From the IMG/VR virus record IMGVR_UViG_3300031576_000194, positions 1-35,774 of that record: a DNA stretch of 35,774 bases. One strand, written 5' to 3'. The DNA comes from a virus. Every line of letters starts with the position of its first letter. The first letter of the stretch is position 1. The position numbers were made by a program, and so were the translations under genes. The notes beneath the pieces were generated by a model, which was given only the letters and a program-made list of their open reading frames with translations, was not told where the DNA came from and did not search any database. Below are positions 1 to 35,774 of this stretch, piece by piece.

Positions 1-590
1 TTGGCCCCGCTCAGGTTGGCCCCGCTCAGGTTGGCCCCGCTCAGGTCGGCCCTGCTCAGGTTGGCCCCGCTCAGGTTGTCATCGCTCAGGTCGGCCTGGC
101 GCAGGTCGGCCCCGCTCAGGTTGGCCCCGCTCAGGTCGGCCTCGCTCAGGTTGGCCCAGCGCAGGTTGGCCCCGCTCAGGTTGGCCCCGCTCAGGTCGGC
201 CCTGCTCAGGTTGGCCCCGCTCAGGTTGTCATCGCTCAGGTCGGCCTGGCGCAGGTCGACCCCGCTCAGGTTGGCCCCGCTCAGGTCGGCCAGAGTCTCA
301 TTCTCATTCAGCCAGCAAATCACGCGCGCTTTCTCCGCGCGCGCGCCGCGCTTGCCAACTACAACCTTACCTGACAGCCATACCTCGGCTAGTGCGCCTA
401 CATAATTAGCCAGCTGGCTATCCTGGCTGTTGAAGAGAGCATAGATGCCTGTTTCATTTTCATTGTGCGGCGGATTCGCATCGAGGACGAATGTGCCGTC
501 CTCGATCCGCCATTCATCCCCGCGATTCGGGGATGAAACGCGCTCCCCGCGCGGGGTCTGGATGCGGATAAGTCTCTTATAGGCTCTCAC
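1..590 (-). CDS. Pentapeptide-repeat protein with N-terminal phage domain, partial (runs off window start)
   Basis: The frame opens with GTG at 590, which overlaps the stop of the upstream small gene as GTGA and has a GAGGA Shine-Dalgarno just before it. About 98 residues of a globular N-terminal region come first, including [18 protein letters not shown] and [19 protein letters not shown]. Then follow consecutive A(D/N)LSGA-type pentapeptide repeats, which in known proteins fold as a right-handed quadrilateral beta-helix. No stop is reached by base 1. The probable C-terminus (IMPDGKRHE, stop) is at the other end of the window, 35745-35774. Pentapeptide proteins can mimic DNA and inhibit gyrase or restriction systems, but nothing here fixes the role. 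A paralogue lies at 35060-35416. Confidence 0.8.
12..290. repeat. 150-bp higher-order tandem repeat inside pentapeptide gene
   Basis: On top of the 15-bp pentapeptide unit there is a second-order period of 150 bp, or ten pentapeptides. Bases 12-140 match 162-290 with a single mismatch (109 versus 259). The near identity indicates a recent in-frame duplication of a 50-residue block. Confidence 0.85.
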
Positions 591-736
591 CGTTTTTCCT
601 CCTCGATCGGCAATTCAGCCGGCTGCTCGGCCGGCAATGGAAAGGGCCAGGGAATCCTCTGCTCGTCCGGCATGGGAAATGGCCATGGAAGAATATCCGG
701 TTCATTTACAATTTCAGTTACTTTTCCTATATCCAT
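587..736 (-). CDS. Small proline/tryptophan-rich protein with duplicated PWPFP motif
   Basis: A 49-residue protein. The start at 736 is chosen because a GAGGAG ribosome-binding site lies about 8 bases upstream; a longer reading from 778 lacks one. The stop overlaps the start of the pentapeptide-repeat gene (GTGA), so the two are probably coupled. The sequence holds two near-identical segments, [11 protein letters not shown] and [12 protein letters not shown], followed by an acidic-basic tail (IEEEKR). I recognise no family. Repeated aromatic-proline cores are seen in short linear binding motifs and in some modified-peptide precursors, but no modification enzyme is visible nearby. Confidence 0.6.
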
Positions 737-797
737 TCTAAGGTCTCCTCTCATCGGGTGAACTCCCCTGCTCAGCATACCCCGCTCACCCAGTTGC

Positions 798-840
798 CTG
801 CGGCTGATATGCCCATCCGCGCGGATGGCAGGAGCCGCAG
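798..840. other. Nested inverted repeat (cruciform-like element)
   Basis: An outer 8-bp inverted repeat (798-805 with 833-840, CTGCGGCT/AGCCGCAG) encloses a perfect 16-bp palindrome at 813-828 (CCATCCGC/GCGGATGG). It lies in the gap between two leftward genes. No T-run follows on the minus strand, so a simple intrinsic terminator is unlikely. An RNA-processing or protein-binding site is possible. Confidence 0.5.
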
Positions 841-848
841 ATTAAAAT

Positions 849-1163
849 CTAATATCCATATCGGCTCCAGGCCGCCTCATCCTGCGCGGCCTGGCGACCT
901 GCGCGCTCCTCAGCATCGAGCGCGGCGAATTTCAACATTATCGCATCGATGATCGGCGTCGGCGTCTGGACGCGCCATTCGGCGGCCAATTGCTCGATAC
1001 TGGCCGGCCCATTCCAGCAGACGCGATGGAACATGATCCAATCCGTGATCATGTCCACATCGCCACCGGTCCGGTCGGCGATCGACTGAGCCGCAGCATT
1101 TATCTTGCGATAAGTTTGCTGCGACCAGCAGGCACGAAGCACATCGCGATATTTCAATTTCAT
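849..1163 (-). CDS. Hypothetical phage protein, 104 aa
   Basis: The ATG at 1163 is preceded by AGGAGAGGATAGG, a good ribosome-binding site. The protein is predicted to be mostly helical and soluble, with no membrane segment or recognised motif. It contains DMITDWIMFHRVCW and an Ala/Glu-rich C-terminus (LDAEERAGRQAAQDEAA). It is the first leftward gene from the divergent control region, so it may be early expressed. A TATAAT-like -10 on the minus strand at 1222-1227 could serve it, but I see no good -35. Confidence 0.65.
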   Translation of the reverse strand: MKLKYRDVLRACWSQQTYRKINAAAQSIADRTGGDVDMITDWIMFHRVCWNGPASIEQLAAEWRVQTPTPIIDAIMLKFAALDAEERAGRQAAQDEAAWSRYGY

Positions 1164-1281
1164 CCTATCTATCCTCTCCTGCTTTGAGTGTGTGATTCAT
1201 GCTCTTCATTCTATGCCTTCTATTATATGGATTTCCGGCCGCGTATCTACTGTACTTTAGTCCTAGTAGAAAAATGTAGAA

Positions 1282-1309
1282 TTGACAGAATCCAGATAGG
1301 TGGTAGAAT
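1282..1309 (+). promoter_or_regulatory. Sigma70-type promoter with phased AGAAT direct repeats
   Basis: TTGACA (1282-1287), a 16-base spacer and TAGAAT (1304-1309), about 17 bases before the start codon of the RHH-like gene. Three AGAAT copies begin at 1278, 1287 and 1305, with spacings of 9 and 18. This is a layout expected for a ribbon-helix-helix operator, so autoregulation is likely but inferred. Confidence 0.6.
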
Positions 1310-1325
1310 CCAGGCGGGGGAAATA

Positions 1326-1514
1326 ATGATGAAGCAGAAAGACAAATTACCTGATCGTAGCATCAAGGTAGATTGGCGAACGCACCGCCGTCTCAAGCTG
1401 GAATCGGCGCGCAGCGGCATGTCCATCGGCCGGCTCATCGCCGAATGGGCGAAGCATTTCAGCCGTTCCCGCCGTAACGGGAATCAGGGCCAGGGCAATG
1501 AGCAAACACAATGA
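1326..1514 (+). CDS. Ribbon-helix-helix-like small DNA-binding protein
   Basis: A 62-residue basic protein. Two adjacent ATG codons (1326, 1329) follow a GGCGGGGG Shine-Dalgarno. The core reads DRSIKVDWRTHRRLKLESARSG then MSIGRLIAEWAKHF: a short beta-strand-like stretch followed by two helices, as in Arc/MetJ/CopG-type repressors, which bind DNA as dimers. The C-terminal tail is basic and polar. It is first in the rightward operon, directly behind a promoter with phased repeats. The family assignment is by pattern only; a generic small DNA-binding protein is the alternative. Confidence 0.6.
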   Translation: MMKQKDKLPDRSIKVDWRTHRRLKLESARSGMSIGRLIAEWAKHFSRSRRNGNQGQGNEQTQ

Positions 1515-1596
1515 GCGCGACTACATCATCGCCATTCTCATTCTGCTCATTACGATTCTGATTCTTATCATCCTGCCTTACCTGCCGATCCGCTGA
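1498..1596 (+). CDS. Single-pass membrane microprotein, 32 aa
   Basis: Starts at an ATG inside the end of the RHH-like gene and ends before the next gene. MSKHNERDY is followed by about 19 strongly hydrophobic residues (IIAILILLITILILIILPY), a typical single transmembrane helix. The Shine-Dalgarno is weak (AGGGC), so expression would rely on coupling to the upstream gene. Function unknown. Confidence 0.5.
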   Translation: MSKHNERDYIIAILILLITILILIILPYLPIR

Positions 1597-1612
1597 AGGT
1601 GAAAGCGCCGTT

Positions 1613-2218
1613 GTGAGCATTTGGGACAATTTGAGCGCCGGGCTGGGCGTGCTGCTCCAGGTCGGCGAATTGATCGCCATGATTGCCGCCATCGTGTGGT
1701 TCGTCAAGCGGCTCACGCTGCTGGATGCCGATATCCGAGATCGCGCCACGCACGAGCCGCGCGTCGAGGCGCTACCGGGTGTCGGCTTCGTCGTGATGGC
1801 GGCTGAGCCGTGCGGCCTGTTCCGCTGGCGCTGCGAGACGCGCGTCCATCGCCTGAGCCAGCCGCCGCCGGAATCGCAGATCGGCGTTGCCGCCTACACC
1901 GTGAACGGCAAGCCGGCCGGCAACGTGATCCGCGCCGACCCGCGCCGCGATCACGCAATTGAAGTGCTGTTGCAGACGCGGGCGCACGCCGACTATGGCG
2001 ATCGATCGGACAGGCTGATCGCCGCCAATAAGTTCAGCGGATCGACCGATACTTGGGAATCGGGCACGCGCTACCTAGAGGAACGTTATAGCGCGTTCGC
2101 GAAGCTCGGCGTGGGCACGTTCTGCGGCCCGGATCACCCGACCGTGACACACCTGCTGCGGGTGGTAATGGGAGCCCCACTGCCCCGGCCGGATGGGAAT
2201 GGCAGGGTAGGGGGGTAA
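1613..2218 (+). CDS. Membrane-anchored hypothetical protein, 201 aa
   Basis: Starts with GTG at 1613, preceded by AAGGTG. Residues about 8-30 (LGVLLQVGELIAMIAAIVWFVKRL) form one transmembrane helix. The remainder is a soluble domain rich in Arg, Pro and Trp, with the segments RWRCETRVHRLSQPPPES and EVLLQTRAHADYGDRSD. I do not recognise it. It lies 16 bases after the small membrane protein and follows it in the rightward operon. Confidence 0.6.
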   Translation: MSIWDNLSAGLGVLLQVGELIAMIAAIVWFVKRLTLLDADIRDRATHEPRVEALPGVGFVVMAAEPCGLFRWRCETRVHRLSQPPPESQIGVAAYTVNGKPAGNVIRADPRRDHAIEVLLQTRAHADYGDRSDRLIAANKFSGSTDTWESGTRYLEERYSAFAKLGVGTFCGPDHPTVTHLLRVVMGAPLPRPDGNGRVGG

Positions 2219-2266
2219 TGCGGAATAACACGGAATAATGCCCGGAACATCGAATGGCAGGGTAGG
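2197..2266 (+). repeat. 15-bp direct repeat pair flanking 40 bp
   Basis: GAATGGCAGGGTAGG occurs at 2197-2211 and 2252-2266. The spacer also contains two CGGAATAA words. The first copy spans the 3' end and stop of the preceding gene. This looks like a partial tandem duplication between two genes. Confidence 0.6.
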
Positions 2267-2339
2267 AGGATCGAGAATCGCCGCCACACATGCCGTCCAA
2301 CGCCTGGACAGCGGCATTTCAGCCATCGGGAGGCAAAAC

Positions 2340-2711
2340 ATGAGTAGCACTGCGAGGAGCCTGCTTCGCGCTCAAAATCACCTGAAAAGCCTGTATCGCG
2401 AATCGCGCGATCATAAGAAAAATGGGAAACCATCGTGGCACTATGTCGCGTTGAAAATGGGGCTATCGGTGGGCACTGTCATTCGCGTCATTAAAGGCAT
2501 CGAGCCGAAATCGGCGCGCATCCGCCACGCGCTCAGCCTACCCGTTTACGAAACCATCCCCGCCTGCATGATATGCGGGCGAGTGCATCTGAATCCATCA
2601 AAGGTTTGCCCAATACGCAATCGCGAACGACGCTATCGCCGGATGCCGATTGCGGAACTGCCGACTCGCGTGCTGGCCTGGAAGCTGCGCCACCGCGAGG
2701 AGACACTTTGA
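2340..2711 (+). CDS. Putative HTH and zinc-finger-like DNA-binding protein, 123 aa
   Basis: The start at 2340 is chosen for its GGGAGG ribosome-binding site; a longer reading from 2238 lacks one. Residues about 25-55 (WHYVALKMGLSVGTVIRVIKGIEP) look like a helix-turn-helix. A C-x2-C-x8-C cluster follows (CMICGRVHLNPSKVC), and then a basic C-terminus. It is probably a small phage DNA-binding protein. Its stop overlaps a TTG start of a possible 24-residue ORF. Confidence 0.6.
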   Translation: MSSTARSLLRAQNHLKSLYRESRDHKKNGKPSWHYVALKMGLSVGTVIRVIKGIEPKSARIRHALSLPVYETIPACMICGRVHLNPSKVCPIRNRERRYRRMPIAELPTRVLAWKLRHREETL

Positions 2712-2782
2712 ATCGTGATCTGTGGTCGATGCCTGTCGGCAAATTGGCGCGTCGGCTGCGCGAACGCACAGAAATCACTTAA
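2708..2782 (+). CDS. Possible 24-aa basic microprotein
   Basis: The TTG start overlaps the upstream stop (TTGA) and is preceded by GAGGAG at 5 bases, which is optimal. The product (MNRDLWSMPVGKLARRLRERTEIT) is a short basic amphipathic helix. Support is only the ribosome-binding site and the coupling; it could be chance. Confidence 0.3.
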   Translation: MNRDLWSMPVGKLARRLRERTEIT

Positions 2783-2904
2783 TCTACATTCTGTCACATA
2801 TCCCCGTGCAATGTTGCTCAATCATTGCATTGCCGCTCAGGGTGGGTCACGGCGGCTTATTGGCCCAGTACCTATTTCCTATGCCAACTGGTACTCAGGT
2901 CCTA

Positions 2905-2933
2905 TTCACAATGGCATGGATTATCTGTAAAAT
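2905..2933 (+). promoter_or_regulatory. Sigma70-type promoter
   Basis: TTCACA (2905-2910), a 17-base spacer and TAAAAT (2928-2933). It lies in the 175-base gap 2783-2957, about 25 bases upstream of the start codon at 2958, so it would drive the second rightward group. The rest of the gap shows no other feature. Confidence 0.5.
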
Positions 2934-2957
2934 GGAGGCAAGATAGGGAGAGCAAAA

Positions 2958-3173
2958 ATGATTAAGATTAGATGTTTGAGATGTGGAAACGAAATCACAG
3001 AGGCGGATGAAGCCTCCGGAAATTACCACGAGTCAACAACTCTCCCCGGAGAGTATCGTCATCTGCACTGCCCAGCGACACAACCACAACCGCAAAATGA
3101 GATGCGCTCAATTTTGAATAGTAATGATAAACCATCACACACCAATCCGGCCGCATGGATAGTAAAGAAATAG
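2958..3173 (+). CDS. Small zinc-ribbon-like protein, 71 aa
   Basis: ATG at 2958 with a GGGAGAG ribosome-binding site. The N-terminus has C-L-R-C-G-N and, about 28 residues later, H-L-H-C, a plausible four-ligand zinc site. The C-terminal half is polar and probably disordered. Not recognised; many phages carry such small zinc-binding proteins. Confidence 0.6.
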   Translation: MIKIRCLRCGNEITEADEASGNYHESTTLPGEYRHLHCPATQPQPQNEMRSILNSNDKPSHTNPAAWIVKK

Positions 3174-3240
3174 AGGAAAAAACACGGATACCAAGATTGC
3201 CAAGATCGAGAGGCTCGCATGGATGCGCTGATTTTTGAAG

Positions 3241-3390
3241 ATGAGAATAATGAGGAGCAGGGGCAGCTGCGTCCGCCTCTGCCATCCCAACGGTCATTAC
3301 GGCGGTGAGTATCCACGCCATTGGACATTTGAGCAGTGCACAAATGAGGTATACGCCTATGTCACGCTGCTCGAACAATTGCGAATGTAG
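3241..3390 (+). CDS. Possible 49-aa Cys/His/aromatic protein
   Basis: The reading has protein-like composition (CHPNGHYGGEYPRHWTFEQC then VYAYVTLLEQLRM), ending at TAG 3388-3390. The start is uncertain: ATG 3241 or 3250, or TTG 3235. Two other short frames overlap it, a 29-residue ORF at 3219-3308 with GAGAGG upstream and a 27-residue ORF near 3154-3237. At most some of these are real. I favour this one for its aromatic and cysteine pattern. Confidence 0.4.
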   Translation: MRIMRSRGSCVRLCHPNGHYGGEYPRHWTFEQCTNEVYAYVTLLEQLRM

Positions 3391-3401
3391 GCAAGATTGA
3401 A

Positions 3402-3788
3402 ATGAAAATCAGATCGATCATCGGAAGCGAATCTCACACCACATCGTGCTACTGGGCATCTCTGAGTATGAATGGCTCGAAGCTTACCCACAGAGAGGCT
3501 GCCAGCAAAGAGTGGCTCAGCAATTACGGGGACAAACATGCCAGCTGGTGCGAATGCTATTTTGATATTCCCGACGGAGCCACACTGGAGTGGGAAAGCG
3601 GCTCGAACACGGGGAATCGTGGGGCGAACCGGACGAGGATCAATCGTACCTATCGCACCGATGCCTCTGCCGAGGTTGTGATCGTGGATGGCTGTGGACA
3701 AGGAACGTTGGAGGGCCGCCTGGTTCTTGTCGGGGACAAGAACGCGGAGGATTCGGAACGCCATGAATCCATGAGGGATCAATTGTAG
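3402..3788 (+). CDS. Hypothetical protein, 128 aa
   Basis: ATG at 3402 follows the previous stop by 11 bases, with a weak AAGATTGAA upstream. The sequence is soluble and polar with aromatic-rich segments (ASWCECYFDIPDGATLEWESG) and predicted beta-strands (AEVVIVDG, GRLVLVGDK). No membrane segment. It lies in the rightward accessory operon. Family unknown. Confidence 0.6.
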   Translation: MKIRSIIGSESHTTSCYWASLSMNGSKLTHREAASKEWLSNYGDKHASWCECYFDIPDGATLEWESGSNTGNRGANRTRINRTYRTDASAEVVIVDGCGQGTLEGRLVLVGDKNAEDSERHESMRDQL

Positions 3789-3858
3789 TATTATCCATTC
3801 AAGTTGCGGTGCAGGACTGGCCGCCGGGTGCGCCCGTCACAGCACAGGAGGTGAAACC

Positions 3859-4143
3859 ATGAGAGGAAAACTCATCTCGTACTACGACGATAAGCAGAAC
3901 GTCGTCTTCGCCGTTGAATTTCCCGAAGGTCAAGCAGACTCGATCAAGTTCCCCCGTCGCGGGAATCAGGTAAAGGTTGCGGAGAAGTGGGTCTCTTACG
4001 AGGAAGCCGTGGTTGTGCTCAGCCTTGACGCTGATGGTCGGCTTTTGAAGGTTGCGGAGAAGTGGGTCTCTCACGAGAAAGCCGAGGCGTATGCCCGAAA
4101 GGTATTACGCTTCGATTGGAACCCGTTCAAGCCGACCACCTGA
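3859..4143 (+). CDS. Hypothetical protein with internal duplication and captured antisense segment
   Basis: ATG at 3859 has a near-perfect AGGAGGTG ribosome-binding site. The N-terminus is strand-rich (KLISYYDDKQNVVFAVEFPEG). The phrase KVAEKWVS(Y/H)E(E/K)A occurs twice, 25 codons apart. Between the copies lies VVLSLDADGRLLK, whose 38 bases (4012-4049) are identical to 34320-34357, where they are read from the other strand in a different gene. The protein therefore seems to have been lengthened by template switching. Its C-terminus (NPFKPTT) stops at 4143. A proline-rich open frame continues in another phase to about 4339, which may be a frameshifted tail. It is the last rightward gene and faces the tail operon. 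Confidence 0.65.
   Translation: MRGKLISYYDDKQNVVFAVEFPEGQADSIKFPRRGNQVKVAEKWVSYEEAVVVLSLDADGRLLKVAEKWVSHEKAEAYARKVLRFDWNPFKPTT
3973..4071 (+). repeat. 24-bp direct repeat bracketing the inserted segment
   Basis: AAGGTTGCGGAGAAGTGG plus GTCTCT at 3973-3996 recurs at 4048-4071, a 75-bp in-frame period. The second copy starts within the last two bases of the 38-bp foreign segment. Confidence 0.85.
4012..4049 (+). repeat. 38-bp dispersed repeat, copy 1
   Basis: Identical to 34320-34357 in the same window orientation. The host genes run in opposite directions, so the two copies are translated from opposite strands. Confidence 0.9.
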
Positions 4144-4332
4144 CCATACGACTACCCCGAACACCCCCGCCGCGCCGCCTATCACGCCGTCGCCGGCTGC
4201 GCCTGTATCCCCCGGCGCGAGCCAACACGATCCGATTCCGGCTGATCCGGACTCGCTGTTGGGCCACGCTCAGCGCGAACATAGCAAAAATCGGTCGGAT
4301 AGGTCGAAGGGCTGCCGCGCTCAGCGCGCACT

Positions 4333-6357
4333 TCATTGATCATAAGCACTCGCCACAACCGCCGACAGATCAATTGGCCGACCGAGCGTCAGCGAAATCG
4401 TCTCACTGGCGTCGTCGTATTCCGTGCGCTGGATCAGGAATGTGAAGCCGCCGCTGGTCTCATCCCCGAAGTCGGCCAGGAAATCCGTGACCTTTAATCG
4501 CTTGCCGGAGCGCACCTGGCTGGCCGGCACGGTCTGCCCGTTCTTATCCAACACAAATCCCAGGACTGGCACGGGTCCCTCTACGTAGTATTGCAATTTC
4601 TTCAATTGATTCAAAATCGTGTTGCCGTAATCGTCCCCAGCTGTAACGGTTGTGATGCCCGATCCGGCGCGCGTGACCAACGCTCTATCGAGATATTTGT
4701 TAGCCAGCGTCGTATCACGCGCGGCGTTGCTCCACTGCTCGCGTCCGCGATCATCGCGGAACACAACCATCACCCACGTCTTCAATGTGTCTGTGAAGGC
4801 CGATGCCACCAGACGGCCACCGCGCAGATTCTGATCAGTGATGCTCAGCACATAATCATAATCCGTCAAGGCTGGCTGCTGCTCGTAGTAGATCACCGGC
4901 TTCGTTTCACCGGCTATCGCTTCCGATTCGCGCACACCCACCGAATACGCCGCATTGGTCGCTGAGAATTTCGCCACGCGCGTCATGAATGCGCCGATGC
5001 TCTCACTCAGATCATCTTGCGTCAGTCCAGCCGCTTCCATGTCGAATGTATTCGCGCCAATCAATGCCACACTGGTGGAAAATATGACTGTCGGCGCACC
5101 TTGATCCAGGTAGTCGATGCACGCCTTGAGAATATCCTCAACCGTCGTCGTAATGACGCCGCTGCCATTCTCACACAGCACGCGCAGATTCGTGATTTCC
5201 CCATAAATGCCGCTCCCCGTCGGCCTCTGCGTGGCGCGCGCGTACAGCCTGAATTCAATTCGCGCCGCCGACGTGCCGAGCGTGATGTCCTGCGATCCCG
5301 TGCCGGTCGTCGTCGTATTCCACAGCGATATAGCGTTCGTCAGATCGTACAATTGGAATTCCCACGCTTGTAATTCGCCAGTATAAATCTCATTGATGAT
5401 AATATTAGCTGTCAGATTCGCCGATACCGACATCCGAATCCAATACATGCGCGTCGATCCCAATAGCGTGTCCGGATCCCAGTCTGCCGGTATGGTGAAC
5501 GAAACAACTCCATCTTGTGCCCAAGTTTTACTTGCGAGAGAGGTGCCATCTGTCATACCTGGCACTGCACCCCAGACTGTCCCATTGTGATATTCCACTG
5601 TCAGCGTTGAAACATTGGCATTGACTGTCGCGCCGAAATCGAAACGCGCTCGATTCCACGTCTCTCTTGATCCAACGTAAAAGAATTGGCCGGTATTGAA
5701 TGTAATGGTGATGCTGGTAGCCGCGTTTCCATCGTAGGCATTCGTCTGATCGACTAAGCCGTCATTTTTCACCCCGTCCGGCGTCGATTCGTCGATTTCG
5801 GAGAAATCGAAATCGAACTTCACGCGCTTGGCATTGCTGCCCGCGTTGCTATCCCAACGCAGACGCGCGACGTCGCCGTTCGTCCACTGCTCGCGTTTCG
5901 GCTCCAGCCGCAGCCGATCCGTGCGGTCGAAGTGGCATCGATCGTTCGCCGACAAATCGAGTTGATCCCAAACGCCGAAAATATGCGAACCAAAGCGGCG
6001 GTCGATCCAGCGGTTGTATTTGTAACGATTGAACATCAGCGCAACATAGCCGAGGCAGTGTGCCTCGACCTGCTCGCGCTGGCCGAAATCGTAGGTGATA
6101 TCGGCGATCCAGCCCTCCCACACCAGTATCAGTCCATTACGGATGACGACGCGCTGCGCGTGTTTGAACGGCAGCGCGCGCGTCACGTCGCGCGGCACGA
6201 CGAACGAGGCATCGGCATAGATGCCGCCGGGATAGACAGTTGAAAAGCGGATGGATTCAGCCAGGGCCAATTCGTTACCAGGATCGATGATGCGCGTTGA
6301 ACCGCTTGAATATATTTCGACTGACAGATTATTGTAACCTGTGCGCTCAACAATCAT
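4333..6357 (-). CDS. Tail-tip / baseplate hub-like protein, 674 aa
   Basis: The last gene of the late block. The N-terminal about 130 residues (LAESIRFSTVYPGGIYADASFVVPRD then ALPFKHAQRVVIRNGLILVWEGWI) resemble the first domain of siphovirus tail-associated hub proteins, which sit below the distal tail protein. The middle is beta-rich and may contain a galactose-binding-like jelly roll (residues about 170-350: WNRARFDFGATVNANVSTLTVEYHNG). The C-terminus (DFLADFGDETSGGFTFLIQRTEYDDASETISLTLGRP) resembles hub C-terminal regions. Its position after tape measure and Dit-like genes supports this. ATG at 6357 with GAAGCAG upstream. No peptidase motif seen. Confidence 0.65.
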   Translation of the reverse strand: MIVERTGYNNLSVEIYSSGSTRIIDPGNELALAESIRFSTVYPGGIYADASFVVPRDVTRALPFKHAQRVVIRNGLILVWEGWIADITYDFGQREQVEAHCLGYVALMFNRYKYNRWIDRRFGSHIFGVWDQLDLSANDRCHFDRTDRLRLEPKREQWTNGDVARLRWDSNAGSNAKRVKFDFDFSEIDESTPDGVKNDGLVDQTNAYDGNAATSITITFNTGQFFYVGSRETWNRARFDFGATVNANVSTLTVEYHNGTVWGAVPGMTDGTSLASKTWAQDGVVSFTIPADWDPDTLLGSTRMYWIRMSVSANLTANIIINEIYTGELQAWEFQLYDLTNAISLWNTTTTGTGSQDITLGTSAARIEFRLYARATQRPTGSGIYGEITNLRVLCENGSGVITTTVEDILKACIDYLDQGAPTVIFSTSVALIGANTFDMEAAGLTQDDLSESIGAFMTRVAKFSATNAAYSVGVRESEAIAGETKPVIYYEQQPALTDYDYVLSITDQNLRGGRLVASAFTDTLKTWVMVVFRDDRGREQWSNAARDTTLANKYLDRALVTRAGSGITTVTAGDDYGNTILNQLKKLQYYVEGPVPVLGFVLDKNGQTVPASQVRSGKRLKVTDFLADFGDETSGGFTFLIQRTEYDDASETISLTLGRPIDLSAVVASAYDQ

Positions 6358-6378
6358 TATCTGCTTCGCAGGAGAACA

Positions 6379-8850
6379 TTATAGCAAGCTCCAACGCGGA
6401 GTAATAAAAATCTTATTGTAAGTCAGAGTCCACGTGATGATTGGATCAACTGTTGTATTACCCAATAGACTAACCAATGCATTTGCCATTTCCGGCCAAA
6501 GCTCAATCAGATCACCCGATACAGGCAAATTTTCGCTATATGAGCCTGTTGCATTGGATCGCGCATGTGCCAATCCATTGCTGTAAACTGCTCCGGTTAA
6601 ACTGGATATGAGCGATAGAGCGCCGATCGATACTACTGGACGGGGTAGAAAATTCACATAATCCACACGCACAGAAGCTGTGCCAGATGAGCGATTGCCA
6701 CGCACAACAGCGGTCAAATTCGGTTGCGTGCCTAGATCAGTATGAAGAACATTGGAATCTAGTAATGTGAGCGGCGGCGTTCGCAACAAACGAAAAGCTG
6801 CTGCTGTCGTCACTGCCACATAATCAGTCTCGATGCGCTGAATATCCTGAACCCAGGCTAATGCAACCCGTAAATTTGTGCCCTCATCCCACAAACGCAA
6901 AAATCCGTAGAATTCTCTGCCGCGCAATGTTTGATAAGATACATTTCCGATGGTAAGAGGCGTATGCAAATCTGCATTGGCCGCGCCTAGCAATGCACTC
7001 AAACGAAATTCGCCTGCTGATGATCCAGCATCAATAGTTCCTTGTTCCTCATCCCATAACATATCCGTTGGTTTGATGAACCTCGACCATTCCATATATA
7101 CATTGCTGAGGATCAATGTCTCGACTGTGCCTCCCCATGCGTTGCTTAGATTCAACTCAAAATCAGTTTTGGCCGGCACATGACCAGGTATTCCGCTGCA
7201 TACGGCCCAGTTATCCCCACTACTATCATCGCGATTATCAACAATGTCATCCCCATCTTTTGTCCACAGCCAGGGGATTGTGCCGATGCGCTGATTATCG
7301 GCAGTCAACTGCGCGATATTATTATAATCATCTAGCACCTGTGTTGCCGTCAGCACCACATCAAAAGTAATAAAATCCATCATGACGGCATTATTCGGCG
7401 TCGCACCATCATTTGTAGCAATGTGTAAAACTGTCCCACCACCAGAGGGGGTGTAAGAGGCCGATCCATCCAGATTGCCATTGATATAAAGCCTCAAACC
7501 CGCCGATCCCCAGACAGCATGTAACACAATTATTGCAAAGGCACTGAATACCTGGACGCTACTTTCTAATGTATTGATTCCATCTCCAAATGTGAATTTG
7601 TCCGTGGTGGCAGAATAATACAGTCTGAATGTGACAGTATTACGTGAGAAGATAGATACATCTGAGGCAAATGTGCTGGACTGCGGAAATTTCATGACAA
7701 CCCGGATGGCGCCCTCGGCAACATTGAATATATCTGTCAGGTTCACCTTGATGCTGGCCGCTGTGCGTGTGCTGGTGCTGGCGTGTGCAGTGCCTGTCCA
7801 GGCACAGCCCAACAGATCGCCATAAGCCAGTGGCGTGATATAGGTTTTCTCTTCAATCTGAAACCCATCCATATAGAAACCCGCACCAGACACAATGATC
7901 TGCACACCTGTTGCCGTTCCCGCAGCAATTCCTGCCGCACTGGCCGTCAACCGATACCATCCATTGCCAACTGCCGTATAGGTTGTCGCAAGATTAGTGT
8001 TGTACCACAAACGTATTTCTGCCGAAGTCACGTTGCCACCATCTACCCTCTTGACATAGCAGGATAAGATATGTGTGTTGATATTGCCGACATTGATAGT
8101 TTGATAAAATCGTCCATCTGATACAGTGCCCACGACTAGCTTTGCACTCGAACCACCAAACAGAACAAATTTTTTGTTAGTATTTTGCAATGCAATCACA
8201 TCGGCCGCTGCCGTCCAACCATTATCCCATGTGCTATGACCAAATATCGGGTTCGTCATTTTGTTCGTAGTGGCTTCTGGAATAACCAATCCACGTGAAA
8301 TACCGTCCACTGTTCCAGCGGTATCCTCTAATACACCACCCGTCGCCGAGGCCAGCCGCTGCCGCTGTCCGACAGCGAAGGGCTTGACGAGCAGTGTCAC
8401 GGTCGCAATCACAAATGAGGCATAATTCACGCCGACTAGATAATCGCTGGATATGCCCACGTTGCCAAATAGAATCTCGTAGCGCAGATTCGATCCATAG
8501 TTGCCCCACAGCGGTTCAGACGTATCGCGGTTCGGTCGGAATGCCAGATATACCGGATCGGCTGCATCGCCCGCGCGATCCAAGAAATATCGAATATCGC
8601 GCAACGCGCGTGTCGCCTCGGCATCACTGGCGGCAACGATGTTGATCGAGAATGAGAACTCGCGATCACTGGCGCGTGTGCCGATGCGTCGCCCGCCGCT
8701 GGTTCGATTCGCGCTACCGCCTGTCGCAATCGTTGGCGTCTCATTCAGTGAGGGTGGCGCAAAGTCGTCGAATAAGAAGTAGCGCGCCTGATCGTTCAAA
8801 TCGAGTTTGCGCGCGCCTTGCTGCAATTCGAGAAGGGGTCGGGTTGCCAT
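6379..8850 (-). CDS. Distal-tail-like protein with carbohydrate-binding and LamG-like domains, 823 aa
   Basis: Immediately follows the tape-measure gene (TAATG overlap at 8850). Residues 1 to about 165 look like a distal tail (Dit) N-terminal domain (FSFSINIVAASDAEATRALRDIRYFLDR). About 190-345 resembles a CBM4/9-type jelly roll (NPIFGHSTWDNGW, SCYVKRVDGG, GNGWYRLTASA). About 370-520 is a concanavalin/LamG-like fold (LHAVWGSAGLRLYINGNLDGSASY). The last 300 residues are beta-rich and probably form the hub side. The product would sit at the tail tip and bind cell-surface glycans. The domain calls rest on pattern, not alignment. Confidence 0.7.
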   Translation of the reverse strand: MATRPLLELQQGARKLDLNDQARYFLFDDFAPPSLNETPTIATGGSANRTSGGRRIGTRASDREFSFSINIVAASDAEATRALRDIRYFLDRAGDAADPVYLAFRPNRDTSEPLWGNYGSNLRYEILFGNVGISSDYLVGVNYASFVIATVTLLVKPFAVGQRQRLASATGGVLEDTAGTVDGISRGLVIPEATTNKMTNPIFGHSTWDNGWTAAADVIALQNTNKKFVLFGGSSAKLVVGTVSDGRFYQTINVGNINTHILSCYVKRVDGGNVTSAEIRLWYNTNLATTYTAVGNGWYRLTASAAGIAAGTATGVQIIVSGAGFYMDGFQIEEKTYITPLAYGDLLGCAWTGTAHASTSTRTAASIKVNLTDIFNVAEGAIRVVMKFPQSSTFASDVSIFSRNTVTFRLYYSATTDKFTFGDGINTLESSVQVFSAFAIIVLHAVWGSAGLRLYINGNLDGSASYTPSGGGTVLHIATNDGATPNNAVMMDFITFDVVLTATQVLDDYNNIAQLTADNQRIGTIPWLWTKDGDDIVDNRDDSSGDNWAVCSGIPGHVPAKTDFELNLSNAWGGTVETLILSNVYMEWSRFIKPTDMLWDEEQGTIDAGSSAGEFRLSALLGAANADLHTPLTIGNVSYQTLRGREFYGFLRLWDEGTNLRVALAWVQDIQRIETDYVAVTTAAAFRLLRTPPLTLLDSNVLHTDLGTQPNLTAVVRGNRSSGTASVRVDYVNFLPRPVVSIGALSLISSLTGAVYSNGLAHARSNATGSYSENLPVSGDLIELWPEMANALVSLLGNTTVDPIITWTLTYNKIFITPRWSLL

Positions 8851-10703
8851 TATAACTGCGTTCGGGTCTGCCGCACCACACGCGCGCGGCGTGCCTGCTC
8901 AATGGAGAAGGCATCGCTCAAGCGGCCGGCGTTGACATTCACATTCACGCCGCCGCCGAGGTTGCCGGCCAACGATTCCAGCGCGCCAATCACACGTCGA
9001 AAGTCGGCGTTGCTGATGACTGTGCCACCAGCACGCGAGGCGAAAAGCTCGGGCCCGGTCTCGCCAACAATAGCTAACTCGCCTGCGCCTAATGGCCCAC
9101 CGAGTTGCCGTCCACCGATGCGGCCTGCCGTCTGTATGATGTTGCGCGTGATATTCTCGTAAATTGTACGCACAACGATTTCTCTGCTCTCCAAACTGCC
9201 AATTCTATCGCGCAATTGCTCTGCTTGTTGTGCAGCATCGTTCATGGATTGCGAGGCGCGCCCCACACCTTCGCCCAGCTCGTCCATTGTAATTACGCCA
9301 TCTCGTGCTGCTCCGGGAATCGTCAAGAGACCAGCTGTGTATTCATCGACTGTCACTTTACCGATCTGAAATAGTCGCGTCAACTCATCTTCAGCACGTG
9401 CTTGCTCAAGTGCCCTTTCAGTAACCAGACCAAATTGCAATAAAAGTGATTCCTGCGCTTGACGCCGTTCGGCATCGGTGAGGATGCCACTGCGTTGAGC
9501 CGTATCAATCGCCTCAAAGGCACGCTTAACGAGTTCGAGCTTTGTCACGCCATCGGAATAGGCTTGCGCGAGTCCAAAAAAACCCTCGGCCGCGTCGGCG
9601 CTGGCATCGCGTGCCTTGCGCATGGCTTCTGCCTGTTTCTCGAATTCCTTTGCTGCTATCTCAGCCTGCTCAGCCAATTCCTCTTCACTTGGAATCAATT
9701 CCAGATTGGCATCTCGTTGGCTGCGTACGGCATCAATCACATGCTTCTTGATTTCAAGCTCTTCCTGTGCTGCTAATGTAGCCAGTTGTTCTTGATGTGC
9801 CAATTCAACTAATCCATCGCGCTGCTCCTCAAGTCCGCGTCTGATATGCGGTTGCAAGGTAGTCTGCTCTTCCAATACACTATTGATTTCTTCCAGTCGT
9901 TTAGTTGCCGTATCGGCCGGATCGAGTATTCGCGTGAATCCTTCGGCAAGACGACCCAGTGCAGGTAGCACTTTTCCACCTATTTTTTCTCCAAGATTTT
10001 CGAGAGCAACACCCGCTTTGTCCAACGCGCCTTTTGTTGTATCACCAGCTGCCTTCGCCACACCGCCGAATTCAGTCTCCAATTCCTTGAGGATGAATGC
10101 CTGTGCGCCAGCCGTGTCACCCATCGCCACCATCGTTTTAATCATCTTCATCGCATCAGCATTGAAATTCACGCCGACGCGCCGTAGTGCTGTGACGCCC
10201 TTGATTGGGTCTTGTAGCGCCTTGCCGACCTGGATCACGGCGCCTTGCAAATCAGTTCCGAGTGCCACACTCATATTCAGTGCTGCTTCCATCGCTGAGG
10301 GGAATACATCTTTGCCGATGGCTGTAAAGGTGAGTAGCACATTTTCTGCGCTCTGAATCAGTTCATCATCAACGCCTGCCATTTGTGATAAACGATCTGC
10401 TAGCTCGGTGACATCCTTTGCAGTCACACCAGCAATACCACCAGTCGATTTGAGCACCGCATTGGTTTTCGCCATTACCTGCTCGGCTTCGAGAGCCGCG
10501 TCAACTGAGGCTTTCAAACCAGCGCCGAGTATGGCAATGCCACCCAATGCGGCTATCTTGGCCGCATTGCCCAATTCACCGAAGCCGCCACTCGATTTCT
10601 TTGCGGCATTATCAAGACCACCTAAATCATTCTGTACATCTTTCAGTGCTTTAGATGCCTCGTTGACCGCTTTGATTGCGATTTCTAGCCGTTCATCCGC
10701 CAC
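8850..10703 (-). CDS. Tape measure protein, 617 aa
   Basis: GTG at 10703 with GAGGGA ribosome-binding site, overlapping the end of the tail-chaperone frame. The N-terminus is a coiled coil (AIKAVNEASKALKDVQNDLGGLDNA). A hydrophobic helix follows (AAKIAALGGIAILGAGLKA), then the conserved tape-measure region (LADRLSQMAGVDDELIQSAENVLLTF and LGTDLQGAVIQVGKALQDPIKGVTALRRVGV). More helices follow, and the C-terminus is RQLGGPLGAGELAIVGETGPELF-like. It sets tail length and is ejected with DNA. At 617 residues it predicts a rather short tail. Order chaperones - tape measure - Dit is canonical. Confidence 0.93.
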   Translation of the reverse strand: MADERLEIAIKAVNEASKALKDVQNDLGGLDNAAKKSSGGFGELGNAAKIAALGGIAILGAGLKASVDAALEAEQVMAKTNAVLKSTGGIAGVTAKDVTELADRLSQMAGVDDELIQSAENVLLTFTAIGKDVFPSAMEAALNMSVALGTDLQGAVIQVGKALQDPIKGVTALRRVGVNFNADAMKMIKTMVAMGDTAGAQAFILKELETEFGGVAKAAGDTTKGALDKAGVALENLGEKIGGKVLPALGRLAEGFTRILDPADTATKRLEEINSVLEEQTTLQPHIRRGLEEQRDGLVELAHQEQLATLAAQEELEIKKHVIDAVRSQRDANLELIPSEEELAEQAEIAAKEFEKQAEAMRKARDASADAAEGFFGLAQAYSDGVTKLELVKRAFEAIDTAQRSGILTDAERRQAQESLLLQFGLVTERALEQARAEDELTRLFQIGKVTVDEYTAGLLTIPGAARDGVITMDELGEGVGRASQSMNDAAQQAEQLRDRIGSLESREIVVRTIYENITRNIIQTAGRIGGRQLGGPLGAGELAIVGETGPELFASRAGGTVISNADFRRVIGALESLAGNLGGGVNVNVNAGRLSDAFSIEQARRARVVRQTRTQL

Positions 10704-11007
10704 GTTTCAGTCCCTCGATAGTGTTCACAATGCTACGCACATCCCGATGCGATTTGAGCCACTCAATCAATTGCATACTGTCTGTCGGTCTGTGCTGCCA
10801 GATCATCAGCGCATTATAAATATTAAGCGCGACTCGCATCCGATGCAGGAGTCCTGCTGGCTGCTCGTCGCGCCCGCCTGTAGTCGGTGCGATGCCAAAT
10901 GTCTGCGCGTCAAACGCAGCGGCTAACTCATCGGGACATTCGCCCCGACCGGCTGCGAACTCTCCAACTGCGAGATAGAGGCTTTTGGGATTATCAACGA
11001 TTGCCAT
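10693..11007 (-). CDS. Tail assembly chaperone, -1 frameshift extension (GT-type)
   Basis: This frame lies in the -1 phase relative to 10923-11240 and overlaps it by 85 bases. Its own ATG at 11007 has no Shine-Dalgarno, so it is most likely made as a fusion. Ribosomes slip at 10983-10989 (C CCA AAA) after Lys86 of the upstream frame and continue SLYLAVGEF to 10693, giving about 182 residues. This is the G/GT logic of lambda-type tail assembly chaperones, which bind the tape-measure protein. The C-terminal part is helical (MQLIEWLKSHRDVRSIVNTIEGL). The location between tail tube and tape measure is canonical. Confidence 0.8.
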   Translation of the reverse strand: MAIVDNPKSLYLAVGEFAAGRGECPDELAAAFDAQTFGIAPTTGGRDEQPAGLLHRMRVALNIYNALMIWQHRPTDSMQLIEWLKSHRDVRSIVNTIEGLKRGG

Positions 11008-11240
11008 ACCGCGCTGAGCACCTCACCCGACAATCGCGCCACTTGCCAGGGTTCGAGATCATCGGGCTGTGCGCCGTTCAACATGCCCGCTGTCGCGGCT
11101 GCGCGCGCGATAATACCCATCGTCTCGACCTGCTGCGCCAGCCCCATATCGCCGAATGGCGCAGTCGGATCGACGTTTGCTTCGCGTAGTGCATGCATGA
11201 AAGCTTCAACGTGCTTCTGTTTGAGTGGGGTGATAGTCAT
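10923..11240 (-). CDS. Tail assembly chaperone (G-type), 105 aa
   Basis: ATG at 11240 with GGGAG upstream. Small, mostly helical protein beginning MTITPLKQKHVEAFMHALRE. Together with the -1 frame it forms the usual pair of chaperones, the longer product being rarer. In other siphoviruses these coat the tape measure until the tail tube polymerises. The unshifted C-terminus is SQLESSQPVGANVPMS. Confidence 0.8.
   Translation of the reverse strand: MTITPLKQKHVEAFMHALREANVDPTAPFGDMGLAQQVETMGIIARAAATAGMLNGAQPDDLEPWQVARLSGEVLSAVWQSLIIPKASISQLESSQPVGANVPMS
10983..10989 (-). other. Programmed -1 ribosomal frameshift slippery heptamer
   Basis: On the minus strand the sequence is C CCA AAA, an X-XXY-YYZ heptamer correctly phased to the upstream frame (codons CCA AAA). 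Slipping by -1 enters precisely the frame that stays open to 10693. Confidence 0.78.
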
Positions 11241-11255
11241 GATACATGCTCCCGG

Positions 11256-12260
11256 CTAGGGTAGAGAAGCCACCTCATTGACGACTGTGAGCTGCGCATG
11301 CCGCGCCGCCGTCACATTGTATCGGCTGCGGAATGTCACGAGTAGCGTATCATTGCCTTCTTGCTCACTCAACGCGCCGACAACGGATACCTTTGCCGCA
11401 CAGTCGAAGCGCATCGTCTTCTTTGAGTACAATGTACCAGGTGTTGCCAGCGTGCTGCCCTCGTTCTGCACTCGCACCAATCGCGCTGTCTCGGCGCGCC
11501 AATCTACTTTGCGCGCTACGCCGCTGGCATCGTGCTCGAACAGCGCATCGAACTCGACCAGATATGCGGCTTTATCGAGATAGCGAATCGACGGAAACAG
11601 GTTGCCGTCGCCGCTGTACTTGAACTTGAATCCGCTGTTGACACGCAGACTCCAACTCAAGAACGAGCCGACGATTTGCGTCGTGCCAATCGTGCCGCCG
11701 ATGGCATCGATATACAACTTCGTATTGCCGAAAAGAATATCTTCAACGGTAGGTGTAGCCGGCTGCGCGGTGAAGGCTGCCAGCACCACACGTCGCCCCA
11801 TCCACAGCGCCGACATCATCACTGCTTCGCCACCCGCGCCGCCCAACTCGAACGATTCGACGAATGAGCCTTCCATCTCCTCGGCCTCCTGATCGTCGCC
11901 ACCTTCGAGTGTGTAAGGCTGAATCGCCTGCACGCTGGTCGTATTGAAATCGTACTGATAGATTTTTCCACTGCCCACGCCATCGGCTGCGCCTGTCACG
12001 ATATTTTCGATAGATGCCGATGGGATGTAGGGCAACTGCTCGAATGTGGCCGGGACGGATTCCATCGCGAGTGCACTCAGGTGCTTAGGGGTGTAAGTGC
12101 GATCCAGGCCGCTCACATAGCCAACATCTTCATCGACCCACACTACCTCGCGTCGATCTTCGAGCACACCCAGACCGCGCCACAGGGCAGTGGCGGCCAC
12201 GCTTGTGCCCTCAGTCACTTCACGGCCCAACTGAATCCGGCGCAATCCCTTATTACCCAT
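11256..12260 (-). CDS. Major tail (tube) protein, 334 aa
   Basis: Overlaps the preceding stop as TAATG. The N-terminus (NKGLRRIQLGREVTEGTSVAATALWRGLG) and the repeated beta-strands are typical of siphovirus tail-tube proteins, for example GSFVESFELGGAGGEAVMMSALWMGR and FKFKYSGDGNLFPSIRYLDKAAYLVEFDALF. These stack as hexameric rings around the tape measure. The location between tail terminator and chaperones supports it. No extra Ig-like domain is evident. Confidence 0.85.
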   Translation of the reverse strand: MGNKGLRRIQLGREVTEGTSVAATALWRGLGVLEDRREVVWVDEDVGYVSGLDRTYTPKHLSALAMESVPATFEQLPYIPSASIENIVTGAADGVGSGKIYQYDFNTTSVQAIQPYTLEGGDDQEAEEMEGSFVESFELGGAGGEAVMMSALWMGRRVVLAAFTAQPATPTVEDILFGNTKLYIDAIGGTIGTTQIVGSFLSWSLRVNSGFKFKYSGDGNLFPSIRYLDKAAYLVEFDALFEHDASGVARKVDWRAETARLVRVQNEGSTLATPGTLYSKKTMRFDCAAKVSVVGALSEQEGNDTLLVTFRSRYNVTAARHAQLTVVNEVASLP

Positions 12261-12463
12261 TATTCACCTCGCCCTTTGTTCTGCTTCCCGCCGCGCGCTA
12301 GTTTTTGCTCCGCTTTGTCGGCCGGCGGCCTCTCGTACAATTTCGTCGCCAGCAAGTAGGCTTCACCACCGTGCTGCTCGACCTCACTATCAGTTAGATC
12401 GCGCGCGGGAATATCATGCAATGAGCCACCGAATCCGCCACCCGTATAGACCAATTTGATCAC
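12260..12463 (-). CDS. Small structural-region protein, 67 aa
   Basis: Start chosen at GTG 12463, overlapping the preceding stop (GTGA), giving MIKLVYTGGGFGGSLHDIPARDLTDSEVE. A longer reading from 12517 would run inside the upstream gene. The C-terminus is basic and disordered (KAEQKLARGGKQNKGRGE). Similar short proteins with a VYTGGG-type start occur beside tail-tube genes in other siphoviruses; role unknown. Confidence 0.65.
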   Translation of the reverse strand: MIKLVYTGGGFGGSLHDIPARDLTDSEVEQHGGEAYLLATKLYERPPADKAEQKLARGGKQNKGRGE

Positions 12464-12894
12464 GTGATTGTCACCTTCACGCCTGCGCCATCTGGCCCGC
12501 TCAACACGAATTGCCAACCGATGGTCTGGATCGGCACACCACCTTGCACACCATACTCCATCACGCCAAACGAGAAGTCCACATTGCCGATGTTATCGAC
12601 TGCGCCGCCCAGCGTTTGATCGGCGAGTAATTTGCGTAGGAATTGTTCAAAGAATGGCAACATCGTCTGAATATCAGTTGGTAGTAGCGTTCGTGCACCA
12701 TGCAATTCTGTTACCAGTTGCACCTGTGCATGTGAGAATCCGCTGCTCTCGATATGCCATGTTCCAGCGCGCACGTACGATATGGCGAATGGAAATTGAT
12801 TGGCTGATTCGGGTGGATCAATCGGCGCCTCTTTGATACCTGGCAGCGATAGCGCCTTGCTCTGCAAACTGACAATCGCATCGCGCAATGCCAT
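12460..12894 (-). CDS. Tail terminator / tail completion protein, 144 aa
   Basis: Length, position (between head-tail connector and tail tube) and pattern fit the tail-terminator family. There is an N-terminal helix (LRDAIVSLQSKALSLPGIKEAP), then strands including HIESSGFSHAQVQLVTELHG and a C-terminal strand (IQTIGWQFVLSG). Such proteins cap the tail tube and dock it to the head. ATG at 12894 with GGAG six bases upstream. A minor tail protein U-like identity is the closest alternative name. Confidence 0.7.
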   Translation of the reverse strand: MALRDAIVSLQSKALSLPGIKEAPIDPPESANQFPFAISYVRAGTWHIESSGFSHAQVQLVTELHGARTLLPTDIQTMLPFFEQFLRKLLADQTLGGAVDNIGNVDFSFGVMEYGVQGGVPIQTIGWQFVLSGPDGAGVKVTIT

Positions 12895-12915
12895 CTTCTG
12901 CTCCGCAGGAGAGAA

Positions 12916-13557
12916 TCACACAAACTCCGGCATATAGCGCGCGTAGTGCTCGACAGCCAGCGCCACATCGGGATCGAGCTTCTGCGTGTAAGTCAGCTGG
13001 CCGAGTTCCACGATCGCGCCTGTATCGTGGTAGGCCTGCTGCCCGCGTTTGAAGTGCCGGATTGCCAGGATGATCGTTGCTTTCTTCACCGGATCGGGTA
13101 CGACTGTGCTGTAGCCGAATTTGCCAACGATCTTGACGCACTTCGGGTAAGTAAACCAGTGCGCCTTTGAGCCATTGAAGATGTCCACATCTAGGCGCAG
13201 GAAAGGTCTGCCGCGCGTCGCCGCGTTGTACGGCCACAGCAGGAAATCACTGGCTGCCCAGATCGTATACGTGCCGCCTGTGCCCGCGCTGGAATCCACA
13301 TCGCCGCCTTCGGCGACTGCCACGCTCGTCGGCGCAGCAGCCAACTCGCCAATCCACAACTCCGCATTGCCTGATCCGTCGAAGTATCTCGTCTCGTCCA
13401 CACTCGCCGCGAATTCATCATCGCCGCGCTGAGTGAACAGGTCAAAGTCGCGCGAGGCGCGTGTGATGGCGCTGGCTAGGATGGCATCGTAGGCTGTGGT
13501 CCAGGACGTATCCGGCAAAGCCGCCTTCGTCTCAGCCAATGTCACATAATCCGCCAT
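12916..13557 (-). CDS. Head-tail connector protein, 213 aa
   Basis: Begins MADYVTLAETKAALPDTSWTTAYD, the typical opening of phage gp6-like head-tail adaptors (Phage_connect family). Helices with conserved aromatic residues follow. The middle (YFDGSGNAELWIGELAAAPTSVAV) and C-terminus (VKKATIILAIRHFKRGQQAYHDTG) also fit. It forms a ring below the portal. It is longer than the compact gp6 (about 100 residues) because of a beta-rich insert, as in many Gram-positive and environmental phages. Confidence 0.8.
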   Translation of the reverse strand: MADYVTLAETKAALPDTSWTTAYDAILASAITRASRDFDLFTQRGDDEFAASVDETRYFDGSGNAELWIGELAAAPTSVAVAEGGDVDSSAGTGGTYTIWAASDFLLWPYNAATRGRPFLRLDVDIFNGSKAHWFTYPKCVKIVGKFGYSTVVPDPVKKATIILAIRHFKRGQQAYHDTGAIVELGQLTYTQKLDPDVALAVEHYARYMPEFV

Positions 13558-13733
13558 TTACACTCTCACCACATAGCCCTGCTCCGACACGGCCTCGAAG
13601 GTGTTCAGCCCGCCGGCTACGTCGAAGCGCAGTGTCATCGCTGTGTTGATTGATCCGAGCAAGATGAGTTGTCGATCACGTGGAAATCGAGCGGGGTCGG
13701 GCCGCCGCCGTAGCGCAGGATCGTATCGGGCAT
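13558..13733 (-). pseudogene. Small gene, apparently frameshifted (or two coupled microORFs)
   Basis: From ATG 13733 (GGAAG upstream) one frame reads MPDTILRYGGGPTPLDFHVID then stops at 13635. The -1 frame reads QLILLGSINTAMTLRFDVAG then GLNTFEAVSEQGYVVRV to 13558. Joined near 13675 they make one plausible protein of about 58 residues. Alternatively ATG 13638 overlaps the first stop (ATGA) as a separate 26-residue ORF. I favour a single-base indel or sequence error; no slippery heptamer is visible. Confidence 0.4.
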
Positions 13734-13784
13734 GCACGCTTCCGAAATCGGGGGAGCGCCATCGCACTCCCCCTGTTCCAAAGC

Positions 13785-14228
13785 CTAGAACACATTCTGC
13801 GAAACAGCCGCCAGCTGCGCACCGGGCAGGTAGCGCGGCAAGGCCAACAGCAGACCCGCGACTTGCGTGACCGTGCCGCCGGCACCCACCGTGATTTTCA
13901 GGCGTACGAACTTCTCGACCCCGCCACTGATCTCCTCAGCCGCCGCTTCGATCGTGGCGATCTTGTTGTCATCCGTCGCGCTGAATTGCACAATGGTTTT
14001 GCCTGAGATGGTTGTCGGCGAGCCAAAGGCCGACAGCTCATCGCTTTCGAGCAGTGCGTCCACCGTGCGATCCGTGTTGCCCAGCTGAACGTAGGCGATG
14101 ACCCGCGACGCATTTTCCATATCGACGGCGTCGGAAGTCAGCACGGCTGAAGCCGCAGCCGCCGTTGGATCGATCTTGGCGATCACGGGTACATCCTGAT
14201 AGATGTGAGACGGGAATCCTTTGGACAT
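13785..14228 (-). CDS. Head structural protein, 147 aa (possible decoration protein)
   Basis: Directly follows the major capsid gene. The sequence is Ala/Val/Thr-rich with alternating strands (ASRVIAYVQLGNTDRTVDALLESDELSAFG, KFVRLKITVGAGGTVTQVAGLLLA). That is consistent with an abundant small virion protein such as a capsid decoration protein. ATG at 14228, with GAGCC upstream. The function is inferred from location and composition only. Confidence 0.55.
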   Translation of the reverse strand: MSKGFPSHIYQDVPVIAKIDPTAAAASAVLTSDAVDMENASRVIAYVQLGNTDRTVDALLESDELSAFGSPTTISGKTIVQFSATDDNKIATIEAAAEEISGGVEKFVRLKITVGAGGTVTQVAGLLLALPRYLPGAQLAAVSQNVF

Positions 14229-14255
14229 GTTCGGCTCCTGAACCTGATTCGCTGA

Positions 14256-15536
14256 TCAGGTAAGTGACACAAAAGGCGAAACGGTGTTCGTGCCATCGGC
14301 TAGCGTGATCGCCGCATTCAGCCACGGTTGCCCATCCACGCGATGCGTGAAGCGCCATGCCACTTGATCGTTCGTAAAGAAGGCATGCTCGCTGAATGCG
14401 ATCTCCAGCATCTTTCGATCACCGATCACGTAGTACGACCAGTCGGCCAGCAGCACATCGAAGGCCGTGCCCGATGCTGCCATCTTTTCGCTGAATAGAA
14501 CGGGCAGCCCGTACAGCGTCGCCGGCGCGCCCTTCGTCACATCCGGCGCCCAGGCGACAACAGTATTCGTCGTGCTCAACTGCAACAGCGAATCGATGAT
14601 GAACGGATGCACAACCCACACCGCTTTCTTGTGCGAAGACGGCACAAGCCGCTTCATCATCCCACGCACATCGGCCAACTCGAAGTCAGCGCCCGCCGCT
14701 AGGCGGGTCACACTGATCGTCGCCGGCGCTGTTTCGACGCCGAGCGGTTTGCCGACACCATTGCCGCGCAGGAAGGCGAAATCTTCGTACCAGCCAATCG
14801 CGCCGCCAAACAACCGTCTGAGCAGCGCCTCAAGTGCGATGGCGCTATCCTCGCGCAGTTCCGCAGAGACCTTCGTGTAGCCGCCGAGTTTCCAAGCGGT
14901 CAGCGACATCTGACGGAACTTCGGCTCGCGCTCGGTCACCGCCGCAGCCTCCTCCAACCAGCCTGCAATGAGACCGCCGTAGAAGGCTGTGTTGCCGGCG
15001 GTCGGCGCTGTGGTCTGATCCAGCATCGGCAGTACGGCGGTGCGCGCCGTCATCGGATAGGGAAAGGCACGCGGTCGAACGATGCTATCTTCAGCAGCGA
15101 TCTGGTACAGCTCCGCTGTGAACTGCTGTGGCACGAGATAGCCACCCGCTGTACCAGACTGTTCGCCCAGCGCCTTTCCATCTGGTTCATCGTCCGCCGA
15201 GCGCGAATGATAGATTTCGTGCAGCCGTTTCTTATCATCCCGGCGAATGGCGAGCAGGAAGTCGGCGAAGCTAACTGCCTTCTTATCGCTCATGCCACCG
15301 CTGGTCGAAACATAGCCTGCATTGCGCAAGGCCGGTTCGTCCTCGAACCGCTTCAGCACGCGCGACACCAGGTCAGTCTCGGCGCGTTGCTCGGCTTCCT
15401 TCTCGTCGATTTGCTTTTTCAGCACATCGACTTCATTGAGCAGGCTATCGGCCTGCGTGTAGCTCTTCGCGTCAGCGGCCGCTTTGGCTTCGGCCACTTT
15501 CGCCGCATATTGCTTCTTCAACTCGTCCAGGTTCAT
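14256..15536 (-). CDS. Major capsid protein, HK97 fold, 426 aa
   Basis: Residues 1 to about 70 form a coiled coil (LDELKKQYAAKVAEAKAAAD to IDEKEAEQRAETD), the scaffolding-like delta domain removed by the protease. The HK97 body follows: GGYLVPQQFTAELYQIAAEDSIVR, TAGNTAFYGGLIAGWLEEA, FRQMSLTAWKLGGYTKVSAELREDS, FLRGNGVGKPLGV and AFFTNDQVAWRFTHRVDG. These are classic family signatures. The protease lies immediately upstream. It assembles the icosahedral shell. Confidence 0.95.
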   Translation of the reverse strand: MNLDELKKQYAAKVAEAKAAADAKSYTQADSLLNEVDVLKKQIDEKEAEQRAETDLVSRVLKRFEDEPALRNAGYVSTSGGMSDKKAVSFADFLLAIRRDDKKRLHEIYHSRSADDEPDGKALGEQSGTAGGYLVPQQFTAELYQIAAEDSIVRPRAFPYPMTARTAVLPMLDQTTAPTAGNTAFYGGLIAGWLEEAAAVTEREPKFRQMSLTAWKLGGYTKVSAELREDSAIALEALLRRLFGGAIGWYEDFAFLRGNGVGKPLGVETAPATISVTRLAAGADFELADVRGMMKRLVPSSHKKAVWVVHPFIIDSLLQLSTTNTVVAWAPDVTKGAPATLYGLPVLFSEKMAASGTAFDVLLADWSYYVIGDRKMLEIAFSEHAFFTNDQVAWRFTHRVDGQPWLNAAITLADGTNTVSPFVSLT

Positions 15537-15540
15537 CGTA

Positions 15541-16638
15541 TCACCTCACTATACAGAATTCCCGCTCGGCCAATCGCAGGCGGGTCAGTACGCTAGCAGT
15601 GAGTAAGGCGACCTTCTCAGGTTCGTCTTCCGGCTCGGCTGCGGATAGAACTTCGTTGAGTGTATCGAGTGCCCGTTTCAACTTCTCGATATTCGCGCTA
15701 GACAGCACGCGACCGACTTTGAGTGCGGCAGGATCGAGACCCTGTGCGGCTCTTGCCAGTTCAATGAGTTTGAAATCGGGAGGCTCTTTGTCGAACTGAG
15801 CATAGTGCTTAGATAGATGATTGTATACAGCGCGTCGATCCGCGTCGGGGATGTCCACACCCCCGCGTGCGCCCAGTAGCGCGCCCATCGCAGCCGCTGC
15901 GCCGCGCCACACGGCTTTGCCCACGCCGCTCGCGCCGGCCTGATGATGCGGCAACTTGCAACCGCTATACGTCTCTGGCGGCATCGACTCGCACCAGGCG
16001 AAGTGTGCCGCGATGCGGCGTTTATCGCCCTCGCTCAAATCCTCCCACGAGTCGCTCGTAAAATCATTGAGCGTAGGCCCTGACCAGGCAGTGCCTTCGT
16101 CGGCTGTGCCCGTATCGCGGTAGGGCACAGCGACTTTGCTCGCCAACGTCGCCTCGTTCATTCCCCAATTCACATCGCTCGTATCGTACAAGCGCACCTC
16201 GCGCAGATTGCGAATCTGCGTGCCTTTGAGTTGCGGATGCTCCTCGAAATCGACCTTGATGGGATCGTAGCCAAATGACATCTCAGTAATAGCGCCCTTG
16301 GCGATGCCTTGCAAGATTTCGTTGCCGCGCGGGGTATCAAGGTATTCACGCGTGACTTGCAGCGCGCCCGTCGCATCGGGGTAACGTTGCTTTAGATCAT
16401 CGGGCAGATCGGCGCGTCCCACTTCACGCAATTCAAGCACGACCGCAGTCGGTGGCTCCGAGGATTGATGCTGCCATAGATGCTTAATACGCTTGGCTTG
16501 CTCACTGATGGTTTTGGCAAATGCACCTCGCCAAGTCCGATCGCCACCCGCGTCAATGTTGCCCAACACGCCGGAGAAACCAATGACTGTGCGGCCCTCG
16601 ATCTGCTTGATGAAATGCGGTGTGTCTTTGTACTCCAC
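15541..16638 (-). CDS. HK97-type prohead maturation protease with C-terminal extension, 365 aa
   Basis: The start is placed at GTG 16638 (GGAG seven bases upstream); reading from 16677 would enter the terminator. GFSGVLGNIDAGGDRTWRGAF, the His-containing RIKHLWQH (His53/57) and TEMSFGYDP (Ser121) are hallmarks of the S78/U35 prohead protease, a serine protease with a His-Ser active site. It cleaves the capsid delta domain. The C-terminal 170 residues hold a separate helical domain (DLSEGDKRRIAAHFAWCESMP, VDIPDADRRAVYNHLSKHY) known as an appendage in phage proteases, then a coiled coil. It is the first gene after a strong terminator. Confidence 0.9.
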   Translation of the reverse strand: MEYKDTPHFIKQIEGRTVIGFSGVLGNIDAGGDRTWRGAFAKTISEQAKRIKHLWQHQSSEPPTAVVLELREVGRADLPDDLKQRYPDATGALQVTREYLDTPRGNEILQGIAKGAITEMSFGYDPIKVDFEEHPQLKGTQIRNLREVRLYDTSDVNWGMNEATLASKVAVPYRDTGTADEGTAWSGPTLNDFTSDSWEDLSEGDKRRIAAHFAWCESMPPETYSGCKLPHHQAGASGVGKAVWRGAAAAMGALLGARGGVDIPDADRRAVYNHLSKHYAQFDKEPPDFKLIELARAAQGLDPAALKVGRVLSSANIEKLKRALDTLNEVLSAAEPEDEPEKVALLTASVLTRLRLAEREFCIVR

Positions 16639-16668
16639 TTGTGATCTCCAATTTTCTCCTGCGCAGCA

Positions 16669-16710
16669 GAAAAACAAAAAGCGCGGTCACTCTCTCGCAG
16701 AGTGCCGCGC
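16669..16710 (-). terminator. Rho-independent terminator (leftward)
   Basis: Stem GCGCGG/CCGCGC plus CACTCT/AGAGTG (16681-16710) with one bulged base and a 5-base loop, followed on the minus strand by TTTTTGTTTTTC (16669-16680). It sits between the small gene ending at 16749 and the protease start, inside the late operon. Confidence 0.85.
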
Positions 16711-16748
16711 GCCGTAACGCGAAATGTTTGGTTGATTAGCCATTCAGA

Positions 16749-16946
16749 TTATACGAATGTTCGACCTGCTTTGTGGCCTTGCCAGATATCAATAGTTCGC
16801 CCGTTGAAAGCCAACGTGATTATAAATGGTTTCCCATCGCGTGTCAACTTATCCAGCAGCGCACGCAATCGTTCGATCAGCCGTTCGTTGGCAGTGATGT
16901 AGCGCACTTCAACAGGTAGTGTTGGCGTCGTCAGCGTTTCGTCCAT
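16749..16946 (-). CDS. Hypothetical protein, 65 aa
   Basis: ATG at 16946 with AGGGTGG upstream, overlapping the end of the preceding membrane protein. The N-terminus is short and polar, followed by a charged helix (ANERLIERLRALLDKLTRDG) and a beta hairpin (PFIITLAFNGRTIDIWQG). Lies in the head-gene region just before the terminator. Family unknown. Confidence 0.65.
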   Translation of the reverse strand: MDETLTTPTLPVEVRYITANERLIERLRALLDKLTRDGKPFIITLAFNGRTIDIWQGHKAGRTFV

Positions 16947-17131
16947 CGTTCCACCCTGTCACTGTGTTGGATTCGTTCTTGGGTTGTCGCAATAATCATA
17001 CCCAGACGAAATGCTATGAACACAATCAATCCATAGAACCAATGAGTATGGCCCAATATGAGGATTGCAACTATCAGGCCAATAGTGCACAGGGCCATTA
17101 TCGCCGTATCTATTATTTCTTGCTTATCCAT
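16931..17131 (-). CDS. Two-helix membrane protein, 66 aa
   Basis: ATG at 17131 with GGTGAG upstream; overlaps both neighbours. Two hydrophobic segments (IIDTAIMALCTIGLIVAILIL and WFYGLIVFIAFRLGMIIAT) are followed by a basic tail (ERIQHSDRVERWTKR). The topology is holin-like, but it lies among head genes rather than lysis genes, so no function is assigned. Confidence 0.6.
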   Translation of the reverse strand: MDKQEIIDTAIMALCTIGLIVAILILGHTHWFYGLIVFIAFRLGMIIATTQERIQHSDRVERWTKR

Positions 17132-17598
17132 CGTCTCACCATCGCCTTGAACAGCTCACGAATCTCGCCGCGCTTCGCATCCAGGTGCATCTTGAGTGTC
17201 TTCCATGTGCCTCGATGGTAGCGCGCCTGCGGCCCACGCCCACCCACCGACTCATGACCGATGACCCACGGCGCATAGACAATGTTAGTGCCGACTGTAC
17301 CGATTATATCATTGCCGATACTTTTCACTTGACTTGTCAGTGTACGACCGAGTGTACCGGTGCGACGATAGGGCACTCTGCCCTGCGATACCAGCATCAT
17401 CACATAGCGGCGCTGCTTGTCGCTGACGAAGCGCATTGGGCGACGCGAAGGCGCTGGATACCTTGCCGCTTCGCGTTGAACGAGTGCTGTGGCCTGTGTC
17501 ATGGCCTTGACCAAATCGGCTTGCAAGGATGTATCCATGCGCTTGAGCTTGGCACGCAGCTCTTTAATACCGCGAATCTCAATACCGATGTTAGCCAC
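17113..17598 (-). CDS. HK97 gp10-like head-tail joining protein, 161 aa
   Basis: GTG at 17598 (CGGAAG upstream). The opening IGIEIRGIKELRAKLKRMDTS and the block QATALVQREAARYPAP match the HK97-gp10/tail-component family, as do the strands RRTGTLGRTLTSQV and GTVGTNIVYAPWVIGHESVGG. These proteins act at the head-tail interface. The start overlaps the stop of the LAGLIDADG endonuclease gene by 8 bases. The usual place of gp10-like genes is after the connector; here it precedes the protease, an unusual order. Confidence 0.8.
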   Translation of the reverse strand: MANIGIEIRGIKELRAKLKRMDTSLQADLVKAMTQATALVQREAARYPAPSRRPMRFVSDKQRRYVMMLVSQGRVPYRRTGTLGRTLTSQVKSIGNDIIGTVGTNIVYAPWVIGHESVGGRGPQARYHRGTWKTLKMHLDAKRGEIRELFKAMVRRWISKK

Positions 17599-18088
17599 AA
17601 TACTTCCGCACCTCAGACAATTGTTTCTTCAAATCAAGTACGTAATCCCGATATCCATTTAGATGGCCGCCTATCAGGATGATCCTAGCCGCTTGACGCC
17701 AGATTTCATAATCACGTTGCTTCTTGAGTCGAAGTGGATAACGATCCAAGATAGGAATGATGATATGGCAAATACTTCCTATATCACTGATACACCATTC
17801 AATTTGAGGGTTCTTGTTTCCACGTGCTGGGGTTCTATAAAAGCATCCACAGCGCAATAAACCCAACTCTTGTTGCAAAAAACTTGATTCATCATCTCTC
17901 ATCTTGATTCTGAGTCTGCAGGTAATATTCATAGTATTCTTTGTGGCACTAAAGGTAAAACATCCCTCGCCATCAACCAATCCACTGAACCAACCACACC
18001 ATATCGGATCGGGATCAAAGTCAATTCCAAGCGCTAATTGAAATTGCTCAGGCACAGTATTACTCCAGTCAATGCCGACATTTGCCAT
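17591..18088 (-). CDS. Free-standing LAGLIDADG homing endonuclease, 165 aa
   Basis: Contains a clear first LAGLIDADG helix, WFSGLVDGEGCF, in which the Asp/Glu pair would bind metal. A beta-sheet follows (MNITCRLRIKMRDDESSF), then the C-terminal helix pattern (LDRYPLRLKKQRDYEIWRQAA) of the single-motif family that acts as homodimers. It cuts long asymmetric DNA sites to spread itself. ATG at 18088 with GGAAG upstream. The first residues MANVGID resemble the MANIGIE start of the next gene, possibly a duplicated 5' end. Confidence 0.88.
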   Translation of the reverse strand: MANVGIDWSNTVPEQFQLALGIDFDPDPIWCGWFSGLVDGEGCFTFSATKNTMNITCRLRIKMRDDESSFLQQELGLLRCGCFYRTPARGNKNPQIEWCISDIGSICHIIIPILDRYPLRLKKQRDYEIWRQAARIILIGGHLNGYRDYVLDLKKQLSEVRKYCG

Positions 18089-18116
18089 TTGACTTCTTCC
18101 AGAATTGTCCTATAAT
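18089..18116 (+). promoter_or_regulatory. Plus-strand sigma70-type promoter
   Basis: TTGACT (18089-18094), 16 bases, TATAAT (18111-18116), pointing against the structural operon in the gap between two endonuclease genes. Transcription would begin near 18123 and read straight into a strong hairpin. Confidence 0.5.
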
Positions 18117-18122
18117 CCTACT

Positions 18123-18179
18123 ACCCCCCACACAGGGAGAGCGAGATAGGTGACAGCCTGTTTCGCTCTTTCTCATTTC
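18123..18179 (+). ncRNA. Candidate small RNA or terminator hairpin on plus strand
   Basis: Bases 18138-18150 pair with 18157-18169, a 13-bp continuous stem with a 6-base loop (TGACAG), followed by TTTCTCATTT. Two of the pairs are G-U in the plus-strand RNA and would be A-C mismatches in the minus-strand RNA, so the structure belongs to a rightward transcript. The promoter lies about 20 bases upstream. A length of about 55 nt is inferred. Confidence 0.35.
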
Positions 18180-18195
18180 AGGTTGTGAGTTAATA

Positions 18196-18414
18196 TCAAT
18201 ACAATCCATGTTCTTCATTATGGCATTCCTCGCAAAGCACCTGTAGATCATCTAAATCTTCATCACCTAATCTTGCATATGTTTTATGATGAACATGCAA
18301 TATTCCTCTAAAACCACATCGTTCACAACGATAATGTGCGAGTTTTAATGCTCGTTTTCGCATTACCCGCCAATCTCCCGATTCAAGATATTCTTCATAG
18401 AATGCGCTAGTCAT
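18196..18414 (-). CDS. HNH endonuclease, 72 aa
   Basis: The start at 18414 overlaps the stop of the head-morphogenesis gene (ATGA). It contains YRCERCGFRG then LHVHHKTYARLGDEDLDDLQVLCEECHNEEH, a complete HNH zinc-finger nuclease: two CxxC pairs, the HH catalytic pair and the C-terminal His. At 72 residues it is compact. It may be a free-standing homing nuclease or, as in many HK97-like phages, a helper of packaging near the terminase and head genes. Its position beside an intein and a LAGLIDADG gene favours mobility. Confidence 0.88.
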   Translation of the reverse strand: MTSAFYEEYLESGDWRVMRKRALKLAHYRCERCGFRGILHVHHKTYARLGDEDLDDLQVLCEECHNEEHGLY

Positions 18415-19814
18415 GTGATGGTTTCCTGTATCACTGGACTGAGCCAGCAGCGGCAATTCTTGACGATAACACCGTTGCAGGTGTATAATCCATAGGGATC
18501 AACCTGGAGATCATACACATGACCAGAAAAATCGAATTGTCTAACCTGAACAACCTGCTCGAACGATATATCGCGGGTGAATCTGAGAATAAAATTGCGC
18601 GTGTGGCCGGAATCAATCGGTGGACTTTTCGCCGCAGGCTGCTTGAGGCTGATATTCAACCCAGAAGTCGATCCGATGCTGAGCGACTCAAGTGGCGAAA
18701 CATGACTCTCCAACAGCGCGTGGCCCAAGTTGCTGCTGCTCACGCCTCCATGAGAGGTCGCCCCGTGTCTCTCAAGAATCGTCTGGCTCAGGCCATTGGC
18801 AAAGAGCGCGCCCTGTCCCATGCTGTCCCTATTGAATTCTATCTCCAGCGCGCTTTGTTTAAGCATGGATTGCCAGCCACTCTGCAAAAGGCCATTGGGC
18901 CATATAATGTTGATCTGGCCCTTAATAAACTGTCCATCGCCATAGAAATCTTCGGCGGCAATTGGCACACTTCGGCGAGTCACAAGCGGCGACACTTCAA
19001 GCGAATGAAATATTTGCTCAATCAGGGCTGGACGGTTGTCGTCATTTGGATTGATGCACGCCGCCACCCCCTCGATGTTGGCGCAACACGCCACTTGATC
19101 GCCCTGGCTGACGAGATTCGCAGAAATCCATCCCTGCCGCCCCAGTATCGGGTGATTCTGGGTAACGGTCAATTGGCGTCCCGAAGCAAGTCTTATCTCA
19201 ATACATCGACCGACATAAAACGATTGAGCTGCGCCTGTGATGAATCCGGGCGCAACTATTTCGTTGCCCGGTAATATGCAGCGTACATGCGCTGGTGGCT
19301 CGGTATCGCCACTTGGAAAGGGATCGCCGATTGCCACGACTTGACCGCTATTGATGTTGCATGGCCCACTGGGATCGCCATTATCCACTAATGAATCTTC
19401 TGCGGTATTCCACTGCATCTGCTCGATCACGCCCGCTGCGCGCCATGCCTCGATATTTCCCTGTGCGAAAGCCCGCGTCACCTCCGTGACGCCGATCATC
19501 TCGGCGCGCACCGGCCCAAACATCGGCATCAAGGTTTCCGTTAATGCGCTCAATGGATCACCACTGGCCGTCCACGCCGACAAGCTCTCTCGCAGAAACG
19601 TTCGGCTCGTGTCGTTGATAGCCGTCACCAGGTCGAACGTATAACGCTGCGCCCAGTCGCGTACAGCCTCGTTAACAAGCGCGAAATCAATGTCAATTTC
19701 AGCCAACGGCACAAGCGACAAGCCACCCGCCGCACCGTCGATACCGGCATCGACCACCAGTGGATAGAGCAGGTCGTAAAGCGCCTCGTTCTCGCCAGTC
19801 CAATTGATTGCCAT
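18411..19814 (-). CDS. Head morphogenesis protein (Mu gpF / SPP1 gp7-like) containing an intein, 467 aa precursor
   Basis: Residues 1-178 and 454-467 are the host protein (extein). They include the helical VTEVTRAFAQGNIEAWRAAGVIEQMQWNTAED and the signature PPAHVR|CRCWLSPV, the Cys/His motif that ends minor head proteins of this family. Between HVR and CRCW sits an intein (codons 179-453). After splicing the mature protein would be 192 residues. Its role is in capsid assembly and DNA ejection with the portal. ATG at 19814 with AGGAG upstream. It overlaps the HNH gene at its end. An antisense endonuclease gene lies wholly inside the intein. Confidence 0.88.
   Translation of the reverse strand: MAINWTGENEALYDLLYPLVVDAGIDGAAGGLSLVPLAEIDIDFALVNEAVRDWAQRYTFDLVTAINDTSRTFLRESLSAWTASGDPLSALTETLMPMFGPVRAEMIGVTEVTRAFAQGNIEAWRAAGVIEQMQWNTAEDSLVDNGDPSGPCNINSGQVVAIGDPFPSGDTEPPAHVRCILPGNEIVAPGFITGAAQSFYVGRCIEIRLASGRQLTVTQNHPILGRQGWISANLVSQGDQVACCANIEGVAACINPNDDNRPALIEQIFHSLEVSPLVTRRSVPIAAEDFYGDGQFIKGQINIIWPNGLLQSGWQSMLKQSALEIEFNRDSMGQGALFANGLSQTILERHGATSHGGVSSSNLGHALLESHVSPLESLSIGSTSGLNISLKQPAAKSPPIDSGHTRNFILRFTRDISFEQVVQVRQFDFSGHVYDLQVDPYGLYTCNGVIVKNCRCWLSPVIQETIT
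18460..18489 (+). promoter_or_regulatory. Antisense promoter inside the intein C-terminal block
   Basis: TTGACG (18460-18465), an 18-base spacer and a perfect TATAAT (18484-18489) on the plus strand. It is formed from the codons for LYTCNGVIVKN of the intein. It lies 30 bases upstream of the endonuclease start, with GGAG at 18506-18509. Confidence 0.65.
18519..19274 (+). CDS. HTH plus Vsr/DUF559-like homing endonuclease encoded antisense within the intein, 251 aa
   Basis: ATG at 18519 with GGAG nine bases upstream and a consensus promoter. Residues about 12-45 (LLERYIAGESENKIARVAG, INRWTFRRRLLEADI) form a resolvase-type helix-turn-helix. Residues about 105-180 hold a PD-(D/E)xK fold of the Vsr/DUF559 type: IEFYLQRALFKHGLP, YNVDLAL (Asp132), AIEIFGGNWH (Glu143, His150), HKRRHFKRMKYLLNQGWTVVVI. 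Related EDxHD endonucleases are known as homing enzymes of inteins and introns. The gene is codon-for-codon in register with the intein on the other strand: its ATG pairs with a His CAT codon and its TAA with Leu TTA. All 28 Leu and 17 Ser codons avoid TTA, CTA and TCA, which would break the intein. Confidence 0.87.
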   Translation: MTRKIELSNLNNLLERYIAGESENKIARVAGINRWTFRRRLLEADIQPRSRSDAERLKWRNMTLQQRVAQVAAAHASMRGRPVSLKNRLAQAIGKERALSHAVPIEFYLQRALFKHGLPATLQKAIGPYNVDLALNKLSIAIEIFGGNWHTSASHKRRHFKRMKYLLNQGWTVVVIWIDARRHPLDVGATRHLIALADEIRRNPSLPPQYRVILGNGQLASRSKSYLNTSTDIKRLSCACDESGRNYFVAR

Positions 19815-19827
19815 TTTCTCCTGCGGA

Positions 19828-20145
19828 TCAGTCCTCGCAGTCGATCAACCAATCGCACGAATCCACGCCGCCGCCCACGAGCGGGAACTCTAGGATCGCC
19901 TCGTACTGCTTGCCGACCGTCATCCCGCTGCGCAACACGCTCTTCGTCGTGATGACCTGAGCTGCGATGCTGTTCGCGCCGCTGGTCGTGGTCGCTGTGA
20001 CGTCCATCTTCTCCGGATGCTCCAGGATCGTCAGCGTCGGCGCGCCGGTTGGCGCGCCCCATGAGGCGGGGATCGTCGCATTGAACGGCCGCGCGAATCC
20101 TTTGCCGATGGGTATGGGTGATTCGATGGCGCGTCGTTCGCTCAT
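19828..20145 (-). CDS. Head fibre-like / virion protein, 105 aa
   Basis: The start overlaps the preceding stop (ATGA at 20142-20145). The opening IGKGFARPFNATIPASWGAPTGAPTLTILEHP and the beta-rich remainder (VTATTTSGANSIAAQVITTKSVLRSG) suggest a small head-attached protein. The last residues (VDSCDWLIDCED) are acidic. Name by resemblance and location only. Confidence 0.55.
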   Translation of the reverse strand: MSERRAIESPIPIGKGFARPFNATIPASWGAPTGAPTLTILEHPEKMDVTATTTSGANSIAAQVITTKSVLRSGMTVGKQYEAILEFPLVGGGVDSCDWLIDCED

Positions 20146-21134
20146 TCGCGTTTATCCGGTAAGGTCAAATTCGTGCTGCGTGTATTGAACGATAAATCCA
20201 CACGGCGCTTCTTGAACGTTAACGTTAGACTGCGATCTCGGAATGTCAATTCCAATGGCTTGACCAGCGCTGCATCAGGCCCGATCGCAATGAACGGGAT
20301 GCGATAGGCTTCGGCAATGGCCCTGGGCAGTAGGCTGAGCCGTCTTTCGTCGATTGCCCGTCGCAGTTCGATGGGCAGTTCGACGAGTAGTTCAGGTGGG
20401 ACGGTAACATGATAGGCAGCATAGGCTTCAGCCGCGGCGCGCGCCAGTCCGCGTGGTAACTCGGCCAGCCCGCGCCGCAGTTCTTCGGGCAGATCACCCA
20501 CACCGCCGAAGGTGACTGGGATCGAGTAGGCTTCTTTAGCAGCACGCGGCGCTGAACGCGGTGTGTCGAGTAGGAATCGTCGTAGTTCATCGGGTAACTC
20601 GGCGACATCTGCGCCAGTAAACAGCGGCCACAGCCAGTAAGCACCTGTGCTGGAACGCGGTAGAAAGAGCCGTCGCGCATCAATCGTTTGCCGCAGCTCG
20701 AGTGGTAATTCGATGGCGGCTTCGGCCGGAATTGGCAGCGCGATGAGGCCATACGCTGTCGCACTACCGCGCACATCTCGACGTGGGACGACGAGCAGCA
20801 CGCGGCCCGGCGGCGTATCAAGTTCGACGACATCTGCGCCGGTGAACGTCGCGGCGATTCGGTAGGCATCGCTGGCCGCATATCGTTCTCGACGCGGGAT
20901 GACCAGAACATCGCGACGCAACTCCTGCGGCAGATCGCCCACGCCAACGAATGTCGCGGCAATCTCGTAAGCACTGAAGCCGGCGCGCCGTTCGCGACGC
21001 GGATCGCCGATGGCGGTGCGGCCCGGCGGCGGCGCTTCGGCAGCGACATCCGGCGGTGGCGGCGCTGGAAAGCGCCAATGCCAAGCCGCTGCATCTTTGC
21101 GCCGCCGCTTTTGCCAGAATAGATAGTCCGACAC
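20142..21134 (-). CDS. Repeat protein of ~45-residue units, 330 aa
   Basis: A chain of about six degenerate repeats with the pattern (D/E)LPxELRRxLxxxPRxxRxAAxAYxIxxTFxG. Examples are GDLPQELRRDVLVIPRRERYAA, AELPDELRRFLLDTPRSAPRAA and GDLPEELRRGLAELPRGLARAA. The N-terminus is basic then Pro-rich (WRFPAPPPPDVAAEAPPPG), and the C-terminus is strand-forming (LELTFRDRSLTLTFKKRRVDLSF). I do not recognise a family. Coupled to neighbours by overlap among head genes, it is probably a virion protein such as a head fibre. Units differ in sequence, so the duplication is old. Confidence 0.65.
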   Translation of the reverse strand: MSDYLFWQKRRRKDAAAWHWRFPAPPPPDVAAEAPPPGRTAIGDPRRERRAGFSAYEIAATFVGVGDLPQELRRDVLVIPRRERYAASDAYRIAATFTGADVVELDTPPGRVLLVVPRRDVRGSATAYGLIALPIPAEAAIELPLELRQTIDARRLFLPRSSTGAYWLWPLFTGADVAELPDELRRFLLDTPRSAPRAAKEAYSIPVTFGGVGDLPEELRRGLAELPRGLARAAAEAYAAYHVTVPPELLVELPIELRRAIDERRLSLLPRAIAEAYRIPFIAIGPDAALVKPLELTFRDRSLTLTFKKRRVDLSFNTRSTNLTLPDKRE

Positions 21135-21193
21135 ATCGAGCCTCGCGCCCGGCGGCAGTCGCCGCTTGCGCGGTTCACGTCGCGCCGTTTATC

Positions 21194-21637
21194 TCAATCC
21201 TCTTTCCAACCCACGCCAAACGTCGCCGTGCTGGTGCCAGTATCATTGGTGCAAGTGACCTCGCCGGTAGCAATACCGCCGATGATAATCCACTCTTCAC
21301 CTGGTGCCATCAGCACGCGTCCGATGCCACCGTGAAAGTTCCATGCGGTAGCATACAAACCTGTTGGCGAAGCTGGAATAACTGGATTGGTTGTGAACTC
21401 GCCGAAGCGCAGCCGCGCGGTGGACGATGGATGCGACGATTCGACCAGTCCAATGGCCGCGAAGGTCGCGCCGGCCGTGGTAGGTCTCACCCAACGTGTG
21501 CGCGCGGCGGTTGAGGTCGTGATTTCACCACCCCAACTCACTTCAGCCACGAAGCCGAGTTCACCTGCTACATCGGCTTCGAGTGTCCAGTTCTCGACTT
21601 GTGCGGCAGCTGCTCGCTGTCCAAAGAAATACGCCAT
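21194..21637 (-). CDS. Structural-region protein, 147 aa
   Basis: The start at 21637 (MAYFFGQR) has AGGAG eight bases upstream; the longer reading from 21679 starts inside the preceding gene. Beta-rich throughout (NWTLEADVAGELGFVAEVSWGG, RVLMAPGEEWIIIGGIATGEVTC), lacking charged repeats, and resembling small jelly-roll virion proteins. Function unknown. Confidence 0.65.
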   Translation of the reverse strand: MAYFFGQRAAAAQVENWTLEADVAGELGFVAEVSWGGEITTSTAARTRWVRPTTAGATFAAIGLVESSHPSSTARLRFGEFTTNPVIPASPTGLYATAWNFHGGIGRVLMAPGEEWIIIGGIATGEVTCTNDTGTSTATFGVGWKED

Positions 21638-21648
21638 CTTCTCATCTC

Positions 21649-21918
21649 CTAGAGAGCAACGCCCTTCGCGCTGCCCCACAATTTGCGCGGTGTGCCGCCC
21701 AGCGCAATTTCCACTTGTCGCATGAACGGCGCACAGCCCTCGGTCTGCATCCGATTATAGCACGGCCAGCACACCGTCGCATCGCAATTATAGCACCATC
21801 CACCCTGCTTCACGTATTTGCGGATGGGCACGATAGCTTGGCAGTGGCAGCACGTCACCGCATCGTGCTCGTCGAGTATGCCACCGCTGGCGCGATTATC
21901 GTTCATCACGTAGGCCAT
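21649..21918 (-). CDS. Zinc-finger phage protein, 89 aa
   Basis: ATG at 21918 with AAGGAG upstream. CCHCQAIV, then GWCYNCDATVCWPC, give three CxxC-type pairs able to bind zinc, and GCAPFMRQVE follows. This pattern (MAYVMNDNRASGG start, treble CxxC) recurs in small proteins near head genes of many tailed phages. Role unknown. Confidence 0.7.
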   Translation of the reverse strand: MAYVMNDNRASGGILDEHDAVTCCHCQAIVPIRKYVKQGGWCYNCDATVCWPCYNRMQTEGCAPFMRQVEIALGGTPRKLWGSAKGVAL

Positions 21919-21927
21919 TGTTTCTCC

Positions 21928-22632
21928 TTAAGGCACAGACATCAGACGTCTGCCTATTAAAAGTTCATCTGGAAATAGCGCAGATGGCTTGAGTGACACG
22001 ACGATCATCGCCCAGTCTACCGCCGCGCTCAGGTCATTCAGATCGCCTAGCTGCGTTGAGGCCGGCGGCGTCACGGGACCTTGATACCACAGGTCGGCGT
22101 TCGTGATGTTGCCACCCGTGCCGGCGCGCACATTCACCAGGATCGCCGTCTCGCCGGCTGGCACAGTCAAGTTTACATTGCCGCGATGCCAACCGCCCGC
22201 GACGGCCCAGGCGTTGTCCGATATTGTGGTGACGGCCTGCAGCATGTCGTTGTCATCCACAGCCGGGCCAGCATTCGTCGCAAAAGCCTCCACACCATCG
22301 TCAGTCGTCGTATCGACACCAGAGAACTGTTGCGCGATGCCGACGACGGGTAGCAGATTGCCCGTCACGGTGATCGTGATGCTGCCTGTCGTTGGACTCG
22401 CCCCACGTCCCCGCCACAGTGCGATGCCGCCTTCATTTTGTGTGTTGTCAACATTGGCGATTGATGTCCAGGTCAGACTGTTGCCTGCCACAGAAATCGC
22501 GATAGTCTCGTTCCGCTGAGCGATTGCCAAAAGAACCGGATTATTCGCCGTCGGCGTCCAAGATGGTAGCGTCAGTGTGTCGCCTGTTGTGATGCTGCCA
22601 CTGATAGCTGATCCGTCTAATGCGATAGCCAT
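21928..22632 (-). CDS. Beta-sandwich virion protein, 234 aa
   Basis: ATG at 22632 with AGGTAAG upstream. Alternating strands and a high content of Thr, Ala and Gly (TTGDTLTLPSWTPTANNPVLLAI, TGSITITVTGNLLPVVGIAQQFSG). AWAVAGGWHRGNVNLTVPAG and a C-terminal VDWAMIVVSLKP complete a jelly-roll-like pattern seen in phage surface and environmental proteins. Probably exposed on the head or used for host contact. Assignment by composition and location. Confidence 0.6.
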   Translation of the reverse strand: MAIALDGSAISGSITTGDTLTLPSWTPTANNPVLLAIAQRNETIAISVAGNSLTWTSIANVDNTQNEGGIALWRGRGASPTTGSITITVTGNLLPVVGIAQQFSGVDTTTDDGVEAFATNAGPAVDDNDMLQAVTTISDNAWAVAGGWHRGNVNLTVPAGETAILVNVRAGTGGNITNADLWYQGPVTPPASTQLGDLNDLSAAVDWAMIVVSLKPSALFPDELLIGRRLMSVP

Positions 22633-22635
22633 CGC

Positions 22636-22947
22636 TTACCTGCACGACCACGTTGCTTGCGCGACGAAATTCCCGAAAGACACGTCGAGCTGGCCTGTCG
22701 CCGGATCGATATCGACATCGAAGCGCGGCCCGGTCAAGGCTAGGCTCATCAGCGGAAAAGGTGGTGTCAATGTGAATTCTCGGAATTGCACCGGATTGTT
22801 TCTGCGCCAAACGCGCACCACCACGACACACGCGCTCAGATTGAATGCGTTTAGCGAGATCATCTGGAGCGTCGCATCGTCAACGTTGGCTGACAGGATA
22901 GCGCGTCCATCGTCGAATCCAAAGAGGTCAAGCGTTTGAATCGCCAA
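22636..22947 (-). CDS. Hypothetical structural-region protein, 103 aa
   Basis: Starts with TTG at 22947, with GAGGTAG upstream. Predicted beta-rich (NLSACVVVVRVWRRNN, PVQFREFTLTPPFPLMSL, RFDVDIDPATGQLDVSFGN). Three bases separate its stop from the next start. Lies just downstream of the portal gene. Family not recognised. Confidence 0.6.
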   Translation of the reverse strand: MAIQTLDLFGFDDGRAILSANVDDATLQMISLNAFNLSACVVVVRVWRRNNPVQFREFTLTPPFPLMSLALTGPRFDVDIDPATGQLDVSFGNFVAQATWSCR

Positions 22948-22958
22948 GATAGGCTACC

Positions 22959-24260
22959 TCACCTCGCATCCGCTAGGATGCGTTGGCGCAGATCATCGAA
23001 ATAGCGTTCCAAACGGCGCATCATCTCGCGTTCGCGTCGCCGCCGCCGGTCATCGTCCGGCGCGTTCGGCGCTGCCTTGCCAGCCTTGCCATTCGGGGAT
23101 CGCTTCTCCGGCTGCTCGGTTTCTTCATGCATTGCGAATCCCACCAGATCGCGCGCCTCAGCGCGGTCAATGATGCCATCGCCCGGTAGCGGGTTGTACA
23201 GTGCCTGCGTGGCCTGCGCCTGCTCCAGTTGCGCCGCCTGCATAATCTCTAGTCGCTGCGATTGAAACTCCAGGCGCAGATTAAGAGGCGACAGAAATTG
23301 CAAGTTGATCTCGGACTCGATCCATTCCGCCATAGGAATCACTTTTGTGATATAGAAGCCGTACCACTCCGATTGCGCCGTCGCGAAGTTGGCGGCCTTG
23401 CCATCCAGCACGGTTGGCGGAATATCGTGCGCAACAGCCACGTCGTCGCGTGCCTCGGCAATCAACTCCGGCATCCGCGCATCGCGTATTGTTTGACCGA
23501 TGTTCCTCACGTCCACGCCGGCGCGCACGGCCAGTACGCGGAATACATTGCGCAGTCCGGTTGCCATGCGCTTGAAAAAGCCTTCGATGCGTTGCAGCTC
23601 TTCTTCCTGTGTTGCAGTCGGCACAATGACCAGTGAGGTCTGCACCATGCCACCCGCGTAAAACTTTGAGGCAACGCGGTTAGCCGCCCACAGCAGCGAT
23701 GCGGCTTCGACTGCCGTTGCGGATGGCGCAGTATCGGCCTCGATCTCACTATCATCATTCGGCAAATGGAAATAGATAATCTGTTCGAGCGGGAAATCTC
23801 TAGTACTGGAACTGAAACCGATATTGAATCCGGTGAGACCTCGTTCTCGATCAACAATCGGTTTGACCGACTTGGCGGGTATGAAACGCGGCATGACATT
23901 GCGCCCCAGGCGATTGGATTCCAGCAGCCAGTAAGCGCGGCCATTTTTCTCGATCGAGCGCGCAGTGAGATTGAGCAGGCGCGGCAACTGCAAAGCAAAC
24001 GGATTGCTCTCGGCTACATCTTCCTCGCCACTCCATAGCGCAAACGGCACATGCGCTACAGCATTGGCGATGAGGTTGACGGCGCGCCGCTCCCAGGGCA
24101 CGAAGCGATATGCCTGCTCGACGGTGAGCAGCGCATCGCGCATTGTCGCATCATCGCGCGGGCCAGTGAGGAACTCATGCAAAGCATCCAGACGGATCGG
24201 CCCGCTGATCGTCGCTTTGGAGCCAGACAGCGGTGAGGTAATGCGCACATCGTAGCGCAT
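22959..24260 (-). CDS. Portal protein, HK97 family, 433 aa
   Basis: Key regions: AYRFVPWERRAVNLIANAVAHVPF, RAYWLLESNRLG, FPLEQIIYFHLPND, MVQTSLVIVPTATQEEELQRI, and AHDIPPTVLDGKAANFATAQ with SEWYGFYITKVIPM. The last is the conserved portal stretch with an Asn-Phe-Ala motif. The protein forms the dodecameric DNA gate and the motor docking site. The C-terminal 50 residues are basic and charged (DDDRRRRREREMMRRLERYF). Located 4 bases after terminase, as expected. Confidence 0.93.
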   Translation of the reverse strand: MRYDVRITSPLSGSKATISGPIRLDALHEFLTGPRDDATMRDALLTVEQAYRFVPWERRAVNLIANAVAHVPFALWSGEEDVAESNPFALQLPRLLNLTARSIEKNGRAYWLLESNRLGRNVMPRFIPAKSVKPIVDRERGLTGFNIGFSSSTRDFPLEQIIYFHLPNDDSEIEADTAPSATAVEAASLLWAANRVASKFYAGGMVQTSLVIVPTATQEEELQRIEGFFKRMATGLRNVFRVLAVRAGVDVRNIGQTIRDARMPELIAEARDDVAVAHDIPPTVLDGKAANFATAQSEWYGFYITKVIPMAEWIESEINLQFLSPLNLRLEFQSQRLEIMQAAQLEQAQATQALYNPLPGDGIIDRAEARDLVGFAMHEETEQPEKRSPNGKAGKAAPNAPDDDRRRRREREMMRRLERYFDDLRQRILADAR

Positions 24261-24264
24261 AAAA

Positions 24265-25548
24265 TTACCAACCTACCTCGAACAGAATGAGCGGCGCTGT
24301 ATCCGCCAGGCCGTGCCACGCCAGCGCCAGTGCCATGACCGTGTCATCGTGCATCCCGCTCGGCGCGCTGTAGCGGAACAGGCCGGCTGCGCTACGCTGC
24401 GATTCAAAGGCTTGCAATTCGCTGATCAATGTCGGATCATTGAGAATAGCAATCTCGCCATGCTCGAAAGCCGATTGTAAAGCGCGAATGATAGCATCCT
24501 TCGTCGCGCTGGTAGTGACGAATGGCGTGATATTCAGGCCACGCCGAATCAAGTTTTCGACGACGGGCTGGCCGGCGCTGTTGGACTCAACAATCATCGT
24601 CGTCAAGCCGTAACGATGATAGGTGGCTGCCAGCCGGTCTTCCAGCGTCGCAAAGTCCACACGATTAAACCGATCCTGATAGACCTGTTGTTTCGTCGTC
24701 ACATCGATCACACTGCATACCGTGAAGTCTACAGCCTGCGCCACATCCACACCGGCGATGTAAGTATGGCCGTCGATGCGTTCTTGCTCGTGCACTGTGG
24801 CCGCCTCGACGACGCGCCGAAACACACCGCCCGCATCGTCCACAAACTGCGCCTCGAATTCCTGTGCAAAGACTCGCTCCGGCAATGCGCGTTGCGCCGC
24901 TTCAATCTCGGCCGCCGGAATGAATGGATTATCACGCGTCGGGAAACGATAGGCGCTCACCTCGCTGGAGTGATACAACCGCCAGAACCAGTTATGGCCT
25001 TTGGGTGTGGAGATGAGCAACGCGCCACCATTGCGATCGGCCAGCGCCGGGCGTAATGCCGCCTGCCAGGCATCTTCGGCAATCAACGCGCATTCATCGA
25101 GCACCACATAGTCCAATCCTGCGCCGCGCAGTGAATCGGGGTTGTCGGCGCTGCGCACAGTGATGCTGCCGCCGGTTGGCAGTTCGAGGTAGTGTTCGAT
25201 TTCATTCTTCTCAGTGTGCGCTTCGATCAACACCTGTTTCAACTCCCGCCACACCAACGAGGCCATGCGATACGACGGCGAGATCCACCACACTCTACCG
25301 CCGCGCAGGGCGATGTCGATCGCCGTTTCGATGCCAAGCGTCGTCTTGCCCCAACGTCGTCCACAAGCCAGCACCTTGAAGCGCGCCGGCGTGTTCATCA
25401 CCTGCCGCTGCGTCGGGTGCAGTTCCGGCAGCGGGATGCGTTTGGTGATGATGCTCGACGACAAGGCGGGTCGTCGATTCCGTCGGCGCTTCGGTAAGTC
25501 GCGCGCGGGTCTTGTCATACCAGACGATTGCGCCGAGGTTGCCTTCAT
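24265..25548 (-). CDS. Terminase large subunit, 427 aa
   Basis: ATPase domain: Walker A CGRRWGKT (62-69), Walker B DYVVLDE (146-152) and coupling motif STPKG (180-184). Nuclease domain of RNase-H type: GVDVAQAVDFT (Asp268, Asp274), MIVESNS (Glu321) and HDDTVMALALA (Asp401-402). It packages DNA through the portal. The start is ambiguous: ATG 25548 has TGGAG eight bases upstream and overlaps the small-subunit gene by 254 bases; ATG 25518 or a TTG near 25460 are alternatives. The conserved part begins LHPTQRQVM at residue 43. Confidence 0.95.
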   Translation of the reverse strand: MKATSAQSSGMTRPARDLPKRRRNRRPALSSSIITKRIPLPELHPTQRQVMNTPARFKVLACGRRWGKTTLGIETAIDIALRGGRVWWISPSYRMASLVWRELKQVLIEAHTEKNEIEHYLELPTGGSITVRSADNPDSLRGAGLDYVVLDECALIAEDAWQAALRPALADRNGGALLISTPKGHNWFWRLYHSSEVSAYRFPTRDNPFIPAAEIEAAQRALPERVFAQEFEAQFVDDAGGVFRRVVEAATVHEQERIDGHTYIAGVDVAQAVDFTVCSVIDVTTKQQVYQDRFNRVDFATLEDRLAATYHRYGLTTMIVESNSAGQPVVENLIRRGLNITPFVTTSATKDAIIRALQSAFEHGEIAILNDPTLISELQAFESQRSAAGLFRYSAPSGMHDDTVMALALAWHGLADTAPLILFEVGW

Positions 25549-25765
25549 TGCACAGCTCCATCAGTTTGCTGCTGACGATGTTGAGCGCAGCGGCCTTGCC
25601 TCTTTTGATGGCCTCCACAAATTCCACGCTCTCGATTTTGCGGCGACGCAGAGTTTCATCGCTGACACCGAGGCTATAGCAAATCTGTATATCGGTCAGG
25701 CCGATGCCGGCCAGCCGTTCCACTTCAGCAATATCGATTTCTTTACGCTTGCGTCCAGGTTTCAT
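25295..25765 (-). CDS. Terminase small subunit-like protein, 156 aa
   Basis: Begins MKPGRKRKEIDIAEVERLAGIG then a helix-turn-helix (LTDIQICYSLGVSDETLRRR). The helical block SVEFVEAIKRGKAAALNIVSSKLMELCNEGNLGAIVWYDK follows, typical of small terminase subunits that recognise viral DNA. The last 65 residues overlap the large-subunit gene in another frame and are low-complexity (EHHHQTHPAAGTAPDAAAGD), so the functional protein may need only about 95 residues. Confidence 0.8.
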   Translation of the reverse strand: MKPGRKRKEIDIAEVERLAGIGLTDIQICYSLGVSDETLRRRKIESVEFVEAIKRGKAAALNIVSSKLMELCNEGNLGAIVWYDKTRARLTEAPTESTTRLVVEHHHQTHPAAGTAPDAAAGDEHAGALQGAGLWTTLGQDDAWHRNGDRHRPARR

Positions 25766-25815
25766 GGCGCTAGCCTCGCCTGCGAATATCGCCGCCGGAT
25801 AGAACGGGAACTGTC

Positions 25816-25926
25816 CTAGTCATCGAGCCTCAAGGGTCCCCAGGCCAACCAGTCCAGAGCCATTATGACGGCGATGGTGCCAGTTACGCCCACAACTAAA
25901 CCCGCCAGAAATACGATCACGATCAT
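25816..25926 (-). CDS. Single-pass membrane microprotein, 36 aa
   Basis: The start overlaps the stop of the glycosidase gene (ATGA at 25923-25926). MIVIVFLAGLVVGVTGTIAV then IMALDWLAWGPLRLDD is one transmembrane helix with a Trp-rich C-terminus. It lies between a cell-wall-type hydrolase and terminase, so a holin or spanin-like accessory role is possible but not demonstrated. Confidence 0.55.
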   Translation of the reverse strand: MIVIVFLAGLVVGVTGTIAVIMALDWLAWGPLRLDD

Positions 25927-27932
25927 GATCGCGCTCCCACGATACCTGGAATATCGCTCGGCGCGCCACGTTCGTCGACCCAAACTTCATGCGCGAACGC
26001 CGGATCGGACGCACTCACCACGAATGAGATGGCAGCCAATGGCCTCCGCTCAGACAGACCCGACAGCGCGCGCCAGTAGTCCACATACTGCTGCCCCTTG
26101 ACAGCCTTCGGCGTTGACAGATCGACGTTGGCAAACTCGGTGATGATCGTCGGCCTACCGAGATCGGCGAATCGCTGCCAGTAATAACCATGCTCCGGGT
26201 GTGTCATCTGCTCAGCAAACTGCCAGTAAGAGTGTGCGCCGATCCAATCGACCAAGCCGGCCCGGATCAGCGGTGGAATCGTCGGCAGCCATTCTACGAC
26301 GTTAGGCTGCGGCGACAGGCCAGGATAGCCGAGCAACAGTGAAGGAAATTCGGAGCGAATCCTATGCGCCACGTTGCTGTAGTAGGCGACGAACCCCTCG
26401 GCGTTGAGCCACTTGTCGCCGAGTCCTTCGGCGGGAAGATTCGGCTCGTTGTGAATCTCGACGTATCGCACCATCTTATCGCGCAGGCATGCCAGCCAAG
26501 ACTGGTGTACTGCGAAGAAGTTGCCACTAGTCATGGCCGGATCGCGCATGTCGGCGAACATACGGAATATGATGCGATCAGGCGGTACGCGCGCCAGAAG
26601 CGCATCCAATTCCTCAAATGAGCCATTGGATTTCAGCTTCGCCCATTCAACGCGAGCCGCATCGAACGCGGCGAAGTCGGCGGGTCGGCTATTGCCATCG
26701 GCGCGCATCTCCAGGCCGACGCCGACTCGCTGTGGGGGTGGGGGCGGAGGCGGGGGGGGTGGGGGTAGCGGCACACCGAACGTACGATATTCGATGAGCG
26801 TCGGTGCAGTGGCATAGGCATAGTGCAGGTTGACCAAACTCTCCAATGCGATCTGTCCACCCTGACGATCCACATCATACACGATGACGCGATGACCGAT
26901 CACATTCGCCGCACGTGAAAAGGCGGAATCGAAGCTGAACGTAATCTCGCTACGGGTCGGATAAGCAACCTCCTGCAACAGATCATATTCGGCCAGTGTG
27001 GTATTCTGTGGTGCAAGATAGGCTAGTTTGTTCCAAGTGCGTGGCGCGGGTGGCGGCGGGGGTGGCGGCGGAGGCGGCGGGAGCGCGGGCGTTGGATGTG
27101 CGATGATCCAATTCGCCAGTTCGGGAAACGCCTCCTGGTAATTCCAACCATGCCAAGTCCCGCCATCCAGGGTGAAGATGTTGCAGGCGATCACATGGCC
27201 GTCCTTCATCAACTCGGTGTCGTACCAGCCGAGCTCATCCATGAAGGCCATTATATTTCCACCCATAGCCTCAAGAGAATCTGGGGCACACTCCGTAATA
27301 GCAATTGGGAGTAGCGCATCATTTTGCATTAAAAATTCGGCCAAGAAACGGTAGCGTAGCGCATGGTACGGGGCACTCCCGCGCAGAGTGCCGCCGCTAA
27401 ATATCCCATATTCATGCAGGCCGAGGATGGCGCCGTGTTCCCGGACGGAGCGACAGGCACGAGCAACGGCGCGATAGGTCGCTCCGCCATCGTCGCTCGG
27501 CATGAACGGCGTTCCTGTCGAGGAATTGAAGACGCATATCTTGAAGTTGTCTAATGCGGCCAGTCGCGCCATCTCGATATAGAAATCGGCCTGCCACTCG
27601 TAATGGCTGTCGATCTCGTTCAGGACTTCCCAGTAGTCTACGTAAGCGTGATTCTGCATCCAAGTGGGTCTGGCCTCCGCGTACCAGACGGCGGCCTGTT
27701 CCTGGGGTGAACTGTCGAAGTTTATTGCCCCATCCAGTCTTGGAATCTGACCGATAGTAACTGTCCTACTGTCAACGGCCTTAGCCTCGGCTAGAGCGCC
27801 GAACTCACCCAGACTCTTGACTGAGGCCATTGGCTGGTTGGTATCTGCACAAGCCCGCAGTGCAGCGCCAAAACCGCTGCGTCGTGAACCAGAGATATGT
27901 ACACCCAGCTTGCTCATCGCAAATACCGCCAT
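25923..27932 (-). CDS. Tandem clan GH-A-like glycoside hydrolase with polyproline linkers (putative lysin), 669 aa
   Basis: Two TIM-barrel-like domains. The first (about 8-282) has an acid/base Asn-Glu in EVLNEID (105-106) and a nucleophile Glu in ITECAPD (Glu214). The second (about 401-669) has VEIHNEPN (495-496) and IITEFANV (Glu599). Both keep the clan-A geometry of NE at strand 4 and E at strand 7. A small middle domain (about 298-390) is flanked by two polyproline runs of about ten residues. The location between holin-like genes and terminase suggests host-wall or glycan degradation. No signal peptide. It could instead be a virion-associated depolymerase. Confidence 0.7.
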   Translation of the reverse strand: MAVFAMSKLGVHISGSRRSGFGAALRACADTNQPMASVKSLGEFGALAEAKAVDSRTVTIGQIPRLDGAINFDSSPQEQAAVWYAEARPTWMQNHAYVDYWEVLNEIDSHYEWQADFYIEMARLAALDNFKICVFNSSTGTPFMPSDDGGATYRAVARACRSVREHGAILGLHEYGIFSGGTLRGSAPYHALRYRFLAEFLMQNDALLPIAITECAPDSLEAMGGNIMAFMDELGWYDTELMKDGHVIACNIFTLDGGTWHGWNYQEAFPELANWIIAHPTPALPPPPPPPPPPPAPRTWNKLAYLAPQNTTLAEYDLLQEVAYPTRSEITFSFDSAFSRAANVIGHRVIVYDVDRQGGQIALESLVNLHYAYATAPTLIEYRTFGVPLPPPPPPPPPPPQRVGVGLEMRADGNSRPADFAAFDAARVEWAKLKSNGSFEELDALLARVPPDRIIFRMFADMRDPAMTSGNFFAVHQSWLACLRDKMVRYVEIHNEPNLPAEGLGDKWLNAEGFVAYYSNVAHRIRSEFPSLLLGYPGLSPQPNVVEWLPTIPPLIRAGLVDWIGAHSYWQFAEQMTHPEHGYYWQRFADLGRPTIITEFANVDLSTPKAVKGQQYVDYWRALSGLSERRPLAAISFVVSASDPAFAHEVWVDERGAPSDIPGIVGARS

Positions 27933-28132
27933 TGAGCATGAAGACGATGCTGCTGCGCCGCTTCAAGCAGATATTGGCAAGGCAATGTGTGATAGGCCGC
28001 GTTGATGAAGCGGCAGGCATTGTCGAACCCGCGATAATATTCGGTGCGCCAAAATATGTAAACGAAATCGATGGCCGAGCACAGAATGAGATTTAGAATC
28101 GAAGACAGCAGGACGAGACGCAAAATGCTCAT
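27914..28132 (-). CDS. Membrane-anchored small protein, 72 aa
   Basis: MSILRLVLLSSILNLILCSAIDFVYIFW is an N-terminal membrane helix or uncleaved signal, followed by a polar part with three Cys (FDNACRF, HTLPCQYLL). ATG at 28132 with GGATGAG upstream, and it overlaps the glycosidase gene by 19 bases. Lysis-region context suggests a holin or spanin-like accessory; not proven. Confidence 0.55.
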   Translation of the reverse strand: MSILRLVLLSSILNLILCSAIDFVYIFWRTEYYRGFDNACRFINAAYHTLPCQYLLEAAQQHRLHAQWRYLR

Positions 28133-28192
28133 CTTTTACTCATCCTATTCATAATCCATTCAATCCAATAGAGAAGGTTCCTCATCCTCATC

Positions 28193-28423
28193 CTATTTTT
28201 GCAGAGTTTGACTGCTGGGCGCGAAATAGCCGGCTAAATCCAGCAACTGACGCAAACGCAGACCGCGAATGCTAATCATTCTATCGAATGCTTCCTGAGA
28301 GTACATGTGTTCCAGATATTGGCTGAGAATTCCAGCGATTTCGTTCGCCTCGCGTAAAGCGATATCGGCCGTTGGCGAAATCCAAAGGGGATTGGATTGA
28401 TTACTAGTACGTTTTCTCTTCAT
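28193..28423 (-). CDS. Hypothetical protein, 76 aa
   Basis: ATG at 28423 with AAGGA upstream. Basic N-terminus (MKRKRTSNQS) then mostly helix (ALREANEIAGILSQYLEHMYSQEAFDRM, LRLRQLLDLAGYF). Soluble. In the lysis cluster; unknown role. Confidence 0.6.
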   Translation of the reverse strand: MKRKRTSNQSNPLWISPTADIALREANEIAGILSQYLEHMYSQEAFDRMISIRGLRLRQLLDLAGYFAPSSQTLQK

Positions 28424-28471
28424 GCGAATTCCTTATCAAGGCAGAATCGAACGGATCATCCTGACATATCG

Positions 28472-28936
28472 TTATTCGGCATTTGTCCATTCCCGCGAAA
28501 GCATCCTCAGATACTTATTTTTCAATTCGCGCAGTTCCCGATTTCCGTTCGCCATCCGGCTTCGCCTTTCGCCCAGCTGCCAACTGACATCGACGATTCG
28601 ACCCTGGAATGGGTGTGCCTCGGTCAATAAATCAAGTCTCACAATGCCGTCCGACTGAACCACGATCCATCCGCCTCGATCGATACACGTCCATTCCCGG
28701 CTACTGATAGACCAGCGCGACCACAGGGGGAATTGTTTCGGGCACGCCAGCCCGTCGCCCGTCCAATCCTGCCACCGCTCCCCGCTCGCCGTTCGCGAAA
28801 TGCATCGATCCTCGACGAAAATCGCGCAATTGATGCCGCCTAGCCAGGGCTTATATACGCTGATCCGAGCGCGCGCCGGCTGCGGCGCGTTGATCGGCAT
28901 CAGTAGGATTGCCAGAATAAAAATCCTCAAAATCAT
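28472..28936 (-). CDS. Secreted protein with probable 3D/double-psi beta-barrel domain, 154 aa
   Basis: An N-terminal signal peptide (MILRIFILAILLMPINAPQPARA) is followed by YKPWLGGINCAIF, CISRTASGERWQDWTGDGLACP, FPLWSRWSI, REWTCIDRGGWIV and VRLDLLTEAHPF. The spaced cysteines, TASGE, ACP and DRGG elements are like those of the 3D domain / RlpA-like double-psi barrels, which act on peptidoglycan. It could contribute to wall degradation. The C-terminus is charged. The start overlaps the upstream stop (ATGA). Fold assignment by motif pattern. Confidence 0.6.
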   Translation of the reverse strand: MILRIFILAILLMPINAPQPARARISVYKPWLGGINCAIFVEDRCISRTASGERWQDWTGDGLACPKQFPLWSRWSISSREWTCIDRGGWIVVQSDGIVRLDLLTEAHPFQGRIVDVSWQLGERRSRMANGNRELRELKNKYLRMLSREWTNAE

Positions 28937-29193
28937 GATTTGGGTGATTGCCCGCGCTGCAAATTAAGCATGGTGGACGTTTGTTCATCGTGCCGAATCA
29001 TGACGTCGGTCAGCATCCTAATCTGCTGCGTCAGAGCATACAACGCGGCGGCGTGCGATTCCAAGCCGACGCGGAACAATTCGCGCTCCTCGGAGAAAAA
29101 TTTGCGCCATTGCTCATCGCGGCGCTGAATCACGTAGATAATCAGCACCACGAACGGGATTTGCGTGATCAGAGAAGTGAAATCAATGCTCAT
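28933..29193 (-). CDS. Membrane plus coiled-coil protein, holin accessory-like, 86 aa
   Basis: MSIDFTSLITQIPFVVLIIYVI is a membrane helix, followed by a long amphipathic helix (QWRKFFSEERELFRVGLESHAA). The arrangement resembles holin-associated proteins with one helix and a cytoplasmic coil. A start at 29220 is possible; neither has a clear ribosome-binding site. The stop overlaps the start of the secreted-protein gene. Confidence 0.6.
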   Translation of the reverse strand: MSIDFTSLITQIPFVVLIIYVIQRRDEQWRKFFSEERELFRVGLESHAAALYALTQQIRMLTDVMIRHDEQTSTMLNLQRGQSPKS

Positions 29194-29244
29194 GTGAATG
29201 CGAATACGGGGCGGACGCACAAGGAGCGCGCACCATGCGACGCG

Positions 29245-29278
29245 AGATCGGGCGCGTCCGCCCCATTCCGCCCGATCT
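29245..29278. other. Strong hairpin after the holin-like gene
   Basis: A perfect 10-bp inverted repeat (AGATCGGGCG at 29245-29254 with CGCCCGATCT at 29269-29278), loop of 14, beginning right at the stop codon of the holin-like gene. No U-run follows on the minus strand, so it is more likely an mRNA-stabilising or attenuating element than a full terminator. Confidence 0.5.
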
Positions 29279-29484
29279 TATTTCTTGGACAGCGCGAACG
29301 AGATCGGCTCGTTCTTCAGGAACTTCAGCACGACCGTCAAAAGAGCGACGGCCAGCAGCAAGTAGGGCACGACTTCGGGCGGAACAATCTCCAGCCCTGC
29401 TGCAGTCTGAAGAAATGCGATGAGTGCCGACACGATCTGAATCAGCACTGCCACATCAATCAACGCTTTTCGTGTGTTGCTCAT
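29278..29484 (-). CDS. Holin-like membrane protein, 68 aa
   Basis: ATG at 29484 has a perfect AGGAGGTG ribosome-binding site and lies right after a consensus promoter. Two hydrophobic segments (ALIDVAVLIQIVSALIAFLQTA and VVPYLLLAVALLTVVLKFL) with a charged C-terminus (KNEPISFALSKK) give class II holin topology. It is the first gene of the late block, before the presumed lysis enzymes. Holins form membrane holes at lysis; sequence divergence prevents a named family. Confidence 0.65.
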   Translation of the reverse strand: MSNTRKALIDVAVLIQIVSALIAFLQTAAGLEIVPPEVVPYLLLAVALLTVVLKFLKNEPISFALSKK

Positions 29485-29504
29485 ATGAACACCTCCTGCG
29501 CAGA

Positions 29505-29533
29505 ATTATAAGTACGACGCGCCGAATTGTCAA
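29505..29533 (-). promoter_or_regulatory. Consensus sigma70 promoter of the late (lysis-structural) block
   Basis: On the minus strand TTGACA (29533-29528), a 17-base spacer and TATAAT (29510-29505). It is about 20 bases upstream of the holin-like start and at the junction of replication and late genes. Confidence 0.75.
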
Positions 29534-29551
29534 TTACATATTTGTGACAAT
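29526..29551. promoter_or_regulatory. Inverted repeat overlapping the -35 box (operator candidate)
   Basis: ATTGTCA (29526-29532) and TGACAAT (29545-29551) form a perfect 7-bp inverted repeat with a 12-base spacer, centres 19 bases apart. The left arm is the -35 element, so a bound dimer would block the promoter. Confidence 0.45.
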
Positions 29552-29555
29552 CGGA

Positions 29556-29651
29556 TCATGTTTTCGGATTGCCGAGAACAATTAACAGAAAGGCCAAGCC
29601 AATGATGGCTAGAAGCCATAATATTGCGCTCCCAATGAATTCAATCATCAT
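29556..29651 (-). CDS. Single-pass membrane microprotein, 31 aa
   Basis: Overlaps the end of the preceding gene; two ATG codons (29651, 29648) follow ACAGGA. MIEFIGSAILWLLAIIGLAF then LLIVLGNPKT is one membrane helix with a short tail. The last gene of the replication block; function unknown. Confidence 0.5.
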   Translation of the reverse strand: MMIEFIGSAILWLLAIIGLAFLLIVLGNPKT

Positions 29652-29907
29652 CAATCCTGTCGATTCTCGATTTGAAGTGGACGAATTTTTCCATTGCAAA
29701 TATTACAGCATGATCGGGATGTTCCATCGCGTCCAGAAGCGGCCCGATGGCTTGCATCAATTCCACCGCACCGCTGCGGCCTATTCCGCGCAGATGCAAC
29801 GATTCGGCTATCCACTCGGCGGCGCGGATGGCGATTTGCTGATCAGGAACGTCGAGAATTTGGAGGACAGTCAGGGAATCTTCGCTGAAGCCCCGCAGTG
29901 CAATCAT
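29641..29907 (-). CDS. Hypothetical protein, 88 aa
   Basis: The start overlaps the preceding stop (ATGA at 29904-29907). A helical, slightly acidic protein (EDSLTVLQILDVPDQQIAIRA, SGAVELMQAIGPLLDAMEHP), soluble and without motifs. Between a DNA-binding-like protein and the late promoter. Not recognised. Confidence 0.6.
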   Translation of the reverse strand: MIALRGFSEDSLTVLQILDVPDQQIAIRAAEWIAESLHLRGIGRSGAVELMQAIGPLLDAMEHPDHAVIFAMEKFVHFKSRIDRIDDD

Positions 29908-30539
29908 ACTTGCCTGATTTCCTTGGCCAACTCCTCGACCGCTTGCGCGATCTGAGCAATCCGCCGCTGCTGATCAACCGAGACGCGACCAGACATCGTG
30001 GCTGCTATCGCTGCTCTTGCCGCCGTACCGAGATTCTTCACCGCGCGCGTCAAGGCCGCATGGATTGGCGGCGTGGTCGGCTTGCCATTGCGCCGCTGAG
30101 CCCGGAACACATCCAGCGGCACAAGCCGGCCGCCATACGCGACGGATTCGTCCAGCCGCTCGCGCAGCACGATGGACGACTCGACGCCGCGCTGCACGGC
30201 CTCGCGCTTCACCACGTCGCGCAGCCAGGTGTAGGTGCACAGATCGGCGTATTCATCCAGGAAATCACCGAACTCGCGCTCCAGCCAGGCCCATTGGCGC
30301 AAAGTTTCCCCGGACTTATCCTGCAACTCGCGCGCCAGATCGCGGTATATCTGCGCCTTCGGCCCGCGCCTGGCGCTGGGCAGCCGCTGCCAGGCGGCCT
30401 CGGCCTTCATGATGATGCGCGCAATGTGGCGGCGATTGGCCTGCGCATTCATGCCCAGTGATCGGAATTCTTGCAAAATATCGTCGCCGAGCAGGATGGG
30501 AATGAGTGAGGCGGGTACGGGCGTAACATCGGCGGTCAT
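29904..30539 (-). CDS. Helical phage protein, 211 aa
   Basis: The start at 30539 overlaps the methylase stop (ATGA). The segments MNAQANRRHIARIIMKAEAAWQ and LARELQDKSGETLRQWAWLER show a basic helical character with possible DNA-binding helices. It ends in a coiled coil (DQQRRIAQIAQAVEELAKEI). It could be a regulator or DNA-binding protein, but I recognise no family. Confidence 0.6.
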   Translation of the reverse strand: MTADVTPVPASLIPILLGDDILQEFRSLGMNAQANRRHIARIIMKAEAAWQRLPSARRGPKAQIYRDLARELQDKSGETLRQWAWLEREFGDFLDEYADLCTYTWLRDVVKREAVQRGVESSIVLRERLDESVAYGGRLVPLDVFRAQRRNGKPTTPPIHAALTRAVKNLGTAARAAIAATMSGRVSVDQQRRIAQIAQAVEELAKEIRQV

Positions 30540-31587
30540 GGAACGGCGTCCTCGGCGGCGAACATTTCGACCTGGATGGGACTGTCCGATGCGAGGCAAT
30601 GCGTCGAAAACCACACGACTTCATGTTGCCGATTTTCGCGGCCGTGTCCATTGCCAAACAAGCCATATCCGCCGTGCGCTTTCCAGTAGAGCGGTGTCCA
30701 ATCGGCAGCCCGCAACTCGTCATCGTGCTCGCCGATATAGCCGCATAGTGCGATGCGCATGAGCGGATTACGACCTTGCTCGATGGCCCAGCGCCGGCAA
30801 TCATGCGCAACCGTCATATTTTCGATCTCGTAGACTTCACTACGACCAACTTCCGCGCTATAAGGCGGATCCAGGAATACCGCGGTCACGCCTTGCATGA
30901 ACGATGCTGTGGGTCCGCACACACGCAACCAATCGCCGCAGCATATGCGCACACGGCGCAGGCGCTCGGCCAGCGCGCGCATCCAGTCGAGCAAGCCCAG
31001 ATCACCATCGCCTGCTTGACCCGCATTGGCCAAATGGACGAGCCGGCGCTGCACACCCTGACCCGCACCGCCCAAATGGACGCGCTTGCGATACACACCC
31101 CGACCCGCATCGCCCAGGTCGATGAGCCGGCGCGATCCATCCTCCATCTCGACAGATTGCCATGGCCCGTCGCCTGAGCAAAAGCCACTGCCGATCCAGC
31201 AGGCCATACCCCACACCCACCAGCCGGCCGCCTTCACGTCGTAATAGTCCGGATCGCCTTCGAGCAAGCCGGGCAGCAATTCTTTATGATTTTGTACGAG
31301 CCAAATATGCCGAGCGTGCAGATCATTTTCGTAGACCGGCTGATCGGCATGCTGCGCCACGCCCTTCGGATCGTGCTGTAAGGCGCGCCAGAAATTGGCA
31401 ATAAAGCCGGATGCATCGTTGATCGTTTCAATCCAATTGACATTCGGCGACCAACCTGGACGCTTCAGCAGCACAGCTGCACTGCCGACGAAGGGTTCAA
31501 TGTAATTCGTCACATCCGCGCCGAGGCGTTGCCACACTTTGGCGGCGATGCTGGATTTCCCGCCAAAAACGGGAAGGGCGATTTCAT
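30536..31587 (-). CDS. D12-class DNA adenine methylase, 5' end frameshifted
   Basis: N6-adenine methyltransferase signatures are motif I YIEPFVGSAAVLL, the catalytic DPPYS (ORF residues 223-227 counted from 31537), and a C-terminal HEVVWFS. The natural start is ATG 31587, overlapping the upstream stop (ATGA). It reads MKSPFP then needs one extra base in the T-run (31565-31569, A5 on the plus strand) to continue as F-GGKSSIAAKVWQRLGAD, the expected family start. As written, the open frame is only 30536-31537. There is also an insert of three degenerate 14-residue repeats (RRLIDLGDAGRGV, KRVHLGGAGQGV, RRLVHLANAGQAG). Such methylases protect phage DNA or regulate it. Confidence 0.82.
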
Positions 31588-31799
31588 TTGTCCATCCGCA
31601 TCGGCGCTATCGCGTTCATTTCCCACCGCGTCATCGGCCTGCGCTCGCGCGGCCGTTCAACGGCCTGTGCACACCGCACCAGGAACTGCAATTCGTCGCG
31701 CGCCAGACGAGTGTCGTGACCATTCAGCCTGCCGTCCAACAATGCCTCAGCCAGCGGCGCGCCGCGGATGCGCAGACCGAGCGCGGGGAAATTAATCAT
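31584..31799 (-). CDS. Hypothetical protein, 71 aa
   Basis: The start at 31799 overlaps the helicase-loader stop (ATGA), and its own stop overlaps the methylase start. MINFPALGLRIRGAPLAEALLDG then a helical charged remainder (LARDELQFLVRCAQAVERP). Located between replication and methylation genes. Not recognised. Confidence 0.55.
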   Translation of the reverse strand: MINFPALGLRIRGAPLAEALLDGRLNGHDTRLARDELQFLVRCAQAVERPRERRPMTRWEMNAIAPMRMDK

Positions 31800-32635
31800 C
31801 CATCCCCCCTCAAATCGCTCCCGCCGACCAGCGCCCGCACCGCATCCCGCATCCGCGACATGAGGTAGGCCCACTGCTCACCCATCTGCTCTGGATCGGC
31901 ATTCGTCACGATCGCCGTCGCTCTGTAGTGGCGGTCGTTGTACCGCCTATCGAGAACGGACGTGAGAGCCATCTGCGACCAATCGCGGCTAGGAATGCGG
32001 TCAACCTCGTCGATCGCCAGAAAGCGATAGGACGAGAATCGAGCATACACCGTCTCGGCGCGCTGCTCAGCATCGTCGCCGAACGTCGCCTTGACGCTTT
32101 CCAGCAAATCGAACGCGGAAATATACCGGGCCGACACCTCGGCGCGGATGAAAGCGCCGACCAGCGATTTCAGGATGCCTGACTTTCCGACGCCATAATC
32201 ACCATACAGGCACAGCCAGCCGGCTGGCTGCGGCGTCTGCGCCAGCATTGCGCGCGCAGCGCCCAGCGCTTGTTCCTTGCCTGCCATACCCTCGATGTAA
32301 TCCAGACACCATCCCCGCTCATTGTGAACTAGTCCGCTGTGTTCCCACAGCGCGGCGATAGCGACAGACCGATTGCCGTTGCAAATCGGGCATGGGAACT
32401 GATGTCGCTTGCCGATGTACCATTGGTTGTTCAATAACAGGCTCACCACGCGACCGGTAAATAGATTGGCGGTAGGGCCGGCGAGGATCACATCCAGATT
32501 GAGATGCCCTATTCCACCGCAGTTAGGGCAGTCGCCGCCGATCGGCTGAGACAGGATCACGCGCTGCTTCTGCTCGCGGCACAGCTGGATCAAAGCGGCT
32601 GCTTCATCGGGAATCGCTATGTCACTTAGGTTCAT
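31796..32635 (-). CDS. DnaC/IstB-type helicase loader ATPase, 279 aa
   Basis: AAA+ motifs: Walker A GDYGVGKS (145-152), Walker B FLAIDEVD (205-212), sensor 1 AIVTNADP, and an Arg-finger-like SRMRD near 260-264. The N-terminal 100 residues carry CPNC (36-39) and CPIC (82-85), a zinc-binding module seen in some loaders that contact helicase or primase. It would load host DnaB at the phage origin. Overlaps the initiator gene by 14 bases, the usual O-P type pairing. Confidence 0.88.
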   Translation of the reverse strand: MNLSDIAIPDEAAALIQLCREQKQRVILSQPIGGDCPNCGGIGHLNLDVILAGPTANLFTGRVVSLLLNNQWYIGKRHQFPCPICNGNRSVAIAALWEHSGLVHNERGWCLDYIEGMAGKEQALGAARAMLAQTPQPAGWLCLYGDYGVGKSGILKSLVGAFIRAEVSARYISAFDLLESVKATFGDDAEQRAETVYARFSSYRFLAIDEVDRIPSRDWSQMALTSVLDRRYNDRHYRATAIVTNADPEQMGEQWAYLMSRMRDAVRALVGGSDLRGDG

Positions 32636-33416
32636 GGAATAATCTCGGATTCTTGCGCCGAAATTCGGCCTCGACCTCGGCGCTCGTCATGGCGCGCGGG
32701 GCCAGGCGCTTGCCGTTGCCATTCCCATTCAGGTACAAAGGCCATGCCTTCACCACATCGGCGGGCTTGGGTGGCTGCCCCTTTTGGCCGCGCCAATCGT
32801 TTTGGCTCCACCATGAGCCAAAGGTGACGATCTGCTCAGGTTCTGCGCCGGCGTCGCGCAATTCCTTCGCATATCTGTTGAGCTGGCCCGAAGCGGTTTG
32901 GGTCAGGAGTTTCCATGCGCGGTCCGGAGGCGTCATGTGGCACACGTCAGCCAGGTTCTCGAAATACATATCGCGGGGCCTAGGAGAGCGCGGCTTATCC
33001 GCGCCTATCCTTCCTGATGGTTCTCCTGATGGTTCTCCTGATGATTTACCTGATCCTGTGTCAGGTCTGGGCGGATCGTGTGTCAGGTCTTGAGCTGATC
33101 CTGTGTCAGGTCTGGTTTCTGAGACTTGATCCTGTGTCAAGTCTTGCAACATCTTGAGATTCATACCATATTCGTTCTGTAGTCTGCCTCGCCGTTTGAC
33201 TAGAAATAAAATGCCGCGCGTTTCTGAACGTAATGTCGCTATTATCCTGCGAACTGTTCTGTCAGTCAGCGCGGTCTTTTTGTGGATTGTGTCCACGCTC
33301 GGATAGATATTGAGTCCGTCTTCACTCGCGTGATCGGCCAGGGCGAGCAGCACAAGTTTTTCTGTCGGCGTCAATCCTTGTGCATCAAACACTCTTGCCA
33401 TTGCCTTGACACTCAT
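32622..33416 (-). CDS. Winged-helix replication initiator (lambda O-like), 264 aa
   Basis: The start is chosen at 33416 (GGGAG upstream); the frame stays open further up but covers a hairpin leader. Residues 1 to about 80 (MSVKAMARVFDAQGL, TPTEKLVLLALADHASEDG, IYPSVDTIHKKTALTDRTVRRI) form an HTH_36-type winged helix. The linker (RPDTGSAQDLTHDPPRPDTG) is encoded by iterons. The C-terminal part (WKLLTQTASGQLNRYAKELRDAG) would bind the helicase loader encoded next. Initiator with internal iterons plus loader mirrors lambda O and P. Confidence 0.85.
   Translation of the reverse strand: MSVKAMARVFDAQGLTPTEKLVLLALADHASEDGLNIYPSVDTIHKKTALTDRTVRRIIATLRSETRGILFLVKRRGRLQNEYGMNLKMLQDLTQDQVSETRPDTGSAQDLTHDPPRPDTGSGKSSGEPSGEPSGRIGADKPRSPRPRDMYFENLADVCHMTPPDRAWKLLTQTASGQLNRYAKELRDAGAEPEQIVTFGSWWSQNDWRGQKGQPPKPADVVKAWPLYLNGNGNGKRLAPRAMTSAEVEAEFRRKNPRLFHEPK
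33051..33144. repeat. Four 18-bp iterons inside the initiator gene, putative replication origin
   Basis: Copies of TGATCCTGTGTCAGGTCT lie at 33051-33068, 33073-33090, 33096-33113 and 33127-33144 (spacings 22, 23, 31), with one to two mismatches in copies 2 and 4. Copies 1 and 3 are identical. Adjacent are two GGTTCTCCTGAT repeats (33019-33042). Confidence 0.7.
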
Positions 33417-33423
33417 AATAAAA

Positions 33424-33509
33424 ACTCCCGTGCTGTTTGCGACGGCCAGGGCGGTCAGAGGGTGCGATGCCATTCGCGTTCCCTGTACCGCCGCAAACAA
33501 AACGGGAGT
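33424..33509 (-). promoter_or_regulatory. Structured leader of the initiator mRNA sequestering its ribosome-binding site
   Basis: Nested complementary arms: 33424-33431 with 33502-33509 (8 bp), 33435-33441 with 33492-33498 (7 bp), 33447-33451 with 33481-33485 (5 bp), 33464-33467 with 33474-33477. The outer arm on the mRNA is ACGGGAGT, which holds the Shine-Dalgarno GGGAG and is followed by TTTTTATT, so it could act as attenuator, translational switch, or both. Confidence 0.6.
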
Positions 33510-33563
33510 ACGGCCCCTGACCTTTTTGATTTTCATGTGTGGGCTGGCATCCCGCACGCCGCT

Positions 33564-33592
33564 ATTCTAGCACTCCATCGCTTCCGTGTCAA
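33564..33592 (-). promoter_or_regulatory. Sigma70-type promoter for the replication genes
   Basis: On the minus strand TTGACA (33592-33587), 17 bases, TAGAAT (33569-33564). Predicted start near 33557 leaves a leader of about 140 nt before 33416. The -35 overlaps the stop codon of the upstream gene. Confidence 0.7.
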
Positions 33593-33795
33593 ATGCGACG
33601 TGCGCCGAGGCACGCCACGATTCTCATCCAGGTCGCATCGTCGAGGAGGATGACGCCGCGTGTGATTTCCGGCTGAGCAGGCTGAGCCTGGAGTATGATT
33701 GCCACGTCCAGGCAGCGGCCGGCGCAACATCTGATTTGCGCCACCTGGCGGTAGCGCGCAGCGTCTAATTCGCGGCCACAGATTGAGCAGATCAT
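33589..33795 (-). CDS. Small Cys-rich protein, 68 aa
   Basis: The start overlaps the preceding stop (ATGA). MICSICGREL, then IRCCAGRCLDVAI, supply two Cys pairs for zinc. The middle is helical and ends WMRIVACLGARRI. Not recognised; one of several small zinc-binding-like proteins in this early block. Its stop codon lies in the -35 box of the next promoter. Confidence 0.6.
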   Translation of the reverse strand: MICSICGRELDAARYRQVAQIRCCAGRCLDVAIILQAQPAQPEITRGVILLDDATWMRIVACLGARRI

Positions 33796-34052
33796 CGAAT
33801 CGTCTTCCTCGATTGCGATTCCTCGCCGCGAGGGCTGCCCGGCTCATGCATATGCTCAGGGCGCGGCCGCGCCCGTCCGCCGGCGCAGCGGATGTGCTTC
33901 ATTCGCATATCAGCCGCCCGCGTCCAGGATTCGTCACGATAAATGGCGCACTGGCAGACCGGGCAAATGGCGCCGTCGAAACAGATATAACACTTTATTT
34001 CGAGTCCGAGTCTGCCGCAATTTTTGCAATTGTAAATCCTCAACTTCTTCAT
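33792..34052 (-). CDS. Double zinc-ribbon-like protein, 86 aa
   Basis: ATG at 34052 with GAGG upstream. Knuckles NCKNCGRLG and KCYICFDGAICPVC make two CxxC pairs plus a third, then CAIYRDESW. Likely zinc-binding. The C-terminus is basic and unstructured (RARPRPEHMHEPG). Early-block protein of unknown role. Confidence 0.6.
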   Translation of the reverse strand: MKKLRIYNCKNCGRLGLEIKCYICFDGAICPVCQCAIYRDESWTRAADMRMKHIRCAGGRARPRPEHMHEPGSPRGEESQSRKTIR

Positions 34053-34135
34053 TTCATCCTCATCTTCATCTTCACGATATGCCGGTCTCTCCCGGCTGCC
34101 ACGCCTGGTATCGCCTCGGCGTTCTCGCGCTTCAC
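34049..34135 (-). CDS. Possible 28-aa basic microprotein
   Basis: GTG 34135 overlaps the stop of the 22-residue ORF (GTGA), and its stop overlaps ATG 34052 (ATGA). The product MKRENAEAIPGVAAGRDRHI then VKMKMRMK is basic. Support is only the chain of overlaps. Confidence 0.3.
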   Translation of the reverse strand: MKRENAEAIPGVAAGRDRHIVKMKMRMK

Positions 34136-34200
34136 CCCGCTGCGGGCCGAATCGCCGTTGCCTTAGTGCCGTACAGCACCCCGTACGATTCAGAAATCAT
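34132..34200 (-). CDS. Possible 22-aa microprotein
   Basis: ATG 34200 overlaps the preceding stop (ATGA); the product is MISESYGVLYGTKATAIRPA plus AG. With the following 28-residue ORF it fills the otherwise empty stretch 34053-34196. Confidence 0.3.
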   Translation of the reverse strand: MISESYGVLYGTKATAIRPAAG

Positions 34201-34415
34201 TTTTCTTCTCGCTTGCCATACACCCGCGCCAATGATTGCATGACATCTTGCAATAGGCGCATGGCTTCCTCAACGGAAGAGGCGCCGACTACCGAAGCCT
34301 CGTAATTGTAGCCCCGGCTGTTGTGCTCAGCCTTGACGCTGATGGTCGGCTTTTGAATTGATTCATTAGCATGATAGACGTGTTGTTGATCAAGCATGCT
34401 CATGCTCATCCTCAT
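34197..34415 (-). CDS. Hypothetical early protein, 72 aa (source of the dispersed 38-bp repeat)
   Basis: The start overlaps the preceding stop (ATGA at 34412-34415). Strands and helix: QKPTISVKAEHNSRGYNYEA then ASSVEEAMRLLQDVMQSLARVY, a beta-beta-alpha pattern like small phage single-strand-binding or recombination accessory proteins, though not identifiable. The codons for KPTISVKAEHN are the 38 bases found in antisense at 4012-4049. This copy looks native because it fits a compact fold. Confidence 0.65.
   Translation of the reverse strand: MRMSMSMLDQQHVYHANESIQKPTISVKAEHNSRGYNYEASVVGASSVEEAMRLLQDVMQSLARVYGKREEK
34320..34357 (-). repeat. 38-bp dispersed repeat, copy 2
   Basis: Exact match of 4012-4049; here the minus strand is coding. 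Confidence 0.9.
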
Positions 34416-35050
34416 GCCGGTCTGATAGCCACGATGTCCTTATATGGATTCCCCTTTGAGTTCTTCTTTTCGGAGGGAGTCCATTCAATGATCATCGCGA
34501 CATTATAAACCGCGACTGAGGCGAAGTGCTGCGGCGTCCAAGCGCCAGTCGCGGATAGCATGTGCACGGCTGAGTCAGGTTCGCGCACTGCCGTTATATC
34601 GGCATACTTGTGGCCTGTTCCGAAGAATCTCAAATCGACTCGACCATCGGCGCGTGGCGCGACTTCCAGCCGTGAAATGGCCACCATGTTGCGTTGATCA
34701 GTCTGAGGAGTCTGAGCCGATGCCGAAGTAGCTGGTGCGGCCAGCACAGTGCTGACCATGACCTGATCATCAGCATTCGTCTGCGGCGCAGGTGAAGTGG
34801 CAATCGGCTCGGCCGCGCGGCCAACCTGCTTTGCATGGCCGCCGCGCAGAACGACATCATGCAACGCCATGATGACCATCTGAAAGTGTGCCTCGATTTG
34901 CTCGGCTGTCAAATTGCCGCGTAAAGTGGTCTGGAGATTGAAAGTCTCCTTGTGTCCGATAGTCCAAAAAAAATTGGTGGAGGCTGCATCAGTTGGAATT
35001 GCGAGGATTTCGACTTCCATCTGCACAGCTTCCGGTGTCTGATCTGTCAT
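34412..35050 (-). CDS. Hypothetical early phage protein, 212 aa
   Basis: ATG at 35050 with AAGGAG upstream. The N-terminal domain (FFWTIGHKETFNLQTTLRGNLTAEQIEAHF) is followed by an Ala/Thr/Pro-rich linker (about 80-115). A strand-rich C-terminal domain comes next (VAPRADGRVDLRFFGTGHKYADI, VAVYNVAMIIEWTPSEKKNSKG, IVAIRP). Overall this resembles a two-domain nucleic-acid-binding protein, but no family is certain. Confidence 0.65.
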   Translation of the reverse strand: MTDQTPEAVQMEVEILAIPTDAASTNFFWTIGHKETFNLQTTLRGNLTAEQIEAHFQMVIMALHDVVLRGGHAKQVGRAAEPIATSPAPQTNADDQVMVSTVLAAPATSASAQTPQTDQRNMVAISRLEVAPRADGRVDLRFFGTGHKYADITAVREPDSAVHMLSATGAWTPQHFASVAVYNVAMIIEWTPSEKKNSKGNPYKDIVAIRPA

Positions 35051-35059
35051 GTGTTCTCC

Positions 35060-35416
35060 TTAGTTGTGCTGCTTGCCATCCGGCATGATGGCCCCACTCA
35101 GGTTGGCCCCGCTCAGGTTGGCCCCGCGCAGGTCGGCCTTGCCCAGTTTGGCCCAGCGCAGGTCGGCCTTGCCCAGGTTGGCCCCGCTCAGGTTGGCTTC
35201 GCGCAGGTCGGCCCAGCGCAGGTTGTCATCGCTCAGGTCGGCCTGGCGCAGGTCGACCCCGCTCAGGTTGGCCCCGCTCAGGTTGGCCCCGCTCAGGTTG
35301 GCCCTGAACAGGTCGGCCCCGCTCAAGTTGGCCTCATGCAAGTCAACCCCGTGTAGGTCTGCACCGCTCAGGCTTTCTCTGCGTGCCACTGCTTCAAGAA
35401 TTTCATCGCGTGTCAT
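35060..35416 (-). CDS. Pentapeptide-repeat protein, 118 aa
   Basis: ATG at 35416 with GGAG upstream. A short helical cap (MTRDEILEAVARRES) is followed by about 18 pentapeptides of the A(D/N)L(S/R)GA/W type and ends AIMPDGKQHN. A beta-helix is expected. It shares its end motif and DNA repeats with the protein split over the window ends, so the two are paralogues. The function is unknown; the early position fits an inhibitor of a host enzyme. Confidence 0.85.
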   Translation of the reverse strand: MTRDEILEAVARRESLSGADLHGVDLHEANLSGADLFRANLSGANLSGANLSGVDLRQADLSDDNLRWADLREANLSGANLGKADLRWAKLGKADLRGANLSGANLSGAIMPDGKQHN

Positions 35417-35419
35417 CTC

Positions 35420-35680
35420 TCATCTCCGCGCTATCGGTGCGCGCCGGTGGCTCGTGGCCGCAATTCGATTGCCAGTCATCATTTGACGCACCTTATGATA
35501 TTGTGACTCCCAACCGTGCCAAACTGGATCACTAAGTTGTGGTCGGGCCAAATATATCTTATAGTCATTCAAACAATTTCTACCGAGCCAATGTCCATCT
35601 ACGAGATACATTTTCCTATGTGTTCTGCCGCAGCAATGACAGGGTTGATCTGATTCTTCTTCCAGTATTTGTGCCTTCAT
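35420..35680 (-). CDS. Small zinc-finger-like protein, 86 aa
   Basis: The start at 35680 has AAGGAG six bases upstream; a longer reading from 35764 overlaps the pentapeptide tail. PCHCCGRTHRKMYLVDGHWLGRNCLNDYK supplies Cys and His ligands resembling a treble-clef or ribbon. The C-terminus is basic (NRIAATSHRRAPIARR). Three bases separate it from the next gene. Not recognised. Confidence 0.65.
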   Translation of the reverse strand: MKAQILEEESDQPCHCCGRTHRKMYLVDGHWLGRNCLNDYKIYLARPQLSDPVWHGWESQYHKVRQMMTGNRIAATSHRRAPIARR

Positions 35681-35744
35681 CTTATCTCCTTGCGCGTTGG
35701 AGTCGCGCCCCTCATAAGATTTGACATCCCCTGAATCGAAAAGG

Positions 35745-35774
35745 CTATTCGTGCCGCTTACCATCTGGCATGAT
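35745..35774 (-). CDS. C-terminal end of the split pentapeptide-repeat gene
   Basis: The last 30 bases encode IMPDGKRHE and a stop, the same end as the complete paralogue (IMPDGKQHN). This is most simply the 3' end of the gene that runs off base 1. Direct joining would leave a frame error, so bases equal to 13 plus a multiple of 15 are probably missing. Confidence 0.65.
   Translation of the reverse strand: MMPDGKRHE

Follow-up and report, generated by a model that had tools for sequence, protein, structure and literature searches.

A phage head-gene intein with a putative homing nuclease encoded on its opposite strand

Here, we analysed a stretch of viral DNA of 35,774 nucleotides (positions 1 to 35,774 of IMG/VR virus record IMGVR_UViG_3300031576_000194, hereafter the window), whose MuF-type head morphogenesis gene is interrupted by an intein that carries, on its opposite strand and exactly in codon register, a gene for a putative nuclease (Table 1). 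We propose that this is a mobile intein in which splicing and putative homing nuclease are separate genes on the two strands of one DNA segment, a composite reading that includes a mechanism and to which we assign a probability of roughly 0.88. According to this proposal, the head gene would be translated through the intein, which would then be spliced out by its Hint ends (approximately residues 1–67 and 241–275), while the middle would act as a tolerated linker whose sole requirement in the sense frame is the lack of stop codons. From a sigma70-like promoter, Shine-Dalgarno sequence and ATG of its own, all located inside splicing blocks F and G, the antisense gene would yield an HTH plus Vsr/EDxHD-type nuclease, which probably cleaves MuF alleles without the intein at their conserved HPN/CRC codons (the slash marks the junction). 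Repair from an intein-bearing allele would in turn copy intein and nuclease gene together. The two-strand layout had been claimed in an initial annotation made from the sequence alone; its coordinates for both genes proved exact and its codon register was confirmed, while the expression signals within the splicing blocks and the occurrence of the layout in more than 100 phage records go beyond it.

Table 1 Features of the intein-interrupted head gene and of the antisense gene (positions in the window)
Feature	Position	Strand	Basis
MuF-type head morphogenesis gene, 467-aa precursor, intein-interrupted	18411–19814	−	PHROG head protein and head morphogenesis matches
Intein, 275 aa (825 bp), C1 to N275, then C+1 of the MuF CRC motif	18456–19280	−	Pfam and PDB matches, invariant residues
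Hint N-terminal half, blocks A and B, residues ~1–67	19080–19280	−	pLDDT mostly >90; sense-type codon conservation
Hint C-terminal half, blocks F and G, residues ~241–275	18456–18560	−	pLDDT 88–98; codon conservation, dN/dS
Intein middle, mostly disordered sense linker	18560–19080	−	pLDDT <50 at residues 131–220 apart from short gaps
Sigma70-like promoter of antisense gene, TTGACG - 18 nt - TATAAT, in blocks G/F	18460–18489	+	11/12 matches
Shine-Dalgarno sequence GGAG, facing block F D-L-Q codons	18506–18509	+	9 nt upstream of ATG
Antisense ORF, putative homing endonuclease, 251 aa, ATG start	18519–19274	+	codon-in-register with sense frame; constrained at ~18519–19166
HTH DNA-binding domain, helices 10–18, 23–30 and 34–43	18546–18647	+	HTH_7/HTH_23 in relatives; Z 5–6 to HTH chains
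Vsr/EDxHD-type nuclease core, residues ~101–202	18819–19126	+	invariant Y129, D132, E143, G146, G147, W149, H150, R162

On the sense strand, the insert has the features of a class 1 Hint intein. It begins with CILPG and ends with VIVKN/CRC, it matches the Pfam family Intein_splicing above the cut-off (E = 1e-9), and solved inteins were matched in a profile search of the PDB. Four residues are invariant across the aligned inteins (n = 35), namely C1 as nucleophile of the N-terminal junction in block A, T40 and H43 of the block B TxxH motif, and the C-terminal N275; the annotation had described the splicing blocks as intact. The Hint fold was recognised by Pfam and by Foldseek with the sense model, for which the hits with E < 0.001 were inteins, PhoVMA and Mtu RecA among them; in this model, residues 1–66 and 241–275 mostly reach a pLDDT above 88. 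The residue preceding the C-terminal Asn is Lys instead of His in the window, and non-His residues, which can slow splicing, are common at this position in the set. The annotation had found no endonuclease in the sense frame, and likewise no endonuclease family was matched by this frame in our Pfam search. An endonuclease in the sense-frame middle was thus rejected, given also that the model is disordered there. Instead of lying in the splicing frame, as in a canonical bifunctional intein, the nuclease is encoded on the opposite strand, and the middle, in its sense reading, is a passive tolerated linker with the constraint on the other strand.

The antisense protein was modelled by AF2 with a pLDDT of 91.6 as an N-terminal HTH followed by a Vsr-like core. 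Foldseek ranked the homing endonuclease I-Bth0305I first (E = 6.6e-4), with Vsr also among the first hits, and VIA-align gave Z-scores of 10.4 for Vsr, 9.4 for the endonuclease-like protein 3hrl and 9.1 for I-Bth0305I. Vsr and I-Bth0305I were also matched in the PDB by a profile of the antisense family; with the antisense protein as single sequence, the PDB search returned nothing useful. PHROG yielded a ‘homing endonuclease’ match, and Pfam matched the families MTES_1575 REase (E = 3.6e-7) and DUF559 (E = 7e-4), both below the gathering score for this single sequence. MTES_1575 was matched by 36 of 49 antisense relatives (best E = 2e-9), and free-standing proteins of the DUF559 family resemble the antisense core (41% over 75 aa). 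Across 49 sequences, G20 is invariant besides the core residues listed in Table 1, and E106 is nearly so. The antisense protein thus has a confidently modelled Vsr-like catalytic fold, and acidic and His active-site residues of the kind found in EDxHD/Vsr-like homing endonucleases are conserved, their one-to-one correspondence to EDxHD being putative; at two aligned conserved positions, the crystal sequence of I-Bth0305I has Ala. The assignment to an HTH plus Vsr/DUF559-like nuclease, for which the annotation had named the absence of a nuclease fold as a refuting result, is borne out by profile and structure searches, and we infer that the product is an active homing nuclease. The annotated coverage of about 92% of the intein is correct for the extent of the ORF, but overstates the constraint, which was found only at antisense residues ~1–215; the tail facing splicing blocks A and B is simply open.

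Relatives of both products are widespread. A tblastn search of 50,697 phage records matched the sense intein in 110 records and the antisense protein in 115, the matched phages being associated with Salmonella, Pseudomonas, Gordonia, Escherichia, Vibrio, Haemophilus/Aggregatibacter, Idiomarinaceae, Rhodococcus, Pantoea and other hosts. In IMG/VR, the antisense protein matched 63 loci, and the minus frame was open across the whole match in all 59 that were tabulated, as it was over the antisense gene in 16 named phages. Further relatives occur in a PVC-group MAG, in which both frames were read directly, and on a Candidatus Promineifilum plasmid. No relatives were detected when viral contigs were scanned with just the sense intein, and a profile scan of viral contigs returned already-known loci only. 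In the aligned sense products, the insertion site is near-constant within MuF (HPN/C...intein...HN/CRC). The database records examined annotate the head gene and not the nuclease, one of them with the label ‘minor head protein with inserted intein’. Two relatives, L076 (REQ3) and L077 (fEg-Eco06), are shorter and have lost or changed the WH of the EIFGGNWH motif; they are possibly degenerating nucleases.

Head genes with and without the intein could be compared in the Guernseyvirinae. A head-gene query from this group matched 504 records, of which 70 were covered to at least 80%, while many others aligned in two pieces separated by a gap of intein size. The junctions are seamless, reading HPN/CRS or HFG/CRS without the intein and HPN/[intein]/CRS with it. 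In STP-1 and W5_chr3, the inteins are 99.4% identical while the exteins share 88.1/85.9% and the last 20 N-extein codons are identical; in ZCSE7 and Pantoea AH01, the inteins are 80.9% identical and the exteins 64.1/70.5%. Precise empty alleles together with an intein identity above that of the exteins demonstrate that the element moves. Homing with co-conversion would predict such an identity gap, which does not by itself prove the nuclease to be the driver. A viral-contig scan with the window's own N-extein found no relatives, so that no empty counterpart of its head gene could be demonstrated. Two intein-less Guernseyvirinae alleles (L088 and L090) have HFG/C in place of HPN/C at the insertion site, and HFG/C alleles may be resistant to homing.

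Could a real and expressed nuclease serve a purpose other than homing? As specificity for the MuF site would let the nuclease shut out rival phages as well, and as an antisense promoter could damp the head gene, exclusion of competitors or regulation of the head gene via antisense transcription come into question. We consider such a role unlikely, since homing predicts what is seen, namely a strict association with an intein at a single conserved site, precise presence or absence and an intein identity far above that of the exteins, and exclusion would be its by-product. Even less probable is an intein that does not splice and persists as a tolerated insert of the mature head protein, a fate proposed for the ShiLan domain (see below), leaving the nuclease as the sole function. 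The disordered middle of the sense model would suit such an insert; however, C1, T40/H43 of block B, N275 and C+1 are conserved, the fold matches that of solved inteins, and sense selection on the Hint ends is strong, with a dN/dS of 0.03 at the C end in the Guernseyvirinae. We retain the reading as a mobile intein that would be spliced from the head protein and is probably spread by its antisense nuclease.

An antisense frame in codon register can mirror the conservation of the sense frame, and likeness among relatives alone therefore proves nothing. Hence, we determined conservation by codon position at 70 loci, using an alignment built in the sense frame. In exteins and Hint ends, sense position 1 is more conserved than position 3 (P = 2e-13, 2e-8 and 5e-5). 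The order is reversed in the intein middle (residues 81–241; position 3 above position 1, P = 9e-13), a pattern expected of conserved antisense codons. Pairwise counts of single changes among eight Guernseyvirinae alleles gave 923 changes synonymous only in the antisense frame against 194 synonymous only in the sense frame for the middle, compared to 120 and 1884, respectively, for the N-extein. In the same group, dN/dS for residues 126–245 is 0.16 in the antisense and 1.02 in the sense frame. The conservation of both frames, for which the annotation had suggested dN/dS per strand as a check, is accordingly partitioned along the intein: as the sense model is ordered at the ends and the antisense model is confident, the two constraints lie largely end to end, with sense constraint at both ends and antisense constraint in the middle.

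Stop codons are depleted in both frames. In the shared stretch of the 70 loci, 331 sense stops were expected from the codon usage of each phage, given the antisense Leu/Ser codons, and none was seen; in the antisense frame, there were 6 in 15,154 codons against ~458 expected, and not the neutral rate of antisense stops that the annotation had named as a further refuting result. These counts are not fully independent as the loci share ancestry, although most pairs are just 25–50% identical in protein. For the window alone, the lack of TTA, CTA and TCA among 45 Leu/Ser codons has P = 7e-4 under the phage's own Leu/Ser usage. An open frame by chance was rejected on the basis of the stop counts over the 70 loci. 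In two loci (L003 and L012), the nuclease frame is intact except for a lone in-frame nonsense codon while the sense intein is open, which fits nuclease decay as in the decay phase of the homing cycle.

Besides the end of the splicing domain, the last ~24 intein codons also hold the start codon, Shine-Dalgarno sequence and sigma70-like promoter of the nuclease gene. Its ATG pairs with the His codon in the block F sequence ‘GHVYDL’; at this position, ATG is found in 40 of 67 loci and GTG or TTG in a further 10, and in many of the remaining loci a start codon occurs a few triplets downstream. Facing the sense D-L-Q codons, the antisense strand has GGAG(G), and the block F Leu is encoded by CTC in 38 of 53 loci, compared to 10.6 expected from usage in the same genes (P < 5e-5); synonymous sense codons of block F are thus held for the antisense Shine-Dalgarno sequence. 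Similarly, the Ile-Ile of block G is encoded by ATT-ATA, which reads TATAAT on the antisense strand, in 16 of 19 loci (1.1 expected, P < 5e-5). An extended -10 element, TGNTATAAT, is present on the antisense strand in 11 of these ATT-ATA loci; the window and several relatives with VKN or SSN ends have TTGACN-17/18-TATAAT instead. Promoter scores of 11–12 of 12 were obtained for 9 of 67 loci and for none of 1340 shuffles, sigma70-like promoters being clear in only part of the loci. Transcription of the antisense gene would proceed from this promoter; beyond one weak hit within the ORF, a terminator was not found. The notion of a phantom antisense ORF, whose open frame mirrors a conserved sense protein and resembles a nuclease by chance, can draw on the mirroring of conservation by in-register frames, on the frequency of long antisense ORFs in GC-rich DNA and on the single-sequence Pfam score below the cut-off, yet is refuted by codon-position conservation, synonymous-change counts and dN/dS, which show the middle to be selected as antisense and not as sense protein, and is further opposed by the confident antisense model next to a disordered sense middle, the match of free-standing DUF559 proteins and the biased start, Shine-Dalgarno and promoter codons, so that we regard it as the least probable explanation of all.

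How does this mobile two-strand intein relate to known systems? Canonical bifunctional inteins such as PI-SceI and PI-PfuI contain a LAGLIDADG or HNH domain in frame within one polypeptide. The present element resembles them in that a Hint domain and a homing nuclease, putative here, share one mobile segment in a conserved host-gene motif, but its nuclease is a separate gene on the opposite strand with its own expression signals. In its modelled catalytic fold, the antisense protein resembles Vsr, which repairs T:G mismatches, and the EDxHD homing endonuclease I-Bth0305I (PDB 3r3p), which is intron-borne and multi-domain; unlike the antisense protein, neither is encoded antisense to its carrier. 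Dassa et al., cited in PMC3229294, are said to have described, in 2009, fractured genes with split inteins and a free-standing EDxHD nuclease ORF located between the split halves without sharing DNA with them. Intein and Vsr-like EDxHD nuclease are separate genes in phage DNA in both cases; here, however, the intein is contiguous and almost fully overlapped by the antisense gene. The nearest system in the literature searched is the hidden HNH nuclease of ShiLan-type elements, which is encoded on the same strand, in another frame of an insert that the host frame also reads through and that has no splicing domain (Arsenault, Gosselin, Gogarten 2025, PMC11855218). The element shares with it the concealment of a nuclease out of frame within such an open insert, but differs in that its nuclease is Vsr-like in fold, on the opposite strand, in codon register and within an intein. 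Inteins in the capsid morphogenesis gene of Guernseyvirinae have been reported for phage Snoke (PMC6776784), the UPWr_S phages (PMC8425127) and vKMB36 (PMC11162368); they interrupt the same gene and probably belong to the same family, and an antisense nuclease is not mentioned in these papers.

The annotation knew of no described example of this arrangement, and we found none in the open-licence literature, searched for antisense intein nucleases and for inteins of this gene, so a report outside of it is possible. The parts, a Hint intein and an EDxHD/Vsr-like homing nuclease, are of known kinds, and their layout is undescribed in the literature searched. We consider it likely that the element represents an undescribed class of two-strand elements, which combine splicing and homing in codon register, in which selection is split lengthwise and splicing blocks double as promoter, ribosome binding site and start codon, and which are old and widespread in phages of Gordonia, Mycobacterium, Salmonella, Pseudomonas, Helicobacter and others. 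Mobile inteins are usually explained by a nuclease domain in frame inside the splicing domain, both sharing the fate of one polypeptide. As a gene of its own, the nuclease could have its own timing and dose, yet remains inseparable from the intein. The element is also a natural case of long-lived antisense coding in codon register, in which selection can be measured per strand and is visible in synonymous codon choice. For inteins regarded as ‘endonuclease-less’, the other strand is worth checking, and the relatives supply numerous candidate homing nucleases of the Vsr-like kind, directed at a single conserved motif in the phage head gene.

Several neighbouring genes of the window were noted. 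Upstream of the head gene, a 330-aa ORF with diverged repeats (...LPEELRR...) at 20142–21134 (−) had no Pfam or PHROG match. Directly downstream, an HNH endonuclease gene is located at 18196–18414 (−), the likely ATG of which overlaps the head-gene stop codon; an HNH gene also follows right after the intein-less MuF gene of Escherichia phage fPoEco01 (L090). The head-gene cluster further contains a LAGLIDADG_1 endonuclease ORF at 17591–18088 (−; Pfam E = 4e-15), so that three different homing-type nucleases are encoded within a 1.7-kb part of the window.
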